From Elusimicrobiales bacterium (GTDB taxonomy: Bacteria > Elusimicrobiota > Elusimicrobia > Elusimicrobiales > UBA9959), in NCBI GenBank assembly GCA_028688015.1, contig JAQTZB010000002.1, positions 186,001-250,000 on the forward strand: a stretch of DNA of 64,000 bases. The letters run 5' to 3'. The notes under the pieces were generated by a model. It was not told the origin of the DNA. It searched no databases and worked only from the letters and a program-made list of their open reading frames with translations. The translations under genes and the position numbers were made by a program. The first letter of the stretch is position 1. Every line of letters starts with the position of its first letter. Positions 1-64,000 of this stretch are shown one piece after another.

Positions 1-1088
1 CCTTGTACTTGTCTCCATCCTCGGTGGTGCAGCCCTGCCCGCAGGTCACATCGTTTATGGAATTCTGAACGCCCTCCGGCAGCTGGGCCATGCCGGTGGC
101 TCCGCCGGCCCCGGTACCGGTGCCGGTACCCGCCCCGGCTCCCGCCCCGGTAGTGGTGCCTGACTTGCCGCCCATGGCGCCCTCCGCCGCCTTGACGGCG
201 GCCGCAGCGGCTTCTTTCTTCATGTCCGCTTCGGCTTTATCCTTGGCGGCCTGCTGCACTTTGGCGTCCTCGCCCAGCGCTTTCTTGGTGCCCTCCTCGT
301 CCTTCAGGGGATTGCCCACCTCGGAGGGCTTCAGGGCGCCTTTCTTGTCCATCTTCAGGTCGGCTATGTCGCCGCTCTTGATCTTGTCCAGGCCTACCAG
401 GCCGGTCTTGGTATAGGACATATCGCCGCCGCGGTTGCTGCCGCTGCCCAGGCCGAAGCTCTGGTTCCATTTGGCGCTCGCGGTCATGGCGGAGCCGGAA
501 CGAAGCCCTTCGCCCAGCAGCGCCCGGGTGTTCTTAAGGGTGGCCAGCGTGCCTTTGCCTTCGCCTCCGGTTGCGCCCGATTGGGATCTATTGGAAACGG
601 AAGTGGCCCCGGCCGCCGAACCTTCGCCGAACCTGGTAGCCGAGCCGGCGGATTTGGAGCCGCCCCCCCCGCCGCCCAGGCCCGAACCGCCGCCGGCCTG
701 CATCTTGGGCACCGAGGCAGGCGAGGCGGACCGGGAAGACCCGCCGGAGGCCGAGGACGCCGGGGCCTTCTCCATCCAGTCGGACATGTCGGGGTTGGAG
801 GCCGCTATCCCCAACTCGTCCAGCGGCAGGCCGCGGCTGGCGTTGCGGGCCACGGCCGCGTCGGAGAGTTTAGGCTCTTCTTCGGGAATTACGCCCATGG
901 ATTTGAAGAAGGAAGTCACGCCTTCCCTGGCGGCGGTGCCGTAGGAGAAGTTCTGGTTCTTGCCGGCCCTGGTCAGGTCGTTGGAACCCTGCACGATGAA
1001 GAAGAGGAAGATGCCGCCGCCGGCGAACAGGAAGGCCAGCACTGAAACTATCAGCGTCTTCCTCCGGTTGCTGGAATTGTCCTGCATA
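1..1088 (-). CDS. Membrane-anchored low-complexity protein (partial, runs off left edge)
   Basis: An open frame of at least 362 codons reads leftward from an ATG at 1088 off the window edge without a stop. The ATG follows an AGGGGG ribosome site. One hydrophobic segment lies at about residues 11-32, after the basic stretch SSNRRK, so the protein is probably a signal-anchored envelope protein. The rest is rich in Gly, Ser, Ala and Lys. It includes a Gly run near residue 140, alternating Gly-Thr/Gly-Ala near 320-340, and an Ala/Lys/Glu helical stretch near 285-310. The last visible residues contain two close cysteines (CGQGC), perhaps the start of a disulphide-bonded C-terminal domain. The function is unknown. 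The layout (short basic head, one TM, long low-complexity arm) matches the protein at 4485-6134, and both have a YG-x2-R motif just after the TM. Reading frame is confident; role is not. Confidence 0.8.
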
Positions 1089-1189
1089 ACGGCCCCCTAT
1101 CTGCGTATGAACAAAAAATAGATTCCCGTTTTTCACCCTTCCCCATAAGACTGGCCGGGAAACTGAAAAAGCAGGTTTCTTACAATTAG

Positions 1190-1218
1190 AGTCTAGCAGA
1201 CAAAACGATTATTTTCAA
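1190..1218 (-). promoter_or_regulatory. Sigma70-type promoter for the partial envelope gene
   Basis: On the minus strand TTGAAA (1218-1213) is followed after exactly 17 nt by TAGACT (1195-1190), a good sigma70-like pair. It lies just past the terminator of the upstream gene and would give a leader of roughly 95 nt before the ATG at 1088. Base matches are seen directly; activity is inferred. Confidence 0.55.
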
Positions 1219-1223
1219 GGGGC

Positions 1224-1253
1224 AAAAAAAGCCCCGGCTTCCCGGGGCTTTTT
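1224..1253 (-). terminator. Rho-independent terminator
   Basis: A perfect 7-bp stem, GCCCCGG with CCGGGGC, and a 4-nt loop (1231-1248). It is flanked by seven A on the left and five T on the right, so it could work in both directions. On the minus strand it follows the stop of the heptad-repeat gene (1272) and ends in seven U, which is its most likely role. Confidence 0.85.
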
Positions 1254-1271
1254 AGCGCTTAAGGGACGGGC

Positions 1272-1802
1272 TCAATTGCCCTTGCCCTTCCTCTTGCCGC
1301 CGTGCTGCTTGCGCTCTCCGCGCTCCTGCATATGTTCGCCCTGGTTCTGCATGCGCTCGCCCTTCTTTTCCATGCGCTCGCCCTTGCTCTCTTTGCGTTC
1401 CGCGTTGCGCTCCAGCTTCTGGGCCGCGTTCAGGTTGCCCTTCTCCTCCTGCTTGGCCGCCTGCTCGCGCATCTTGTCGGCCTGGTCCTGCTGGCGTTCG
1501 CCTTTGTTCTCGAGCCGTTCGCCGCGCTCCTCGCGCTTCTCGCCGCGCTTCTCCAGGCGTTCGCCGCGGTGCTCGCGCTTCTGGCGGTGGTGGATGCCGG
1601 GGCCGCCGTCCTGCCGTTCTGAACTCCCGGCCGAAGGGGTGGCGGGCGTAGCGGGGGTGGCCGGGGTCGCCGGGGTATCGGCTGTGGCCGGGGTGGCGGG
1701 GGTTGCCGGAGTGGCCGGGTTGCCCTTGTTATCGGGCTTGGCGGCGAAGGACGGGCCGGAGGCCGCCCAGACAAGTACAGCCGCGATCATCAGTTTTTTC
1801 AT
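1272..1802 (-). CDS. Secreted Pro-Ala-Thr and charged heptad-repeat protein
   Basis: The 176-residue product starts with a signal peptide (MKKLMIAAVLVWAASGPSFAA). Next come eight or nine Pro-Ala-Thr triplets (about residues 28-57). The rest is a very charged tail in which a 7-residue unit, roughly GER-x-E-K-R, repeats about a dozen times (for example GERLEKR, GEKREER, GERLENK, and later MEKKGER, MQNQGEH, MQERGER). The period suggests a long, highly charged helix or fibre in the periplasm or outside the cell. The ATG follows GGGAGAAC and lies 30 nt after the flavodiiron gene, so the two may be co-transcribed. A strong terminator follows. I do not recognise the family. The Pro-Ala-Thr part is encoded by near-identical 9-nt units that could change in number. 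Confidence 0.75.
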   Translation of the reverse strand: MKKLMIAAVLVWAASGPSFAAKPDNKGNPATPATPATPATADTPATPATPATPATPSAGSSERQDGGPGIHHRQKREHRGERLEKRGEKREERGERLENKGERQQDQADKMREQAAKQEEKGNLNAAQKLERNAERKESKGERMEKKGERMQNQGEHMQERGERKQHGGKRKGKGN

Positions 1803-1832
1803 ATCGTTCTCCCTTTCAATTCCGCTATGCTC

Positions 1833-3020
1833 CTAGGCTCCGGCGCCGCAGGGCACCGTGGTCTTATGCTTCTCCGCTATGGTATCAGCCAGCTCGTCCA
1901 CCAGTTTCAGGTCAGCCTCGGTCGGCATGCCTTTCACCATGACCGGCTTGAGCACTTCGGCCTTGAGGTTGGGGATCAGGCCGGCTATGGTCTCCACGGC
2001 CCTGCCGCCCCAGCCGTAAGAGCCGATGACCGACACGTATTTGGCCTTGGGGCGCAGCAGGTTGGCCAGGTGCGCCGCGTAGACGGCCTTGGGGTGCGGG
2101 CCGGTCAGCACGGTCGGCGTGCCTATCACGATGGTCGCCGCGTCCACCAGGGACATCGCCACGCGGCCCTCGTCGAACTGGTCGAGGTTGAGCTTCTCTA
2201 CGCAGACGCCTCGCTCCTGCAGGCGGCTGACGAGGCGGTTCACCAGCATGTAGGTGCTGCCGTGCATGGAGATGTAGGCCACTACCGCCTTGTTGTGCGG
2301 CTCGCTGACGGCCCATTCGCGGTAGATCTCCATCACGAATTTCGGGGTGCCGTGCACCGGGCCGTGGCTGGGCGCTATGAATTTAATGTCGTACTTCGCC
2401 AGCTTCTCCAGGTGGCTCTTTATGTTGGAGCGGAAAGGCATCATGATCTCGGCGAAATAGCGCTTCATGGGCTCGTAGACCACGTGCTCCTCGGAGAACA
2501 GCGCGCTGGTGGCGAGGTGCGAACCGAAGAAGTCGCAGGAGAAAAGCACTTTTTCTTCGCGCAGGTAAGTGCCCATCGTCTCGGGCCAGTGCACCCAGGG
2601 CAGGTAGACGAATTCCAGCGTCTTGCCGCCGAGCGAAAGCGTCTCCCCGTCCTTCACCTCTATGAACTTGTCGGCCTGGATATGCAGGTGAGTCATCAGG
2701 AACTCTTTGCACTTGGGGTTGGTGACCACCTTCGCGGCCGGGTACTTCTCCAGCACCAGCGGGATCGAGCCGGAGTGGTCCTGCTCGGCGTGGTGGGCTA
2801 TCACGTAATCGATCTTTTTTTCGTCCTTCAGGTAGTCGAACAGCGCCGCCGCCTTCTCCGGGTCGGCCGAATCCAGCAGCGCCGTCTTCTCCGAGCCCTT
2901 CACGAGGTAGGCGTTATAGCTGGTGCCCTCGGGCAGCGGGATCAGCGAGTCGAAGAGCCGCCGGTTGAAATGGTTCACGCGCAGCGAGTAAACGTCGTTG
3001 GTTATTTTTTCGGGTTTCAT
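1833..3020 (-). CDS. fprA: Flavodiiron protein (FprA/rubredoxin:oxygen oxidoreductase family)
   Basis: Cytoplasmic enzyme that reduces O2 to water, or NO to N2O, with electrons usually from rubredoxin; typical of anaerobes protecting themselves from oxygen. The 395-residue product has the expected two-part layout. The N-terminal metallo-beta-lactamase-like domain (1-245) carries the diiron ligands: H77-x-E79-x-D81-H82, H144 in PWVHWPE, D163, and H219 in APSHGP. The C-terminal flavodoxin-like domain (about 252-395) has an FMN phosphate loop reading SMHGST. There is no fused rubredoxin or flavin reductase domain, so this is the simple class A form. It lies 21 nt after the MurC-like gene. Whether O2 or NO is preferred cannot be read from the sequence. 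Confidence 0.93.
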   Translation of the reverse strand: MKPEKITNDVYSLRVNHFNRRLFDSLIPLPEGTSYNAYLVKGSEKTALLDSADPEKAAALFDYLKDEKKIDYVIAHHAEQDHSGSIPLVLEKYPAAKVVTNPKCKEFLMTHLHIQADKFIEVKDGETLSLGGKTLEFVYLPWVHWPETMGTYLREEKVLFSCDFFGSHLATSALFSEEHVVYEPMKRYFAEIMMPFRSNIKSHLEKLAKYDIKFIAPSHGPVHGTPKFVMEIYREWAVSEPHNKAVVAYISMHGSTYMLVNRLVSRLQERGVCVEKLNLDQFDEGRVAMSLVDAATIVIGTPTVLTGPHPKAVYAAHLANLLRPKAKYVSVIGSYGWGGRAVETIAGLIPNLKAEVLKPVMVKGMPTEADLKLVDELADTIAEKHKTTVPCGAGA

Positions 3021-3041
3021 GTTGCGTCTCCGTCTTTCGCT

Positions 3042-4397
3042 TCAGGGCAGGGCCGCCAGCAGCTGGCCGGCGAAGGCCGCCAGCGTGGCGTCCCGCGCGC
3101 CGATCACGGCCACTATATCTCCGGGGCGCGCGGTCTTTGCGATCACGGCGGGTATTTCCGCGCGGCTCTCGTAAAAAGCCGCGCTGCGGCCCCGGGCCGC
3201 CACCGCGTCCGAAATATCCTTCGAAGAGATGTTCTTCGTCACGGTGCCGCCGGCGTAATAGATCTCCGGCATGATCAACTGGTCGCCGGGGTTCAGGCCG
3301 GAGGCGAAGCTCTCTATCAGTTCGGCCTTCAGGTGGCGCGTCGGCGTGAAGCCGTGCGGCTGGTAGACGGCCAGCACGCGCCGGCCCGGGGCCTGGTGCA
3401 GCGCCGTCAGCAGCGCGGCTATCTTGGCGGGGTTGTGGGCGTAATCGTCTATGACGGTCACGCCGTTCTTCTCCCCCACCAGCACGAAGCGCCGCTCTAC
3501 TCCGCGGAAATTTTTAAGCCCCGCGGCGCAGGCGGCCAGCGGCACGCCGTAGGCGGCGGCCGCCGCGCAGGCGGCCAGGGCGTTCTCGATATTGTAGCGG
3601 CCGGGCGCCGGCAGTTCGAAGGGCACGCCGTTGACGCTGAAGGAAGAGGAGAAGGGCGACAATTCCATGTCCGAAACCTGCCAGCCTCCTGCGCGGAAGC
3701 CGAACTTTTCGGCCGCTGGCAGCACGGCCAGCGCTGGTGCGTCGTCGGCGTTGACCAGGACGCGGCCGCAGTTGGCCGCGAACTCCGCGAAGATCTTGTT
3801 GAGGACCTCCACGTCCTTGTGGTCCTTGCTGATATTCAGCAGCACGCCGGTCTTGGGGCGGTAGCGCACTATGGTGCCGTCGGACTCGTCCGCCTCCACC
3901 ACGAGCACCCGGCCCTTGCCGCGGAAGGCGTTGCCTATAAGGCCCCGTTCCTGCAGCGCCACCAGCGCCCCGCCGGTGATGATGGAGGGCTCCAGGCCGC
4001 CGGCCTCCAGCACCGCGAACAGCATCGCCGCGACGGTGGACTTGCCGCTGGTGCCGGCCACTGCTATGGTGTCGGACTCGTTGACACGCGCGGCCAGCAG
4101 CTCGGAGCGGTGGCTGATCTTCACGCCCAGCTCTTTGGCTTTGAGCACCTCCGGGTTGGTGTCCTCTATAGCGGTAGAGAGCGCGAGTTCGGCGGTGCCG
4201 GGCCCGACGCCCGAGCCGTCCTGGGGGAAGATCCCGACGCCGAGCTTCAGCAGGGCTTCCTTCACGCCGAGGTTGCGGCCGCGGTCGAAATCGCGATCGG
4301 AGCCGCTGACGGCGCGGCCCTCCATGGCCGCGGCCTGCGCCAGCGCGCTCATGCCGACCCCGCCTATGCCGGAAAAATGTATGGTCCCTGTTGTCAC
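3042..4397 (-). CDS. Mur ligase, MurC-like (UDP-MurNAc:L-alanine or murein-peptide ligase type)
   Basis: ATP-dependent amide ligase acting on UDP-N-acetylmuramate or a related nucleotide. The 451-residue product has the MurC N-terminal Rossmann loop (GIGGVGMSALA), a P-loop reading GTSGKST near residue 115, the acidic VEADESDG segment, a central NISKDHK region, and the IDDYAHNP motif of the C-terminal ligase domain. MurC and Mpl usually have GTHGKT, so GTSGKST is unusual. The start is a GTG at 4397 in an AT-rich stretch with no clear Shine-Dalgarno. No other mur or division gene is near; the neighbours are a flavodiiron protein and an envelope protein. That context, plus the altered P-loop, leaves open that this is a paralogue rather than the housekeeping MurC. 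Confidence 0.8.
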   Translation of the reverse strand: MTTGTIHFSGIGGVGMSALAQAAAMEGRAVSGSDRDFDRGRNLGVKEALLKLGVGIFPQDGSGVGPGTAELALSTAIEDTNPEVLKAKELGVKISHRSELLAARVNESDTIAVAGTSGKSTVAAMLFAVLEAGGLEPSIITGGALVALQERGLIGNAFRGKGRVLVVEADESDGTIVRYRPKTGVLLNISKDHKDVEVLNKIFAEFAANCGRVLVNADDAPALAVLPAAEKFGFRAGGWQVSDMELSPFSSSFSVNGVPFELPAPGRYNIENALAACAAAAAYGVPLAACAAGLKNFRGVERRFVLVGEKNGVTVIDDYAHNPAKIAALLTALHQAPGRRVLAVYQPHGFTPTRHLKAELIESFASGLNPGDQLIMPEIYYAGGTVTKNISSKDISDAVAARGRSAAFYESRAEIPAVIAKTARPGDIVAVIGARDATLAAFAGQLLAALP

Positions 4398-4420
4398 AAG
4401 GTAATTATTGATAATTATGC

Positions 4421-4474
4421 GCCGGCAGGCAAGACGCCGGCAGGCTGCCGCGCCGCGGCCGGGCGGCCGCGGCG
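4421..4474. repeat. Intergenic direct repeat and strong hairpin
   Basis: The gap between the envelope gene and the MurC-like gene holds the decamer GCCGGCAGGC twice (4421-4430 and 4436-4445), then a near-perfect inverted repeat CGCCGCGGCC / GGCCGCGGCG (4451-4474). There is no T run, so this is not a classic terminator; it may attenuate or stabilise the minus-strand mRNA. The adjacent AT-rich stretch 4401-4419 may carry the promoter for the MurC-like gene. Confidence 0.5.
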
Positions 4475-4484
4475 GAAACGGGCC

Positions 4485-6134
4485 TCAAACCCACATGATA
4501 CCGTCTTCGGAATCCTGGTCGCCGCCGTCCTGATCGCCGCCGTCCGGGTTTTCGGCGGGAGTCTCCGGCGGGGCGGGCGGCTTGGGCATTTTGATGGTAG
4601 TACCGAAAGAGACCGTGTAGGGCACCCACTTTTTATCGACGTACTTCAGCGACAGCTGTACCCTGGCCCCCTCGGCCGTATGCATGGTGATGAAGCCCAT
4701 CTTGAGGCCGTGGTCGGCGCAGACCACTTTGTCCTTGCTGCAGGGGGTGAACAGGATGTCGGTCATCCCGCCGTACTGGTTCTCTACCTGCCGCAGGAAG
4801 GTGTGCACCTCGGTCTTGATCTCCTTCTTGCGGTCCGCGGAGAGCTTGGAGAACTTTTCCGGGTCCGGCTCGACCGGGGGGTCCTCTTCACCAGCGGCCA
4901 GCGCGCGCTTTTGCTGGGGCGGCACTATCAGCGCGCCGGAGCGCAGTTGGGTCGCCGGCGGCTGGGCCGCGGCGTCCTCTTCCCTGATGTAGTCGGTTTC
5001 CGCGCCCTTCTGCCTCTCGTTCATCAGCGTCTTCAGGAAGTCCGGCTCTTCCTCGGCCGGAGGCTTGGCGGCGGCAGTAGTTACGGCCGGGCGGGGAGCG
5101 GAGTAGCCTGAACTCTTGGACGAAGTGTCGGAAGAGGAGCCGGAGGACTCGGAGGATTTCTTTTCTTCCTTCGCACCGTCTCCGGAGGCGGCGCCCTTGC
5201 CGTCGGCCCCGACTTCCTTGGGGGCGGACGCCGCGGGCACGCCGCCGCCGCCGGCGGCAGAGGCCCCCGCCGCGGCCGCCGCGGAGGCGCCGCCGGACAT
5301 CTTCGAATTATAGCTGCCCTCGGCGCCGGTCCGGGCCTGCTCCGAAGCGCCGTTCAGGTCGGCCGCGCCCTTCTGGCCGGGCATCTCCGACAGGCTGCCG
5401 CCTTTCCCGGGCTTCGCGCCCTGGTTCAGCGGGTTGGAAAACGGGCCGTCGGGAGAACCGCCGGAAGGCAGGGAAGCCAGCTGCGGGCCCGCCCCGTCCG
5501 GCTTGCCGCCCTTGCGGCCGGGATACTTTACCCAGTCGCCGGAAGCGTCCTCCACCGAGGGACGGCCGGCCCTGGGAGCGCGCCCCGCGTCCGCCTCTTC
5601 CCCGGCCCCGCCCTTGGCCGAAACTTTAGCGGCCGGAGCCCCCCCGCCGGAGGGCAGGCCGTCATCGCCGCCCCCGCCGCCGGAACTGCCCCAGGAACTC
5701 CCGGAGCTGCCCCAGGAGCCTCCTGAAGCGCCGCTGAAGCCGCCGCCGGCGGCAGCGGAGCCGCCGTCGCCCTTGCCGTAGTTGCGGTTATAGAAATCCT
5801 CGAAGGGGTCCTTCTCGTCCGCTCCTTCGCCGGCAGCGTCCTGCCCGGCGGAGGCGGTCAGCGGCCCGGCGGCTGGCGCGTCGCCGCCCCAGGAAAAGAA
5901 ATCGTCCACCAGGCCGCCGGCCTTGTCGGCTATGGTCTGGGCCCCGCGCTTGAAGTTGGCGGCCAGGCCCGTCTCGGGCGGCGGCTCCGGCGCCTTGCGC
6001 GAGCCGAAGCCGTATTCCATGCCGCGGACCTGGCGCTTGGCCGTGCCCACGTGGACCACGGCAAAAAAACTGGCGCCCAGCATGGCGCACAAGCCCAGGG
6101 CGATCATGTGCGAAGGCTGTATAGTGTTCTTCAT
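4485..6134 (-). CDS. Membrane-anchored Gly/Ser/Pro-rich envelope protein
   Basis: A 549-residue protein of unknown function. One TM segment (about residues 9-30) follows a short head. A short conserved-looking segment (EYGFGSRK, then a basic amphipathic stretch to about residue 65) precedes some 330 residues of Gly-, Ser-, Ala-, Pro- and Asp-rich sequence, including GSS-W repeats near residue 145. The only globular-looking part is about residues 415-515: a basic helix (ADRKKEIKTEV), two cysteines six residues apart near 465-471, and beta-rich sequence ending in SFGTTIKMP. A Pro/Asp tail follows with two GGDQD units. The ATG follows GAGG. The protein resembles the partial product at 1-1088 in architecture. 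The long disordered arm suggests a span across the periplasm or a surface role (inference). Confidence 0.78.
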   Translation of the reverse strand: MKNTIQPSHMIALGLCAMLGASFFAVVHVGTAKRQVRGMEYGFGSRKAPEPPPETGLAANFKRGAQTIADKAGGLVDDFFSWGGDAPAAGPLTASAGQDAAGEGADEKDPFEDFYNRNYGKGDGGSAAAGGGFSGASGGSWGSSGSSWGSSGGGGGDDGLPSGGGAPAAKVSAKGGAGEEADAGRAPRAGRPSVEDASGDWVKYPGRKGGKPDGAGPQLASLPSGGSPDGPFSNPLNQGAKPGKGGSLSEMPGQKGAADLNGASEQARTGAEGSYNSKMSGGASAAAAAGASAAGGGGVPAASAPKEVGADGKGAASGDGAKEEKKSSESSGSSSDTSSKSSGYSAPRPAVTTAAAKPPAEEEPDFLKTLMNERQKGAETDYIREEDAAAQPPATQLRSGALIVPPQQKRALAAGEEDPPVEPDPEKFSKLSADRKKEIKTEVHTFLRQVENQYGGMTDILFTPCSKDKVVCADHGLKMGFITMHTAEGARVQLSLKYVDKKWVPYTVSFGTTIKMPKPPAPPETPAENPDGGDQDGGDQDSEDGIMWV

Positions 6135-6256
6135 AAATTCCTCATGTGAGCGCAGGGCAAGCCCTCCGCAAGGATAGTATAGACGCTTTTTGCGGTTTCC
6201 GCCAGTCCCCCCCTCAAAGATCCGGCCGGGACGCGGGCGGCGGGCCCGGGTAATTT

Positions 6257-6262
6257 GATAAT
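6257..6262 (+). promoter_or_regulatory. -10-like element before the Cys-rich gene
   Basis: GATAAT sits 21 nt before the ATG at 6284 in an AT-rich pocket of the 149-nt divergent region 6135-6283. A GGAG ribosome site follows at 6269-6272. On the other strand TATACT (about 6175) is the best -10 candidate for the leftward gene; no good -35 is seen for either. Confidence 0.4.
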
Positions 6263-6283
6263 ATATTCGGAGAACCCGCGCCC

Positions 6284-6487
6284 ATGGATTGTAAGAAGAA
6301 CTCGAACCTGAAGGCCTGCGCCTGCACCTACGAGCCCTGCCCGCGCAAGGGCGCCTGCTGCGACTGCGTGGCCTACCACCGGAACAGCGGGGAACTGCCG
6401 GGCTGCTTCTTTACCCCGGCCGCAGAGCGCACCTACGACCGCTCCGTGGAAAATTTCATCCGCACGCAAAAAAAGGATCGACCATGA
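6284..6487 (+). CDS. Small cysteine-rich protein (DUF6485-like)
   Basis: A 67-residue protein with nine cysteines, most within the first 47 residues: C3, then a CACTYEPC-type cluster, CCDC, and the later Cys in GELPGCFF. The spacing suggests a metal-binding fold, zinc or Fe-S. The tail TYDRSVENFI agrees with my recollection of the uncharacterised family DUF6485. Its stop overlaps the start of ridA by 4 nt (ATGA), so the two are probably translationally coupled. Family membership rests on pattern memory and not on a search. Confidence 0.7.
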   Translation: MDCKKNSNLKACACTYEPCPRKGACCDCVAYHRNSGELPGCFFTPAAERTYDRSVENFIRTQKKDRP

Positions 6488-6861
6488 AAAAGATCATCTC
6501 CACCAAAAACGCCCCGGCTGCCATCGGCCCCTACTCCCAGGCCGTAGAGGCCGGCGGCCTGCTCTTCATCTCCGGTCAGCTGCCCATAGACCCGGCCGCG
6601 GGGACCATGGCTCCCGCCGAGATAAAGGCCCAGACCGAGGCCGTGATAAAGAACCTCGAAGGCGTGCTCAAGTCCGAGGGCCTGACGCTTGAGAACGTTC
6701 TGAAAACCACCGTCTACATGGCCGACCTGGGTCAGTTCGCCGCGATGAACGAGGTCTACGGCAAATTCTTTTCCGCCAACCCGCCGGCGCGCGCCACGGT
6801 GGAGGTGAAAGCCCTCCCCAAGGCCGCCCTGGTGGAGATAGAGGCGGTCGCGGCGCGCTGA
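6484..6861 (+). CDS. ridA: RidA family 2-iminobutanoate/2-iminopropanoate deaminase
   Basis: Small cytoplasmic trimer that hydrolyses reactive enamines and imines released by PLP enzymes such as threonine dehydratase. The 125-residue length and all signature parts fit: AIGPYSQAV (residues 13-21), LLFISGQLPIDP (26-37), the NLEGVLK helix (57-63) and the catalytic Arg, here R103 in PPARATVEV, equivalent to R105 of E. coli RidA. E120 lies in the usual C-terminal ALVEIEAVA strand. It overlaps the upstream Cys-rich gene by 4 nt. Confidence 0.95.
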   Translation: MKKIISTKNAPAAIGPYSQAVEAGGLLFISGQLPIDPAAGTMAPAEIKAQTEAVIKNLEGVLKSEGLTLENVLKTTVYMADLGQFAAMNEVYGKFFSANPPARATVEVKALPKAALVEIEAVAAR

Positions 6862-6884
6862 GGCCGGCGAAGGCGCAAGGACCT

Positions 6885-8444
6885 ATGCACCCCCTACTGC
6901 AAAAAAAACACACTGGCACCCTGTTTCCCCTGTTCTCGATGCGCCACAAGAAGGATTGGGGCATCGGCGACACGCGCTCGATGACGCTCTGGTTCGACGC
7001 GATGAAGGCGCTGAACCTGGACCTGCTGCAGGTGCTGCCCATCAACGAGATGCCGCCCGGCGTCTCCTGCCCGTACACCGCGCTGTCGGCCTTCGCGCTG
7101 GACCCCATCTACATCGCCGTAGAAGAGCTGCCCGAGCTGCAGGAATCCGCCGCGCTGAAGGAGGAGGTCAACTCGCGCCGCTTCCAGGCCGGCCTCCGGC
7201 AGCTGCGCGCCGCCAAGACCGTGCTCTACAACGAGGTGCGCCACCTGAAGTTCAGCACGCTGTGGAAAGTCTACACCTATTTTCACCAGAACCATATCCT
7301 CAAGGACACCGCGCTCGCCGGCGAGTTCCGCGCTTTCTGCCGCGACAACGCCGGCTGGCTCGAGGACTACGCCGTCTTCCGCCGCCTGAAGGACACCCAT
7401 AACTGGACCTCGTGGACGCACTGGGAGGAGCCCCTGCGCCGCCGCGACGCCGCCGCGCTGAAGGAACTGCACCAGCGCGAGGAGAACCAGGTGGTCTTCT
7501 TCAAGTACCTGCAGTGGTGCATCCACCGCCAGTGGACCGCGGCCCGCGCGCGCGCCGGGGAGTCCGGCATCAAGCTGCTGGGCGACCTGCCGTTCATGGT
7601 CAACCAGGAGAGCTCCGACGTCTGGAGCCGCCAGGCCGAGTTCGACATCAACCGCGAGATCGGCGCGCCGCCCGACGCCTTCAGCGAGACCGGCCAGCGC
7701 TGGGGCCTGCCGGCCTACAACTGGGACGTCATCGAGAGGAACAATTTCGACTGGTGGCGCTCCAAGGTGAAGAAGGCCGCGGAGTTCTACGACCTGTTCC
7801 GCATCGACCACATGGTCGGCTTCTTCCGCACGTGGGTCATCCCGCGCGACGCCGGGCTGAAGCCGGATTTCGACATCAAGGACGAGGCCGGCCAGCGCGA
7901 GCGCGGCCGGCGTTTTCTCCAGGCCGTCGCTTCGGCCAGCCACATGCTGCCCGTCGCCGAGGACCTGGGCCTGATCCCGCCGTACGTCGGCGAGGTGCTG
8001 GCCGAACTGAACATCCCCGGCTACAAGGTCATGCGCTGGGAAAAAGCCAAGGACGGCAGCTACACCGACCCGCAGACCTACCACCCGGTGTCGCTGGCCA
8101 CGTCCTCCACGCACGACAACGAGCCGCTGGCCGACTGGTGGGACACCGTGGACGGCATAGAGAAGAAGCTTTTCTGGAAACTGGTATCCGGCGAGGAGGG
8201 CAAGCCGCCCCCCTACACCAAGGCCCGCGAGAAGGCGCTGGGCACGCTGCTGGGCGCGGGCTCGCGCATCGTCATCCTGCCCATCCAGGACATCTTCGGT
8301 TCCAAGGACCGCGTGAACACGCCCGGCACGCTGGGCGACCACAACTGGACCTGGCGCTTCCCCACCCCGGCGGAGGATTTCCTGAAAAAGCACGCCGAAA
8401 CCGCCGAGAGCTTCTCCGCGATAGTCAAAGAACACCGCAAATGA
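6885..8444 (+). CDS. malQ: 4-alpha-glucanotransferase (amylomaltase, GH77)
   Basis: Transfers alpha-1,4-glucan segments between maltodextrin chains in glycogen and maltose metabolism. The 519-residue product is of normal single-domain length. GH77 marks visible include the N-terminal GIGD and PINEMPPGVSCPYTALSAFALDP segments, LGDLPFMVNQESSDVW, FRIDHMVGFFRTW (catalytic Asp in RIDH), VAEDLG (acid/base Glu) and STHDNEPLADWW (third carboxylate). It begins 23 nt after ridA. Its stop overlaps the next start as ATGA, so it may be in one operon with the TRAP binding components, although no functional link is evident. No other glycogen gene is nearby. Confidence 0.93.
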   Translation: MHPLLQKKHTGTLFPLFSMRHKKDWGIGDTRSMTLWFDAMKALNLDLLQVLPINEMPPGVSCPYTALSAFALDPIYIAVEELPELQESAALKEEVNSRRFQAGLRQLRAAKTVLYNEVRHLKFSTLWKVYTYFHQNHILKDTALAGEFRAFCRDNAGWLEDYAVFRRLKDTHNWTSWTHWEEPLRRRDAAALKELHQREENQVVFFKYLQWCIHRQWTAARARAGESGIKLLGDLPFMVNQESSDVWSRQAEFDINREIGAPPDAFSETGQRWGLPAYNWDVIERNNFDWWRSKVKKAAEFYDLFRIDHMVGFFRTWVIPRDAGLKPDFDIKDEAGQRERGRRFLQAVASASHMLPVAEDLGLIPPYVGEVLAELNIPGYKVMRWEKAKDGSYTDPQTYHPVSLATSSTHDNEPLADWWDTVDGIEKKLFWKLVSGEEGKPPPYTKAREKALGTLLGAGSRIVILPIQDIFGSKDRVNTPGTLGDHNWTWRFPTPAEDFLKKHAETAESFSAIVKEHRK

Positions 8445-9247
8445 AAAAACTCCTCCCGCTGATCCTCGCGCTGCCGCTGGCGGCCTGCACGCTCAACAAG
8501 ACCGCGGCCCGCGTCACCTCGGGCGTGGTGGACGCCGGCCTGCCGGCCGTCTTCTCCCAGTCCGACCCGCAGTACGTCAAAGAGGCGCTGCCCGCCAACC
8601 TGCAGCTGATGGAGATCCTGCTGGCGAGCGACCCGCAGAACAAGGCCATGCTGGTCAACGCCGCGCAGGGCTTCTGCGGCTACGCCTTCATGTTCCTCGA
8701 AGAGGAGTCGCCCGAGCGCGCCTCCGTCTTCTACCTGAAGGGCCAGGGCTACGCCGAGCGCGCGCTGAAGGGAGCCACCGCTGAGACGGCAAAAAAGAAG
8801 GACGCGCACCCGCTGTTCTGGCACACCTTCTGCAAGGCGCTCTACATGAACATCAACCGCGACAAGCCCGAGGCCGTCGCGGAGATCCCGACGCTGGAGC
8901 CGGCCGCGCTGAAGCTGCTGGAGCTGGACCCCGGCTACTATTACAACGCCGCCGAGGATATCCTGGGCGCCTACCACGCCATCCGCCCGCGCATGCTGGG
9001 CGGCAGCCCGGAGAAGGCCGCCGAACATTTCGAGAAAGCTCTCAAGGGCCCCGGCGCGGACTTCCTGCTGTCCAAGTACCTCTACGCCAAGATGGCCGCC
9101 GTGGCCGCGCAGGACGCGGACCTTTTCGAACGGCTGCTCAACGAGATAATTTCCGCCGAGCTCAAGGACGGGGACACCCGCCTGGCCAACGAAGTGGCCA
9201 AACAGAAAGCGCAAAGACTGCTGGAGAAAAAAGATGAACTTTTCTAA
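8441..9247 (+). CDS. TRAP transporter TatT-type lipoprotein
   Basis: A 268-residue lipoprotein, not a substrate-binding domain. The lipobox is LPLAAC, with the modified Cys at residue 17. The rest is all-helical and repeat-like: SPERASVFYLKGQGYAERALKG, LFWHTFCKALYMNINRDKPEAVAEIPTLEPAALKLLELDPGYYYNAAEDILGAYHAIRP, GGSPEKAAEHFEKAL. This pattern is that of the TatT family (T. pallidum Tp0956), an oligomeric periplasmic partner of a TRAP binding protein. The start is the ATG that overlaps the malQ stop; a longer upstream extension in this frame would be antisense-like filler. The downstream binding protein overlaps it by 14 nt, as expected for a TatT-TatP pair. Confidence 0.87.
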   Translation: MKKLLPLILALPLAACTLNKTAARVTSGVVDAGLPAVFSQSDPQYVKEALPANLQLMEILLASDPQNKAMLVNAAQGFCGYAFMFLEEESPERASVFYLKGQGYAERALKGATAETAKKKDAHPLFWHTFCKALYMNINRDKPEAVAEIPTLEPAALKLLELDPGYYYNAAEDILGAYHAIRPRMLGGSPEKAAEHFEKALKGPGADFLLSKYLYAKMAAVAAQDADLFERLLNEIISAELKDGDTRLANEVAKQKAQRLLEKKDELF

Positions 9248-10253
9248 AAGACTCGCTATATCCGCCGCCCTGCTGACCCTGGCCCTGCCGCTGCGGGCCC
9301 AGACCCCCGCGCCCATCACCATCAAGTTCGCCACGCTGGCGCCGGACGGCTCCACCTGGATGAAGGCCATGAAGAAATTCACCGACGAGGTCACGCTGAA
9401 GACCGCCGGCCGGGTGAAGTTCAAGGTCTACGCCGGCGGCGTCTCCGGCGAGGACAAGGACGTGGTGCGCAAGATCCGCCTGGGCCAGCTGCACGCCGGC
9501 GGCTTCACCGGCGTGGGCATTGGCGAGATGGCGCCGGAAGCCCGCCTGCTGGACACCCCATTCCTCTTCAAGAGCGCCGGCGAGATAGACCACGTCTACA
9601 AAACGATGGACGCCGATTTCCGCAGGATCTTCGAAAGCCACGGCTACGTGCTGCTGGGCTGGGCCGAGGTCGGCAACGTCAACATCTTCTCAAACACCCC
9701 GGTCACCCGGCCCGAAGACCTCAAGAACGTGAAGATGTGGCTCTGGGAGGGAGACCCGATAGCCGAGGCCACCTTCGAGGCGCTGCACATAAAGCCGATC
9801 CCGCTGTCCATCACCGACGTGATGACCTCGCTGCAGACCGGTATGATCAACGGCGTCTACGGCTCCCCCCTCTCCGTCATAGCGCTGCAGTGGTTCGCCC
9901 GAATGAAGTACGTTTTCTCCCTGCCGCTCACCAACGCCTCGGGCGCGGTGGTGATCTCCCGAAAGATGTTCGGCACGCTGACGCCGGAAGACCAGAAAGC
10001 CATGCTGGAGCTGGGCGACAAGCATTTCCGCGCCCTGACGCTGCAGAGCCGCAAGGAGAACGACCAGTCCGTCGGCATCCTGAAGAAGAAGGGCCTGATC
10101 TTCACCGAACCGGCCAGCCCCGCCGTGACCGCGGAGCTGGAGAAGGCCGGCGAAACCGCCCGCCAGGCCCTGGTGGGCAAGCTCTATTCCAAGGAGCTGC
10201 TGGAGAAGGTGGAGAACGCCCTCAAGGCTTTCCGCGAGCCCAAGAAGAAGTAG
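9234..10253 (+). CDS. TRAP transporter substrate-binding protein (DctP/TatP type)
   Basis: Periplasmic solute receptor, 339 residues with a signal peptide (cleavage near LRAQT, residue 22). The DctP fold is clear from IKFATLAPDGSTWMKAMKKF, the GGVSGEDKDVVRKIRLGQLHAGGFTG segment, and the hinge-region ITDVMTSLQTGMINGVYGSP. In most DctP proteins an Arg in a K-x-R motif before the second lobe holds the ligand carboxylate. Here the equivalent stretch reads NVKMWLWEGDP with no Arg, hinting at a ligand that is not a simple C4-dicarboxylate. The membrane subunits DctQ and DctM are not adjacent; the only ones in the window are at 18.0-19.8 kb. A terminator follows at 10324. Confidence 0.92.
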   Translation: MNFSKRLAISAALLTLALPLRAQTPAPITIKFATLAPDGSTWMKAMKKFTDEVTLKTAGRVKFKVYAGGVSGEDKDVVRKIRLGQLHAGGFTGVGIGEMAPEARLLDTPFLFKSAGEIDHVYKTMDADFRRIFESHGYVLLGWAEVGNVNIFSNTPVTRPEDLKNVKMWLWEGDPIAEATFEALHIKPIPLSITDVMTSLQTGMINGVYGSPLSVIALQWFARMKYVFSLPLTNASGAVVISRKMFGTLTPEDQKAMLELGDKHFRALTLQSRKENDQSVGILKKKGLIFTEPASPAVTAELEKAGETARQALVGKLYSKELLEKVENALKAFREPKKK

Positions 10254-10323
10254 TTTGTGCAATAAGTTCCGGCGATGATGTCCGCCGCCCCGGCCGCCGG
10301 GGAAACCGCGCGCGAGCGCTGAT

Positions 10324-10358
10324 GACCTCTACCCCCGAAGGTAGAGGTCTTTAATTTT
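10324..10358 (+). terminator. Rho-independent terminator
   Basis: A perfect 10-bp stem, GACCTCTACC with GGTAGAGGTC, loop CCCGAA, then TTTAATTTT. It closes the ridA-malQ-TRAP transcription unit 71 nt after the binding-protein stop. The stem ends just before the AGGAGA ribosome site of the antiporter gene. Confidence 0.85.
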
Positions 10359-10367
10359 AGGAGAACT

Positions 10368-11501
10368 ATGGAACCTGACAAGCTACCTTTAGTCGCGGGC
10401 TTTATCATCTTCGCGGCCAGCGTGCTAAGCCTTAAGCTGGGAGTCTCGGTGGCCATCTTCGAGATACTCTTCGGCCTCGCTGCCGGCGCCTTCGGCCTGG
10501 AGGCCGGGAACTGGATGGTTTATATCGCCGGGTTCGGCGGCATCGTGCTGACCTTCCTCGCCGGGTCCGAGGTGGACGTCAGGCTGTTAAAAGAAAACTT
10601 CAGGCAGGCGGCCCTGTTGAGCGCGCTCTCCTTCCTCGCCCCGCTGGCGGCGGGCTACCTGTTCTGCCGCTACGCCGCGGGCTGGGACCATGGCGCGGCG
10701 CTGCTGGCCGGGATAGCCCTGTCGGAGACTTCCCTCGCCGTAGTCTATTCGGTGCTCACCGAAACCGGGCTGAACCGCTCCCGCACCGGCAAGCTGCTGA
10801 TGGCCTGCACCTTCCTGACCAACACGCTCACCGCCCTGGCGCTGAGTCTGGCCTTCCTCAAACCCGGCCTCCACACGCTGTTCTTCACGGCGGTTTCGGG
10901 CACCTTCCTGTTCTTCGCGTGGCACTTTTCGGCAGCCCTGCTCTCCCACCCCGCCCTCTCCGGCAAGGTGATAGAGCCGGAGATTAAATACATCTTCTTC
11001 GTCTTGCTGGCCTTCGTGTACCTGGCCGGCCTGGGCGCCGGCCAGTCCATGCTCCCGGCCTTCCTGTTCGGGCTGGCGATGAGCGGCCACTTCTCCGGGA
11101 ACGCCGGCGGCGACGCCGTAAAAAGCAGGCTGCGCACCGTGGCCTACGCCTTCATAACCCCTTTCTTCTTCATAGTGGCCGGCATGAAGGTCTCCCTGCC
11201 GGCGCTGCGGGGGGCGGCGTGGGTATTCGCGGCGCTGTTCCTGCTGCGGCAGCTGGCGAAGTGGGCGGCCGTCTACTTCCCGGCGAGGACGCTGTTCCGT
11301 TCGAACCGGGGCTATTCCACGCTGCTGATGTCCACGGGGCTTACCTTCGGGCTGATGGCGGCCCTGTTCGGGCTGAACGCGGGGATCCTGGACCAGACCC
11401 GCTACTCGGTGCTGACCGGTGTGCTGATAGCCAGCGCCGTGCTGCCGGCCTTCGCCGCCCAGCGCTGGTTTGCGCCCAAGGAAGACGAGGACTTGGCCTG
11501 A
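10368..11501 (+). CDS. CPA2-family cation:proton antiporter (membrane domain only)
   Basis: Polytopic inner-membrane protein of 377 residues with about 11-12 hydrophobic segments and a short charged tail (KEDEDLA). The layout fits the Na+/H+ exchanger superfamily (CPA2): a GFGGIVLTFLAGSEVD segment early on, as in KefB/NhaS-like proteins where a Leu-x-Glu or Ala-Gly-x-Glu follows the second or third helix, then ALLAGIALSETSLAVVYSVLTETG and FFIVAGMKVSL. There is no C-terminal RCK/TrkA-N domain, so it is not a Kef-type glutathione-gated channel. AGGAGA stands 6 nt before the ATG. It is isolated by the terminator upstream and a new -10 element downstream. Ion specificity is not evident. Confidence 0.82.
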   Translation: MEPDKLPLVAGFIIFAASVLSLKLGVSVAIFEILFGLAAGAFGLEAGNWMVYIAGFGGIVLTFLAGSEVDVRLLKENFRQAALLSALSFLAPLAAGYLFCRYAAGWDHGAALLAGIALSETSLAVVYSVLTETGLNRSRTGKLLMACTFLTNTLTALALSLAFLKPGLHTLFFTAVSGTFLFFAWHFSAALLSHPALSGKVIEPEIKYIFFVLLAFVYLAGLGAGQSMLPAFLFGLAMSGHFSGNAGGDAVKSRLRTVAYAFITPFFFIVAGMKVSLPALRGAAWVFAALFLLRQLAKWAAVYFPARTLFRSNRGYSTLLMSTGLTFGLMAALFGLNAGILDQTRYSVLTGVLIASAVLPAFAAQRWFAPKEDEDLA

Positions 11502-11536
11502 GGGCGCCGGCCGGGGTATAATTACCCGGTCCCTTT

Positions 11537-12511
11537 ATGAAGCTCACCGCCTCGCTGCGCGAAAGATTTTACCGGTTCATCCGGAGGCTGCCCTTCCCGC
11601 TGCGGCGCGGCCTGCTGCTGCGCCGGGACTGCTACTTCCCGATGGGCGCCACCGTCTGCGTGGAGATCTCCCAGTGCAACCTGAAATGCGTCATGTGCCC
11701 CCGGGGCGGCCTGCACGGCCTGAAGAACGAGCGGCGCGGCCAGATGCCCCCGGAGCTTTTCCGGCGGATCATAGACAAGTTCCTGGCGGAGAAGGTGGAG
11801 GTGGCCGAGCTTTGGTTCGCCGACTGGGGCGAGCCGCTGCTGAATCCCGCCTTTCCAGAAATGGCCCGCTGCGCCAGGACCCTGCTCCCCGGCGCCAGGC
11901 TGACGCTCTTCACCAACCTGACCTGCCTGCCCGACCCGGAGGCCGTGGCCGGCGCGGGCCTGGACATCATAGAGGTCTCGCTGTCAGGGATGACGCAGGA
12001 AGTCTACGGGCGCAACCACGTCGGCGGAGACCTGGGCAGGGTGCTGGCCAACCTCGACGCGCTGGACGCGGCGCGCAAGCGTCTGGGCAGCGCCACGGAG
12101 ATAGCGCTGAAGTTCCACCAGTACGTCTACAACGCCGCCGACTCCGCGCAGGCCGAGGCGCTCTGCCGCGCGCGCGGCTTTGTTTTCAAGCCGGTCCGCT
12201 GCTATATCTCCAGCGTGGAAGGCAACGCGGCCTTCCAGCGGGAAAAAGAGAAATTTTCCGAATTTTACGCCGGGTTTATAGATATGGAGCGGGAAGCGGC
12301 CATGGTCAGGACGCTGCCCGGACCGCGCGACTGCATCATGAAGCGCAGCATGGTGACCATAGATTTCGACGGCCGCCTGTACCCCTGCTGCGGCGTCTAC
12401 GAGGAGCGCAACCTCATGGGGTCTATCTTCGACGTGAAGATCCTGGACATCCCCGCCCTGACGCCGCCCGTCTGCGGCGTCTGCGCGAACACCCCGATCA
12501 GCTGGCGCTGA
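11537..12511 (+). CDS. Radical SAM/SPASM domain enzyme
   Basis: A 324-residue radical-SAM protein. The [4Fe-4S]-SAM site is CNLKCVMC (C-x3-C-x2-C) near residue 53, followed by WFADWGEPLLNP in place of the usual GGEP motif. The C-terminal part has a cysteine-rich SPASM-like region: DCIMKRSMVTIDFDGRLYPCC and then VCGVCANTP. Such enzymes modify peptides or small substrates; no precursor-peptide gene is apparent beside it. A TATAAT lies 14 nt before the ATG (11517-11522) with no clear Shine-Dalgarno. It converges with fhs, only 8 nt apart. The substrate is unknown. Confidence 0.88.
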   Translation: MKLTASLRERFYRFIRRLPFPLRRGLLLRRDCYFPMGATVCVEISQCNLKCVMCPRGGLHGLKNERRGQMPPELFRRIIDKFLAEKVEVAELWFADWGEPLLNPAFPEMARCARTLLPGARLTLFTNLTCLPDPEAVAGAGLDIIEVSLSGMTQEVYGRNHVGGDLGRVLANLDALDAARKRLGSATEIALKFHQYVYNAADSAQAEALCRARGFVFKPVRCYISSVEGNAAFQREKEKFSEFYAGFIDMEREAAMVRTLPGPRDCIMKRSMVTIDFDGRLYPCCGVYEERNLMGSIFDVKILDIPALTPPVCGVCANTPISWR

Positions 12512-12519
12512 GCGCCGAC

Positions 12520-14193
12520 TCAGAACAGGCCGGTTATGTTGCCCTGCTCGTCGATGTCAATATTTTCCGACGCGGGATGCTCGGGCAGGCCCGGCATGCG
12601 CATGATGTCGCCGGTAATGGGGATGATGAACCCCGCGCCCGAGGCTATCTCTATCTCGCGCACCGTCACGACGAAGTCCTTGGGGCGGCCGATCAGGTCC
12701 GGGTTGTCCGACAGCGACTTCTGCGTCTTGGCGATGCAGACCGGCAGCTTGTCGAGGCCGAGGCTGGTTATCTTCTCCAGGTCCTTCTTAGCCCTGGCAG
12801 TGTAGTCGATGTGGGCCGCGCCGTACATCTTGGAGGCGATGGCCTCTATCTTCCTCTCCACCGGCCATTCCCATTCGTAGACCGGCTTGAAGCCGCAGGA
12901 AGCCCTGGACTCCACGGCCTTCGCCACCAGCTCCGCCAGCTCCACGGCGCCGGCCCCGCCCTGCCCCCAGACATCGGCCACGGCCACCGGGACGCCCAGT
13001 TCGGCGCACTTGGCCTTCACCACCGCGATCTCCTCGTCGGTATCCGAAATGAACTTATTGAGGGCTATCACGGGCGACAGCTCGAACTGCTTCATATTCT
13101 CCACGTGCTTCTCGAGGTTCTCGAGCCCCTTCTTCACCGCGGCCGGGTCCGGCCTGTTCAGTTCCTTCAGCCCCACGCCGCCGTGGTATTTGAGGGCGCG
13201 CACGGTAGCAACCAGCACGGCCGCGCTGGGGCACAGCCCGGCGTAGCGGCACTTGATGTCCAGGAATTTTTCCGCGCCCAGCTCGAAGGCGAAACCCGCC
13301 TCGGTAACGACGTAGTCGGACAGGGAGAGGCCCATGCGCGTGGCGATGATGGAGTTGCAGCCGTGCGCGATATTGGCGAACGGCCCCCCGTGGATGATGG
13401 CCGGCGTGCCTTCGCTGGTCTGCACCAGGTTGGGCATCAGGGCGTCCTTGAGCAGGGCGGCCATGGCGCCGTTGGCCTTCAGGTCGCGGGCGTAAACCGG
13501 CTTCCTGTCGTAGGTGTAGCCCACGAAGATATTGCCGAGCTTCTCTTTGAGGTGCCGCAGGTCGTCGGAGAGGCAGAAGATGGCCATCACCTCGGAGGCG
13601 GCCACGATGTCGAAGCCGGTCTCGCGCGGCACGCCGCTCATGGTGCCGCCCAGGCCCACGATGATCTTGCGCAGCGAGCGGTCGTTCATGTCCATCACGC
13701 GCTTCCAGGTGACGGTGCGCGGGTCCAGGCCCAGGTTGTTCTTCTTGTTCTGGATATTGTTGTCGATGATGGCGGCCAGCAGGTTGTGCGCCTTCTCGAT
13801 GGCGGCGAAGTCGCCGGTGAAATGCAGGTTGATGTCCTCCATGGGCAGCACCTGCGAGCGGCCGCCGCCGGTGGCGCCGCCCTTGATGCCGAACACCGGG
13901 CCGAGCGACGGCTCGCGCAGCACGACGGTGGTCTTTTTGCCCAGCCTGTTGAGGCCCAGCGTGAGGCCGATGGAAACGGTGGTCTTGCCCTCGCCGGCCG
14001 GCGTCGGGGAAATGGCGGAGACCAGCACCAGTTTGCCGCGGCGGGCCTTTTCCGGATCTATCAGTTTCAGCGGCAGCTTGGCCTTGTACTTGCCGAAATG
14101 GTGCAGGTCGTCGGCCGGCACGCCGAGGCGCTCCGCTATCCCGTTGATATGCTTGAGCTTGATCGTCCTTGCTATCTCTATGTCGGTAGGCAT
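12520..14193 (-). CDS. fhs: Formate-tetrahydrofolate ligase
   Basis: Makes 10-formyl-THF from formate, THF and ATP; used in one-carbon supply and in the methyl branch of the acetyl-CoA pathway. Full length at 557 residues. The ATP loop PTPAGEGKTT (63-72), EPSLGPVFGIKGGATGGG, the FTGDFAAIEKAHNLLAAIIDN segment and PFANIAHGCNS are all canonical. GGAGGGG precedes the ATG. No folD or other acetyl-CoA pathway gene is in the window, so assimilatory versus catabolic use cannot be told. It stands alone on the minus strand between a radical-SAM gene and a methyltransferase gene. Confidence 0.97.
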   Translation of the reverse strand: MPTDIEIARTIKLKHINGIAERLGVPADDLHHFGKYKAKLPLKLIDPEKARRGKLVLVSAISPTPAGEGKTTVSIGLTLGLNRLGKKTTVVLREPSLGPVFGIKGGATGGGRSQVLPMEDINLHFTGDFAAIEKAHNLLAAIIDNNIQNKKNNLGLDPRTVTWKRVMDMNDRSLRKIIVGLGGTMSGVPRETGFDIVAASEVMAIFCLSDDLRHLKEKLGNIFVGYTYDRKPVYARDLKANGAMAALLKDALMPNLVQTSEGTPAIIHGGPFANIAHGCNSIIATRMGLSLSDYVVTEAGFAFELGAEKFLDIKCRYAGLCPSAAVLVATVRALKYHGGVGLKELNRPDPAAVKKGLENLEKHVENMKQFELSPVIALNKFISDTDEEIAVVKAKCAELGVPVAVADVWGQGGAGAVELAELVAKAVESRASCGFKPVYEWEWPVERKIEAIASKMYGAAHIDYTARAKKDLEKITSLGLDKLPVCIAKTQKSLSDNPDLIGRPKDFVVTVREIEIASGAGFIIPITGDIMRMPGLPEHPASENIDIDEQGNITGLF

Positions 14194-14231
14194 CTTCCCC
14201 TCCTTGCTGAAACTTCCGCCGGCGTACCGGC

Positions 14232-15035
14232 TCAGCCGGGCAGGCGTACCGCGCCTATGCCCATGCCGTCCTGCGCCCGGTCTTTTACGTATTCGGTGCG
14301 CGTCCCGGGCAGCGGATAGTCGCGCCAGAAGCGGCTGACCTCCACGCCCGGCCGCGCAGCGCAGGGCTGTATATCGTGGAAAGCTATCACGCCGCCCGGC
14401 CGCACGAACCCGGAGTAGCGTTCGTAGTCAGCCTTGACCCCCTCGTAACTGTGATCCCCGTCGATAAAGAGCAGGTCCAGCCGCCTGCCGCCCAGGGCCT
14501 CCCCGAAGCGCCGCAGCGATTCGGAAGAGCGGGAATCCCCGTCCAGCAGTACCAACTCCCGGCCTGGGCCCTTCATGGCCCGCAGCAGGGGGCGCCGCCA
14601 GAAGGCCCTGTTAAGGGCGGACAGCTCGCCGCTGAACGCGGCGCCCGGCAGGTCCAGGCTTATCACCAGCGCGTCCTGGGCCGAGGCGGCGCAGAGCAGG
14701 GCCAGCGTGCCGCCCTGCGCCCGGCCTATCTCCCCCACCGCGCGCGGGGGCTCCGGGAAACTTTTCAGGAAGGGCAGGATCTCCTCCCGGTGCTGCAGCG
14801 CGCCGGCCAGCCACGCGCCCGCGCCGAAGACGAAGTCCGCCGCCGCCCCGGGGTCCCGCGCCGCCAGCGTCCGGAGGCGCAGCAGGCAGTAGAGGTAGTA
14901 CCCGGCGGGCACCAGGGCCAGCAGGGCCGCGAAAAAGGCGGCCGCGGCCCACAGCCCCGCCAGCGCCGCGGCCAGCGCCGCCAGCAGCAGGGCCAGCGCC
15001 GCCTGTATCCCCCGTACCAGGAACTTTACCGCCAC
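14232..15035 (-). CDS. Membrane-linked class I methyltransferase (Methyltransf_24/CmcI-like)
   Basis: A 267-residue protein with two hydrophobic segments at about residues 8-47, then a soluble domain. Motifs of the CmcI/Methyltransf_24 group are visible: GEIGRAQGG for SAM binding, LLFIDGDHSYEGVKADYERY, and VRPGGVIAFHDIQPCAARPGV. Such proteins are O-methyltransferases or hydroxylase-like enzymes acting on glycans or antibiotics. The N-terminal membrane anchor is atypical and would place the catalytic domain at the membrane. It lies 11 nt downstream of the ferritin gene, though no functional link is evident. Confidence 0.78.
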   Translation of the reverse strand: MAVKFLVRGIQAALALLLAALAAALAGLWAAAAFFAALLALVPAGYYLYCLLRLRTLAARDPGAAADFVFGAGAWLAGALQHREEILPFLKSFPEPPRAVGEIGRAQGGTLALLCAASAQDALVISLDLPGAAFSGELSALNRAFWRRPLLRAMKGPGRELVLLDGDSRSSESLRRFGEALGGRRLDLLFIDGDHSYEGVKADYERYSGFVRPGGVIAFHDIQPCAARPGVEVSRFWRDYPLPGTRTEYVKDRAQDGMGIGAVRLPG

Positions 15036-15046
15036 TTGCCGCCGCG

Positions 15047-15577
15047 TCAGGCCTGCGCGCCGCCGGCGGGCTGGGTGCTGTCAACGAAGACGCGGGTGGA
15101 AAGTTCCTTATCCAGCATGAACAGGCCTTCCTTGGACTCGCCGATGAGCTTAAGCTTGTCGGCTATCTCCGAGGAATTGGCTTCCTCTTCCACCTGCTCG
15201 TCCACGAACCAGTTCAGCATGCTGGCGGTGGCGTGGTCGCGCTCGGCCAAAGCTATATCCATGATATTGTTGATCATGGCGCTGACTTTCTGCTCGTGCT
15301 CGTAGGCGGCCTCGAACATGGCGAGCGGGCTTTTCCAGTCGGTGGTCACGCCCTCTATGGACGGCATCACGGAATGGCCGCCGCGCTCCAGCACGAACTT
15401 GTAGAACTTCATGGCGTGGGTCATCTCCTCCTGCGCCTGCACGTAAAGCCAGTTAGCCAGGCCCTTCAGGTTCAGTTCGGTGCACTTGGCCGACATGCCC
15501 AGGTAAAGGTAGGCCGAGTAAAGTTCGGCGTTGACCTGCTTGTTGATGGCTTCTTCCACTTTCTTGTTAATTTTCAT
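15047..15577 (-). CDS. ftnA: Ferritin
   Basis: Iron-storage 24-mer subunit with ferroxidase activity, 176 residues. The ferroxidase ligands are in place: E18 (NAELYSAYLYL), E51 and H54 (QAQEEMTHAMKFY), and Glu/Gln residues in the AAYEHEQKVS and VDEQVEEEA helices. No heme-binding Met suggests bacterioferritin. The start is the ATG at 15577, preceded by AGGAGG at ideal spacing; an upstream in-frame ATG at 15637 lacks a ribosome site and adds a non-homologous tail. A small GC hairpin lies in the leader. Iron storage and oxygen defence would go with the flavodiiron protein. Confidence 0.96.
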   Translation of the reverse strand: MKINKKVEEAINKQVNAELYSAYLYLGMSAKCTELNLKGLANWLYVQAQEEMTHAMKFYKFVLERGGHSVMPSIEGVTTDWKSPLAMFEAAYEHEQKVSAMINNIMDIALAERDHATASMLNWFVDEQVEEEANSSEIADKLKLIGESKEGLFMLDKELSTRVFVDSTQPAGGAQA

Positions 15578-15605
15578 GGGGGTTCCTCCTGACTCGCTAA
15601 AGCGC

Positions 15606-15622
15606 GGCGGGCAGCGCCCGCC
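15606..15622 (-). promoter_or_regulatory. Hairpin in the ferritin leader
   Basis: GGCGGGC-AGC-GCCCGCC is a perfect 7-bp inverted repeat in the 5' leader of the ferritin gene, about 28 nt before its ATG. Minus-strand TATCAT (about 15633-15628) is a possible -10. The hairpin could affect mRNA stability or be a regulator site; nothing in it matches a Fur box that I recognise. Confidence 0.4.
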
Positions 15623-15680
15623 GTCTTTATGATACAAAAATAGCCGCGCGCTTTCACAAGCGACGGCGGGGCCATTTTGG

Positions 15681-15686
15681 TATCAT
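15681..15686 (+). promoter_or_regulatory. -10-like element directly before a GT2 gene (leaderless)
   Basis: TATCAT lies 6 nt before the ATG at 15693, and CATAAT overlaps it 3 nt from the ATG. A transcript from either would begin at or just before the start codon. No Shine-Dalgarno is present. Confidence 0.45.
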
Positions 15687-15692
15687 AATCCT

Positions 15693-16580
15693 ATGCAAAA
15701 AGCCGCCAAAGAGGCCGGGACGCTAAGCGTGATAGTGCCGGTGTACAGCCGCGACGCCTATCTCTCGGAAATGCTGGAAAAGCTGTTCCTGCCGGGCATC
15801 CGGGCCAACTGCCCGCCCGGGACCGAGCTGGTCATCGTGGACGACTGCTCGCCGCTGAAAGCGGAAACGGCCGCGCTGGCAGCGGCCGCGGGTGAGTGGG
15901 CGGACGTCAAATTTTTGCGCAACACCGAGAACCTGGGCTACCTGCGCTCTATCAACGCGGGGCTGAACCTCGCCACAGGCCGGCGCCTGCTGCTCTGCAA
16001 CAGCGACACGCGCCTGGCGCCCGGCGCGCTGGACAGGCTGGAAGCCGCCCTGGACTCAGAGCCGCGGCTGGGCATAGCCGGACCGGTGTCCAACGGGGCC
16101 TATAATTCAGTAATGCAGGCCGCGGCCGGCCTGCCGGAGCCGCTCAAATCCTTCGCCCCCGAAGAACTGGCCCGCTTCGACGCTTACGGCGCGGCGCTGG
16201 CCGCCCGCCGCCTGCCCCGCGCAGAGGCCGGCTGGCTGCTGGGCTTCTGCACGCTGATGAAGCGCGAGGTGCTGGGCGACGTGGGCCTGTTCGACGAGGG
16301 CTTCGGCTTCGGCTACCTGGAAGAGCTGGACTACGCCATCAGGGCCCGCCGCGCCGGCTGGAAGCTGGCCGTGGTCCCGGACGCTTTCGTATTCCACGGC
16401 GGGCTGCGCAAGGGCCTGCAGTTCGCCGGCGCCAACGCCGGCTCGCAGACCGGCCGCGCCGCGCCGGTAAAGACTTTCTTCCGCATCATGAAGGGCTTGT
16501 CCTACCTGAAAAAGAAATACGGCAAAGAAGTAGTCGGCATTCCGCAGGACGCGGAAGGCGCGGCTAAAAAAGGTTTCTAG
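15693..16580 (+). CDS. Glycosyltransferase family 2
   Basis: Cytoplasmic inverting GT-A glycosyltransferase, 295 residues, probably rhamnosyl- or similar sugar transfer to a surface glycan. Visible parts: LSVIVPVYSRDAYL (nucleotide-binding strand), ELVIVDDCSPL, LLLCNSDTRLAPGAL (the D-x-D equivalent being NSDT), GFCTLMKREVLGDVGLFDEGFGFGYLEELDYAIRARRAGW (acceptor loop with the catalytic E-D of the GT2 family). It stands alone, convergent with the B12 radical-SAM gene (6 nt apart), 24 kb from the main glycan locus. No TM segment. Confidence 0.9.
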   Translation: MQKAAKEAGTLSVIVPVYSRDAYLSEMLEKLFLPGIRANCPPGTELVIVDDCSPLKAETAALAAAAGEWADVKFLRNTENLGYLRSINAGLNLATGRRLLLCNSDTRLAPGALDRLEAALDSEPRLGIAGPVSNGAYNSVMQAAAGLPEPLKSFAPEELARFDAYGAALAARRLPRAEAGWLLGFCTLMKREVLGDVGLFDEGFGFGYLEELDYAIRARRAGWKLAVVPDAFVFHGGLRKGLQFAGANAGSQTGRAAPVKTFFRIMKGLSYLKKKYGKEVVGIPQDAEGAAKKGF

Positions 16581-16586
16581 GAAAAT

Positions 16587-17963
16587 TCAGAACGGCGGGC
16601 AGGCCGGGTCGTTGGTGCGCGGCGAGACCGCCAGCGGCTTGCGCCGCCCGGCGTTCACCGCGGCCACGGCCTTGAGCGTCAGTTCGTAGGCCCCGCGGTA
16701 ATCCAGCCCGTCGCAGCGCCAGCCCTTCACCGGCGTCCCGGCCAGGTTCAGGTAGCGCGCCGGCTCCCTGGCGGCCAGGTCCAGCATGTCGCGGGAGGCC
16801 CCGAAGGTGCAGAAATAGGCGCTGTGGAAAGGCCGCGCGCGCACGAAGGCCGCGGTCTCCAGGGCCGTAGCCTCCGTCTCCCCGGGAAAGCCGATGATGA
16901 AGTTCCCGTGCACGTTGATCCCCGCCTCGAAAGCCCGCGAAAGGCCCAATTCCACCGCCGCCCTGTCCATACCCCGGCGCATGGGCGCCAGGATGCCGTC
17001 GTGGATGGACTCTATGCCCATGAAGATCTCGGTGCAGCCGGCGGCCGCCATCTCGCGGGCCAGCCCGGCGTCCCTGGCGAAGGCGTCGGGCCGGGCGAAG
17101 CACTTCCACTTCACGCGCAGGCCGGCGGCCTTAAGTTCGGCGCAGAGCTGCCGGACGAAGGCGGGGTCCGAGGTGAGCGAGGAATCCACGAACTCGAATT
17201 TTTTTACGCCGCGCTCCCGGCGCGCCGCGGCCAGTTCGGCCGCGACCTCGGCGGCGGGACGGAACACCTGGCCACCGCGGCCGGGGAAATCACAGAAGGC
17301 GCAGTTGAACCGGCAGCCGCGCGAGGCCTCCACCGGGTAGCTGCGCGCCAGAGTGGACGCGGCGGACCAGTCGGGCGGCAGCACGCGGGGGATCCCTTCG
17401 TAGCGCAGGCTGCCGGCCGCGCTGAGCCCGCCCCCGGGCGCGGACACGACCCCGGAAACCCGCGGCAGAGGCACGCCCTGCCTGAGTTCCAGGACCACCT
17501 CGGCCAGGCGGCGCTCGCCGTGGCCGGTTATCCACAGGTCGCCCAGCGCCCGGATCTCCGGGGAGGCGGCCGCGCCGTGGCCGCCCAGTATTATGAGGGT
17601 GCCCGGGCTCAGGCGCCGTATCTCCGAGGTGATGCGCGCCAGGAAGGCCGAGTCGAAGATGGCCACGGTAGTGATGGCGGCGGCCAGCGGGCGGCGCGCC
17701 AGCAGCCGGCGGAAGCGCGGCCCCTGCCAGGGCAGCAGCGGCCTGCAGACGGTCTCCACCGACAGCCCCGCCGCCTTGGCCTGCGCCGAGAGCAGCGGCA
17801 CCGCCAGCTTGGGCGGTACCACCGCCCAGCGCAGCAGGGCCATGCCCAGGTTGAAGAGGGCGCTGTTAGGGTTGTACACGCCGGACGAGCCATGCGGGGG
17901 CGGCGACGGGCGGAAGATCTCCTCCTCGTCGTCGATAAGCAGCAGGTCGAGCGCGGCCGTCAT
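16587..17963 (-). CDS. B12-binding-domain radical SAM protein
   Basis: A 458-residue radical-SAM enzyme of the class with an N-terminal cobalamin-binding-like domain (about 60-165, with IILGGHGAAASPE and the preceding ITTVAIFDSAFLARI). The radical-SAM domain starts at SRGCRFNCAFCDFPGRGG (C-x3-C-x2-C) and continues with EFVDSSLTSDPAFVRQL and CTEIFMGIESIHD. The usual cobalamin D-x-H-x2-G motif is not seen, so B12 may not bind. The start at 17963 was chosen because TATAAT ends 9 nt before it; a longer version from 18032 would begin upstream of the promoter. Substrate unknown; relatives act as methyltransferases or in lipid and natural-product modification. Confidence 0.85.
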   Translation of the reverse strand: MTAALDLLLIDDEEEIFRPSPPPHGSSGVYNPNSALFNLGMALLRWAVVPPKLAVPLLSAQAKAAGLSVETVCRPLLPWQGPRFRRLLARRPLAAAITTVAIFDSAFLARITSEIRRLSPGTLIILGGHGAAASPEIRALGDLWITGHGERRLAEVVLELRQGVPLPRVSGVVSAPGGGLSAAGSLRYEGIPRVLPPDWSAASTLARSYPVEASRGCRFNCAFCDFPGRGGQVFRPAAEVAAELAAARRERGVKKFEFVDSSLTSDPAFVRQLCAELKAAGLRVKWKCFARPDAFARDAGLAREMAAAGCTEIFMGIESIHDGILAPMRRGMDRAAVELGLSRAFEAGINVHGNFIIGFPGETEATALETAAFVRARPFHSAYFCTFGASRDMLDLAAREPARYLNLAGTPVKGWRCDGLDYRGAYELTLKAVAAVNAGRRKPLAVSPRTNDPACPPF

Positions 17964-17972
17964 ACTATCCGT

Positions 17973-18001
17973 ATTATAGCCCACGCCGCGGGGCCGCGCA
18001 A
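17973..18001 (-). promoter_or_regulatory. Sigma70-type promoter, leaderless start for the B12 radical-SAM gene
   Basis: On the minus strand TTGCGC, 17 nt, then TATAAT (17978-17973). The hexamer ends 9 nt before the ATG at 17963, so the transcript would start within about 3 nt of the start codon. No ribosome site is present. The 85-nt divergent region 17964-18048 holds this and the dctQ promoter. Confidence 0.6.
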
Positions 18002-18012
18002 CCCCCGCGCCC

Positions 18013-18042
18013 TTGCGCGGCGGGGCGGGCATTTAGGATAAT
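18013..18042 (+). promoter_or_regulatory. Promoter before dctQ, probably leaderless
   Basis: TTGCGC (18013-18018), 18 nt, then GATAAT (18037-18042), which ends 6 nt before the ATG at 18049. The -35 is the same hexamer as in the divergent promoter. No Shine-Dalgarno is seen. Confidence 0.5.
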
Positions 18043-18048
18043 GAAAAT

Positions 18049-18549
18049 ATGCGCAGAGTGTTCAAAGCCGAGGAGTACCTCGTCAAGACCGAGAAGGCGG
18101 CCGTCGTTTCGCTGATCTTCGCGATGGTGGCGCTGTCCTTCATGCAGGTGCTGCTGCGCCTGCTCTTCCACTCCGGCATAGTCTGGCTGGACCCGCTGCT
18201 GCGGCACATGGTGCTGTGGGCCGGGCTCATAGGCGCCGCCCTTTCGGCTCGCTACGCGCATCACTTCGCGCTGGAAGCCTTCGTCAAATTCGCCCCTAAA
18301 TACATGCACCGCCCGCTGGACGTCTTCGCGGCCCTGTTCACCGCGGCGGCCTCGGCGCTGCTGTTCTACGCCTCCTACAAGTTCATCCGCGACGAGTTCG
18401 CGGCAGGAGCGGTGGCCTTCTATATAGAAAGGTTCACCGTGAAGTCCGGCTGGGCGGAGCTGATCATCCCGGTCTCTTTCGCGCTGATCGGGCTCCATAC
18501 CCTGATAGGCATCTTCCGGCCCAAGGACCATGAAGAGGGGCCGTTCTGA
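18049..18549 (+). CDS. dctQ: TRAP transporter small membrane subunit (DctQ)
   Basis: Four-TM inner-membrane protein of 166 residues. Hydrophobic segments are at about 20-42, 52-70, 90-115 and 135-155, with the DctQ marks FMQVLLRLLFHSGIVWLDPLLRHMVLWAGLIGAALSARYAHHFALEAF. It joins DctM to form the Na+-driven membrane unit. Its stop overlaps the dctM start by one nucleotide. No binding-protein gene is adjacent, and the pair probably works with the TatT/TatP genes at 8.4-10.3 kb. Confidence 0.92.
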   Translation: MRRVFKAEEYLVKTEKAAVVSLIFAMVALSFMQVLLRLLFHSGIVWLDPLLRHMVLWAGLIGAALSARYAHHFALEAFVKFAPKYMHRPLDVFAALFTAAASALLFYASYKFIRDEFAAGAVAFYIERFTVKSGWAELIIPVSFALIGLHTLIGIFRPKDHEEGPF

Positions 18550-19811
18550 TGGGCTTCGTGATAGGCCTGCTGATCGTCCTGCTCGCCTTCCTGGGCTCGC
18601 CGGTGTTCACGCTCATCGGCGGCGGGGCCATCTTCCTCTTCGCCGCGGCCGGCATCGATTCCTCCGCCGTCATCGTGGAGATGCTGCGCCTGGCCTCCCT
18701 GCCGGCGCTCATCGCCATACCGCTGTTCACCTTCTCGGGCTACATCCTGGCCGAGAGCAAGGCGCCGCACCGCATGCTGAACCTGGCCGAGGCCATGTTC
18801 GGCACCATGCCCGGGGGCCTCGCCATCGTGGCGCTGTTCACCACCGCGCTGTTCACGGCCTTCACCGGCGCCTCCGGCGTCACCATCATAGCGCTGGGCG
18901 GCCTGCTGTACCCGATGCTCGAGAAGCAGGGCTACCCGGAGAAGTTCACGCTGGGCCTGCTGACCACCACCGGCAGCCTCGGCCTGCTGTTCCCGCCCAG
19001 CCTGCCCATCATCCTCTACGGCATAGTGGCCAAGATAGACATAGACCGCCTGTTCCGCGCCGGCCTGCTGCCGGGCCTGCTGCTGCTGGGCGCGCTGTCG
19101 GTCTACGCTTTCGTCACCGCGCGCAAGGCCGGGGTCAAGAATATCCCTTTCTCCAAGGCGGCGCTCAAGAAAGCGGTGCGGGAGATCGCCTGGGAGCTGC
19201 CGCTGCCCTTCCTTATAATAGGCGGCATCTACCGCGGCCTGTTCACCGCGAGCGAGGCCGCCTCCGTGATGGCCTTCTACGTCATCATCACCGAGGTTTT
19301 CATCTACCGCGACCTGCACTTTTTCCGCGACATCCCGCGCGTGGCGGTAAAGAGCATGCTGCTGGTGGGCGCCATCTTCATGGTGCTCGGCACGGCGCTG
19401 GGCTTCACCAATTACCTTATAGACGCGCAGATCCCGGACCAGATCTTCGCCTGGCTGCACACCTACGTCTCCAGCAAGGTGGTCTTCCTCATCCTGCTCA
19501 ACGCCTTCCTGCTCGTCATAAACATGATCGAGATCTTCTCGGCCATCATCATCGTCGTGCCCATCATCGTGCCGGTGGCCTCGCAGTACGGCATAGACCC
19601 GGTGCACCTGGGCGTGATCTTCCTGCTTAACCTGGAGATCGGCTACATGCTGCCGCCGCTGGGGCTGAACCTGTTCCTCGCCAGCTCGCGCTTCCACAAG
19701 AAACTCCCCACCCTCTACCGGGCCACCGGCCCCTTCCTGCTGATCCTGCTGGCCATGCTGGCCCTCGTGACCTATCTGCCCTCGCTGAGCCTGCTGGGCG
19801 CTAACCCCTGA
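18549..19811 (+). CDS. dctM: TRAP transporter large membrane subunit (DctM)
   Basis: Polytopic transport channel of the ion-transporter superfamily, 420 residues and about 12 TM segments. Family marks: FLGSPVFTLIGGGAI, MFGTMPGGLAIVALFTTALFTAFTGASGVTIIALGGLLYPML, TTTGSLGLLFPPSLPIILYGIVA, and EIGYMLPPLGLNLFLASSRF near the end. Start overlaps the dctQ stop (TGATG). The gene is complete. A GC hairpin with a GCAA loop follows at 19816. Confidence 0.94.
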   Translation: MGFVIGLLIVLLAFLGSPVFTLIGGGAIFLFAAAGIDSSAVIVEMLRLASLPALIAIPLFTFSGYILAESKAPHRMLNLAEAMFGTMPGGLAIVALFTTALFTAFTGASGVTIIALGGLLYPMLEKQGYPEKFTLGLLTTTGSLGLLFPPSLPIILYGIVAKIDIDRLFRAGLLPGLLLLGALSVYAFVTARKAGVKNIPFSKAALKKAVREIAWELPLPFLIIGGIYRGLFTASEAASVMAFYVIITEVFIYRDLHFFRDIPRVAVKSMLLVGAIFMVLGTALGFTNYLIDAQIPDQIFAWLHTYVSSKVVFLILLNAFLLVINMIEIFSAIIIVVPIIVPVASQYGIDPVHLGVIFLLNLEIGYMLPPLGLNLFLASSRFHKKLPTLYRATGPFLLILLAMLALVTYLPSLSLLGANP

Positions 19812-19815
19812 CGCC

Positions 19816-19829
19816 GGGGCGCAAGCCCC
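19816..19829 (+). terminator. Short GC hairpin after dctM
   Basis: GGGGC-GCAA-GCCCC, a 5-bp stem with a stable GNRA loop, starts 4 nt after the dctM stop. There is no T run, so it may be an RNA 3' end stabiliser or weak terminator rather than a strong terminator. Confidence 0.35.
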
Positions 19830-19853
19830 TGTTCGTCCGCGGTGAGGAGTACT

Positions 19854-20687
19854 GTGACAAGTTCACCCGCAAACCTGTACCTGGACCTGCTGAAAAAAAC
19901 CCTGACGTTCACCCTTTGGCCGGAGCCGCCGGCCCCCGCGGAAGACCCCGGGGCGCGGCTCTCGTTCCTGGAGAGGGCGGCCCTGGGCCATGTATCGGGG
20001 GCGCTGGCACGCGCCGAGATAGGCCTTTTCTCCACCCGCCGGCCGGTCGAGGAAGACCGCCGCGAGGGCAAGACCTGGCCCGCCTGCGCGCACACCATGA
20101 TAGGCTTGCGCCGGCTGGACAATTTGCAGTTCTGCGTCGAGACGGCGCTGCTGGAGGGCGTGCAAGGCGATTTGATAGAGACCGGCGTCTGGCGCGGCGG
20201 CGCCTGCATCTTCATGAAGGGCGTGCTGGCGGCGCACGGCGCGGCGGACAGGAAGGTCTTCGTCGCGGACTCGTTCAGGGGCCTGCCCGAGCCGGACCAG
20301 AAGTACCCGGCCGACCGGGACTCCAACTTTCACACTTTTCCCGCCCTGGCGGTGCCCCTGGAGGAAGTGAAGGAAAACTTCCGCAAATACGGCCTGCTCG
20401 ACGATAACGTCGTCTTCCTCCCGGGCTGGTTCAAAGACACTTTAGCCGACCCCGCCATAAACAGGCTGGCCGTGATGCGCCTCGACGGGGATATGTACGG
20501 CTCCACGCTGGAGGCGCTGACCGCGCTCTACCCCAAGCTCTCTCCCGGCGGCTTCTGCATAATAGACGATTACGCCCTGCCCGGCTGCCGCAAAGCCGTG
20601 GACGATTTCAGGGCGCGGCACGCCGTCACCGAAGAGGTGCGCGCCATAGACTGGGCGGGCGCCTTCTGGAGAAAAGCCAAGACCTAG
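19854..20687 (+). CDS. TylF/MycF-like O-methyltransferase
   Basis: A class I SAM-dependent methyltransferase of the macrocin O-methyltransferase (TylF) group, 277 residues from the GTG at 19854. GAGGAG lies 4 nt before this GTG; another GTG at 19842 is possible. Family marks: ANLYLDLLKKTLT, RLDNLQFCVETALLEGVQGDLIETGVWRGGACIFMKGVL (SAM site), FVADSFRGLPEPD, VMRLDGDMYGSTLEALTALYPKLSPGGFCIIDDY (Mg-binding D-x-D and DDY), and the C-terminal GCRKAVDDF. In glycan loci such enzymes methylate sugar hydroxyls. Here it lies between dctM and an aminotransferase gene, away from the main glycan locus. Confidence 0.9.
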   Translation: MTSSPANLYLDLLKKTLTFTLWPEPPAPAEDPGARLSFLERAALGHVSGALARAEIGLFSTRRPVEEDRREGKTWPACAHTMIGLRRLDNLQFCVETALLEGVQGDLIETGVWRGGACIFMKGVLAAHGAADRKVFVADSFRGLPEPDQKYPADRDSNFHTFPALAVPLEEVKENFRKYGLLDDNVVFLPGWFKDTLADPAINRLAVMRLDGDMYGSTLEALTALYPKLSPGGFCIIDDYALPGCRKAVDDFRARHAVTEEVRAIDWAGAFWRKAKT

Positions 20688-20714
20688 GCCGCCGCCGGGC
20701 CCAGACAGGAAACC

Positions 20715-21899
20715 ATGAAAATAGAACTCAGCGACAAACTCAAAGCCTTCCCGCCCTTCCTCTTCGAGGAGCTTTACCGCAAAGAGCGCGCCGAGCGCGC
20801 CAAGGGCAGGGACATCATCAGCCTCGCGGTGGGCGATCCAGATATCCCCACCGACAGGCGCATAGTTGCCGACGCCGTGCGGGAAATAAAGAAAGCGCCC
20901 AACCACCGCTACCCCAACACCAAGGGCAACGAGAACCTGCGCAGGGAGATCTCCGCCTGGCACAAGCGCCGGTTCAGGCTGGACTTCCACCCCTCGAACG
21001 AGGTTTCCATCCTGATCGGCTCCAAGGAGGGCATAGCGCACCTGCCCTTCGTGGTGATGAACGCGGGCGACTACTGCCTGATCCCGGACCCGACCTACCC
21101 CACCTACCGCACGGGCGTGATCCTGGCGGGCGGGCGCATCCACGACGTACCTCTGCTGGAGAAGAACGCCTTCCTGCCTGACCTCGGAAAAATACCGCAG
21201 AAGGTGGTGAGCAGGACCAAGTTGTTCTTCCTCAATTATCCCAACAACCCCACCGGCGCGGGCGCTACCCTGGATTTCTTTAAAGACCTGGTGAAATGGG
21301 CGAGGAAGAACGGCGTGGTGATAGCGCAGGACGCGGCTTACTGCGATATCTATTTCGACAAGCCGGCGCCCAGTATCCTGCAGGTTCCCGGCGCGCGCGA
21401 TGTGGCGGTGGAATTTTACTCCTCCTCCAAGACCTACTGCATGGCCGGCTGGCGCATAGGCTGGGTGGTGGGCAACTCCAAGGTAGTCTGCGCGCTCAAC
21501 CAGGTGAAAGAGAACATAGATTCGGGCCCCTTCAACGCCATCCAGAACGCGGTGGCCTATGCGCTGAAGCACCACGAGAAGATAGTGCCGGCGGTCAGGG
21601 CGCGCTTTAAGGCGCGGGCCGGACTTTTCTGCAGGACGCTCCACGAAACCGGCTGGAAGTTCCCCGACCCGCAGGGCAGCTGCTTCGTCTGGGCGCGGCC
21701 GCCGGTGAACTGCTCTTCACTGGAGGCTGTCTACTTCATGCTCGAGAACGCGCATCTCCTGACCGCGCCGGGCTCCGGCTTCGGCCGCTGCGGAGAAGGC
21801 TTCGTGCGCTTCTCCCTGACCGAGCCCGACGCCCGGCTGGCCGAGGCCGCGCGCCGGGTGCGCGCGCTGGACTGGAAGAAGTTAAAGCCCGGGAGATAA
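20715..21899 (+). CDS. dapL: PLP aminotransferase, probably LL-diaminopimelate aminotransferase
   Basis: Fold-type I class I/II aminotransferase of 394 residues. The PLP lysine is in YSSSKTYCMAGWRIGW; other marks are ISLAVGDPDIPTD, YPNTKGNENLRREISAW, IPDPTYPTYRTG, FLNYPNNPTGAGATLDF and the C-terminal Arg in FVRFSLT. The N-terminal sequence and overall pattern fit the DapL branch, which turns tetrahydrodipicolinate and glutamate into LL-diaminopimelate in one step. Supporting context: dapA and dapF are at 60-62 kb and no dapC/D/E is present. An alternative is a general aspartate or alanine aminotransferase. AGGAAACC precedes the ATG. Confidence 0.72.
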   Translation: MKIELSDKLKAFPPFLFEELYRKERAERAKGRDIISLAVGDPDIPTDRRIVADAVREIKKAPNHRYPNTKGNENLRREISAWHKRRFRLDFHPSNEVSILIGSKEGIAHLPFVVMNAGDYCLIPDPTYPTYRTGVILAGGRIHDVPLLEKNAFLPDLGKIPQKVVSRTKLFFLNYPNNPTGAGATLDFFKDLVKWARKNGVVIAQDAAYCDIYFDKPAPSILQVPGARDVAVEFYSSSKTYCMAGWRIGWVVGNSKVVCALNQVKENIDSGPFNAIQNAVAYALKHHEKIVPAVRARFKARAGLFCRTLHETGWKFPDPQGSCFVWARPPVNCSSLEAVYFMLENAHLLTAPGSGFGRCGEGFVRFSLTEPDARLAEAARRVRALDWKKLKPGR

Positions 21900-21919
21900 T
21901 TAGGTAGAATAACCCGGCC

Positions 21920-21941
21920 GGCCCCCAGGCTGGCGGGGGCC
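21920..21941 (+). promoter_or_regulatory. Hairpin covering the translation start region of the response regulator
   Basis: GGCCCCC and GGGGGCC (21920-21926 and 21935-21941) enclose an 8-nt loop and end 2 nt before the ATG at 21944. The right arm GGGGG is the only ribosome-site-like sequence, so folding would hide it. This suggests structure-controlled or poor translation initiation; it is inferred only from the sequence. TAGAAT (21906-21911) is a possible -10. Confidence 0.4.
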
Positions 21942-21943
21942 CT

Positions 21944-22669
21944 ATGCGCGGAAAAATACTGCTGGTGGACGACGACAAGACGCTGCGTACCGATTTCACG
22001 CTCTGGTACGAGGAGTACGACATCACGCCCGTCGGCAGCGCCGCGGAAGGCCTGGCCCTGCTCGCCAAACCCAACGAATTCGACCTCGTCATCATGGACG
22101 TGCAGATGCCCGGCATGGACGGCCTGACCGCGCTGGAGCGCATCAAGGCCGCAGCCCCGGGCCGCAGCGTCATCATCATGACCGGCTACAGTTCCAAGGA
22201 CGCCGCTATCCGCGCGCTGAAGGCCAGGGCAGACAACTTCATCGAGAAGCCGTTCGACCTCAAGACCATGCGCGCCGCCATCGAGCGGGAGCTGTCGCGC
22301 AGCCGCGGCGAGGCCAGCCCGGAAGAGATGGACCTGCAGGGCAAGGTGGAGCACGTCCGCTGGTTCCTCGAGGGCAACTGCTTCAAGAAGATCTCGCTGG
22401 AGGACGCGGCCCGCACGGTCTACCTGACCCCCAAGTACCTGAGCCGCGTGTTCAGGGAGCGGACCGGCCTGGGCTTCAACGAGTACCGCCTGAAGGTCAA
22501 GATGGCGCAGGCCAAGAAACTGCTGAAGGCCACCGGCGTCACCGTCAAACAGGTCTCCGCCAAGCTCGGCTACGCCAACGCCGAATCCTTCATCCGCCAG
22601 TTCGAAAAGATAACGGGGGCCACCCCGTCCGCCTACCGCCGCGCCCAGCGGCGCCCTAAAAAGCGATAG
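21944..22669 (+). CDS. Response regulator, receiver plus AraC-type DNA-binding domain
   Basis: A 241-residue two-component regulator. The receiver (1-120) has the acidic pair DDD (9-11), phosphoacceptor D52 in VIMDVQMPGMDG, T in IMTGYS and K in EKPFD. A short linker leads to an AraC/XylS helix-turn-helix domain (about 135-235): CFKKISLEDAARTVYLTPKYLSRVFRERTGLGFNEYRL and VKQVSAKLGYANAESFIRQFEKITGATPSAYRR, both HTH halves intact. It lies just before the REC-GspE and histidine kinase genes, so it may be the transcriptional output of that kinase; targets are unknown. Confidence 0.92.
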   Translation: MRGKILLVDDDKTLRTDFTLWYEEYDITPVGSAAEGLALLAKPNEFDLVIMDVQMPGMDGLTALERIKAAAPGRSVIIMTGYSSKDAAIRALKARADNFIEKPFDLKTMRAAIERELSRSRGEASPEEMDLQGKVEHVRWFLEGNCFKKISLEDAARTVYLTPKYLSRVFRERTGLGFNEYRLKVKMAQAKKLLKATGVTVKQVSAKLGYANAESFIRQFEKITGATPSAYRRAQRRPKKR

Positions 22670-22703
22670 TGGAAAAAAGTCAATAAAAGAGGGAAGCCGC
22701 CAA

Positions 22704-22732
22704 TTGTAAAGGACGGCGCCCGGGGCTATACT
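22704..22732 (+). promoter_or_regulatory. Sigma70-type promoter for the REC-ATPase and kinase genes
   Basis: TTGTAA (22704-22709), exactly 17 nt, then TATACT (22727-22732). It would give a leader of about 55 nt. In that leader two stems compete for the same CCC: CCGGG with CCCGG, and TAACCC with GGGTTA, the latter pairing into the start region of the ATG at 22794. The promoter match is good; leader control is a guess. Confidence 0.6.
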
Positions 22733-22793
22733 ATGGATGCAGGAAGCCGGGGGACGGCAAGCGCGTAACCCGGCAGGCAGTTGAGGCGGGGTT

Positions 22794-24893
22794 ATGGAAA
22801 AGCATGCTGCAACAAATCCGGGCGCTGCTATCGACTCGACATACGCCGAGCCGCGCCCCACGTTTCCGGCACGGGTCCAGCCTCCCCCCGCCGCTAGGCC
22901 CGCGCCGGCTCCTCTCCGCCAGCCGCCGTCCGTGAGGACGGTGCTGGTGGTGGACGACAATAAAGACTACAGGGACCTCGTAAAGCATCTGCTGAGCGTC
23001 CACCATTACAACGTCCTCGAAGCCTCCAACGGCCAGGAGGCCATCTCCGTCATAAGCAGGCAGGTCCCGGACCTGGTGCTGGTGGATTTCAACATGCCCA
23101 AGATGAACGGGTATGAGATGATCCAGGAAGTCCGCAGCAATTACGAGACCCGCAAGCTGAAGATCATAATGTTCACCGGCGCCACCAACAGGCAGCACCT
23201 GCGCTCGCTGAACATGGATATCACCGATTTCCTGGAGAAGCCGGTTTCCAACTCCAAGCTGCTGGAAAGCATCGCCAAAGCTTTCGGCACCGCCGCCCCG
23301 GCCGCGGCGCCCAGACCCCAGCCCAAACCCCAGCCCAAACCGGAACCCGTCCAGGGGCCGGAGCCCGCGGCAGAGGTCCTTGAACCGGAGCCGCCCATGC
23401 TGGCCATCGAGCGCTTCGAGCAGAGCCAGCCGTCCGCCCGGCGGGAGGCTCAGCCTGCGCCGCAGGTGGAACTGCCCCCGGAGGCCCTGCAGCAGGAGCC
23501 GGAGCAGGAACCGGTGCCTGAGCAGCAGCCCATCTCGCTCCCCGAGCCTGAACCGGAAGTCCAGGCCGCACCGGAGCCCGCGCCCGAGGCCGAGGCCGTC
23601 CCTGTGCCCGAAGAAGAAGCCCCGGACATGGACCTGATGCTGGGCGAGGACAACGCGGAGCTGGAGATCCTGGAAAGCGGGGCGCCCCGCAAAGAAGACA
23701 AGCAGGAGGCGGTGGGCCTGGAGAACCTGACGCACGACTCCCCCCTGATACAACGCGTCAACAAGATACTGATGGCCGCGGTGGAGATGCGGGCCTCGGA
23801 CATCCACATAGAGCCGTTCGAGAACAAGGTGATGGTGCGCGTCAGGGTGGACGGCGTGCTGCGCCTGCTGACCACGCTGCCCATCGCCATCCACCAGCGG
23901 CTGACCGCCCGCATCAAGATCATGAGCAGCCTGGTGATAACGGAGCGCCGCCTGCCGCAGGACGGCCAGTTCCGCGTGCAGATCCGCGGCAACCGCATAG
24001 AGTTCCGCGTCAGCACGGTACCGTGCATCAAGGGCGAAAAGATCGTCATGCGCGTGCTGGGCCAGAGCAAGCTCAACAGCAGCCTCTCCCAGCTGACCCT
24101 GACGCCCCGGGAGCTGACCGCCGTGCAGGGCGCGCTGAAGAGCTCCAACGGGCTGGTGCTGGTGACCGGGCCCACGGGCAGCGGCAAGACCACCACCCTC
24201 TATACCATGATCAACGTGCTGAACCGCCCCGACGTGAACATCATGACCGCCGAGGACCCCGTAGAGTACGAGGTCCCCAACGTCAACCAGGTCAAGATCC
24301 TCTCCAGCATCGGCCTGACCTTCGAGTCCACGCTGCGCGCCTTCCTGCGCCAGGACCCGGATATCATGCTGGTGGGCGAGATCCGCGACATGGAGACCGC
24401 CGAGATCGCCATCAAGGCCTCCATCACCGGTCACCTGGTCTTCTCCACGCTGCATACGAACAGCGCGCCGGCCACCGTGGTGCGCCTCACGCACATGGGC
24501 GTGGCGCCCTACCTGGTGGCGGCCAGCGTGCGGCTGGTGGTGGCCCAGCGCCTGGTGCGCACGCTGTGCCCGCACTGCCGGGGCGCCGGCGCCGTCACGG
24601 CGGACGACAAGCAATTCCTGAACGAGAAGGAGATAGCCTCGCTGAAGACCGTGTACCATCCCGTGGGCTGCAAGCACTGCAACGGCGGTTACTCCGGGCG
24701 CAGGGCGGTTTTCGAGATCATGCCGGTGGAGACTTCGGCCATGAGGCAGCTCATCACCACCAGCAATGACGTGGATAAGCTGACCGCGCTGGCCGTCAGC
24801 GAGGGGATGACCTCGCTGCGCCAGTCGGCCCTTGACGCGGTCCGGCGGGGCGAAACCTCCCTGCAGGAAGCGTTCAAGATCATGATGGGGTGA
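22794..24893 (+). CDS. Receiver-domain / GspE-PilB-type secretion ATPase fusion
   Basis: A 699-residue fusion. A CheY-like receiver (about 48-165) has DD54-55, phosphoacceptor D98 in LVDFNMPKMNGYEM, T in FTGAT and K in LEKPV. A Pro/Glu/Ala/Gln-rich linker (166-300) leads to a type II secretion/type IV pilus hexameric ATPase (about 310-699). The ATPase has the ASDIHIEPFENKVMVRVRVDG domain, Walker A GPTGSGKTT (about 458-466), the Asp box (AEDPVEYEV), Walker B QDPDIMLVGEIRD, His box STLHTNSAPATVVRL, and the zinc C-x2-C pairs (CPHC near 591, CKHC near 625). The usual N-terminal GspE domain that binds GspL or c-di-GMP is replaced by the receiver. Phosphorylation may therefore set the motor's activity (inference). 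The next gene is a histidine kinase whose start lies 5 nt downstream. Confidence 0.93.
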   Translation: MEKHAATNPGAAIDSTYAEPRPTFPARVQPPPAARPAPAPLRQPPSVRTVLVVDDNKDYRDLVKHLLSVHHYNVLEASNGQEAISVISRQVPDLVLVDFNMPKMNGYEMIQEVRSNYETRKLKIIMFTGATNRQHLRSLNMDITDFLEKPVSNSKLLESIAKAFGTAAPAAAPRPQPKPQPKPEPVQGPEPAAEVLEPEPPMLAIERFEQSQPSARREAQPAPQVELPPEALQQEPEQEPVPEQQPISLPEPEPEVQAAPEPAPEAEAVPVPEEEAPDMDLMLGEDNAELEILESGAPRKEDKQEAVGLENLTHDSPLIQRVNKILMAAVEMRASDIHIEPFENKVMVRVRVDGVLRLLTTLPIAIHQRLTARIKIMSSLVITERRLPQDGQFRVQIRGNRIEFRVSTVPCIKGEKIVMRVLGQSKLNSSLSQLTLTPRELTAVQGALKSSNGLVLVTGPTGSGKTTTLYTMINVLNRPDVNIMTAEDPVEYEVPNVNQVKILSSIGLTFESTLRAFLRQDPDIMLVGEIRDMETAEIAIKASITGHLVFSTLHTNSAPATVVRLTHMGVAPYLVAASVRLVVAQRLVRTLCPHCRGAGAVTADDKQFLNEKEIASLKTVYHPVGCKHCNGGYSGRRAVFEIMPVETSAMRQLITTSNDVDKLTALAVSEGMTSLRQSALDAVRRGETSLQEAFKIMMG

Positions 24894-24898
24894 TCTAT

Positions 24899-27154
24899 AT
24901 GGAAACGCCCGACCAGGACACTATTTACGAGGACAGGGACCCCTACGCCCCGGAGTACGGGAAGTACGAGCTGTCCTACCCGGAGCTCTGCTCCGAATTC
25001 CTGACCGCGCTGGCCAAGTCCGTCAAGAACGCGGCCCTCTACGGACTGGCCCACCCGCTGGTTATAGAGGCCGTCCGCAAGAACGCCTCCCTGCTGGGCC
25101 TGATCTTCAGGGCCAAGAAGGAGGAGTCGCTGACCGTCTCGTTCATGAACGACGCCTGGCTCTTCAACGAGACCGCCGTCCCCGCCGTAACGCAGGAATC
25201 GCAGAACATGAACGCTTTCTTCAAAGCCCGCCGCATCACCGGGCTCACCTTCCTGGCCGGCATCCAGTCCTTCGAACTGGCCGCCCTCTGCGAATTCCTG
25301 GCCGCCCCGGCCAAGAACCGCCCCGATAACTTCATGGAGGAATTCTTCTCCGGGAAAGGCGTCACCAATATCAAAGCCGAGGCCGTGCGCTACATCAAGG
25401 AAAGCGGCTTCACCCGGCAGGATCCCTACAGGCCAGCCCAGGCGGAACCCGAGCAGCCGCGGCGGCAGGAGCCGGCCCCGGAACCGGTAAAAGCGCAGGC
25501 GCCGCGCCCGGCGCAGCAGCCGCTGCGGCCCGCGCCCGCTCTTCAGCCGCGCCCGGCGCAGCAGCCCCGGCCGGCCCCGGCCGTACAGCCGAGGCCGCAG
25601 CAGCCGGCGCAGCCCGTGCAGCAGCGCCCGGAGCGCTTCGAAGAATTAAAAAAGCCGGCGGCACTGCCGGCCCACGCCGCGCCCGCGCAGGCTGCCAGGC
25701 CGCCCGCGGCACCCCAGCGGCCGGCACCCCAGCCCGCCGCGGCCAAACCCGCCCCCACTCCGGCCGCCGCGCTCTTCGGCGCGGGCCCCGGCAAAGGCCC
25801 GGGCAAGGGTCCCGGCCCTGGAGGGGCCGGTGCGGCCCTCTTCGGCTCGCCCGCCCCGGCGGCGCAGCCTGCGGCCGCACCTGAACCCGTCCCGCAGCAG
25901 CCCGCCAGCGCGCTGGCCGCCATGAGCTTCGGCGGTATCCTGAAGGGCCTCGTGGAATCGGCGGTAAAAGACCCCAAGGACCGCGTGCAGGCCTACGAAG
26001 AAGCGATGAAGATGATCAAGGAGACGATGGAGCAGCAGATAGCCGACTCCACCAAGGCGATAGCGGCGGAAAAAGAGCAGGCCATCAGGACCCGCAGCCG
26101 CACCGAGCAGGTGCTGTCCCACGTGGCGGAAGGCAAGGTCATAGTGGACAAGCAGGGCAAGATCCTGATGATGAACCCCGCCGCCGAGGAGATAGCCGGC
26201 ACCAAACTGGCCGACGCGGTGGGCAGGCACATCTCCGAGCACATGCGCCCCGGAGAGCACTTCCTTACCTTATCGAAGGATATGGACCTAACCGGTGCCA
26301 ACCAGCTTTCAGGAGAGGTCCAGCAACAGGGCGACGAGCACATGGGGCGCGCGCTGCGGCGTTCGATGGCTTTGCTGGAGGACGACGAGGGCCGCGTGCT
26401 GGGCACCTATACCACGCTGCCCGAGATCAGCAAGTACCGGGAAGCGCAGAAGCTGCAGGAGGAATTCCTGTCGCGCATCACGCACGACCTGCAGTCGCCG
26501 CTGTCCTCCATCACCTCGGCGCTGGAGATGCTCACCGACGCCGCCGGCAACAAGCTCGACACCACGGAGAACAAGTTCCTCGACATCAGCATCCGCAACA
26601 GCCACCGCCTGAGCCAGATGATCAAGGGCATCCTGGACTTCTCAAAGCTGCAGTCGGGGAAGCTGGACATGCACCCGCAGCCGACTTTGATGGCCCCGAT
26701 AGTGGCCGAGGCGACGGAGGGCCTGATGCCGTGGGCCAGGACCAAGAACATCACGCTCAGCGTGCGGCCCGTGCCCGAGGACCTCTCCGCGCTGGCCGAC
26801 GCGCCGCGCATAGTGCAGGTACTGACCAACCTGATTTCCAACGCCATCAAGGCCACGCCGGAAGGCGGTACCGTGACGGTGGCCGCGGCGTGCAACCCCG
26901 GCGAGGAGGGCGGGGTGCTGTTCGGAGTGCGGGACACCGGGCACGGCATCCCCAAGGAGGACCTGGACAAGCTCTTCCACAAGTTCGTGCAGCTCTCCTC
27001 CTACGACACGCAGGAGGGCGTGGGCCTGGGGCTGGCTATAGTCAGCGATTTCGTGAAGCTGCACGGCGGCCGGGTGTGGGTGGAGAGCGAAGAGGGCAAG
27101 GGCGCCACCTTCTACTTCACGCTGCTGCCGGCCGAGGCGTCCTGCCCGGCCTAA
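24899..27154 (+). CDS. PAS-domain sensor histidine kinase with novel N-terminal domain
   Basis: A 751-residue soluble kinase with no TM segment. Residues about 15-165 form an uncharacterised globular domain with YGLAHPLVIEAVRKNASLL and LTVSFMNDAWLFNETAV. It is followed by a Pro/Ala/Gln-rich linker (170-320), a helix (about 345-395), a PAS domain (about 397-500, HVAEGKVIVDKQGKILMMN), and a HisKA domain with H529 in RITHDLQSPLSS. The HATPase_c domain has N box LTNLISNAIKATPEGG, G1 DTGHGIP and G2 GVGLGLAIVSDFVKLHGG, all intact. The ATG at 24899 follows GGGGTGA. It is probably co-expressed with the REC-ATPase and the REC-AraC regulator, both possible phosphoacceptors. It meets the nucleotidyltransferase gene tail to tail with stops overlapping. 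Confidence 0.92.
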   Translation: METPDQDTIYEDRDPYAPEYGKYELSYPELCSEFLTALAKSVKNAALYGLAHPLVIEAVRKNASLLGLIFRAKKEESLTVSFMNDAWLFNETAVPAVTQESQNMNAFFKARRITGLTFLAGIQSFELAALCEFLAAPAKNRPDNFMEEFFSGKGVTNIKAEAVRYIKESGFTRQDPYRPAQAEPEQPRRQEPAPEPVKAQAPRPAQQPLRPAPALQPRPAQQPRPAPAVQPRPQQPAQPVQQRPERFEELKKPAALPAHAAPAQAARPPAAPQRPAPQPAAAKPAPTPAAALFGAGPGKGPGKGPGPGGAGAALFGSPAPAAQPAAAPEPVPQQPASALAAMSFGGILKGLVESAVKDPKDRVQAYEEAMKMIKETMEQQIADSTKAIAAEKEQAIRTRSRTEQVLSHVAEGKVIVDKQGKILMMNPAAEEIAGTKLADAVGRHISEHMRPGEHFLTLSKDMDLTGANQLSGEVQQQGDEHMGRALRRSMALLEDDEGRVLGTYTTLPEISKYREAQKLQEEFLSRITHDLQSPLSSITSALEMLTDAAGNKLDTTENKFLDISIRNSHRLSQMIKGILDFSKLQSGKLDMHPQPTLMAPIVAEATEGLMPWARTKNITLSVRPVPEDLSALADAPRIVQVLTNLISNAIKATPEGGTVTVAAACNPGEEGGVLFGVRDTGHGIPKEDLDKLFHKFVQLSSYDTQEGVGLGLAIVSDFVKLHGGRVWVESEEGKGATFYFTLLPAEASCPA

Positions 27155-28158
27155 GGCTCGCAGGCGGTCTTGTCGAAGCGGATCTCGGAGTTCTCCCCGA
27201 CGTTAAGCTGGTCCTTGCGCCCTATGACCGTGGCGCTGGGACCTACCAGCGAGCCGCCCAGGTTGATGTTCCTGATCTGGGCGTTCTCGTTGACTATCGA
27301 GTCGGAGATGATGGCGGAATCTATCCTGGCGCCGTCGCCGATGGAGGCGTAGGGCCCGACTATGGAATTTTCCACGCGCGCAGTCGGGGAAATGTAGACC
27401 GGCGGGATGATCAGCGAGTTCTTGGCCTTTGGCGAGAACTTCTTCTTATCCAGGATGTGGCGGTTGGTCTCCAGCAGCGTCTCGGGCTTGCCGCAGTCGT
27501 ACCAGCCCTCTATCGGCACCGGCTTCAGCTTGTGGCCCCCCTTCACCAGCAGCGCCAGCGCGTCGGTGAACTGGATCTCGCCCTTGGTGGTCCGACCGGA
27601 CTTCACCAGGCGCTCCAGGCTGTTGTAGAGCAGGGCCGAGTTGCGGAAAGAATAAATACCGACGATAGCGAGATTGGTTTTTGGATGCTCGGGTTTCTCC
27701 ACCATCGCGGATATATAGCCGCCCTTGGTCTCCACCACGCCGAAGCGGCGCGGGTCGGCCACTTCCTTCACGGCGATGCAGTCCTCTTTGGAGTTCAGGA
27801 ACTTGGAGAGGTCGGCGTCCAGCACGGTATCGCCCAGCATGACCACCACAGGGCCCGTTGCGGCGCGGCGCGTGAGCCAGATGGCGTGGCCCAGGCCCTT
27901 CTGCTCGGCCTGCTCCACGTAGGAAACCTCGAGGCCCTTATAGTTTTTCGCCACGTATTCCCGGATCTTCTCGCCGAGATAGCCCACCACCAGGCAGACC
28001 TTCCTGATGCCGGCCCCGGAGAGGTCGTCGAGGATATGGCCTATGATGGGCTTGTCGCCCACGGTCAGCAGCACTTTGGGATAGGTGTGCGTGTGCGGCC
28101 GCAGCCGCGTCCCCGTCCCCGCCACCGGCACCACCGCTGTAAATTCAGTTTTAGCCAT
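27151..28158 (-). CDS. Sugar-phosphate nucleotidyltransferase with left-handed beta-helix domain
   Basis: A 335-residue enzyme that would activate a sugar-1-phosphate to an NDP-sugar. The N-terminal Rossmann-like domain has VVPVAGTGTRLRPHTHTYPKVLLTVGDKPIIGH (the signature G-x-G-T-R-L-R-P and the Lys of PKVLL), YVEQAEQKGLGHAIW and VVMLGDTVLDAD. Residues after about 250 contain hexapeptide-like repeats (ISPTARVENSIVGPYASIGDGARIDSAIISDSIV). This matches the long form of glucose-1-phosphate thymidylyl/uridylyltransferases seen in surface-glycan pathways. Own promoter at 28176. The nucleotide is not evident from sequence; TTP is the best guess. Confidence 0.88.
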   Translation of the reverse strand: MAKTEFTAVVPVAGTGTRLRPHTHTYPKVLLTVGDKPIIGHILDDLSGAGIRKVCLVVGYLGEKIREYVAKNYKGLEVSYVEQAEQKGLGHAIWLTRRAATGPVVVMLGDTVLDADLSKFLNSKEDCIAVKEVADPRRFGVVETKGGYISAMVEKPEHPKTNLAIVGIYSFRNSALLYNSLERLVKSGRTTKGEIQFTDALALLVKGGHKLKPVPIEGWYDCGKPETLLETNRHILDKKKFSPKAKNSLIIPPVYISPTARVENSIVGPYASIGDGARIDSAIISDSIVNENAQIRNINLGGSLVGPSATVIGRKDQLNVGENSEIRFDKTACEP

Positions 28159-28175
28159 AGAGCACCTCTTTAAGG

Positions 28176-28181
28176 ATTATA
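28176..28181 (-). promoter_or_regulatory. -10 element for the nucleotidyltransferase gene
   Basis: TATAAT on the minus strand, 17 nt before the ATG at 28158, with GAGGTG as ribosome site between. It lies just past the stop of the TPR gene at 28186, allowing separate expression of the nucleotidyltransferase. Confidence 0.5.
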
Positions 28182-28185
28182 GGAT

Positions 28186-29412
28186 TTAGTCCACCGTCAT
28201 CTGGCGGTAGACTTCTTTGTAGTCCGGCGGAGCCTTCAAGCCGGCCTTCGCGTATTTTTTAGAATCCCAGAAGTTGGGGCGGGCCTCGGCGCGGCGGTAG
28301 TCCGCCAGCGCGTCCAGCCGGCGGCCCAGCAGGTCCATGGCCTGCGCGCGGCGCAGGTAGCAATAGGTCACCCAGCCCTTCTCCGGGAAGCCGGTCTTCT
28401 CTATGCCCGTGGTGAGCCAGGCGGCGGCCTCCTCGTAGCGCTTCAGCGCTATCAGGGCGTCCCCGGCGGACAGGTAGATCATCGCGAGCTGCTGCTCCAG
28501 GCCTTTCTGCTGCCGCATCTGCCAGGCGCCCAGGAAGGCCTCGCACTCCGCCAGCACGCCCTGCCAGTCCTCGGCCTGGATATGGGTCATGATCTCGCCC
28601 ACGCGGAACAGCATGTTGGACGGGTCCACGGCCTTCAGTTCGGCCGTCTCGGCGTAGGCCGCCTTAAAATCGCCCTCGTGCATGGAATAGATCTCTATCA
28701 GGAAGAAGCGGGCCTCCATCTTGAAGAAGCGCCCCTTCTCCCGCGCCACCTTGACGTACTCGATGCCGCGCTGCTTGTCTCCGCCCACGAACAGTTTGGC
28801 GCCCAGCCCCAGCGCGCCGGGCAGCGTGGCCGCGTAATAATCGAAGATGCCCAGGCCCAGGTAGGCGTCGTAGACGGCGGGGTTGAGTTCCACGCACTTC
28901 TTCAGGTACTTGCGGCCCTTGCGGCCGTGCGTATAGGCGCTCCACCAGCTGCGCTTGACCGCGTACCAGCGCCCCTCCAGGCCGTAGGCGCCGCCCATGA
29001 AGAAGTAGGCCTGGTCCAGGTCGCGCCCCTCCTTGATCAGGCGCTTCGACAGCTCTATGGCCTTGTCGGCGTTGACCATGAACTCACGCTCCACCGCGTC
29101 CAGCCCCGCCTGGTTGTCGAAATTCTGGGAATAGCGCCACCACGCCAGCGCCGCCAGCGCGAAGTAGCCGGCAGGGTCCTCCGGGGAGAGTTTTATGATC
29201 TCCCTGAACTCCCCCTCGGCCTTGTCGAACTCCAGGCGGTACATCTGGGCTATGCCGCGGTCGTAGCGCTCGTCGGCGCCGCGGCTCAGCGTGAAAGGCC
29301 GCGTCGACGCCTGCAGGTCCACCAGCGCGGGCCCCAGTTCGTCTTCGGCGGCAGGCAGCGCCCGGGCGGCCGGGGTGAAGCAAAGCAGCAGGAGAAGCAG
29401 GATGTTTTTCAT
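28186..29412 (-). CDS. Periplasmic TPR-repeat protein
   Basis: A 408-residue protein with signal peptide MKNILLLLLLCFTPAARA. TPR-like helical repeats are seen, for example YDRGIAQMYRLEFDKAEGEFREIIKLSPEDPAGYFALAAL (about 49-90), a larger middle block YLKKCVELNPAVYDAYLGLGIFDYYAATLPGALGLGAKL, and LEQQLAMIYLSAGDALIALKRYEEAAAWLTTGI near 330. It has the general shape of secreted tetratricopeptide proteins with an inserted membrane-proximal GALGLGAK segment. The function is unknown. It closes the operon patatin-TauE-DUF1634-TPR, 7 nt after the DUF1634 gene. Confidence 0.8.
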   Translation of the reverse strand: MKNILLLLLLCFTPAARALPAAEDELGPALVDLQASTRPFTLSRGADERYDRGIAQMYRLEFDKAEGEFREIIKLSPEDPAGYFALAALAWWRYSQNFDNQAGLDAVEREFMVNADKAIELSKRLIKEGRDLDQAYFFMGGAYGLEGRWYAVKRSWWSAYTHGRKGRKYLKKCVELNPAVYDAYLGLGIFDYYAATLPGALGLGAKLFVGGDKQRGIEYVKVAREKGRFFKMEARFFLIEIYSMHEGDFKAAYAETAELKAVDPSNMLFRVGEIMTHIQAEDWQGVLAECEAFLGAWQMRQQKGLEQQLAMIYLSAGDALIALKRYEEAAAWLTTGIEKTGFPEKGWVTYCYLRRAQAMDLLGRRLDALADYRRAEARPNFWDSKKYAKAGLKAPPDYKEVYRQMTVD

Positions 29413-29419
29413 GGTTTCC

Positions 29420-29695
29420 TTAAACTAACAGCGACAGGCCCAGCAGGGCCAGCACCAGGAACGAGGCCAGCGCGAAATAATATTCCCCGCCCCGCCAGTA
29501 GCCGTAGATCAGCATGCCCACGCGCGCGGCGGGCGTAAGCAGCAGCGCCAGCAGCCCGGCCCGCAGCAGCCCGGCGCCGGCCGCGGAACCGGACAGGGAC
29601 AGCCCCAGCCCCGCAAGCAGCAGGAACAAACTGAGGAACACGCCGGAGAGCAGCGTGCGCTGGATCAGTTTGGCGAAATCTTTTTCCTGGAACAT
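29420..29695 (-). CDS. Small membrane protein, DUF1634-like
   Basis: A 91-residue protein with three hydrophobic segments (about 15-36, 42-62 and 70-91) and a short polar head FQEKDFAKLIQRTL. This is the size and pattern of the DUF1634 family, which is commonly encoded next to TauE/SafE permeases, as here (1 nt from the tauE-like stop). It may be a small partner of the permease (inference). Confidence 0.75.
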   Translation of the reverse strand: MFQEKDFAKLIQRTLLSGVFLSLFLLLAGLGLSLSGSAAGAGLLRAGLLALLLTPAARVGMLIYGYWRGGEYYFALASFLVLALLGLSLLV

Positions 29696-29696
29696 A

Positions 29697-30533
29697 TCAG
29701 AACGACCTCGCCAGCATCTTCACCGCCACCAGCAGCGTCAACACGGAGAATACCAGCTGCAATTTCTCGGACTTCACCTTGTAGAGGACGTAAATGCCGA
29801 AAAAGGACCCCCCCAGTACGCCGGCCACTATCACCGCGGTCAGTTCCAGCGGCACCAGGCCCTTGCGGAAATAGACGTAGGCGCTGGCCGCGGCCGAAAC
29901 CCCGATTATGAAGTTGCTGGTGGCGGCCGCGGCCTTCATCGGCACGCCGCAGAGCAGGTTCATAAGCGGCACCTGCACTATGCCCCCGCCTATGCCCAGC
30001 AGGCCCGACAGCGAACCGGCGAAGAAGGAGACCGCCGAGGCGGGCGCCATGTTCTTCACGGCGTAAGGGGTATGGGCGCCGGCTGCGGGGTCGAAGAACG
30101 CCGAGTCGAAGGCCGTCTTTTGCCCGGCCGCCGGGAGCGCCGCGGGCGCGGCCCCCTTGCGCCCTTTCAGGAACATCAGCGCGGAAACGGGGAAGAGCAT
30201 CAGCGCGAAGAGCAGCTGCATCAGGTCCCCGGGCAGTTTATTGGCCACGAGCGCGCCCACTATGGACCCCACCGCGGTAGTGACCTCCAGCGTGATGCCC
30301 AGGCGGATGTTGGCCAGGCCGCGTTCCACGTTGACCGCCGCCACGGCGCTGGAGGTGGCCACTATGGCCGCGAGCGAAGCGGCCACGGCCTGGTGGATGG
30401 GGATATTCAGCGCCAGCACGAGGAACGGCACCATGAAGATGCCGCCGCCCACTCCCAGCGAGGAGCCGAGCAGGCCGATGAAAACGCCGAAGGCCAGCAG
30501 CGCCGAGAAATTGAGGGCGGTCAGTTCGAACAT
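29697..30533 (-). CDS. TauE/SafE-family sulfite/anion exporter permease
   Basis: Polytopic permease of 278 residues with seven or eight TM segments. The two repeat halves each carry the family motif: FIGLLGSSLGVGGGIFMVPFL near residue 19-39 and FFAGSLSGLLGIGGGIVQVPLMNLLCG near 171-197. A linker of about 50 polar residues (115-165) sits between halves. Substrates in this family include sulfite, sulfoacetate and other organosulfur anions; this member's is unknown. It is flanked by the DUF1634 protein and a patatin, in one minus-strand operon with 1-nt gaps. Confidence 0.9.
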   Translation of the reverse strand: MFELTALNFSALLAFGVFIGLLGSSLGVGGGIFMVPFLVLALNIPIHQAVAASLAAIVATSSAVAAVNVERGLANIRLGITLEVTTAVGSIVGALVANKLPGDLMQLLFALMLFPVSALMFLKGRKGAAPAALPAAGQKTAFDSAFFDPAAGAHTPYAVKNMAPASAVSFFAGSLSGLLGIGGGIVQVPLMNLLCGVPMKAAAATSNFIIGVSAAASAYVYFRKGLVPLELTAVIVAGVLGGSFFGIYVLYKVKSEKLQLVFSVLTLLVAVKMLARSF

Positions 30534-30534
30534 A

Positions 30535-31467
30535 TCAGCCTCCGGCCTGCTCCAGCCCGCGCAGGAAAATATCCGCCTCGGCCTCGCCTATATCGTAGGC
30601 CCTGCCGCACTTGGCCCCGTCGAACTCCAGCAGGTTCAGGCCCAGGTCCATCGGCGGCTTTATAAAGTAGACGTCCGGCTCCGATTTCATGAACACGCGC
30701 GACTCGTAGATCTTCTGCGTGTGGATGGACAGCATCCGGCGGGCTTTGTGTTCGAAATAGCTGAACGGGCCGCTCGAAGGGTAGTTCAGGTCCTCGTCGC
30801 GGGAGTTGCCTATCATGATCACGGTGCGGCAGCCCTCGAACAGGCTCAGGTTGATCGTGGCTATGCCTATCACGCCGCCGTCCACCAGGTGGTACTTGCG
30901 GCCGTGTTCCTCAACCTCCACCGGCGGGAAGATCATCGGGATGGAGCAGCTGGCCATCAGCGCGTCGGTGAAAGAGAGGTTGTGGCTCTGCGTCGAGCCG
31001 TCGAAGCGCACGATGTAGGGGAGCTTCATCTCCACGGCGTGGCTGATGACGTAGAACTTGATGTTGCGCGGGAACTGCGGCCCGCTGCGCGCCAGCCAGC
31101 CGTTAAGGAATTCCTTGACCCGGCGGTTGCTGAACAGCGTCAGCCGCGACAGGCGGTTCTGAAAAAAGAAATTGAGCTTGTTGGAAAAACTGCCGCCGTC
31201 CTGCTGGTAGAGTTCCAAGGGTATATTATAGAAGCGCGGCTTCAGCGCCAGGATGTCGGAGGGCTTCATGTTGCGCCAGATCTGGCCGAGCTCGCCGGTC
31301 TTGTTGTAGCAGTAGGCCGCGCCGTTGAGAGAGCCGATGCTGAAGCCTGCCACCGCGTCGAAGTGCAGGCCCTGCCGCACCAGCTCGGCCAGCACGCCGG
31401 ACTGCCACGCGCCCAGCGCGCCGCCGCCGCAGAGGAAAAGGCCCACCGGCCGCCGGAACTTGAACAT
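30535..31467 (-). CDS. Patatin-like phospholipase
   Basis: Ser-Asp dyad lipid acyl hydrolase, 310 residues. The oxyanion motif GGGALGAW (14-21), nucleophile S43 in GFSIGSLNG and the catalytic Asp D196 in DGG are all present. No signal peptide, so it is cytoplasmic or acts at the inner membrane face. It heads the operon with the TauE-like permease, which starts 1 nt after its stop. AGGAG (TAAAGGAGCG) is 14 nt before the ATG, rather far. Substrate unknown; probably phospholipids. Confidence 0.91.
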   Translation of the reverse strand: MFKFRRPVGLFLCGGGALGAWQSGVLAELVRQGLHFDAVAGFSIGSLNGAAYCYNKTGELGQIWRNMKPSDILALKPRFYNIPLELYQQDGGSFSNKLNFFFQNRLSRLTLFSNRRVKEFLNGWLARSGPQFPRNIKFYVISHAVEMKLPYIVRFDGSTQSHNLSFTDALMASCSIPMIFPPVEVEEHGRKYHLVDGGVIGIATINLSLFEGCRTVIMIGNSRDEDLNYPSSGPFSYFEHKARRMLSIHTQKIYESRVFMKSEPDVYFIKPPMDLGLNLLEFDGAKCGRAYDIGEAEADIFLRGLEQAGG

Positions 31468-31489
31468 TCCCTTTATCGCTCCTTTATAA

Positions 31490-31506
31490 AATAATAGAAT
31501 ATTATT
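31490..31506. promoter_or_regulatory. AT palindrome in a divergent promoter region
   Basis: AATAATA-GAA-TATTATT, a perfect 7-bp inverted repeat, in the 79-nt gap between the patatin gene (leftward) and the transporter gene (rightward). It contains -10-like hexamers on both strands (TATTAT, TATTCT) and is a candidate operator. Confidence 0.4.
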
Positions 31507-31546
31507 GTAGCAAATGGCGCGCCGCGCCTTGCCAAGAGGAGACCTA

Positions 31547-32596
31547 ATGTCAGACTACCTGATACTCGCCGGCTTAGCGGTCATTATGGGCCTCACGCTC
31601 GTCCTGCCCTTCTCGGTGAAGCGGGTCGAGGACGACCTCGAAGCGTTCCTGTTCGTGATGGGCCTGGCCGCCGTCAGCATCTCCGGCCTGTGGAGCCTGC
31701 ACCTCATCAAAGAGGCGCTGCGGGAGCCGCTCGCCATCACCGCCGCGGTAGGCATCGTCGGCCTGCTGTTCCGCGAGGTCCGCCGGCACCTGAAAGGCTG
31801 GATGGACGCCCTCACGGCGCGGGTGGGCCTGCCCTGGACCATCTTCATCATCGTCGTCCTGCTCGGCCTGGGCTCCAGCGTTTTCACGGCCATAGTCTCG
31901 GCCATCATGCTGGCCGAGGTAGTGACCCTGCTGAAGCTCAACCGCGAGTTCGAGATCAAGCTCACCGTCTACGCCTGCTACGCCATAGGCCTGGGCGCCG
32001 CCCTGACGCCGCTGGGCGAGCCGCTCTCCACCATAGTGGTTTCCAAGCTCAAGGGGCCGCCGCACTACGCCGATTTCTTCTACCTGTTCAAGCAGATAGG
32101 CGCCTGGGTAGTCCCCGGCGTCCTGCTCTGCGCCGCCCTGGCGGCGCGCGGGGCGCGCGGCGCGGCCGACAAGAAGGGCGGCCTGCACGAGGACGCCCAC
32201 GATTCCAACAAGGTGATCCTGGTCCGCGCCGCAAAAGTCTACATCTTCGTGATGGCGCTGATCTTCCTGGGCTCCGGCCTGACGCCGCTGGCGGAGCGCT
32301 TCGTGGCGCAGATGCCCACCTGGGCCCTCTACTGGGCCAACTCGGTGTCCGCCATCCTGGACAACGCCACACTGGCCGCGGCCGAGATCGCGCCGGTGAT
32401 GACGGACCGGCAGATAACCTTCATCCTGATGGGCCTGCTGATCGCCGGGGGCATGCTGATCCCGGGCAACATCCCGAATATCGTGAGCTCGGCCAAGCTC
32501 GGCATCAAGTCGCGCGAATGGGCCAAAGCGGCCCTGCCCTTCGGGGGCGCGCTGATGCTCGCCTATTTCGTACTGATGACCCTGCTGGTGAAATAA
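31547..32596 (+). CDS. DUF1646-family membrane transporter
   Basis: A 349-residue polytopic protein with about ten TM segments, of a family related to NhaD/ArsB-type ion transporters. Visible parts include VGIVGLLFREVRRHLKGWMD, the GLGSSVFTAIVSAIMLAEVV segment, YAIGLGAALTPLGEPLSTIVVSK and a second-half equivalent SAILDNATLAAAEIAP with GGMLIPGNIPNIVSSAKLGI. The start is the ATG at 31547 with AAGAGGAGA before it; an upstream in-frame ATG at 31514 has none. Tryptophanase follows 12 nt after its stop, so it may move tryptophan, indole, pyruvate or Na+ (inference only). Confidence 0.82.
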   Translation: MSDYLILAGLAVIMGLTLVLPFSVKRVEDDLEAFLFVMGLAAVSISGLWSLHLIKEALREPLAITAAVGIVGLLFREVRRHLKGWMDALTARVGLPWTIFIIVVLLGLGSSVFTAIVSAIMLAEVVTLLKLNREFEIKLTVYACYAIGLGAALTPLGEPLSTIVVSKLKGPPHYADFFYLFKQIGAWVVPGVLLCAALAARGARGAADKKGGLHEDAHDSNKVILVRAAKVYIFVMALIFLGSGLTPLAERFVAQMPTWALYWANSVSAILDNATLAAAEIAPVMTDRQITFILMGLLIAGGMLIPGNIPNIVSSAKLGIKSREWAKAALPFGGALMLAYFVLMTLLVK

Positions 32597-32608
32597 AGGA
32601 GAACCGCC

Positions 32609-33994
32609 ATGGAATGGAACTGGAAGACCATAATCGAACCCTTCAAGATCAAGAGCGTAGAGCCGCTGGGGATCACCACCCGTGCGGAGCGCGAGACCGC
32701 GCTGGAGCAGGCGCACTACAACCTTTTCAACATCAGGGCGGAGAAGGTCCTGATAGACCTGCTGACAGATTCCGGCACCGGCGCCATGAGCGCCGCGCAG
32801 TGGGGCGGCATCATGGTGGGCGACGAGTCCTACGCCGGCGCCCGCAGCTACTATAATTTCGAGGCGGAGATAAAGGACCTGACCGGTTTCGACGAGGTCA
32901 TCCCGGTGCACCAGGGCCGCGCCGCCGAGAAGATCCTGTTCGGCGCGATAGCCGGCAGGGGCAAATACATCATCTCCAACTCCCACTTCGACACGACGCG
33001 CGCCAACGTGGAGTTCACCGGCGCCGAGGCGATGGACTTCCCGGTGAAAGAGGCGCTGGACTTCGACAAGCCGGCGCCTTTCAAGGGCAACGCCGACGTG
33101 GCCGCGATGGAGAAGTTCATAAAGGAAAAGGGCGCCAAGAACATCCCGCTGTGCGTGATGACCGTCACCAACAACTCCCTCGGCGGCCAGCCGGTCTCGA
33201 TGGAGAACCTGAAGGCCGTGCGCGAACTCTGCAACAAGCACGGCATCCCGATGTTCCTCGATTGCGCCCGCTTCGCAGAGAACGCCTATTTCATCAAACT
33301 GCGCGAGAAGGGCTGGGCCGGCTGCCCGGTGCGCGAGATCGCGGAGCAGATGTTCGAGCTGGCCGACGGGGCCTGGATGAGCTCCAAGAAGGACGCGCTG
33401 GTCAACATCGGCGGCTTCCTGGCCCTGAACAACAAGGAGTGGTCGGCTAAAGCCCGCCAGATGCTGATCCTGACCGAGGGCTTCAACACCTACGGCGGCC
33501 TGGCCGGCCGCGACCTGGAGGCCATCGCCATCGGCCTGCGCGAGGTGCTCGACGAGAATTACCTGCAGTACCGCATCCGCTCCTCCGCCTACCTGGGCGA
33601 AGGCCTGCTCAAGCACGGCGTGCCGATCATCAACCCGCCCGGCGGCCACGGCGTTTACGTGAACGCCAAGAAGTTCCTGCCGCACATCAAGCCGCAGCAG
33701 TTCCCCGCGCAGGCGCTGGCCTGCTCGCTGTACCTGGAGGGCGGCATCCGCGGCGTGGAGATAGGCACGCTGATGTTCGGCAAGCGCGGCAAGGACGGCG
33801 CTTTCCAGGCGGCGCCCATGGAACTGGTGCGGCTGGCCATCCCGCGCCGGGTCTACACGCAGAGCCACATCGATTACGTGATAGAGGTCTTCGCCTGGCT
33901 GGCCAAGCGCAAGAAGTCCATAAAGGGCCTGGAGATAGTGGAGGCCCCCGCGATACTGCCGCATTTTACCGCCAAGCTGAAGCTGGCGAAGTAA
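32609..33994 (+). CDS. tnaA: Tryptophanase (tyrosine phenol-lyase fold)
   Basis: PLP beta-eliminating lyase that splits tryptophan into indole, pyruvate and ammonia; 461 residues. The family is plain from YNLFNIRAEKVLIDLLTDSGTGAMS, VIPVHQGRAAEKI and the PLP lysine K261 in SSKKDALVNIGG. Three positions decide between tryptophanase and tyrosine phenol-lyase and all agree with tryptophanase. D128 matches D137 of E. coli TnaA (Thr in the phenol-lyase). I385 matches the hydrophobic residue where the phenol-lyase has Arg381. H452 matches TnaA His463 (Phe in the phenol-lyase). AAAGGAG precedes the ATG. No tnaC-like leader peptide or tnaB is seen; the gene upstream is a DUF1646 transporter. Confidence 0.9.
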   Translation: MEWNWKTIIEPFKIKSVEPLGITTRAERETALEQAHYNLFNIRAEKVLIDLLTDSGTGAMSAAQWGGIMVGDESYAGARSYYNFEAEIKDLTGFDEVIPVHQGRAAEKILFGAIAGRGKYIISNSHFDTTRANVEFTGAEAMDFPVKEALDFDKPAPFKGNADVAAMEKFIKEKGAKNIPLCVMTVTNNSLGGQPVSMENLKAVRELCNKHGIPMFLDCARFAENAYFIKLREKGWAGCPVREIAEQMFELADGAWMSSKKDALVNIGGFLALNNKEWSAKARQMLILTEGFNTYGGLAGRDLEAIAIGLREVLDENYLQYRIRSSAYLGEGLLKHGVPIINPPGGHGVYVNAKKFLPHIKPQQFPAQALACSLYLEGGIRGVEIGTLMFGKRGKDGAFQAAPMELVRLAIPRRVYTQSHIDYVIEVFAWLAKRKKSIKGLEIVEAPAILPHFTAKLKLAK

Positions 33995-34033
33995 GGCCTG
34001 AAAACTGCGCCGCGGGCCAAGCGGCACCGACTT

Positions 34034-36097
34034 ATGTTCAAGAGAAAAGACAGGATCAGCGCCATCCGTTCGGAGCTGGAGGCCATAGCAGGCCCGGAGA
34101 ACGTCCGCACCGACGAAGCCGAGCTGCTGATGTATTCCTACGACGCCGGCATGGCCCGCGCCCGGCCGGAAGTGGTGATCAATTTCACCTCGGCGGCGCA
34201 GGTGGCTCCGGCCGTAAAGACGCTCTACGGCGCCGGCGTGCCCTTCCTGCCGCGCCTCGCAGGCACCAATCTTTCCGGTGGCACCATCCCGCTGAAGGGC
34301 GGCGCGATCCTGAACCTGGCCCGGCTGAAGAAGATCCGCCAGATCGACACCGCCGCCGGCCTGGCCCTCGTGGAGCCCGGTGTGGTTAACCTGGAGCTGC
34401 AGCGGGCGCTGGAGCCGTTCGGCTTTTTCTACGCCCCGGACCCGGCCAGCCAGAAAGTCTCCACGATAGGCGGCAATATCGGCGAGAACGCCGGCGGGCC
34501 GCTCTGCCTGAAGTACGGCGTGACCGCCGACAACGTGGAAAAGCTGGAAGTGGTCACCCCCGAGGGCGAGGTAAAGATTTTTTCCTACAGCGACGCCGGC
34601 CCCGACCTGATGAGCGTGCTGATAGGCTCCGAAGGGACGCTCGGCATAGTGACCCACGCGTGGCTTAAGATCCTGCCGCTGCCGGCCCATATCAAGACCG
34701 CTTCCGCGGCCTTCCCCTCGCTGGATTCGGCCATCCGCGCGGTGACGCGCGTCATCAGCGCAGGCATCCTGCCGCGCGCCCTGGAGGCGATGGACAAGGT
34801 CTCGCTGGACGCCGCGCTGACCGGTAAGGCCAACCCTTTCCCCGCCGGCACCGAGGCCGTGCTGATCATCGAGCTCGACGGCGACGACCCGGTGCGGATA
34901 AAGACCGAGCTGGAGACCGCGCACAAGATCTGCTCCGACAACGGCTGCGAGGCCTTCAAGGTGGCCGGCGACGAGGCTGAGCGCGCGCTGCTGTGGCAGG
35001 CCCGCAAGGGCGCCTACCCGGCCATGGCCCGCCTGGCCCCCGACCTGCTGGTGGAGGACGGCGTGGTGCCGCGCCCCAGACTGCCCGAGGCGCTCAGAGA
35101 GACGCGCGAGATAATTTCCAAGTACAAGCTGACCGCCGGCCTGCTGTTCCACGCCGGAGACGGCAACCTGCACCCCAACGTTATCTTCGACCGGCGCGAC
35201 ATCGAGGAAGTCAAGCGCGTCAAGAAGGCCGGCTACGAGATGCTCAAGTCCTGCATCAGGCTGGGCGGCACCATCTCCGGAGAACACGGCATCGGGGTGG
35301 AGAAGCGCGTGGCGATGAACTGGCTTTACGGCAGGGGCGAACTGGCCTTCTTTCACTCTATAAAGCGCGCCTTCGACCCCGCGGGCCTGGCCAACCCGGA
35401 CAAGATCCTGCCCGTGGCCGGAGAGAAGCCGGCCGCCAAGCCGGACCTGGCCGGCGCCTTCGTCTTCCCCGGCAAGTCGGGACTCAGCCCCGAGGCCCGC
35501 AGCGTCATCGACGAGCTGCGCCTGCGCGCTGCCGCCGGCACGCGCACGGCCGTCACCGGCCTGGGCACGCGCCTCAAGGCCGGGCCCGTCGCGGAAGGCG
35601 CCCGCCCGCTGGACCTGAAAGCCCTTTCCGGCCTGCTGGAGATAGACCGCGAGAATTTGACCGCCCGCGCCGAGGCGGGGCTCTCTTTCGAGGACTTCCG
35701 CCGGCGGCTCAAGGCAGAGGGTTTCCATCTGGACCTGCCGGAGCTCAAGGGCAGCGTAGGCGGCCTGATCGCCTCCAAGGTGTGTCCTGAGATCCGCGGC
35801 CTCCTGCTCGGCCTGGAAGTGGCTACCGCCGCCGGCGAGCTGCTGGAGCTGGGCGGCAAGACGGTAAAGAACGTGGCCGGCTACGACGCGGTGCGGCTGC
35901 TCTGCGGCTCGCACGGCGCCTACGCCGTCATCCTCTCGGCCACCTTCGCCCTCTCGGCCGGCAAAGAGCGCCAGCGCCCCCCTTTCGCGGAGCCCCCCGC
36001 CTGGGACGCTTTCGAACCCGGGGAGATCCACCGCCGGCTCAAGAAAGAATTCGACCCGCAGAACCTGCTGAACCCGTGGATTTACAGGGGAGTTTAG
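34034..36097 (+). CDS. Fused FAD-binding oxidase subunits GlcD-GlcE (glycolate/lactate oxidase type)
   Basis: A 687-residue fusion of two related flavin subunits. Residues 1-455 are a full GlcD-like oxidase: FAD-binding PCMH domain (RLAGTNLSGGTIPLKGGAILNL, STIGGNIGENAGGPLCLKYG, GSEGTLGIVT) and the C-terminal domain with HAGDGNLHPNVIFD and GEHGIGVEKR, ending NPDKILP. After a linker, residues about 475-687 are a GlcE-like domain: TRTAVTGLGTRL, LEIDRENLTARAEAGLSFEDF, the KGSVGGLIASKV segment and GGKTVKNVAGYDAVRLLCGSHGAYAVILSATF. The tail FDPQNLLNPW matches both families. With GlcF downstream (5 nt gap) it would oxidise a 2-hydroxyacid and pass electrons to the membrane. Glycolate versus D-lactate is not decided. 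Confidence 0.92.
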   Translation: MFKRKDRISAIRSELEAIAGPENVRTDEAELLMYSYDAGMARARPEVVINFTSAAQVAPAVKTLYGAGVPFLPRLAGTNLSGGTIPLKGGAILNLARLKKIRQIDTAAGLALVEPGVVNLELQRALEPFGFFYAPDPASQKVSTIGGNIGENAGGPLCLKYGVTADNVEKLEVVTPEGEVKIFSYSDAGPDLMSVLIGSEGTLGIVTHAWLKILPLPAHIKTASAAFPSLDSAIRAVTRVISAGILPRALEAMDKVSLDAALTGKANPFPAGTEAVLIIELDGDDPVRIKTELETAHKICSDNGCEAFKVAGDEAERALLWQARKGAYPAMARLAPDLLVEDGVVPRPRLPEALRETREIISKYKLTAGLLFHAGDGNLHPNVIFDRRDIEEVKRVKKAGYEMLKSCIRLGGTISGEHGIGVEKRVAMNWLYGRGELAFFHSIKRAFDPAGLANPDKILPVAGEKPAAKPDLAGAFVFPGKSGLSPEARSVIDELRLRAAAGTRTAVTGLGTRLKAGPVAEGARPLDLKALSGLLEIDRENLTARAEAGLSFEDFRRRLKAEGFHLDLPELKGSVGGLIASKVCPEIRGLLLGLEVATAAGELLELGGKTVKNVAGYDAVRLLCGSHGAYAVILSATFALSAGKERQRPPFAEPPAWDAFEPGEIHRRLKKEFDPQNLLNPWIYRGV

Positions 36098-36102
36098 ATC
36101 AC

Positions 36103-37545
36103 ATGAGCGAGCACAACACCGAAGCAGAAGAGCGCCCCGGATTCGCCTGGGAGCCGGAGCAGGAGCACGCCGGCGGCGGCGCCCATTTCCGCAGCGAACT
36201 CAACGAGCTCTACGGCCACGAGCAGGCGAACCGCCACCTGGGCGCGCTGCTGACCGACCTGGGCGAGCGCACCCTCTACGACGCGGCCGCCCAGTGCAAC
36301 CGCTGCGGCTACTGCGAAACCTCCTGCCCCACCTACATGCTGACCGGCCGCGAGACGCTGTCCGCCCGCGGGCGCAACCAGTTCGTGCGCATGCTGGTGG
36401 AGGGCCGCGCAAAAACACCGGCCGACGCGGCCGAGGCGCTCTCCACCTGCCTGCTCTGCGGCGCCTGCTCCAGCGCCTGCTACGCCAAGGTTCCCACTCC
36501 GGACATCGTGCTGGAGGGCCGCCGCGCGCTTACCGGCTACGGCGACAACTTCTTCGCCAGGGCGGCGGTCAACACGCTGCTCAACGCCCCGCGGCTCTTC
36601 GCCTTCTGGCTTAAACTGGCCTACCTGGCCAAGCGCACCGGCCTGCCGCGCCTGGCCGCTAAAATGGGGCTCTACGATTTCATCGGCCTGCCGGGCCTGG
36701 CCGAGGCCGAGGGCGGCGTGGACAGCGTGCCCCTGCGCTTCGCCGCCGAGATCCTGCGCAGCGACCCGGAGCTGGGCACGGCCGGGAAGAACCAGCTGGG
36801 TTGGGCGTACTTCGCCCCGTGCGGTCCCAACTTCCTCTTCACCGAGGTGGCGCAGGCCACGGTGCGCATCCTGAAGAAGACCTCCGGCCCCGGGATCTTC
36901 GTGGACAACCAGTGCTGCGGCCTGATGGCCCACAACTACGGCCGCCTTGACGACGCGCGCGAGTTCGCCCGGCGCAACATCCTGCGCTACGAGGAACTGA
37001 AGGCGGCGCACGGCGAGTTCCCGGTGGTGGCGGACTGCGCCTCCTGCACGGCTTTCATGAAGTCTTACGAGCAGCTTTTCACCGGCGACGCCGAGTGGCG
37101 GCCCAGAGCGAAAGCCTTCGCCGCGGCGGTGAAGGACATCCTTGAGTTTTACCCGGCCGACAAGGCGGAGCACGGCGACAAGGCCGCCCTGGAGAAGGCC
37201 GGCACCGTCACCTACCACGATTCCTGCCGGGCCTGCCACGGCCAGGGCATCCGGCACGAGCCCCGGGTAGTCCTGCAGAAGCTGGCCGGCAAGCAGTACA
37301 GGGAGCTGCCGGAGAGCGACTGGTGCTGCGGCGGCGCGGGCGCCTACGCCTTCACCGAGGTGGAACTTTCAAAGAAAGTTTTGGACCGCAAGCTGCGCAA
37401 CATCGCCTCGGTGCAGGCCGGCACGGTGGTGGTCGGGGGCACTTCCTGCCTGGCGCAGATAGGCGCCGGCCTCAGGGACGCCTACCCCTCCGCGAGGGCC
37501 GTGCATTACAGCGTCTTCATTGACGAAACAGGCCAAAAAAACTGA
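36103..37545 (+). CDS. glcF: Iron-sulfur subunit of 2-hydroxyacid oxidase (GlcF-like)
   Basis: A 480-residue Fe-S electron-transfer subunit. Two [4Fe-4S] motifs are present: CNRCGYCETSC and CLLCGACSSAC (C-x2-C-x2-C-x3-C; the fourth Cys of each is followed by P or Y). Two CCG-type domains follow: PCGPN...CCG (FVDNQCCGLMAHNYG) and YHDSCRACHG...DWCCGGAGAY. It pairs with the fused flavin subunit just upstream. The ATG at 36103 is preferred over GTG at 36076, although GGGGAG is 11 nt away and spacing is loose. Expected at the inner membrane face, donating to quinone. Confidence 0.92.
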   Translation: MSEHNTEAEERPGFAWEPEQEHAGGGAHFRSELNELYGHEQANRHLGALLTDLGERTLYDAAAQCNRCGYCETSCPTYMLTGRETLSARGRNQFVRMLVEGRAKTPADAAEALSTCLLCGACSSACYAKVPTPDIVLEGRRALTGYGDNFFARAAVNTLLNAPRLFAFWLKLAYLAKRTGLPRLAAKMGLYDFIGLPGLAEAEGGVDSVPLRFAAEILRSDPELGTAGKNQLGWAYFAPCGPNFLFTEVAQATVRILKKTSGPGIFVDNQCCGLMAHNYGRLDDAREFARRNILRYEELKAAHGEFPVVADCASCTAFMKSYEQLFTGDAEWRPRAKAFAAAVKDILEFYPADKAEHGDKAALEKAGTVTYHDSCRACHGQGIRHEPRVVLQKLAGKQYRELPESDWCCGGAGAYAFTEVELSKKVLDRKLRNIASVQAGTVVVGGTSCLAQIGAGLRDAYPSARAVHYSVFIDETGQKN

Positions 37546-37567
37546 CCGATTCTTGAACGCTTAATGC

Positions 37568-37573
37568 TACAAT
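37568..37573 (+). promoter_or_regulatory. -10 element directly before the HD-GYP gene (leaderless)
   Basis: TACAAT ends 7 nt before the ATG at 37581, so a transcript would begin at about the A of the ATG. TGACCG, 19 nt upstream, is a weak -35. No Shine-Dalgarno. Confidence 0.45.
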
Positions 37574-37580
37574 TATCGCT

Positions 37581-38741
37581 ATGACGCGCGCGGAAGAACT
37601 GGAAAACCGCTTAAAATTGCTGGTCAATTTCGGCGGTTCCGTCTCCAAGGAGACCAACCTCAACAGGCTGCTCGAACTCATAGCCGAGCAGGTCAAGACC
37701 ATCCTGGTCTGCGACCGCTGCAGCGTCTTCATCATGGACCGGCAGACCAACGAGCTCTGGAGCAAGGTGACGCTGGGCCTGCAGCACACCGAGATCCGCG
37801 TCCCCTTCGGCAAGGGCATAGTCGGCCACGTGGCCTCCTCGGGCCTGACGCTCAATATCCAGGACGCCTACCAGGACGACCGCTTTACCCACGACATAGA
37901 CCGCCTGACAGGCTACCGCACGCGCAGCATCCTCGCCGTGCCGCTCAAGAACGTCAGCGGCCACATCATCGGCGTGTTCGAGGCCATGAACAAAGTGGGC
38001 GGCCCCTTCAACGTGGACGACGAGGGCATCCTGCAGCTCATCAGCTCGCTGGCGGCTTCGGGCATCGAGAACGCGCAGCTCTACGAGAGCCTCTCCAAGT
38101 CCCAGCTCGAGACCATCTACCGCCTGGCCGTCACGGCCGAATACCGCGACCAGCAGGACACGGCCATCCACCTGCGCCACATCAGCGAGTACTCGGCGCT
38201 GATAGCGCAGGGCCTGGGCCTGCCCGAGCGCGAGGTGGAGAACATCCGCTACGCGAGCCCCCTGCACGACATCGGCAAGGTGGGCATCGCCGACGCCATC
38301 CTGCTCAAGCCCGGCAAGCTGACGCCAGAAGAATTCGAAGAGATGAAAAAACACACGGTCTACGGCGCCAAGATCCTCTGCAACGCCGAGAGCACGCTGC
38401 TGCAGGTGGCCTGCAAGGTGGCCGGCTCGCACCATGAGCGCTTCGACGGCACAGGCTACCCGGCCCGCCTGAAGGCGGAGCAGATCCCGATCTACGCGCG
38501 CATCGTTTCGGTGGCGGACGTGTTCGACGCGCTGTGCGCGCAGCGCGTCTACAAGCCCAAGTGGGACCCGCAGAAGGCGCGCGAGTACATCATGGAAGAG
38601 AACGGCAAGGCCTTCGACCCGAACGTGGTGCAGGCCTTCGACCGCGTGTTCGGCGACATTCTGAAGATGCACGCCCTGGGCGACGGCAAGAGCACCATCA
38701 TCCCCGGCATCCACCGGGAGATGAACCGCCACAATTTCTGA
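37581..38741 (+). CDS. GAF-domain HD-GYP phosphodiesterase
   Basis: Probable cyclic-di-GMP (or cGAMP) phosphodiesterase, 386 residues. N-terminal GAF domain (about 20-170): LLELIAEQVKTILVCDRCSVFIMD, GKGIVGHVASSGLTLNIQDAYQDDRF, RSILAVPLKNVSGHIIGVFEAMNK. C-terminal HD-GYP domain (about 185-375): HLRHISEYSALIAQGLGL, the HD pair in LHDIGKVGI, HHERFDGTGYP (the GYP signature) and VSVADVFDALCAQRVYKPKW. All metal ligands are intact. No TM or receiver, so the input is a cytosolic ligand sensed by GAF. It is followed by a strong terminator. c-di-GMP could act on the pilus-type machinery served by the ATPase at 22.8 kb (inference). Confidence 0.93.
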   Translation: MTRAEELENRLKLLVNFGGSVSKETNLNRLLELIAEQVKTILVCDRCSVFIMDRQTNELWSKVTLGLQHTEIRVPFGKGIVGHVASSGLTLNIQDAYQDDRFTHDIDRLTGYRTRSILAVPLKNVSGHIIGVFEAMNKVGGPFNVDDEGILQLISSLAASGIENAQLYESLSKSQLETIYRLAVTAEYRDQQDTAIHLRHISEYSALIAQGLGLPEREVENIRYASPLHDIGKVGIADAILLKPGKLTPEEFEEMKKHTVYGAKILCNAESTLLQVACKVAGSHHERFDGTGYPARLKAEQIPIYARIVSVADVFDALCAQRVYKPKWDPQKAREYIMEENGKAFDPNVVQAFDRVFGDILKMHALGDGKSTIIPGIHREMNRHNF

Positions 38742-38763
38742 GTTTCCCGTCACGCACCGTAAG

Positions 38764-38788
38764 GCCTGAAACTTTTCAGGCTTTTTTT
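38764..38788 (+). terminator. Rho-independent terminator
   Basis: GCCTGAA-ACTT-TTCAGGC (7-bp stem) followed by seven or eight T, 22 nt after the HD-GYP stop. It separates that gene from the OsmC gene. Confidence 0.88.
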
Positions 38789-38831
38789 ACATCTAACCAT
38801 TGAAGGGCTAAACGAGCAGGAGGACACTACC

Positions 38832-39221
38832 ATGAGCGAGATGAAAATAACTTTCCCCGGCAACAAGAAGGTGAGCGCGCAGTGGCACGGCTTCGAGATA
38901 GCCACCGACCAGCCCGCACCTTCCGGAGAAGGCTCGGCCCCGACCCCCTTCGACCTGTTCCTGGCGTCGCTGGGTACCTGCGCAGGCATCTTCGCGCTGG
39001 GCTTCGTGCAGAGCCGCGGCCTCAGCCCCGAGGGCCTGGGCATCGACGTCTCTTTCGAGGTCAGCCCGGAGACGCACCTGCTCTCCAAGGCCGTCATGAA
39101 GATCACCCCGCCCAAGGATTTCCCCGCCAAGTACCTGCCAGCCCTGGTCAAATCCGCCGAGCAGTGCCTGGTCAAGCGCACAATGGACAACCCGCCCAAG
39201 TTCGAAATCACCGCCGGTTAG
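38832..39221 (+). CDS. OsmC/Ohr-family protein
   Basis: A 129-residue member of the OsmC superfamily, thiol-dependent peroxidases and relatives. Marks: NKKVSAQWHGFEIATDQPAPSGEGSAPTPFDLFLASLGTCAGIFAL, with the first Cys in SLGTCAG, and a second Cys in KSAEQCLVKRTM, the usual redox pair positions. GGAGG (AGGAGGACACT) precedes the ATG. It has the size of OsmC family proteins that lack added domains. Terminator upstream, repeat region downstream. Confidence 0.9.
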   Translation: MSEMKITFPGNKKVSAQWHGFEIATDQPAPSGEGSAPTPFDLFLASLGTCAGIFALGFVQSRGLSPEGLGIDVSFEVSPETHLLSKAVMKITPPKDFPAKYLPALVKSAEQCLVKRTMDNPPKFEITAG

Positions 39222-39262
39222 GATTCCGCGAGAAGCCCAGTCGGGGCCCAGCAGGGGAAGGT

Positions 39263-39421
39263 CGCTCGTGGGTTGGCGGCCTACCGCAGGGGGTAGGAAC
39301 GCAAAACGCGCTCGCGCACACCGTGCGCTCGCTCCGCATTCGCCCTCGGCGCTACGCAAGCCTCGGGCTCATGAGGGTTTTGCTAACCCTACCCCCTGCG
39401 GTCTCCGCTGGTTGCTCGCTT
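39263..39421 (+). repeat. Fold-back (palindromic) element, copy 1
   Basis: A ~159-bp imperfect palindrome. The arm ACCGCAGGGGGTAGG (39283-39297) is a perfect 15-bp match to CCTACCCCCTGCGGT (39388-39402); GCAAAAC (39301-39307) pairs with GTTTTGC (39377-39383). The interior carries a smaller hairpin core GCGCAC-ACC-GTGCGC. The whole unit recurs inverted at 39895-40051 with a high degree of identity. It has no coding logic: all six frames stay open only because it is GC-rich. It looks like a miniature mobile or REP/BIME-type element. Confidence 0.85.
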
Positions 39422-39468
39422 GTAATAGTACTGACAGGGCCGGAGGGCCACACACACCACCAAAACAA

Positions 39469-39490
39469 AACCGCCGGTCCCCCGGCGGTT
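39469..39490 (-). terminator. Terminator downstream of the small membrane gene
   Basis: AACCGCCGG and CCGGCGGTT make a perfect 9-bp stem with a 4-nt loop. Read on the minus strand the stem is followed by TTGTTTTGG, so it terminates the small leftward gene, 60 nt after its stop. It is part of the island between the two repeat copies. Confidence 0.65.
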
Positions 39491-39550
39491 AACAAATAGT
39501 CCAATAGTTAAGAACGTCCCCTCTTACCCTAATACAGAAATCAGCGTCAC

Positions 39551-39787
39551 CTATGGGTGAATGAGCCCAAAGAATATTACTACCAGCAATACAACCAGAG
39601 AAATTACCGCGCCAATAATCATACCTGCAGGATTACCAAGGAAACTATCAATCCCAGAGGCCAGTCCGTTAAATGGCTTTGTCGAGGGGGGCGCATCTTT
39701 GCTCCGTGCCCCCCTTGCCGAAAGAAAGGATCCAATCATTATAAATAGCCCGAACGCTAATATGAATTTGTAGGCGTTCTCTTCCAT
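39551..39787 (-). CDS. Small two-TM protein in an AT-rich island
   Basis: A 78-residue protein, MEENAYKF to FGLIHP, with hydrophobic segments at about 7-24 and 54-75 separated by a polar loop with Arg/Lys and Ser/Pro. The ATG follows GTAGGGAG with good spacing; the upstream in-frame GTG at 39805 gives six extra residues and is less likely. Base composition is far lower in GC than the rest of the window, which suggests transfer or strong selection. It lies with its own terminator between two inverted copies of a fold-back element. I do not recognise the family; the frame could also be fortuitous, but ribosome site, TM pattern and terminator argue for a real gene. Confidence 0.7.
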   Translation of the reverse strand: MEENAYKFILAFGLFIMIGSFLSARGARSKDAPPSTKPFNGLASGIDSFLGNPAGMIIGAVISLVVLLVVIFFGLIHP

Positions 39788-39894
39788 ATACAACTCCCTA
39801 CCCACCTATAATTATGGGGACAGTATACTTAATTTGTGCTGCGCCGAAGGTACGGCGAGGGTATGCCTTCCCCCTATATTTATCAGTCCTACCC

Positions 39895-40051
39895 AAGCGA
39901 GCCACCAGCGGAGACCGCAGGGGTAGGACAAGCAAAACCGTCGCGAGCCCGACGCTTGCGTAGCGCGGAGGGCGAGTGCCGAGTGAGCGCACGGTGTGCG
40001 CGAACGCGTTTTGCGGTCCTGCCCCTGCGGTAGGCCGCCAAACCACGAGCG
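39895..40051 (-). repeat. Fold-back (palindromic) element, copy 2 (inverted)
   Basis: The reverse complement of the 39263-39421 element. The arms are ACCGCAGGGGTAGG (39914-39927) and CCTGCCCCTGCGGT (40018-40031), with one mismatch, and the inner pair GCAAAAC (39932-39938) and GTTTTGC (40008-40014). Sequence such as the core GCGCACACCGTGCGC is identical to copy 1 in the opposite orientation. The two copies enclose 473 bp. The right end is 34 bp before the stop of the leftward sugar-phosphate transferase gene. Confidence 0.85.
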
Positions 40052-40085
40052 TCCTCCCCGCGGTAGGCCGCCCGATGTCAGAAAA

Positions 40086-41123
40086 CTATATTTTAATTTT
40101 GGCGATGGCGAGGCTGAAGAGGAGGAATTCCGTCAGGAGGAAGAGGATGATGACCACGCCCCAGGGGAGCGTGACCTGGGTGATGAGCCAGGCGAAGACG
40201 ACGAGGCCCAGCGTGGTGATGGAGGCCAGGCCCACTATGCGGCGGCGCGAGAGGCCGAGCTTCTCCAGCCGCAGCGCGAAGTGGTCCTTGCTGCCCACGA
40301 AGGGCGACAGCCCGCGGCGCAGCCGCATGATAGAGACGAAGAGGGTGTCGTAGATGGGCACCGCCAGGATGAACAGCGGCGCGTAGACGCCCAGCGGGTT
40401 CACGTCGGTGTAACGCGTGCCCAGCGCCAGCACCGACAGCAGGTAGCCGCAGACCAGGCTGCCCGAATCGCCCATGAAGATCTTATACTTTTTAGAGAAA
40501 TTGTAGGGCAGGAAGCCCGCCGCCGCGCCCGCCAGCGCCGCCGCCGCGAAGTTCACGTAAATGGACTCGGACGGCAGCGCTATCAGCAGGAAGCCGAAGG
40601 CCGCCAGCGCCGCCTGCCCCGCCGAGAGCCCGTCCATGATGTCCACGATATTGAAAGCGTTAGACACCCCTACTATCCAGAACACACTGAGCATGAAGTT
40701 CAGGTAATCCGGGTGGATGAAGTGGAGCCTGATGCCGTAATAGACCGTGAAGATCGCCACCGCGAACTGCACGATGAACTTGACCCGCACGCCCAGCCCG
40801 TTGGGCTTGCGGAAATCGTCTATCAGCCCCAGCGCGAACATCACCGCGCCGCCGGCCAGCAGCACGCGCAGGTCGCGCAGCGTACCGGTTGGAAAAGAAG
40901 TGACCAGGCGCATGACCACCAGCGAGGCCGCGAACGCCGCGAACACCGCGGCCCCGCCCAGCAGCGGCGTCGGGTTCTTATGCGTCTTGATATGCGTGGG
41001 TTTGTCGAGGTGGCCGAACTTCACGGCCAGCGCGCGCAGCAGCGGCGTCAGCGCCAGCGACAGGCCCAGCGGCAGCAGGAAGGCCAGCAGGTAGAGCTTA
41101 AAATTCGCCGTAAGGTCATTCAT
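40086..41123 (-). CDS. Polyprenyl-phosphate sugar-1-phosphate transferase (MraY/WecA family)
   Basis: Polytopic inner-membrane enzyme, 345 residues and about ten TM segments, that starts a lipid-linked glycan by moving a sugar-1-P from UDP-HexNAc to undecaprenyl-P. All MraY/WecA motifs show: GHLDKPTHIKTHKNPTPLLGG, the DD pair in LGLIDDFRKP, NAFNIVDIMDGLSAG, FMGDSGS and the HFALRL motif near residue 285. It is closer to WecA/TagO/Rfe than MraY. It overlaps the RmlD-like gene by 8 nt. It probably primes the surface glycan built by the genes from 41 to 60 kb. Confidence 0.92.
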   Translation of the reverse strand: MNDLTANFKLYLLAFLLPLGLSLALTPLLRALAVKFGHLDKPTHIKTHKNPTPLLGGAAVFAAFAASLVVMRLVTSFPTGTLRDLRVLLAGGAVMFALGLIDDFRKPNGLGVRVKFIVQFAVAIFTVYYGIRLHFIHPDYLNFMLSVFWIVGVSNAFNIVDIMDGLSAGQAALAAFGFLLIALPSESIYVNFAAAALAGAAAGFLPYNFSKKYKIFMGDSGSLVCGYLLSVLALGTRYTDVNPLGVYAPLFILAVPIYDTLFVSIMRLRRGLSPFVGSKDHFALRLEKLGLSRRRIVGLASITTLGLVVFAWLITQVTLPWGVVIILFLLTEFLLFSLAIAKIKI

Positions 41124-41985
41124 ATTGCTTCAGGATCCCCGCTATCTTGCGCAGGCTCTCGGCGGCCGGCGGCAGCGAGCGCCCCAGCTTTTTGGACAGC
41201 TTCTCCGTCTTCAGCCCGGCGCGCAGCGGGCGGGCCGCCGCCTGCCCCAGATCCGAGGTGGGCTTGGGCTCCAGGAAGTCCGGGGCGAAGCCGAAGGCCT
41301 CGCAGGCCTTCAGCGCGAATTCGTAACGGCTCAGCCAGTCCGGCCCCACCACGTTGTAGATCCCCGAGGCGCCCGCGGCTGCCAGGTCCAGCACGGCCGC
41401 GGCCAGGTCGGGCGCGTAGGTGGGATTGGAATACTGGTCCGACGGCACGCGCATTTTGGCGCCGGCCTTGTGGTTGCCGATAAGCTGCATGATAAAGTTT
41501 TTTGAAGCCGGGTTGTGGCTGTAAACCACGGTGGTGCGCGCCGCGAGCGCGCCCTTCACCGCCAGGCAGGCCCGCTCGCCTTCCAGTTTGGTGCGCCCGT
41601 AGACGCTCGCCGGGTTCGGCTCGTCGGCCTCGCCGTAGGGCCCCGCCGCGCCGTCGAAGACGTACTCCGTGGAGAAATAGACCAACTGCGCGCCGGCCCT
41701 GGCGCATTCAGCGGCCACCAGCGCCGGGCCCTCCGCGTTTATCTTCGCGGCCAGCTGCGGGTCGCGCTCGCAATTATCCACGTGCGTCAGCGCGGAACAG
41801 AGCAGCACCAGGTCGGGACGGGATTTTTCAAAGGCGGCCGTGACGCTCTCCGGCTCGGCCAGGTCCAGATACAGGAAGCCCTGCCCCTTTCGGGAGGTGC
41901 CATAGACCTCTATCTTGCGCCGGACGCAGAGGGCGGCCAGCGTGCCGCCCACCTGCCCGGAGGCTCCGATTATCAAAGCTCTCAT
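41116..41985 (-). CDS. rmlD: RmlD-like sugar-nucleotide reductase (dTDP-4-dehydrorhamnose reductase family)
   Basis: A 289-residue NAD(P)-dependent SDR of the RmlD group. N-terminal GASGQVGGTLA nucleotide loop, the catalytic Y-x3-K as YGRTK near residue 129, preceded by YFSTEYVFDGAAGPYGEADEPNP, a strong RmlD signature. It would reduce a 4-keto-6-deoxysugar nucleotide to dTDP-L-rhamnose or a related sugar. Possible donor-makers (rmlABC) are not in the window apart from the nucleotidyltransferase at 27.2 kb. The start codon shares one nucleotide with the GT2 stop. Confidence 0.85.
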   Translation of the reverse strand: MRALIIGASGQVGGTLAALCVRRKIEVYGTSRKGQGFLYLDLAEPESVTAAFEKSRPDLVLLCSALTHVDNCERDPQLAAKINAEGPALVAAECARAGAQLVYFSTEYVFDGAAGPYGEADEPNPASVYGRTKLEGERACLAVKGALAARTTVVYSHNPASKNFIMQLIGNHKAGAKMRVPSDQYSNPTYAPDLAAAVLDLAAAGASGIYNVVGPDWLSRYEFALKACEAFGFAPDFLEPKPTSDLGQAAARPLRAGLKTEKLSKKLGRSLPPAAESLRKIAGILKQYE

Positions 41986-42698
41986 CAGTTGAAATCCGCG
42001 GCGCGCAGCGTGAGGCGCAGCTTGAGGATCTTCAGCACGCCCTTCACGGCGTCCCTGTAATTTATCTTCTTCCCCTCCTGACGGGAGCGGGACGTGTACT
42101 TTATCGGCAGCTCCAGGAAGCGCAGGCCCAGGAAGGCCGTTTTGCAGGAGAGCTCGGCCTCTATTTCGAAGCCGGTGGAAACCAGCTTCATCCTGCGCAG
42201 CACCGGCGTGCGGAAGGCCTTGTAGCAGGTATAGGAATCGGTTACCTTCAACCCGAAAAGCAGGTGCACCAGGAAGGTGAGCAGCTTGTTGCCGGCCAGG
42301 TAGATGCGGCTGTAGGTGTAGGTCCTCGCGGTCAGCATCCGCGAGCCGAAGACCGCGTCGGCGCGGTCCTCCTCTATGGGGCGTACGATTTCGGGGATCT
42401 GCGCGGGGTCGTACTCCAGGTCAGCGTCCTGCACTATCGCGATGTCCCCGGAGGCGGCGGTGAAGCCGGTGATCAGCGCGCCGCCCTTGCCCTTGTTGAC
42501 CTCGTGCTTGATCAGTTTCAGGTCGCAGGGGAACTCGCGCGCCGCGATGGCCGCCTCAAGCCACTCGCGCGTGCCGTCCCGGGAGCCGTCGTCCACCACT
42601 ATGACTTCTTTGTCCATGGGAATGGCGGCTACCGCCTTCAGCACGGCAGGCAGTGTGCGCATTTCGTTATAGGACGGTATTACTATGGTGGTCTTCAT
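41985..42698 (-). CDS. Glycosyltransferase family 2 (DPM1/UgtP-like)
   Basis: A 237-residue GT2 of the dolichyl-/polyprenyl-phosphate-sugar synthase type: TIVIPSYNEMRTLPAVLKA, VDDGSRDGTREWL, AIVQDADLEYDPAQIPEIVRPI (D-x-D), FGSRMLTARTYTYSRI, FLELPIKYTSRSRQEGKKI. No C-terminal TM. It may make an undecaprenyl-phosphate sugar used by the GT-C membrane proteins further along. TATAAT on the minus strand 14 nt before the ATG with no clear ribosome site. Confidence 0.9.
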   Translation of the reverse strand: MKTTIVIPSYNEMRTLPAVLKAVAAIPMDKEVIVVDDGSRDGTREWLEAAIAAREFPCDLKLIKHEVNKGKGGALITGFTAASGDIAIVQDADLEYDPAQIPEIVRPIEEDRADAVFGSRMLTARTYTYSRIYLAGNKLLTFLVHLLFGLKVTDSYTCYKAFRTPVLRRMKLVSTGFEIEAELSCKTAFLGLRFLELPIKYTSRSRQEGKKINYRDAVKGVLKILKLRLTLRAADFN

Positions 42699-42712
42699 CT
42701 TTTGACGGTTAA

Positions 42713-42741
42713 ATTATAACAAAGATGGGCTGGCGGGCAAA
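42713..42741 (-). promoter_or_regulatory. Promoter for the minus-strand glycan genes
   Basis: TTTGCC, 17 nt, then TATAAT (42718-42713); 14 nt to the ATG of the GT2 gene, giving a leader of only about 7 nt. Confidence 0.5.
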
Positions 42742-42778
42742 GGGCGCGGCCGCCCTTCCTCCGCCTCTTTTGTTTTAA

Positions 42779-42802
42779 TATAATAGATATCATTGCGATA
42801 TC
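42779..42802 (+). promoter_or_regulatory. Promoter -10 and overlapping palindrome before the DegT gene
   Basis: TATAAT (42779-42784) is followed at once by the inverted repeat GATATC-ATTGC-GATATC (42786-42802), then GGAGG before the ATG at 42820. The palindrome would cover the transcription start, a typical place for a repressor operator. Confidence 0.5.
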
Positions 42803-42819
42803 GGTTAACGGAGGAACTC

Positions 42820-43956
42820 ATGAAAGTACCCATGGTAGACATGCTGGCCGGCTACGCCCCTATAAAGGACGAGATCGAGGCCGCGGTTAAGAACGTATTC
42901 AACAAGGCTAATTTCATACTGGGCGAGGAAGTGACGAAGTTCGAAAAAGAATTCGCCGCCCATAACGGCACTAAGTACGCCGTCGGCGTGGCCAACGGCA
43001 CCGACGCCATCCGCATGGCGCTCATAGCCAGCGGCGTCAAGAAAGGCGACGAGGTCATCACCTCCCCGTTCACCTTCATCGCCACCTCCGAGACCATCTC
43101 CCAAGTGGGCGCTATCCCGGTGTTCGCCGACATCGACCCGGTCACCTTCAACCTCGACCCGAAGTCGGTGGAGAAAAAGATAACCCCCAAGACCCGTGCC
43201 ATCGTGCCGGTGCACCTATACGGCATGCCCTGCGACATGGACGCCATCATGGCCATCGCGCAGAAGCATAACCTGCTCGTCATAGAGGACACAGCGCAGG
43301 CCTTCACCGGCAAGTACAAACTGGGCGGCAAGGACTGGAAATACCTCGGGTCCATAGGCCACTGCGGCACGTTCAGCTTCTTCCCCGCCAAGAACCTCGG
43401 CGCCTTCGGCGACGGCGGCGCGGTCACCACCAACGACGACAAGATCTACGAGACGCTCAAGCAGCTGCGCAACCACGGCAGCAAGGTGCGCTACCACCAC
43501 GAGATGGAGGGCTTCAACAGCCGCCTCGACACGGTGCAGGCCGCCATCCTCTCCATCCGCCTGCGGCATGTGGAGAAGTGGACCGAGCTGCGCAACCAGG
43601 TGGCCCAGAAGTACGCCGACGCCCTCAAGGGCCCCTGCGTCACCCCCGTGGTGCCCGCCAACGCGCGCCACTCGTTCAACTACTACACGCTGCGCTTCGA
43701 CACCAAGGCCAAGCGCGACAATGCGCAGAAGTACCTGACCGAGCAGCAGATCGCCAACCAGATCTACTACCCGATAGCGCTGCACCTGCAGGAAGCCTAC
43801 GCGCACCTGGGCGGCAAGAAGGGCGACCTGCCCGTCTGCGACGCGGTGATGGACACCGTGTTCTCGCTGCCGATGTACCCGGAGCTTTCCGACGAGCAGA
43901 TCAAGGCCGTGACCGACGCGGTCAAGGCCTCACTGTCCGTGGGGGCGGCGAAGTAG
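42820..43956 (+). CDS. DegT/DnrJ/EryC1/StrS sugar aminotransferase
   Basis: PLP-dependent aminotransferase that aminates a keto sugar nucleotide, 378 residues. Marks: KVPMVDMLAGYAPIKDEIEAAV at the start, ILGEEVTKFEKEFA, GVANGTDAIRMAL, VHLYGMPCDMDAIMAIA, VIEDTAQAFTG, and the PLP lysine in FSFFPAKNLGAFGDGGAV. The ATG at 42820 has GGAGG 5 nt upstream; earlier in-frame starts lie within the promoter and palindrome. First gene of a plus-strand operon; the next gene starts 3 nt after its stop. The position aminated (3 or 4) is not certain. Confidence 0.93.
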   Translation: MKVPMVDMLAGYAPIKDEIEAAVKNVFNKANFILGEEVTKFEKEFAAHNGTKYAVGVANGTDAIRMALIASGVKKGDEVITSPFTFIATSETISQVGAIPVFADIDPVTFNLDPKSVEKKITPKTRAIVPVHLYGMPCDMDAIMAIAQKHNLLVIEDTAQAFTGKYKLGGKDWKYLGSIGHCGTFSFFPAKNLGAFGDGGAVTTNDDKIYETLKQLRNHGSKVRYHHEMEGFNSRLDTVQAAILSIRLRHVEKWTELRNQVAQKYADALKGPCVTPVVPANARHSFNYYTLRFDTKAKRDNAQKYLTEQQIANQIYYPIALHLQEAYAHLGGKKGDLPVCDAVMDTVFSLPMYPELSDEQIKAVTDAVKASLSVGAAK

Positions 43957-46310
<2,354 letters not shown>

Positions 46311-46325
46311 GCCGCCGGGACCACT

Positions 46326-47042
46326 ATGGACAGGATAGAGAACGAATTGGCCCACGGCAGAAAGATCTCCGGCAATCCGGAATTCTATTGGGGCTGGTCC
46401 GGCGTGGCGGGGCGCCTGCGCGCCGAGCGCAGGGCGGCCATCTACATCTCGGCCGGCCGCCTGTCGCCCGGCAGGACCGCGCTGGAAATAGGCTGCGGCA
46501 CCGGTATTTTCACCTCCCTCTTGTCGCGCTCCGGGGCGTCCGTCACGGCCGTAGACCTGTCCCCTGAGCTGATCGGGCTGGCCCGCGAACGGCACTCCGC
46601 CCCCAACGTCAACTTCGTGGAAATGAACGTAGAGAAGCTGGCGTTCCCGGACGACTCTTTCGACTGCCTCTGCGGCAGCTCGGTGCTGCATCACCTGGAC
46701 CTCCGAAAGGCGCTGCCAGAGATGTTGCGCGTCCTCAAGCCCGGCGGGGCCTTCGTTTTCACAGAGCCGAACATGCTCAACCCGCAGATCATGCTTCAGA
46801 AGAACATCCCGCTGCTGAAGTCGCTGATGGGCGACTCGCCCAACGAGACGGCTTTTTTTCGCTGGGGCATCAAGAAGACCCTGCTCCGCACCGGCTTCGC
46901 GAAAGTAGAAGTCAGGCCTTTCGATTTCCTGCACCCCTGGACTCCCTGGGGGTCTATCGCGGCCAAGGTAGTGCCAGTCCTGGAAAGAATCCCCCTGCTG
47001 CAGGAGATCGCGGGTTCCCTGCAGATAACGGCCACCAAATGA
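46326..47042 (+). CDS. Class I SAM-dependent methyltransferase
   Basis: A 238-residue methyltransferase of the Methyltransf_11/25 type: TALEIGCGTGIFTSLLSRSGASVTAVDLSPELIGLARE (motif I and the acidic end of strand 2), NVNFVEMNVEKLAFPDDSFDCLCGSSVLHHLDL, and MLRVLKPGGAFVFTEPNM. No membrane segment, though residues about 150-238 have hydrophobic stretches. Acceptor unknown; a glycan sugar is likely from the location. It overlaps the following gene by 4 nt. Confidence 0.9.
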   Translation: MDRIENELAHGRKISGNPEFYWGWSGVAGRLRAERRAAIYISAGRLSPGRTALEIGCGTGIFTSLLSRSGASVTAVDLSPELIGLARERHSAPNVNFVEMNVEKLAFPDDSFDCLCGSSVLHHLDLRKALPEMLRVLKPGGAFVFTEPNMLNPQIMLQKNIPLLKSLMGDSPNETAFFRWGIKKTLLRTGFAKVEVRPFDFLHPWTPWGSIAAKVVPVLERIPLLQEIAGSLQITATK

Positions 47043-48847
47043 AACTCCCGCTGAACTGGGCGCTTTTCCTGCTTACCGCGGCCTCCTACGTTTTTTACCC
47101 GGTCTGGAACCTGCCCCTGCACCCGGCCGCCCAATGGGGCCTACTCAACCTTTTCGTGCTGCTGGCCGCCGCCGCCCTCTACAGCCCGCTCGGGGAAGTG
47201 TCGCAGGACCTTTCCGTGCCGGAGCTGAAGGAAGTGTGGCCGGCCCTGCTGCTGGCCGCCGCCGTCTGCCTGCCCTTCTGGCTCACCCCCATCCCCACCG
47301 GCTCCGACGACCAGTCGCACGCGGGACCTGCCGCCTGGGTGCTGGGCCGGGCGGCGACCGCCGCCGGCCTGGACATCCGCCTGCTGCCGCTGCTGGGTCT
47401 GCCGCTCGCCGGCCTGCTGGCCCTGGCCGGCCTCGCGCTTTATAAACGCAGGGCGTCCCTGCCGGGCCGCGGCGCGGCCGTACTGGCGCTGGCCGCCGCC
47501 GGCAACCTGTGGTTTCTCGCCGAGCGCTTCTTCGGCGCGGCCGGCGCGCTGGGCCGCTACGAGACGGTGCTGCGCTACCCGCCGCTCAGCAAGTTCCTCT
47601 ACCTCGGCGCCTACCTGCTGCTCGGAGTCAACGAGGCCGCCCCCAGGCTGGTGCAGTTCTCGTTCATGGCGCTGGCGGCCCTGTACCTGTTCCGCCTGCT
47701 CAAACTGCTGTCCGCCTCGCCGCCGCCGCTGCTCACCTTCCTGCTGATCCTCTTCTTCCCCACCTTCTTCAACCTCGGCATCAGCGCGGAACTGGAGGCC
47801 GGTACCGTCTTCTTCTTTATCGCCGCCATGTTCCATTTCATCAGGGCGGCCGGGTCCGGAGAGCGGGAGCAGTTCCTGAAATGCGCTTTCTGGACGGCGG
47901 CCGGCTTTTTTTACAAGCAGCTCCCGCTGGGGCTGATGCTCTCCTTTATCCCGGTGTTCGCGGCGTTCTGGCTCTTCCGCCCCGAACGGCGCCCCGCCTG
48001 GCTTTACGGCCTGAAAACGCTGCTGATCCCGGCGGCCATAGGCCTGCCGTTCATCTTCCTCGGCTGGTACTTCGGCATCCGCCATTCGGGCCTGCGTCCG
48101 CATTACTTCAAGAGTTTCGAGTTCATGACGCTGAACCTGAAGGTCCTGTACCTGACCTGCGGCGCGCCCCTGACAGCGCTGCTGGCCGCGGCCTCCGCCC
48201 ACGCCCTCTGGCGCCGCCGGGAACGGGAGCTGTGGCTGCTGCTTTACCTGACCGCCGTCTACTACCTCATGATCTCCGCCACCGAGACCTGCGGCTACAT
48301 CAGGCACGCCCAACCCTTCTACCTGGCCCCGGTCCTCATGCTGGCCCTGTTCGCCGCCGAACTGACACGCGCCTACCCGCGCTTAAAAGTCCCTTTCTGG
48401 AGCGCGCTGCTGGGCCTGCTCTTTTTCCAATCCTTCCTGGCCCGCGCGCCGTACCAGCGCAAGACCGCCTTCAATTTTAGAGAGAACGTCTTTCCCTACC
48501 GCGAAGCGGTCCGGTACCTACGCGGCCTCGGGATTCCCGGCCTCAAAGTCTACGCCCCCATGGAAGTGGAGCCCAGTCATTTTTACCTGGCCAAGTACGG
48601 CCTGGCCGGCAAGCTTGTCTGGGACAGGACCCTGCCCCCGAACTTTTCCGCCGAGACGGTTTCCGGAAACTTCCGGGAGGGCGGCTACGACCTGCTGCTG
48701 CTGCCTTACAGCCCCTTCTCCGGACTGAGCGTGGATTTCACGGCCGCGGCGGACGCACTTAAAGCCTCCGGCGGCTTTTCCGAGGAAAAGCTCTTCGACT
48801 ACGGCGGCAACAAGCTGCTCCTTCTGAAAACCGCGGGGCGGAACTAG
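47039..48847 (+). CDS. Polytopic GT-C-like membrane protein
   Basis: A 602-residue integral membrane protein with about eleven or twelve hydrophobic segments and a soluble C-terminal part (about 480-602). The pattern resembles the GT-C/ArnT superfamily: an acidic pair after the first TM (GSDDQSHAGPAAW), a GRYETVLRYPPLSKFLYLGAYLLLGVNEAAPRL stretch, and FPTFFNLGISAELE. Assigning it as a glycosyltransferase that uses a polyprenyl-P sugar on the periplasmic side is inference from shape and neighbours. Start overlaps the methyltransferase stop (ATGA). Confidence 0.75.
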   Translation: MKLPLNWALFLLTAASYVFYPVWNLPLHPAAQWGLLNLFVLLAAAALYSPLGEVSQDLSVPELKEVWPALLLAAAVCLPFWLTPIPTGSDDQSHAGPAAWVLGRAATAAGLDIRLLPLLGLPLAGLLALAGLALYKRRASLPGRGAAVLALAAAGNLWFLAERFFGAAGALGRYETVLRYPPLSKFLYLGAYLLLGVNEAAPRLVQFSFMALAALYLFRLLKLLSASPPPLLTFLLILFFPTFFNLGISAELEAGTVFFFIAAMFHFIRAAGSGEREQFLKCAFWTAAGFFYKQLPLGLMLSFIPVFAAFWLFRPERRPAWLYGLKTLLIPAAIGLPFIFLGWYFGIRHSGLRPHYFKSFEFMTLNLKVLYLTCGAPLTALLAAASAHALWRRRERELWLLLYLTAVYYLMISATETCGYIRHAQPFYLAPVLMLALFAAELTRAYPRLKVPFWSALLGLLFFQSFLARAPYQRKTAFNFRENVFPYREAVRYLRGLGIPGLKVYAPMEVEPSHFYLAKYGLAGKLVWDRTLPPNFSAETVSGNFREGGYDLLLLPYSPFSGLSVDFTAAADALKASGGFSEEKLFDYGGNKLLLLKTAGRN

Positions 48848-48852
48848 CTGCT

Positions 48853-50715
48853 ATGTGCGGCATCCTGGGCAAGATAAATTACGCCTCTAAAAAGCCGGTC
48901 GCGGAAGCCGAACTGAAGCGGCCGCTGTTCGAGATGTTCCATCGCGGTCCGGACGACGAAGGCCTCCTGGTGGACCGCCATTGCGGCCTGGGCATGCGCC
49001 GCCTGAAGATAATAGACCTGGAGGGCGGCCGGCAGCCCGTCTACAGCGAGGACGGGGCGCTCGCGGTCTTCCTCAACGGCGAGATCTACAATTACCGAGA
49101 GCTGCGCCGCGAGCTGGAGCCGCGCCACAAGTTCAAGACCAACTCAGACACCGAGGTGATAGTGCACCTCTACGAGGAGCTGGGCGAGGCCTGCCTGCAG
49201 AAACTCAACGGCATGTTCGCGCTGGCCGTCTGGGACGCGCGCCGGGAGGAACTGTTCCTGGCCCGCGACCGCGCCGGGATAAAGCCGCTCTTCTACGCCG
49301 ACCTCAACGGCTCACTCTATTTCGCCTCGGAGCTGCGCTCGCTGCTGGCCTTTCCGGGCATGCCCCGCGAACTGGACCGCGAGGCCCTGACCGATTACCT
49401 GTCCTTCTACTACATCTCCTCGCCGCGCTCCATCTTCAAGCACATCCGCCGCCTGCCGCAAGGGCATTGCCTGAAGGCGGGCGCGGGCAGGGCCGAGGTG
49501 CGGCCCTACTGGAACTACGCCTTCAAGCCCGCCAAGATGAGCGCCGCCGACGCGGCCGCCCGCGTGGAAGCCGCGCTGCTGAACTCGGTGCGCCGCCAGC
49601 TGGTCAGCGACGTGCCGCTGGGCGTATTCCTCTCCAGCGGGCTCGATTCCACGGCCATCGTGGCCATGATGGCCAAGCTGGGCGTGCGGGCCAAAACCTA
49701 CACCATCGGCTACGACGGCGGCGGCACCTTCAACGAACTGGCCGGCGCACGCCTGGTGGCGCAGAAATACCGCACCGAGCACCACGACTGCCTGTTCGGC
49801 CCCGACGACGTTATAAAGGACCTCCCCGCCGCGGTGTCGCGCTTCGCGGAGCCGCACGGAGACTGGACCTACCTGGCCATGGGCCGCCTGTCGGCTCAGT
49901 CCCGGCCGGACATCACCGTGGCGCTGACCGGCGCGGGCGGCGACGAACTCTTCGGCGGCTACCCCACGCTGATCGCGGCCAAGTTCGGCAGGTACTACCG
50001 TTTTCTGCCGGGCCCCGTAAAGACCGCCCTGCGCGCGGCCGCCGACCGCCTGCCGGTCTCCACTGAACGGCTCAGTTTGGATTTCAAGATAAAATCCTTC
50101 GCGCGCGGCGCCGCTTTCCAGCCGGAGCTCGCGCATCTGAAATACAAGGAGATCCTCACGCCGGAGGAGATAAACGCCTTCCTGCCGGGCGGCCCGGCAG
50201 GTGACACCTTCGGCGTCTTCGCGCAGCACCTGCCGCAGGTGGCCGGCCGCCCGCTGCTGGACCGGCTGCTCTACCTGGACCTCAACGTCTTCCTTCCCTA
50301 CTGCTCGCTGCACGCCACGGACCTGGTCACGATGATGAACTCGCAGGAGGCCCGCGTGCCCCTGCTCGACAACGAGATGCTGGACCTTTCGGCCGAGGTG
50401 CCCTTGGCGCTGAAGCTCAGCGGCTTCAGCACCAAGCACGTGATGCGCCTGGCGCTGCGCAAATACCTGCCTGAAGAGATAGTCAAGATGCCCAAGAGGG
50501 GCTTCGTCATGCCCACGGCCGCCTGGCTGAAGGGCGGCCTGCGCCCCTTCGCCCTGGACGCTATCGGCGCCGCCCGGGCGAAGTTCCCGGGGGCCTACAA
50601 CTACGCTTTCGCCGAAAAACTGCTGGAGGACCACTGCGCCGGCCGCGCCGACAACGCGCGCAAATTGGCCTGCCTGGTCTCCCTGTTCCTCTGGCAGGCC
50701 GAGTACGGCTCCTGA
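48853..50715 (+). CDS. asnB: Asparagine synthase (glutamine-hydrolysing)-like amidotransferase
   Basis: A 620-residue class II glutamine amidotransferase. Cys2 after Met is the N-terminal nucleophile (MCGILGKINYASK), with RGPDDEG and NGEIYNYRELR in the glutaminase domain (1-210). The synthetase domain has the PP-loop LSSGLDSTAIVAMM near residue 260, ALTGAGGDELFGGY and the C-terminal RALRKYLPEEIVKMPKRGF-like segment (here LALRKYLPEEIV). In a glycan locus such enzymes often amidate a uronic acid or other sugar carboxyl instead of making free asparagine. It follows the GT-C-like gene by 5 nt. Function in the locus is inferred. Confidence 0.88.
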   Translation: MCGILGKINYASKKPVAEAELKRPLFEMFHRGPDDEGLLVDRHCGLGMRRLKIIDLEGGRQPVYSEDGALAVFLNGEIYNYRELRRELEPRHKFKTNSDTEVIVHLYEELGEACLQKLNGMFALAVWDARREELFLARDRAGIKPLFYADLNGSLYFASELRSLLAFPGMPRELDREALTDYLSFYYISSPRSIFKHIRRLPQGHCLKAGAGRAEVRPYWNYAFKPAKMSAADAAARVEAALLNSVRRQLVSDVPLGVFLSSGLDSTAIVAMMAKLGVRAKTYTIGYDGGGTFNELAGARLVAQKYRTEHHDCLFGPDDVIKDLPAAVSRFAEPHGDWTYLAMGRLSAQSRPDITVALTGAGGDELFGGYPTLIAAKFGRYYRFLPGPVKTALRAAADRLPVSTERLSLDFKIKSFARGAAFQPELAHLKYKEILTPEEINAFLPGGPAGDTFGVFAQHLPQVAGRPLLDRLLYLDLNVFLPYCSLHATDLVTMMNSQEARVPLLDNEMLDLSAEVPLALKLSGFSTKHVMRLALRKYLPEEIVKMPKRGFVMPTAAWLKGGLRPFALDAIGAARAKFPGAYNYAFAEKLLEDHCAGRADNARKLACLVSLFLWQAEYGS

Positions 50716-50740
50716 GCCCCCGGAGATCAGGAGTTTGTAG

Positions 50741-50746
50741 TATAAT
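50741..50746 (+). promoter_or_regulatory. -10 element in the gap before a GT2 gene
   Basis: TATAAT 57 nt before the ATG at 50804, in an 88-nt gap that also holds the small palindromes AAACGCGTTT and GGCGGCCGCC. It may be an internal promoter of the glycan operon. No good -35 is seen. Confidence 0.4.
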
Positions 50747-50803
50747 AGGCGTATATAAACGCGTTTATTTACGGCGGGCGGCCGCCGCGGCCTGGAAAAA
50801 CCC

Positions 50804-51760
50804 ATGAAACTAGTGGTACAGATCCCCTGCTATAACGAGGAAGAGTTCCTCCCCTCCGCGCTTAACGACCTGCCCGAGCGCATAGAGGGCGTGGACGAAA
50901 TAGCCGTCATCGTGATAGACGACGGCAGCGCCGACAGAACGGCCGAAGTGGCCAAGGCTCACCCCCGGGTGGCGAAAGTAGTACGCCTGCCCTACCACCA
51001 GGGGCTGGCCGCGGCTTTCCGTGCCGGCGTGGACGCCGCCCTCTCGCTGAAGGCCGACATCATAGTGAACACCGACGCTGACAACCAGTACCCGGGCCGC
51101 TTCATCCCGTCGCTGATAAGGCCCATCCTCGACAACCGGGCAGACTTCGTGGTAGGCGCCAGGCAGATGGACGAGATAAAACATTTTTCCTACTGGAAGA
51201 AGGTGTTCCAGAAGGCCGGCAGCGCAGTGATCTCCTTCATCTGCGGCAGCGAGATCCCGGACGCCACCTCGGGCTTCCGCGCCTTCAGCCGCGGCGCCGC
51301 GCTGTGGATAGACGTGATAGCCAGCAACTACACCTACACGCTCGAGACCCTGGTGCGCCTGTCCAGCCACCGCGTGCGCATGGCGCACGTGCCCATAACG
51401 GTCAACCCGCCGGCCCGCAGCTCCCGCCTGATGGGCACCACGCTGGAATACGTGCTGCGCTCCACCAGGGACATCCTGACGCTGATCTACATTTACTCCC
51501 CGCTGCGCGTCTTCATCTGGCTGGCGGTTCTCTTCGGCATCCCCGGGCTGGTCTTGACGGGGCGCTTCCTGTATTACTACGTGACGCTGACCGTGCTGCG
51601 CGATCTCCCCACCGGCTTCGAGCAGTCGCTCACCGTCGGCGTGGGCCTGTTGATCATCTCATTCTTCACGCTGCTGATGGGGATCACCTCGAACCTCATC
51701 CACACCAACCGCAAGCTGCTGGAGCGGCTCGTTATCCTGCACTCCAAAGACGGGGAGTGA
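50804..51760 (+). CDS. Glycosyltransferase family 2 with C-terminal membrane segments
   Basis: A 318-residue polyprenyl-phosphate-sugar synthase-like GT2: VVQIPCYNEEEFLPSALNDLP, VIDDGSADRTAEVA, HQGLAAAFRAGVDAAL, IIVNTDADNQYPGRFIPSLI (D-x-D), VVGARQMDEI and DATSGFRAFSRGAAL. Two TM segments near the C-terminus (about 236-260 and 275-300). It is like DPM1/GtrB enzymes that load a sugar on undecaprenyl-P for GT-C enzymes, with a GT-C-like gene directly downstream. Ends 14 nt before the next start. Confidence 0.9.
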   Translation: MKLVVQIPCYNEEEFLPSALNDLPERIEGVDEIAVIVIDDGSADRTAEVAKAHPRVAKVVRLPYHQGLAAAFRAGVDAALSLKADIIVNTDADNQYPGRFIPSLIRPILDNRADFVVGARQMDEIKHFSYWKKVFQKAGSAVISFICGSEIPDATSGFRAFSRGAALWIDVIASNYTYTLETLVRLSSHRVRMAHVPITVNPPARSSRLMGTTLEYVLRSTRDILTLIYIYSPLRVFIWLAVLFGIPGLVLTGRFLYYYVTLTVLRDLPTGFEQSLTVGVGLLIISFFTLLMGITSNLIHTNRKLLERLVILHSKDGE

Positions 51761-51774
51761 CTGGCCCGGAAACC

Positions 51775-53751
51775 ATGAAAAACGGAGAGTCCAAGAGCGG
51801 CGGCCAGGTGCTTCAGGCCGGCACGGCCGGCGGCCCGCGGGGCGCGGCGGCGAAGCTCCGCGCTTTCTTCGGAGGAGAAACCGGTTTCGCGGCCGCCGTT
51901 TTCCTCTTCGCGCTCGTACTTCGCCTCGCCTACTCGCTCCCGCTGCCTCCGGACAAGCTGTCACAGGACGCTTTCGGCTGGATGGATATAGGTTGGGATA
52001 TAGCGCGCGGGCTGGGGGTAGGCAACAGCTGGCGTCCGCCAGGCTATTCATATTTCCTCGCCTTCCTGTTCGTCATCTTCGGCAAGTCCGTCCTGGCCAT
52101 CAGGGCGGCCCAGGCCCTGCTCGGCGCGTTCACCTGCGTGCTGCTGTACAAAACGGGGAAGCGGCTGTTCTCGGAGAACGCCGGCAGGCTGGCGGCGGTC
52201 ATGCTGAGCTTTTATCCTTATGCCATAGCCTACTCCGGAGACGCGCTCAGCGAAACCTTCCTCATGTTCATGATCGTCGTCTCCGTTTTCTTCACGGTCA
52301 AGACCAGCCAGGAGCCGGGCTGGAAGAACATCTTGGCCACGGGCGTTCTGTACGGGCTGACGGGCCTGACCAAGTCCACCACGCTGCCGTTCTTCGTGCT
52401 GGCCTGCGCCTGGCTCTGGTGGAACACCAGGAGCTTCAGGGTCGGCTTGCTGGTGGGGCTGTGCACGCTGGGCGCCATTCTGCCCTGGAGCCTGCGGAAC
52501 TATTTCCACTTCGACAAAAGCTACGTCATGCCGGTCAACACGCCCTGGTGCCACCTCTATGGCTCTTCGTGCGACACCGCGTTCTGGTCCGAGACCATGG
52601 GCGAGCTCTCCACCCCGCAGAGCATAGAACAGACCGAGCCGGCCATCCCCGAGGACTGGCGCTACCTGATGACGCTGCCGCTGCCGGAGCGGGACAAGAT
52701 CTGCAAGCAAAAGGCTAAAGCCTGGATAAGCGAAAACCCTGATAAGCTGCTGGCCCTCTGCTGGCTGCGCTTCAAGCATTTCTGGCGGCTCTACCCGATG
52801 ATGGCCTACCCCTGGCAGAAGTACGCGGCCATGGCCACCTCGGGCCTCTACCTTCCGCTGGCCTTCTTCGGCCTGCTGCTTTCCTGGCGGCAGTTCAAGA
52901 AGACTTCGCTGCTGGTCGCGCTGTTCGGCTCCTACACGCTGGTCCACCTGTTCTTCGTGGTGGTGCTGCGCTACCGCGTCCCCATAGATCCTTTCCTGAT
53001 GCTCCTGGCCGCCTACGCCGTCACCGCCGTCTGGGAACGGCTGAGGCCCACCGCGCAGGAGACCAACTCCGACTGGGACCGCAAGTGGGAGGTCCATAAG
53101 ACCTCCAAGGCCGAGGCCTGGATAGCGTCGCGGCGCGACGGGATCCTGGACGCCTGCCTGGACAAGCTGCCCGGGACCAAGAAAGTGCTGGAGGTGGGCT
53201 GCGGCTCCGGCATCAACCTCAAAAGACTCAAGGCGGCCAGAGCCGACGCGGAATGCTGGGCACTCGACAACAGCCCGGTTGCCGTCGAGCGGCTTAAGAA
53301 AGATTTCCCTCTGGCCGTGGCCGGTGACTGCCTCAAGACACCCTTCGCCGACGGCCAGTTCGACCTGGTCTACAGCGCCGGGGTGCTGGAGCACCTGGGC
53401 GACGAGGCCGTTTTCTTCGCCGAGATGCGGCGCATCCTGAAAGACGGCGGGCTGCTGGTCACCTTCGTGCCGGCCAGGTATTCCCTGTGGCGGGTCTACC
53501 AGCTGCTGTTGCACTGGTTCGCCGGCAACGACTACGAGAAATCCTACACCTACGGCGGCCTGGCCGCGCTCTCGGCTGCCGGCGGCTTCGAGGAAGAGGG
53601 CTTCTACGGGCTGGACCCTTTCAGCGTGCAGGGCGCGGTCATGAAAATTTTCAACGTCTCTTTCGACCCTCCGGTAAAGAGCACGCCGTTCAAGAGCGCC
53701 TACACGGAGATCTGCCTGGCCGGGAAAAAGAAGCCGGGCCGCACGGCATGA
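51775..53751 (+). CDS. GT-C-like membrane protein fused to a SAM methyltransferase
   Basis: A 658-residue protein. Residues about 35-425 have ten or so TM segments in the PMT/ArnT-like (GT39/GT83) pattern, with the acidic motif SQDAFGWMDIGWDIARGLG after the first TM and WRPPGYSYFLAFLF. After the last TM (about residue 425) comes a cytosolic class I methyltransferase (about 450-650): KKVLEVGCGSGINLKRL, ECWALDNSPVAVERL, DCLKTPFADGQFDLVYSAGVLEHLGD, MRRILKDGGLLVTFVP. The start is the ATG at 51775; a longer upstream frame overlaps the previous gene. The fusion would link transfer of a sugar with methylation of a glycan or its lipid carrier (inference). The GT9 start overlaps its stop (ATGA). Confidence 0.88.
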   Translation: MKNGESKSGGQVLQAGTAGGPRGAAAKLRAFFGGETGFAAAVFLFALVLRLAYSLPLPPDKLSQDAFGWMDIGWDIARGLGVGNSWRPPGYSYFLAFLFVIFGKSVLAIRAAQALLGAFTCVLLYKTGKRLFSENAGRLAAVMLSFYPYAIAYSGDALSETFLMFMIVVSVFFTVKTSQEPGWKNILATGVLYGLTGLTKSTTLPFFVLACAWLWWNTRSFRVGLLVGLCTLGAILPWSLRNYFHFDKSYVMPVNTPWCHLYGSSCDTAFWSETMGELSTPQSIEQTEPAIPEDWRYLMTLPLPERDKICKQKAKAWISENPDKLLALCWLRFKHFWRLYPMMAYPWQKYAAMATSGLYLPLAFFGLLLSWRQFKKTSLLVALFGSYTLVHLFFVVVLRYRVPIDPFLMLLAAYAVTAVWERLRPTAQETNSDWDRKWEVHKTSKAEAWIASRRDGILDACLDKLPGTKKVLEVGCGSGINLKRLKAARADAECWALDNSPVAVERLKKDFPLAVAGDCLKTPFADGQFDLVYSAGVLEHLGDEAVFFAEMRRILKDGGLLVTFVPARYSLWRVYQLLLHWFAGNDYEKSYTYGGLAALSAAGGFEEEGFYGLDPFSVQGAVMKIFNVSFDPPVKSTPFKSAYTEICLAGKKKPGRTA

Positions 53752-54836
53752 AGATACTCCTGATCTCGCTGAAAGGGCTGGGCGACACGGTCTACATGAT
53801 CCCGCTAATCCGGCGCCTCCGCGATGAATACCCCGGCGCCCCGATGACGCTGGTGGTGCGCGACAGGAAATGCGTGGAGCTGTTCGCCAACTGTCCGTAC
53901 GTTAAACCGGTGCTGCTAAATTACTCCAAGACCGATCCCGCGAGCCTGCTGGGCCACCTGAAGACAGTGCTGGCGCTCCGCCGGGAGAGGTTCGACGTCA
54001 GCGTTACTGCTTTTCCCTCCAACCGGCTGGCCTATAACCTTTTCGCTTTCGCCGCCGGCGCCAGGCAGCGGATAACCCACTATTATGAATTCGCGGCGTG
54101 GCGCACCCTGCCCTTCCTGCAGGACATAAGGATAGACTCCGACAGGAAAAAACACCAGGTGGAGAAGAACCTGGACCTGCTGGCCGGCCTGGGCCTTGAC
54201 CCGGCCGCCAAAACTCCGGACATGGCGGCCTGGCTGGCCCCGGGCGACGAGGCCTACGCGGCGGCTTTCCTGCGGGAGAGCGGGATTTCCGCGGGCAAAG
54301 ACCTGCTGATCGGAGTGCACCCCAGCATCAGCCGGGCCCAGGTATATAAGAACTGGGACCAGGGCAACATAGCGGTTTTCGCGGAATTGATAGACTGGCT
54401 CGCCTCTGACCGCGGCGCGAAGGTCCTGGTCTTTGCCGGGCCCGACGAGCAGGAGGCGGCCGACAGTATCATCTCGCTCACAAAGCACAAGCCGGTGCAG
54501 GTCGCGAGAGCGGAAACCAATAAACTGGCCGCGCTGCTCAAAAGCTGCCGGCTCTTCATCAACACCGACGGCGGGCTGGGGCCGCTGGCGGCCTCGGTCG
54601 GCACGCCCTGCGTGACCGTGCTCGGGCCTACCAGCCCCGCGGTGACGGCCCCCTACGGAGCGGGCCATACCGCGCTGACGCTGGGCCTGGACTGCGCGCC
54701 CTGCTACATGTATCCCTACGAAAGCACCTCCCCGAAGATAAAATGCAAGGCCCCGGCCTGCATGGGGCTCATCGACATCGCGAAGCTCAAGCAGGCCGTC
54801 GGCGGCCGCCTGGGGCAGGGACCCGCCGGGCGCTGA
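53748..54836 (+). CDS. Glycosyltransferase family 9 (heptosyltransferase-like)
   Basis: A 362-residue GT-B glycosyltransferase of the ADP-heptose:LPS heptosyltransferase family: KILLISLKGLGDTVYMIPLIRRLRDEYP at the N-terminus, HPSISRAQVYKNWDQGNIAVFAELIDWL (nucleotide-sugar domain), VLVFAGPDEQEAADSII, and the donor loop FINTDGGLGPLAASVGTPCVTVLGPTSP (the family T-x-D-[ST]-G-x2-H motif is altered: G-L-G-P-L-A). CAPCY follows near residue 316. It suggests LPS core or a related glycan. The altered motif makes the donor uncertain. Confidence 0.85.
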   Translation: MKILLISLKGLGDTVYMIPLIRRLRDEYPGAPMTLVVRDRKCVELFANCPYVKPVLLNYSKTDPASLLGHLKTVLALRRERFDVSVTAFPSNRLAYNLFAFAAGARQRITHYYEFAAWRTLPFLQDIRIDSDRKKHQVEKNLDLLAGLGLDPAAKTPDMAAWLAPGDEAYAAAFLRESGISAGKDLLIGVHPSISRAQVYKNWDQGNIAVFAELIDWLASDRGAKVLVFAGPDEQEAADSIISLTKHKPVQVARAETNKLAALLKSCRLFINTDGGLGPLAASVGTPCVTVLGPTSPAVTAPYGAGHTALTLGLDCAPCYMYPYESTSPKIKCKAPACMGLIDIAKLKQAVGGRLGQGPAGR

Positions 54837-54945
54837 CACCTCGGGCCAGGAAGCAGTTTTCTTTCGGCCGATAAATATCTATCATATTATCAGCGCAGGG
54901 CGGATACTTCGAGGCCGCCAAGGCGAGCAGCAGAGGAGACCAGTC

Positions 54946-56211
54946 ATGCACTTAATTCACAGGAAAACCTGCAGGGTCTGCGGTTCCGCCGCCCTGACTC
55001 CCGTCATCGACCTCGGCGACCAGCACCTGCAGGGCTTGTTCGTCAAGCCGGGCCGCGACCTGCCCCCACAGCGCAGGATCCCCATGTCCCTGGTGCGCTG
55101 CGACCCGAAGCGCGACGAGAAGGCCTGCGGCCTGCTGCAGATGGAGCACTCCGTGCCGCCGGAGATCCTCTATTCGACCTACTGGTACCGCTCCGGCACC
55201 AACAGCACGATGAAGAACCACTTAAAGGGCATCGCCGAGGAAGCGGCGGCCCTGGTGAACAAGCCCGGCGCCGCGGTCCTCGATATCGGCTGCAACGACG
55301 GGACCCTGTTCAACTATTATCCCGCGGGCTACAGGAAATTCGGCGTCGACCCCTCGGACGTGGCCCAGGGCATAGACAAGGCCGCCGCCACCGTCATCCG
55401 GGACATCTTCCCGTCCGCCGAGCTGTCGGCCCGCATCGGCGGGGACAAGTTCGACATCGTGACCTCCATCGCCATGTTCTACGACCTGGAGGACCCCATC
55501 GCGTTCGCCAAGGGCATAAGCTCCGTCCTGGCTCACGACGGGGTCTGGATCTTCGAGATGTCTTACATGCCCACGATGCTCAGCATGAACTCCTACGATA
55601 CCATCTGCCACGAGCACCTGGAGTATTACAGCCTCGCCGTGATCGAGACTATACTCAAACAGGCCGGGCTGAAGATCTTCAATGTTACGCTCAACAACAT
55701 CAACGGCGGCAGCCTGCGCTGCAGCGCGACCCACGAGCGCAACTTCAAGTTCAAGAGCGAGGTCTTCTCGCAAAACCTCCAGCGCATGCACCAGGAAGAG
55801 TTCGACCTGGAGCTGGACACCGACAAGCCGTACAAGAACTTCCAGGACCGCATCGCCCTGCACCGCGAGGAGCTCCAGACGCTGCTGCGCAAGCTCAAGA
55901 AAGAAGGCAAAAAGATCCACATCTACGGGGCCTCAACAAAGGGCAACACCATCCTGCAATGGTGCGGGATAGACAACCGCATCGTGGACTACGCCGCCGA
56001 GCGCAACCCTGAGAAGTACGGCGCGCACACCCTCGGCACGGATATCCCGATCATCAGCGAGGCCGACTCACGGGCCATGAAGCCGGACTACTACCTGGTG
56101 CTGCCGTGGCATTTCAAGGAAGAATTCATAGAGCGGGAAGCGAAAACGCTGGAGCAGGGCATCGGCCTGATCTTCCCCTTGCCCGCCATCGAGATCGTAA
56201 AAAAGCCGTAA
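54946..56211 (+). CDS. Sugar C-methyltransferase (NovU/TylC3-like)
   Basis: A 421-residue three-part methyltransferase. An N-terminal zinc-binding part (1-70) with CRVCG, LGDQHLQGLFVKPG and a further Cys in RCDPKRDEKACGLLQ, matching the Methyltransf_13 pattern. A class I SAM domain (about 100-230) with AVLDIGCNDGTLFNYYPAGYRKFGVDPSD and DIVTSIAMFYDLEDPIAFAKGI. A C-terminal Methyltransf_14-like domain (about 270-410): IHIYGASTKGNTILQWCGI and YYLVLPWHFKEEFI. This type adds a branch methyl to a keto-sugar nucleotide (C-3 or C-5). RBS AGAGGAG. The 109-nt gap upstream contains an AT-rich stretch (54870-54893) that could be a promoter. Confidence 0.9.
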   Translation: MHLIHRKTCRVCGSAALTPVIDLGDQHLQGLFVKPGRDLPPQRRIPMSLVRCDPKRDEKACGLLQMEHSVPPEILYSTYWYRSGTNSTMKNHLKGIAEEAAALVNKPGAAVLDIGCNDGTLFNYYPAGYRKFGVDPSDVAQGIDKAAATVIRDIFPSAELSARIGGDKFDIVTSIAMFYDLEDPIAFAKGISSVLAHDGVWIFEMSYMPTMLSMNSYDTICHEHLEYYSLAVIETILKQAGLKIFNVTLNNINGGSLRCSATHERNFKFKSEVFSQNLQRMHQEEFDLELDTDKPYKNFQDRIALHREELQTLLRKLKKEGKKIHIYGASTKGNTILQWCGIDNRIVDYAAERNPEKYGAHTLGTDIPIISEADSRAMKPDYYLVLPWHFKEEFIEREAKTLEQGIGLIFPLPAIEIVKKP

Positions 56212-56229
56212 ACTTTTACCAGATACAAG

Positions 56230-57531
56230 ATGCTTAAAACTGACGTGCTGATCATCGGCGGGGGCCTGGCCGGCCTGGCGGCCGGTTCGGCGCTGGAAGG
56301 CAAAAAAGATTACCTCGCGGCCGAGCGCGAGCACCGCCCCGGCGGCCTGGCGGCCACTCTCACGAAAGGTAGGTTCCGTTTCGACTATTCGGGGCACCTG
56401 CTGCACCTGCGCTGGCCCAAAACCTCCAAATTGATCCTGGCCGCGCTGCGCGGCAACTGCGCCCGCCTCCGGCGCGACGCGCGCGTCTACGTTCACAAGA
56501 GCTGGACCCCGTATCCCTTCCAAGCCAACCTCTCAGGCATGCCCGACAAGGTTAAGGCCGAATGCGTCAGCGGGTTCCTGAAGGCCTATAAAGCCGGCGT
56601 TCGCACCGGGGACGGCACAGAGACCTTCAGCCGCTGGACCAGGCGCGTCCTCGGCGGCGGCATCTCCAGGCATTTCATGCTGCCCTACAACGCCAAGCTG
56701 TGGCAGTACCCGCTGGAGCGGCTGACCACGGAATGGTGCGCCCCCTTCGTGCCCGTGCCCAAACCGGAAGAGGTTATAGAGGGCGCCTACGGCAGGCGGT
56801 CCGAAGGACTCGGCTACAACACTGTTTTTCATTACCCCAAGCGCGGCGGCATCGGGGCCCTGCCCAACGCGCTGGCGCGCGGTCTGGGCGGGCTGCGCCT
56901 CGGCCTTGAAGTCGAGAGCGTGAACCTGAAAAAGGGCGTGGCGAACATCCGCCATTTCGGCCCCGTCTATTTCCGCCGGCTCATCAACACCTCCCCGCTC
57001 GACGAATTCATAGAGCGGGCTGAAGACGCGCCGGCGGAGGTGCGCCGCGCCGCGGCCCGCCTGCGCCACAATACGGTCTACGTGCTGAACCTCGGAGTGC
57101 GCGGCGTGAAATCCGACATGCACTGGGGCTATTTCCCGGGCGCGGAGTTCCCGTTCTACCGGGCCGGCATCGCCACCAACTTCTCCCGCGCGCTGGCCCC
57201 GCGCGGCTGCGCCTCCTTCTACATAGAAATCGCTACCGCCGGGACCCCGCTGGACCTGGCCTCCGCGGAGACGGCCATCCTCAAGGGCCTCAAGGCCTGC
57301 GGCCTGCTCAAAAGTTCTTCTCAGGTGGTGGAAAAACTCTGGCTCAAGATCCCTTGCGCCTACGTGATCTACAACCGCGAGCGCGCCGGGGCCCTGCCTG
57401 TAATTTTCGACTGGCTCAAGACCCGGAAAGCTCAGTCCATCGGCCGCTACGGCGCGTGGAAATACTCCTTCATGGAAGAGAGCGTGAAGGAAGGCCTGGA
57501 AGCCGCGGAAAAGCTCCTGAAGCGCTGGTAA
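56230..57531 (+). CDS. FAD-dependent oxidoreductase, UDP-galactopyranose-mutase/protoporphyrinogen-oxidase-like
   Basis: A 433-residue flavoprotein with an N-terminal FAD loop LIIGGGLAGLAAGSAL, AEREHRPGGLAATL, FRFDYSGHLLHL (the substrate-side glycine-rich part of the NAD(P)-binding_8/amine-oxidase superfamily) and LPYNAKLWQYPLERLTTEW. The latter fits UDP-galactopyranose mutase-like and related sugar-nucleotide flavoenzymes better than true amine oxidases. It may interconvert pyranose and furanose forms of a sugar nucleotide (inference). The gene starts 18 nt after the C-methyltransferase stop, and a fold-back repeat follows its stop. Confidence 0.75.
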   Translation: MLKTDVLIIGGGLAGLAAGSALEGKKDYLAAEREHRPGGLAATLTKGRFRFDYSGHLLHLRWPKTSKLILAALRGNCARLRRDARVYVHKSWTPYPFQANLSGMPDKVKAECVSGFLKAYKAGVRTGDGTETFSRWTRRVLGGGISRHFMLPYNAKLWQYPLERLTTEWCAPFVPVPKPEEVIEGAYGRRSEGLGYNTVFHYPKRGGIGALPNALARGLGGLRLGLEVESVNLKKGVANIRHFGPVYFRRLINTSPLDEFIERAEDAPAEVRRAAARLRHNTVYVLNLGVRGVKSDMHWGYFPGAEFPFYRAGIATNFSRALAPRGCASFYIEIATAGTPLDLASAETAILKGLKACGLLKSSSQVVEKLWLKIPCAYVIYNRERAGALPVIFDWLKTRKAQSIGRYGAWKYSFMEESVKEGLEAAEKLLKRW

Positions 57532-57551
57532 CTCGGCCGAGTTAACCGGCA

Positions 57552-57744
57552 GGAACCGGAGGGCCCGCTGCTCGCTCATAAGCGGCCGTGGCCGAAGAGG
57601 GCCTGCGGTCCTCCGCCGGCGGAGAACTCGCTCGGCACACAGTGCCTCGCTCAAACAATCTCCGCCGCCGCCCGAATAATAGGCGGTCCGCTCCGGACCT
57701 TGGCCCTACGGCCTAAAATCGCTCGCAGCGGGCCCTCCGGTTCC
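57552..57744. repeat. Fold-back element, third copy type
   Basis: Terminal arms GGAACCGGAGGGCCCGCTGC (57552-57571) and their exact reverse complement (57725-57744), 20 of 20 bp, span 193 bp. Inside are the perfect palindrome CTCCGCCGGCGGAG (57611-57624) and a core hairpin GGCAC-ACA-GTGCC (57634-57646). The core and its CTCGC/CTCGCTC flanks are like those of the 39.3 and 39.9 kb elements (GCGCACACCGTGCGC with CTCGC flanks), although the arms differ. No coding sense. It fills the gap between the flavoprotein gene and mtgA. Confidence 0.8.
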
Positions 57745-57758
57745 GGCGCACTACACCG

Positions 57759-58571
57759 ATGAAAACAAACCACGACCACAAAGTTATAAATTACCGGCTG
57801 CTGGGCGGCAAAGAGCTCGCCTGGCTGGCCTGGTTCGCGGGGCTGCTGCTGCTGCTGGGCGGACTGTACGTGGTTTGGCTGCCCGACGTGGCGGAGTGGA
57901 AAAAGAAGAATCCCAAAGAGACCTCCTTCATGCTCATCAAGGAACGCCAGGCGCGCGCCCAGGGCAAAAAGCTGCCGCGCCTGATGATCTGGAAGAATCT
58001 CGGCGAGATCTCGGAGAACCTCCGCTACGCTGTCCTGGTGGCCGAGGACGGCGGCTTCTACCGCCACAAGGGCATAGACTGGGAAAGCACCAAGCGCGCC
58101 CTCGCCGAAGACTGGAAGCACAAGCGCCTCGCCAGGGGCGGCAGCACCATTACCCAGCAGCTCGCCCGCAACCTCTACCTCTCCCCCTCCAAGAACCCCC
58201 TGCGCAAGGTCAAAGAAATGCTGATAGCGCGCCGCCTGGAGGAGGAACTGGGCAAGCGCCGCATCCTCGAACTCTACCTCAACGTCGCCGAGTGGGGCCG
58301 CGGGATCTACGGCGCCGAGGCCGCCGCGCGCGCTTACTTCGACAAAAGCGCCGCCGAGCTCACGCCCGAAGAGGGCGCAGCGCTCGCGGCCGTGCTGCCC
58401 AGCCCGCGCCGCTACAGCCCCGTCAAAGGCACCCGCTTCATGGAGCGCCAGAAGAGCCGCATCGTGGCGCGCATGAGGGCCTCCGGCTACCTGCCGGAGG
58501 AAGAACTGCCAGAAGAGGAAGTGGAGATCTCGACCGAAACGGCGGTGGTGGACAGCACCGCTCCCTACTGA
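57759..58571 (+). CDS. mtgA: Monofunctional biosynthetic peptidoglycan glycosyltransferase
   Basis: A 270-residue GT51 enzyme that polymerises lipid II glycan strands. One TM (about residues 20-40) then the transglycosylase domain: LRYAVLVAEDGGFYRHKGID with catalytic E96, RGGSTITQQLARNLYLS, KVKEMLIARRLEEELGKRRILELYLNVAEWGRGIYGAEAAARAYF (second Glu) and the TPEEGAALAAVLPSPRRYSP segment. No transpeptidase domain. Convergent with the following gene, overlapping by 7 nt. A short basic tail after about 250. Confidence 0.94.
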   Translation: MKTNHDHKVINYRLLGGKELAWLAWFAGLLLLLGGLYVVWLPDVAEWKKKNPKETSFMLIKERQARAQGKKLPRLMIWKNLGEISENLRYAVLVAEDGGFYRHKGIDWESTKRALAEDWKHKRLARGGSTITQQLARNLYLSPSKNPLRKVKEMLIARRLEEELGKRRILELYLNVAEWGRGIYGAEAAARAYFDKSAAELTPEEGAALAAVLPSPRRYSPVKGTRFMERQKSRIVARMRASGYLPEEELPEEEVEISTETAVVDSTAPY

Positions 58572-60148
58572 GCCAGCCCCGGGTACGAGAGCAGCTTCAG
58601 CGCCTCGGTATCCCCGGTCACGTCGTAAACCCAGATAGAATTTCCCGCGATTTTCTCGGGCGTCCTGGCGTCCAGCCACCCGAAGAGATCCCTCGGCGTG
58701 TAGTAAACTCCCAGGCGGTTGGTGACCGAGACCGCCAGCAGCTGCCGCCGCTGACCAGGTGGCGGCAGGCCGTCCCCCGGCAGTTTCGCGCAGGTCGTCA
58801 TCAGCACCGGAGCGTACTTCAGGCCGTAGGCGTGCGGATCGCCGCAGCCGAAGTAGCTGAGATGGATATGCTCCGCGCCGCGCTCCCGCGCGTAAGCGCC
58901 CAGTTCCTTAAGCCCCTGCCCCCAGTCCAAATTGGAATCCAGCAGATAGCGGTGGCCCCCGGCGGCGCCGCCGGCCAGCTCGTTGAAATAGGACAGGTGC
59001 CAGGGGGAGTTAAGCTGCGCGACGGCGGCCAGCCAGGCCAGCAGCAAGGGGGCGGCCTCGCGGCGGAGCGCGGCTTTGCTTTCCCACAGCCCGGCGGCGG
59101 CCAGGCCCGCCCAGACGCAGAGCAGCGGGTAGACCGGCAGGATATGCCTTATCCCCACCTGCGTGTTGGAGATCATTCCCAGCGCCAGCCAGGCGGCGGC
59201 GGGAGCGGCCAGCCATAGCAGCCGGTCCTGGCGGGAGATCTTCGTCCTCAGCAAGCCGGCGGCGGCCAGCAGCAGCGCCGGCAGCGGCGTCTTCAGCAGC
59301 AGCGCCAGCGGAAAATAGTACCAGGTGCCCGAGGTGGAAACCTCGCCGAGCAGGTAGGTCGGATGCCCGGCTTCCAGCTCTCGGGCGACAGCCACGGCGG
59401 TGCGCAGCCACTCGAGCGGCGACAGCGGCAGGCAGCCCAGAACAAGCCCCAGCCCCGCGGCCGCACCCCAGGCGGCGTAATTTTTCAGCCGGTTCCCGCC
59501 CCACGCGTACAGGTAGGCGGGGGCCAGCAGGGCCACCAGCCCCGCCGTGTACTTACCGGCGAGCGCCAGGCCGCAGACGAAGCCGGCGGCCGCGGCGGCG
59601 AAAGCCCCGGGCGCGCGCGAGCCGCGCCACAGCAGGAACAGCGCCGCCGTGCAGAGCAGGGCGTTGCCGATATCCGCCGTAGCCAGGTGCGAATGCGCCA
59701 GCAGCGGCGGCATGAAGGCGAAGACGATGAGGCTCATCAGGCCCGCCTCCGGGCCGCCCAGGCGGAAAGCCCACCAGCCGGTGAGCAGCAGCAGCACTAC
59801 GCCGAGCAGCAGGTTAGCGGCCCGCGCGCGCCCCAGCAGGACTTCCGGCGGCACTGAATTGGAATAGACGAAGTCCAGGCCGTAGCGGCGAGGGGCGGCG
59901 CGGTAAGCGGCGTCGTCGTGCGGCTTCAACCCGGCGGCGGAGGGCAGCGGCAGCGCCAGCCAGCGCAGCAGCAGCGGCGGATTGGGCTGGCCCGGCGGGC
60001 GCAGGCCCGTGCGGGCCAGCGTCCAACCGGAGACTATGTTGAAACTCTCGTCGAAGGCGGCGGACTCGCGCCGAGCGGCCGACCAGGAAAGCCAGGCGAA
60101 GCAGGCGGCCAGCAGGGCCGCCGCGGCCAGGGCTCCGGCGCGGCGCAC
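58565..60148 (-). CDS. PMT/ArnT-like GT-C membrane glycosyltransferase
   Basis: A 527-residue polytopic protein with about twelve TM segments. The first periplasmic loop carries the GT39 acidic motif in AAFDESFNIVSGWTLARTGLRPPGQPNPPLLLRWL. The end has a soluble segment with YLLDSNLDWGQGLKELGAYARERGAEHIHLSYFGCGDPHAYGL, seen in PMT-family relatives. Such enzymes move a sugar from a polyprenyl-P carrier to a lipid, glycan or protein. It starts 3 nt after the dapA stop, in the same minus-strand operon, opposite the main glycan genes. Confidence 0.85.
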   Translation of the reverse strand: MRRAGALAAAALLAACFAWLSWSAARRESAAFDESFNIVSGWTLARTGLRPPGQPNPPLLLRWLALPLPSAAGLKPHDDAAYRAAPRRYGLDFVYSNSVPPEVLLGRARAANLLLGVVLLLLTGWWAFRLGGPEAGLMSLIVFAFMPPLLAHSHLATADIGNALLCTAALFLLWRGSRAPGAFAAAAAGFVCGLALAGKYTAGLVALLAPAYLYAWGGNRLKNYAAWGAAAGLGLVLGCLPLSPLEWLRTAVAVARELEAGHPTYLLGEVSTSGTWYYFPLALLLKTPLPALLLAAAGLLRTKISRQDRLLWLAAPAAAWLALGMISNTQVGIRHILPVYPLLCVWAGLAAAGLWESKAALRREAAPLLLAWLAAVAQLNSPWHLSYFNELAGGAAGGHRYLLDSNLDWGQGLKELGAYARERGAEHIHLSYFGCGDPHAYGLKYAPVLMTTCAKLPGDGLPPPGQRRQLLAVSVTNRLGVYYTPRDLFGWLDARTPEKIAGNSIWVYDVTGDTEALKLLSYPGLAQ

Positions 60149-60151
60149 GGG

Positions 60152-61042
60152 CTAGCGCCCGCGGCCCACGCCGGCGGCGGCGAGAGCCTTCTTCAGGACC
60201 TCCCGGTTCTTTTCGGTCAGCAAGGTCAACGGCAGGCGCGGCTCCGGCCGGCATAGGCCAAGCAGGGAGGCCGCGTACTTGACCGGGATAGGATTGGTCT
60301 CGGTGAACAGGGTTTTCACCAGCGGGAACAGCCTGTGATGCAGGGCGGCCGCGGCGGCCACGTCGCCCTCCAGGAAGAGCGCGCACAGCTTCGCCACCTC
60401 GGCGGGCGCGATATTGGACGCCACCGAGATGACGCCGCGCGCGCCTACCGACATCATCGGCAGCGTCAGCGAGTCGTCGCCGCTGAGCACCGCGAAGTCC
60501 TTGTCGGCGCCGTTAAGGATCTCGCTCACCTGGTCCAGGCTGCCGGAGGCCTCCTTGATGCCGATGATATGAGAGAACTTCTTGCGCAGGCCGAGCGCCG
60601 TGGCCGGCAGCATGTTCACACCCGTGCGGCCGGGAATGTTATAAAGGATGATGGGCAGCCGCGTGGCCCCGGCCATCGCGGAGAAGTGCAGAGTCATGCC
60701 TTCCTGCGTGGGTTTATTATAGTAAGGCACTATGGCGAGCAGCCCGTCGGCGCCGAGCGCCGAGACCTTTTTCACCATCGCGACCGACTTTTCCGTGGAG
60801 TTGGTGCCCACGCCGGGGATCACCGGCACCCGGCCTTTGGCGGCGGCTACCACGGTCCTGATGACCAGCAGGTATTCCTCCGGCGACAGCGTGGCGGCCT
60901 CCCCGGTGGAGCCGCAGGGCACGAGGCCGCTGACCCCGCCTTCCACCTGAAAGCGCACCACTCGCTTGAGCGCCTCGAGGTCCAGTTTCCCGTTCCTGAA
61001 CGGGGTCACGATAGCGGTATAACAGCCTTTGAGTTTCAGCAT
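60152..61042 (-). CDS. dapA: 4-hydroxy-tetrahydrodipicolinate synthase
   Basis: First committed step of the lysine/diaminopimelate pathway, joining pyruvate with aspartate-semialdehyde. The 296-residue product has YTAIVTPFRNGKLD, the GSTGEAATLS loop (44-53), Y134 in YNIPGRTG and Schiff-base K163 in GIKEASG. Full length of the family. The start shares one nucleotide with the dapF stop, so the two are coupled. With dapF here and dapL at 20.7 kb, the aminotransferase route to diaminopimelate is largely covered; dapB is outside. Confidence 0.96.
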   Translation of the reverse strand: MLKLKGCYTAIVTPFRNGKLDLEALKRVVRFQVEGGVSGLVPCGSTGEAATLSPEEYLLVIRTVVAAAKGRVPVIPGVGTNSTEKSVAMVKKVSALGADGLLAIVPYYNKPTQEGMTLHFSAMAGATRLPIILYNIPGRTGVNMLPATALGLRKKFSHIIGIKEASGSLDQVSEILNGADKDFAVLSGDDSLTLPMMSVGARGVISVASNIAPAEVAKLCALFLEGDVAAAAALHHRLFPLVKTLFTETNPIPVKYAASLLGLCRPEPRLPLTLLTEKNREVLKKALAAAGVGRGR

Positions 61043-61842
61043 TATATTTCTCCTTCGAAAACCGTCTTCGCCGGACCCTGCAGCCAGATCTGCGCAGCTC
61101 CTGTCCCCTCCGGCTGAAGCCAGGCCTTGAACTTGTCTCCGCTGCGCGCGGCCAGGGTCACCGGGGATTTCACCACTCCGGCCAGCGCCAGCGCCACGGC
61201 CGCGGCCGTGAGGCCGGTACCGCAGGCCAGGGTCTCCCCCTCCACGCCGCGCTCATAGGTGCGGACCTGCACCGTCCTGCCGGCCACCCGCACGAAATCA
61301 ACGTTGGTGCCTGCCGGTCCGAAGGCCTTGTTGAAGCGCAGCGCGCGACCCAGGGCCCCAACGTCGGTGCCCTCGAGGTCCCTGACCGGGACCACCGCGT
61401 GGGGAACGCCGGTATTAAGAAAATGCACGCGCTTCAGCCCGGCAGGGTAGTTCCCCGAAAAGTTCAGCCGGGCGTTCTTCACGTCGGGCATGCGCATCCG
61501 CACCGTTTCGGCTGAGATAATTTCGGCCCGCAGGTCCCCGGCGCCGGTGCGCAGGATGAAATCTTTTTCGCGCAGAAGCCCGGAGGACCACGCCCGCCAC
61601 GCGGCGCAGCGCGAACCATTGCCGCAGAAAGCCTCTGAGCCGTCCGAGTTATGGTACCGTACGCGCAGCGCGCCCCGGCCCGCCCGGGCTATGTGCAGCA
61701 GGCCGTCGGCGCCTATGCCGAGGCGCCTGTCGCAGAGGCGCACGGCCAGTTCTTCCAGCCGGGCGGCGGAGGGGTTCCCGCCCTGCAGCAGCACGAAATC
61801 GTTGCCGGCGCCGGACATCTTCCAGAATTTTATTTTTTGCAC
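61042..61842 (-). CDS. dapF: Diaminopimelate epimerase
   Basis: Turns LL- into meso-diaminopimelate for lysine and peptidoglycan. The 266-residue product has SGAGNDFVLL (10-19), the first catalytic Cys C73 in AFCGNGSRCA and the second, C207, in LACGTGLTAA, with ERGVEGETLACGTG around it. Both halves of the pseudo-symmetric fold are complete. The start overlaps the end of the TPR gene by 13 nt. Confidence 0.95.
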   Translation of the reverse strand: MQKIKFWKMSGAGNDFVLLQGGNPSAARLEELAVRLCDRRLGIGADGLLHIARAGRGALRVRYHNSDGSEAFCGNGSRCAAWRAWSSGLLREKDFILRTGAGDLRAEIISAETVRMRMPDVKNARLNFSGNYPAGLKRVHFLNTGVPHAVVPVRDLEGTDVGALGRALRFNKAFGPAGTNVDFVRVAGRTVQVRTYERGVEGETLACGTGLTAAAVALALAGVVKSPVTLAARSGDKFKAWLQPEGTGAAQIWLQGPAKTVFEGEI

Positions 61843-62810
61843 GTTGCCTCCGCACCCGTCGCACCGCCGCCGAGGAAGGCCCCGGCCACCGCGGCCGTGA
61901 ACGGCCCGCCCTTCAGCGCCGCGGTAAAATAAGGGCCGGCCTCGGCCCTGCGCCCCAGCGCGTAGAGGGCCATGCCCTTCACCTGCGAGGCCAGCGCGTC
62001 CTCCGGGTCGAGTTTAAGCTCTTCCTCCGCGGCGTCTACGGCCCGGCGCGGCAGCCCGCCCAGCAGCAGGTAAAGGGCGCGCTCCAGGCGGAACCGGCGG
62101 TTGGATTCGTAGCGGATCGCGGCATCCATGGCTTCTACCGCCTTGAAATACTCGCCTCTGCCGGCGCTGGCGCGCGCTTCGGCGGCCGGCCAGGCGGCGG
62201 AGCGGGGCGTTACGGCCCGGCCCCGGACGGCCGCCGCCTCGGCGCCTGCCCAGTCGCGCTTGCGCAGCAGGCAGCGCGCGTATTCCTCCAGCAGGGCCGG
62301 GTCCCTGTAGCCCTGCAGTTCCGCGGCCTTGGCGTAAAATTCCGCGGAACGCGCGAGGAAACCGAGGGCAGAGTAAGACCTGGCGAGGCCCAGGTTGGCC
62401 TCCAGATCGTCCGCTTTCAGCGCGAGCACCTTCAGAAAGAGCGGCGCGGCGTTCTCGGGAAACCCGGCGCCGTTATAGATCAGCGCCAGCCTGGAGGCGA
62501 ACAGCGTGTTCTCAGGGTACAGGCCTTGGGCCAGTTGGTAGAGGCTGATGGCCTTGTCGGTGGAGCCGGAGGCCTCGTAGCAGCGGCCCATGTAGCCGAA
62601 GGCCTCCTCCCGCATCTCGGCGGGCGGCTTCGTCCCGAGGAAAGTGTCGGAGGCGGCCAGGACCGCAGCGCAGTCTCCCTTTTCAAAGGTGGCTCGCATC
62701 TCGCCAAGGCGGGCGGCGGCATCGGCGTCGGCGTCGGCGGAGCGGCCAAAGAGAAAGGCACGGGCGGGCGCGGCCGCCAGCAGCAGAAGAAGGCAGAGCG
62801 CGGTCCTCAT
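61830..62810 (-). CDS. Secreted TPR-repeat protein
   Basis: A 326-residue protein with signal peptide MRTALCLLLLLAAAPARAF. TPR-like helices run through: ATFEKGDCAAVLAASDTFLG, AFGYMGRCYEASGSTDKAISLYQLAQGLYPENTLFASRLALIYNGAGFPENAAPLFLKVLAL (about 75-130), then LGLARSYSALGFLARSAEFYAKAAEL and further units to about 310. A Gly-rich C-terminus ends ATCKK. The ATG overlaps the patatin stop (ATGA) and is chosen over a longer frame upstream. Function unknown; a periplasmic scaffold is possible. Confidence 0.82.
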   Translation of the reverse strand: MRTALCLLLLLAAAPARAFLFGRSADADADAAARLGEMRATFEKGDCAAVLAASDTFLGTKPPAEMREEAFGYMGRCYEASGSTDKAISLYQLAQGLYPENTLFASRLALIYNGAGFPENAAPLFLKVLALKADDLEANLGLARSYSALGFLARSAEFYAKAAELQGYRDPALLEEYARCLLRKRDWAGAEAAAVRGRAVTPRSAAWPAAEARASAGRGEYFKAVEAMDAAIRYESNRRFRLERALYLLLGGLPRRAVDAAEEELKLDPEDALASQVKGMALYALGRRAEAGPYFTAALKGGPFTAAVAGAFLGGGATGAEATCKK

Positions 62811-63754
62811 AGTTTCTCCGCCATCCCGGGCGCGGCGTAAATGAGCAGCGCCTCGCGGGCGGCGTCCATCCTGCGCGTGGCTTCCACCAGGCCGGTCTCG
62901 CCGGCCTCCTCGCACCGTTCGAAATCCGCCACGGAGATATCGCCCACTTCGGGTTTGATGACGAAGCCGGCCTCTTTTTCGGCCGCGCCGGCCAGCAGCG
63001 AGCCCCGGATGTCTATGACCTGCAGCAGCGACATCAGCGCGTTCTCTGGCAGCCGCGTGGAGGCCCCGCTGGTGACGCTGGCCAGCACCCAGTCCGCGCC
63101 CAGGCGCTCGGCCGCGGCTATGGGGATGAAGTCCACAACGCCGCCGTCCACCAGGTAGCGGTGCCGGTACTGCACCGGGGCGAAGATACCCGGCAGATTC
63201 ACGCTCGCCCGCACGGCTATCGGCAGCGGGCCCTCCGTGAAAATTATTTTTTCTCCGGTGCGCAGGTCCATCGCGGAACAGGCGAAAGGGATCTTGAGTT
63301 TATCGAAGGTAAGGCCGCCCAGCCTCCCTTCGATGAACTCGTTTATATGCGTGGGTGTTATCAGGCGGTCGGTGATCAGCAGGCTAATGAGCTTGATGCT
63401 CCTGAAGTCACTGCCGATCTTGAGCTCCTTAGCCTCCCGGCCGAACTTCCAGATATCGGAGACCGGGATGCCGGCGGCGTAGAGCGAGCCTATCACGGAA
63501 CCCATAGAGGTGCCGGACACGTAGTCCACGGGGAAGCCGGCGTATTCCAGGGCCTCCAGCACTCCGGTGTGGGCGAAGCCGCGCGCGCCGCCGCCGGACA
63601 GGGCCAGGCCCACGGAGGGGCGCGCCGGCGGCTTCGAAGAGGCCAGCCGCGTCCACAGCGCGTCGCGCAGCACGTCGTCGTCGCTCTCCTGGGCGGAGAG
63701 CGCGGCGGGCTGGAGGAAGGCCGCCAGCAGGGCAAGGGTAAGGATCAACCGCAT
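62807..63754 (-). CDS. Secreted patatin-like phospholipase (RssA/NTE-like)
   Basis: A 315-residue lipid hydrolase with signal peptide MRLILTLALLAAFLQPAALSAQ. Oxyanion motif SGGGARGFAH (53-62), nucleophile S83 in GTSMGSVIG and Asp D203 in LVDGGVVDF are in place. Unlike the patatin at 30.5 kb it is exported, so it would act on periplasmic or outer-membrane lipid, or after secretion. It is the second patatin in the window. The two share only the family pattern. The operon continues into the TPR gene and dapF. Confidence 0.91.
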   Translation of the reverse strand: MRLILTLALLAAFLQPAALSAQESDDDVLRDALWTRLASSKPPARPSVGLALSGGGARGFAHTGVLEALEYAGFPVDYVSGTSMGSVIGSLYAAGIPVSDIWKFGREAKELKIGSDFRSIKLISLLITDRLITPTHINEFIEGRLGGLTFDKLKIPFACSAMDLRTGEKIIFTEGPLPIAVRASVNLPGIFAPVQYRHRYLVDGGVVDFIPIAAAERLGADWVLASVTSGASTRLPENALMSLLQVIDIRGSLLAGAAEKEAGFVIKPEVGDISVADFERCEEAGETGLVEATRRMDAAREALLIYAAPGMAEKL

Positions 63755-63773
63755 ATTAAAATCTTGGCGGGGC

Positions 63774-64000
63774 TCACCGGTCGAAATCGCGCCCCTGGGC
63801 CCACTCCAGTTTCACGCGGGCCAGCAGCTGCGAGTACACCGCTGCCAGCTGCCGCTGTTCCAGGTCGGCCAGGGCGCACAGCGCCCGCAGGGCCGACATG
63901 GAAGGGCGCGCCTTCCGCGCGGCCTCGTCGTAGGCCGCCTTCATGGCGGTCAGCTCGGCGCCCAGCTGGGCGGCTTCGCGCTTGCGGGTGTCCGCCTCTT
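63774..64000 (-). CDS. Partial coding sequence, C-terminal end (runs off right edge)
   Basis: A leftward frame enters from the right edge and ends in TGA at 63774, with 75 codons visible. The residues are charged and helical (EADTRKREAAQLGAELTAM, then KARPSMSALRALCALADLEQRQL), with no membrane segment, and suggest a coiled-coil or helical tail. It ends 19 nt before the patatin start, so it is probably the previous gene in that operon. Family not recognisable from this fragment. Confidence 0.6.
   Translation of the reverse strand, partial: EADTRKREAAQLGAELTAMKAAYDEAARKARPSMSALRALCALADLEQRQLAAVYSQLLARVKLEWAQGRDFDR

Follow-up and report, generated by a model that had tools for sequence, protein, structure and literature searches.

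One question raised by this locus is why two long, self-folding sequences should stand in inverted orientation on either side of a small gene. REP-like repeats are common, and work on their spread largely rests on RAYT systems. The host is an uncultured Elusimicrobia bacterium with a 3.34-Mb draft genome (G000), of which we analysed one stretch of 64,000 nucleotides, referred to throughout as the window (G000:C40:186001-250000). Both fold-backs are placed between convergent genes, an OsmC-like gene that ends at 39221 and a glycosyltransferase gene with its stop at 40086, the protein of the latter being 94% identical to that of Elusimicrobia bacterium GWC2_64_44 and 92% to that of GWB2_63_22. 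The initial annotation read this arrangement as a miniature composite mobile unit, or as a REP-type pair, that had captured a gene. The neighbouring genes and the fold-backs are the following.

38832..39221, + strand: OsmC-like gene, the left, convergent neighbour (ORF list; PF02566, E=2e-12)
39263..39421, + strand: fold-back copy 1 (HP1, family A), Y-shaped, with an outer stem, an inner stem and two hairpins (fold; one of the 58 matches of covariance model R1)
39283..39297, + strand: 5' outer arm of copy 1, partner 39388-39402 (15 nt at 100%; helix 1 covaries)
39314..39328, + strand: GCGCAC-ACC-GTGCGC hairpin of copy 1 (fold; helix 4 of the covariation alignment)
39342..39368, + strand: second inner hairpin of copy 1, GCCCTCGGCGCTACGCAAGCCTCGGGC (fold; helix 6 covaries)
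39388..39402, + strand: 3' outer arm of copy 1 (inverted-repeat detection)
39895..40051, - strand: fold-back copy 2 (HP1, family A), inverted (fold; R1 match 39911-40035)
40086..41123, - strand: glycosyltransferase family 4 gene, the right, convergent neighbour (ORF list; PF00953, E=2.8e-29)

The two copies are inverted with respect to one another, as annotated, and their description as near-identical is slightly generous, given 88.7% identity over all 159 positions. Each of them folds upon itself. The outer arms of copy 1 pair perfectly over 15 nt, those of copy 2 (39914-39929 and 40016-40031) are 16 nt long and match at 94%, and the inner GCAAAAC/GTTTTGC pair is present where the annotation had placed it, as is the GCGCACACCGTGCGC hairpin. 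The fold of copy 1 is better than all 200 dinucleotide shuffles, both as DNA (z of -3.9) and as RNA (z of about -5.1 on both strands).

This sequence is not peculiar to the window. The 159-nt unit matches 43 places in its own genome by BLAST, partial ones counted, and 12 of these, itself among them, are at 94-100%. Model R1, which was built on 25 dissimilar copies, has 58 matches in the same genome, one of them partial. Every one of the 32 genomes of the genus is matched by BLAST. Under stricter filters, a sample of 198 genomes from the whole phylum gave 12 with R1 matches, all from the host's family (f1) and from four of its genera (g1, g2, g4 and g6); 18 genomes of that family are listed among the 198. 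The rest of the sample gave zero R1 matches, and this includes genera g3, g5, g7, g8 and g9 of the same family. The element was absent from the phage and plasmid records searched, viral contigs were negative for one exact pattern, and searches of the open-access literature, judged by titles and abstracts, brought up no description of such a fold-back family. What we find is a dispersed, multi-copy family without a gene of its own, and in this respect the REP-type reading of the initial annotation was well founded. A 23-nt insert, CAAGAAAGTGTCGCTTCGCTCCA, is found in the third arm of two copies from the host genome (L024 and L042), and in genome G013 several matches of R1, about 150 nt long, may resemble this insert form.

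The base pairing of the fold-backs is maintained through covariation. Across a 25-row alignment 89.2% of cells pair, double changes are found in 28 of 43 pairs, and the score for covariation, 0.313, falls to 0.046-0.090 once the pairing partners are slid. Four of five covariation measures lie above all 500 shuffles and the fifth, further pair types, was reached by 16 of the 500; as the alignment rows are related, this control may be inflated and should not be taken as a probability. The outer stem and the second hairpin together hold 490 Watson-Crick cells, 8 A-C cells, 10 other mismatches and no G-T cell on the given strand, the A-C cells in these two long helices being wobble pairs on the other strand. 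Such a composition fits pairing at the DNA level, and we infer that the long stems are under constraint as DNA. The inner helices contain 26 G-T cells, which count against a DNA-only reading. By eye, three further copies from the host genome (L043, L045 and L046) carry the Y core within outer stems that are quite different yet remain self-complementary, and in other genera the outer stems are different again. One of the three, L043, has a terminator-like run of T after its stem.

A single fold-back is generally only half of the element. The usual unit consists of two fold-backs and a linker of about 40 nt, carries no gene and is modally about 334 bp long. A second stem could be scored for 46 of the 58 copies, the other 12 falling beyond the sequence retrieved or too close to its ends. 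Stems scoring at least 14 were found downstream of 32 of the 46 copies, upstream of one, and in one of 46 random stretches; the second stem starts about 39-49 nt past the model edge in 34 of the 46, with four pairs counted from both sides. Where two Y cores lie close together they face each other (4 of 4), with 41-45 nt between them. A script located the 3' end in 27 of 36 copies, giving 21 units of 328-339 bp, and at the 5' junction a G is found at -3 in 31 and at -2 in 33 of the 36. The flanks of three copies (L013, L015 and L036) appear by eye to be loosely inverted to one another.

By the stem score, 12 of the 46 copies have no stem at the usual distance; one copy, C12:62096 (L013), was scored on another stem, and by eye a B fold-back is present there. 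Both window copies are among the 12, with downstream scores of 9 and 8, which is the background level. Their matches are 505 nt apart, compared with the usual linker of about 40 nt. Neither copy has a second fold-back behind it, and the window therefore holds two orphan half-units behind two convergent genes, not a composite transposon. Around and between these half-units lie the following features.

39226..39261, - strand: outer-arm remnant from an older fold-back of the second type (B/HP2 end), immediately outside copy 1 (91.7% to the B outer arm; exact 32-nt string at 39226-39257)
39422..39449, + strand: linker remnant of copy 1, with no second fold-back behind it (by-eye comparison with other right flanks; downstream stem score 9)
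39469..39490, - strand: terminator-like hairpin for a leftward transcript (like hairpins at the same place in G006, which has no gene there, and in G004)
39551..39787, - strand: 78-aa orphan ORF, likely a membrane protein (ORF list; 1 of 32 genus genomes)
39816..39834, + strand: REP-like motif GGGGACAGTATACTTAATT, of the Y1-transposase (RAYT) type (sequence; like motifs flank the Y1 gene of G006, L155; same motif at the same place in G004)
39857..39870, + strand: half arm of a third fold-back type (C) (by-eye comparison with C arms)
40056..40072, - strand: outer-arm remnant from an older fold-back of HP1 type, outside copy 2 (inverted repeat; corresponds to the outermost arm of G006 at this place)

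The arm remnants on both sides, the C half arm and the REP-like motif were absent from the initial annotation. It did describe the interval 39422-39894 (473 bp) as an island of lower GC, and this is so, at 0.478 against 0.65 for the window. It also described a two-TM gene of 78 residues. The ORF is there, encoding 78 aa if read from its ATG and 84 aa if read from the GTG at 39805. Towards the C terminus the protein is strongly hydrophobic, in windows that start at residues 49-60; a second membrane segment, in the N-terminal part, was judged plausible by eye only. The protein has no Pfam family above cut-off and no PADLOC family.

Comparison with relatives separates this gene from the fold-backs. 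The 78-aa protein is matched in 1 of the 32 genus genomes. In the closest relative, G006, both places are taken by fold-backs of another subfamily, with no gene in the interval, while G004 has B signatures on both sides of a different small ORF; at 8 of 29 genus loci only 7-101 bp occupy the place. The 117-aa protein of G004 matches itself, a 36% relative in G003 and, weakly, a stop-broken sequence in G028, and a scan of the G003 locus (L306) for fold-back signatures found none. The hairpin at 39490-39469, on the ORF strand, had been called the gene's own terminator. The hairpin is confirmed, but its ownership is doubtful: G006 has a like hairpin without the ORF, and that of the window may instead be part of the transcript of the glycosyltransferase gene. 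The motif at 39816, REP-like and similar to those beside the Y1 gene of G006, is common to the window and G004. The 78-aa gene looks like a late local addition, not a passenger of the fold-backs, and the island makes better sense as intergenic or REP-linked DNA than as fold-back cargo. At the window, then, the missing second halves, the gene-less pair of G006 and the single genome in 32 lead us to reject a composite transposon with the small gene as its cargo, and the capture that the initial annotation had proposed is not supported.

The arm remnants outside both window copies are an instance of something more general. An arm of another fold-back lies within 60 nt on the 5' side of 17 of 36 family-A copies, compared with 11 of 2000 random 60-mers and none of the 36 when the stretch 200-260 nt upstream is taken instead. 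By eye, copy 2 of the window also retains a linker and the half C-type arm, and copy 1 a piece of linker.

How such sites change was followed by comparing 14 sites of the host genome with the orthologous places in G006 and G004, leaving out rows at contig ends (L023 for G006, L024 for G004) and three without a G004 locus (L014, L016 and L018). All 13 evaluable sites of G006 are occupied, often by other or reversed units; L010, L012 and L015 are clearly reversed, L018 and L020 mixed. G004 shows a Y signature at 2 of 10 evaluable sites, and four of its other sites have 3-54 bp between alignable flanks. All 18 Y fold-backs of G006 at shared sites, the window locus included, are nearer to a host copy elsewhere than to the copy at the same site, in a comparison that sets first against second unit halves at some sites. 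Two copies in G006 are 99% identical to host copies elsewhere, with flank pieces at 83-95% between the genomes. The sites persist and their contents turn over between sister species, to a degree that is exaggerated here because the 14 sites were picked mainly for high identity to copy 1. The initial annotation had looked to empty sites and target duplications as evidence of movement: orthologous places do vary in presence and content, while duplications are no better than shuffled flanks, and the compared species are too distant for an exact empty site to be defined, which counts against mobility. At four loci (L117, L125, L140 and L187) other REP-type inverted pairs (GGGGAC..., GGGGTCAGG...) lie in the intergenic region where sister genomes have fold-backs.

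Dispersal, structural constraint, a fixed unit plan, presence and absence between species, nesting and differing contents at shared sites are thus all observed. The reading that we favour, with reasonable though far from complete confidence, is that the fold-backs are a REPIN/CIR-like population of two-hairpin repeats, mobile as DNA through an enzyme acting in trans and preferring their own older copies as target. A full unit comprises HP1 and HP2 facing each other across the linker, gene-free, each with a long outer stem and, in the Y-type, a conserved three-way core. Units would be copied as DNA by a trans-supplied enzyme that recognises the folded ends. The preferred targets may be G-rich sequences (RGG), among them the arms of fold-backs already in place, and each insertion would cost the older unit its interior, so that sites persist while a young subfamily sweeps through. 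Events of this kind on both sides of the convergent intergenic region would have produced the two orphan half-units of the window. The AT-rich island and its small gene would be a separate addition, possibly linked to the adjacent REP-like motif.

Several known systems invite comparison. REPINs and BIMEs consist of paired inverted REPs with a short linker, and are associated with a RAYT (PMC3116915, PMC8266576). Like them, the fold-back family has two inverted hairpin repeats, a short linker, an intergenic position, many copies and no gene of its own. It differs in that each fold-back is about 159 nt with a three-way core, where the REPs described are 20-50 nt; in that there is no GTAG tag, nor a linked RAYT at 30 Y1 loci; and in that fold-backs are often nested in other units and contents differ at shared sites. 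In the 25 aligned copies a 5' foot of GCCTAC and a 3' foot of TCTC are invariant or nearly so, and the test for GTAG/CGTC tags failed. CIR elements of Caulobacter and Brucella share the two long inverted-repeat arms, the linker and the intergenic position; they are described with a GANTC motif in a terminal loop, which neither window copy contains, and the fold-back units are larger and from a different phylum (PMC2229807). YPAL/RU-2 of Yersinia is similar in its size of about 168 bp, its internal inverted repeats and in not being AT-rich, in its targets at or next to dyad symmetry, and in the filled and empty sites known for YPAL. However, YPAL is described as a single palindrome with target duplications of 3-26 bp (PMC2229807), whereas the fold-back family has a two-hairpin unit and none above the shuffled level. 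The CGTC REPs are, likewise, a palindromic family that 'apparently lack[s] a dedicated transposase', but they are given as 20-40 bp long with a CGTC tag and have no three-way core (PMC3733652). Integron attC cassettes stand in direct orientation, unlike the inverted copies of the window. The GTAG/RAYT tests for REPs, the terminal-repeat test for MITEs and the GANTC test for CIR elements were negative. By analogy, we would file the family among the palindromic non-autonomous repeats, as a form that may work like a REPIN.

With the architecture of REPINs and BIMEs (PMC3116915, PMC8266576), the fold-backs might be oversized REP pairs moved by the Y1 (TnpA_REP) transposases of the genus, and a Y1 gene is indeed found in 27 of the 32 genus genomes, with one in the host genome. 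Its loci do not point that way. There are 86 Y1 matches in the genus (table sum), and none of the 30 loci examined carries a fold-back, the sole hits there being three 22-24 nt pieces of one intergenic query, read as REP-type sequence. Three of the five Y1 loci with flanks read (L113, L155 and L163) have short REP-like repeats of their own. Moreover, 24-52 copies are present in each of five genomes that gave no Y1 hit, of which four are at least 90% complete, the 5' foot has neither a GTAG nor a CGTC tag, and the fold-backs are far larger than REPs. On the evidence at hand we reject RAYT/Y1 as the mover and regard RAYT-driven REPINs as a poor explanation of the family. The search for a mover, which covered the Y1_Tnp family in the host and the 32 genus genomes, did not find the enzyme. 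A classical DDE transposon, now absent from these genomes, might instead have left the units as its MITEs; they are short, multi-copy, gene-free, intergenic and palindromic. Yet in 21 units the terminal 25 nt on either side match one another as inverted repeats no better than shuffled ends do (mean 4.95 against 5.43), and their 15-nt flanks share no longer direct words (mean 3.19 against 3.33 shuffled, maximum 4), a measure that very short duplications could escape. A long autonomous copy was sought, unsystematically, among ten stretches, L290-L292 aside, and no transposase-bearing relative was met: about 2.8 kb between facing matches in G017 holds ordinary-looking genes, such as pantothenate synthesis (read from translations), and about 200 nt in G059 shows no obvious gene by eye. 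We consider a MITE origin very improbable. The same figures weigh on mobility through a trans-acting enzyme, since with neither terminal repeats nor target duplications above the shuffled level there is no classical insertion signature.

A role as structured RNA 3' ends, kept for termination or mRNA protection and spread by ordinary duplication and gene conversion, is a somewhat better but still unlikely account. It draws on the stability of copy 1 as RNA on both strands, on the G-T cells of the inner helices, on several copies that start 21-42 nt past a stop codon, and on genomic placement. In 40 stretches of 16 kb centred on elements, with rough codon-position gene calls that are wrong at the window's left neighbour (a minus-strand call where the OsmC gene is plus), elements occupy 25 of 349 tandem, 11 of 77 convergent and 2 of 69 divergent gaps. 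They are thus rare at promoters, and the excess in convergent over divergent gaps also fits a terminator or RNA 3'-end role. Element orientation is linked to neither GC skew (22 of 44) nor gene strand (24 of 44), and the lagging-strand bias expected of single-strand transposition is therefore not seen, a point against our favoured reading. Several results are hard to reconcile with the RNA account, however. The two long helices have no G-T against 490 Watson-Crick cells on the given strand; new units lie out of register inside old arms, where allelic conversion would not put them; a Y signature is missing from 8 of the 10 sites that could be evaluated in G004; and Rfam 15, searched with window positions 38700-40200 at E<=5, gave two weak matches, neither over a fold-back. 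There is, finally, the idea of the initial annotation that facing fold-backs and a gene between them move as one unit. Small ORFs do lie between facing fold-backs at two loci, that of the window and one with an HNH-like ORF, so genes in this position are not unique to the window. The HNH-like ORF, first met on contig C49 of G030, is enclosed in G030, G001 and G027 (L297, L298 and L300) and has a model match on one side in G013 (L299). By eye, however, this is one and the same locus, in other words inherited, and at the window the second half is missing behind both copies, the G006 pair has no gene, G004 has another gene and the protein is in 1 of 32 genomes. Composite cargo elements are accordingly a rather improbable explanation. 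On the 808-kb contig G000:C51, 11 of 13 BLAST copies are on the minus strand, with no general strand rule elsewhere; a replication-strand bias suggested by this contig was dropped, as the 40 stretches show no link to skew or gene strand.

The HNH-like ORF also offers a lead, though a speculative one, for the favoured reading of repeats moved in trans, as a gene that might correspond to a RAYT flanked by its REPs. It occurs without a facing pair in G002, G003 and G009, the last having a single model match some 460 nt downstream; G014 shows just a fragment, and the host genome lacks the ORF. In G030 it is without an ATG, GTG or TTG start, and its Pfam scores are below cut-off. One might imagine a homing-like repeat, in which new units are sent into the arms of older units, the interior is replaced, and fixed slots are swept by successive subfamilies. 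Its driver would be something other than Y1, perhaps a small, single-copy HNH-type nuclease standing as RAYT does to REPINs, which the host has lost or for which it uses a diverged one. This elaboration strikes us as a long shot.

The family follows the plan of a REPIN on a scale several times larger, in an uncultured phylum that branches deeply, and some of its genomes are without a detected Y1. Its slot-like behaviour, with shared sites, swapped contents and nested arms, provides a way to separate insertion-by-replacement from gene conversion, and it bears on how REP-like repeats spread and why they are kept. Away from the fold-backs, the window contains a fluoride riboswitch (RF01734) at 10262-10338 on the + strand, its sole Rfam match at gathering score.
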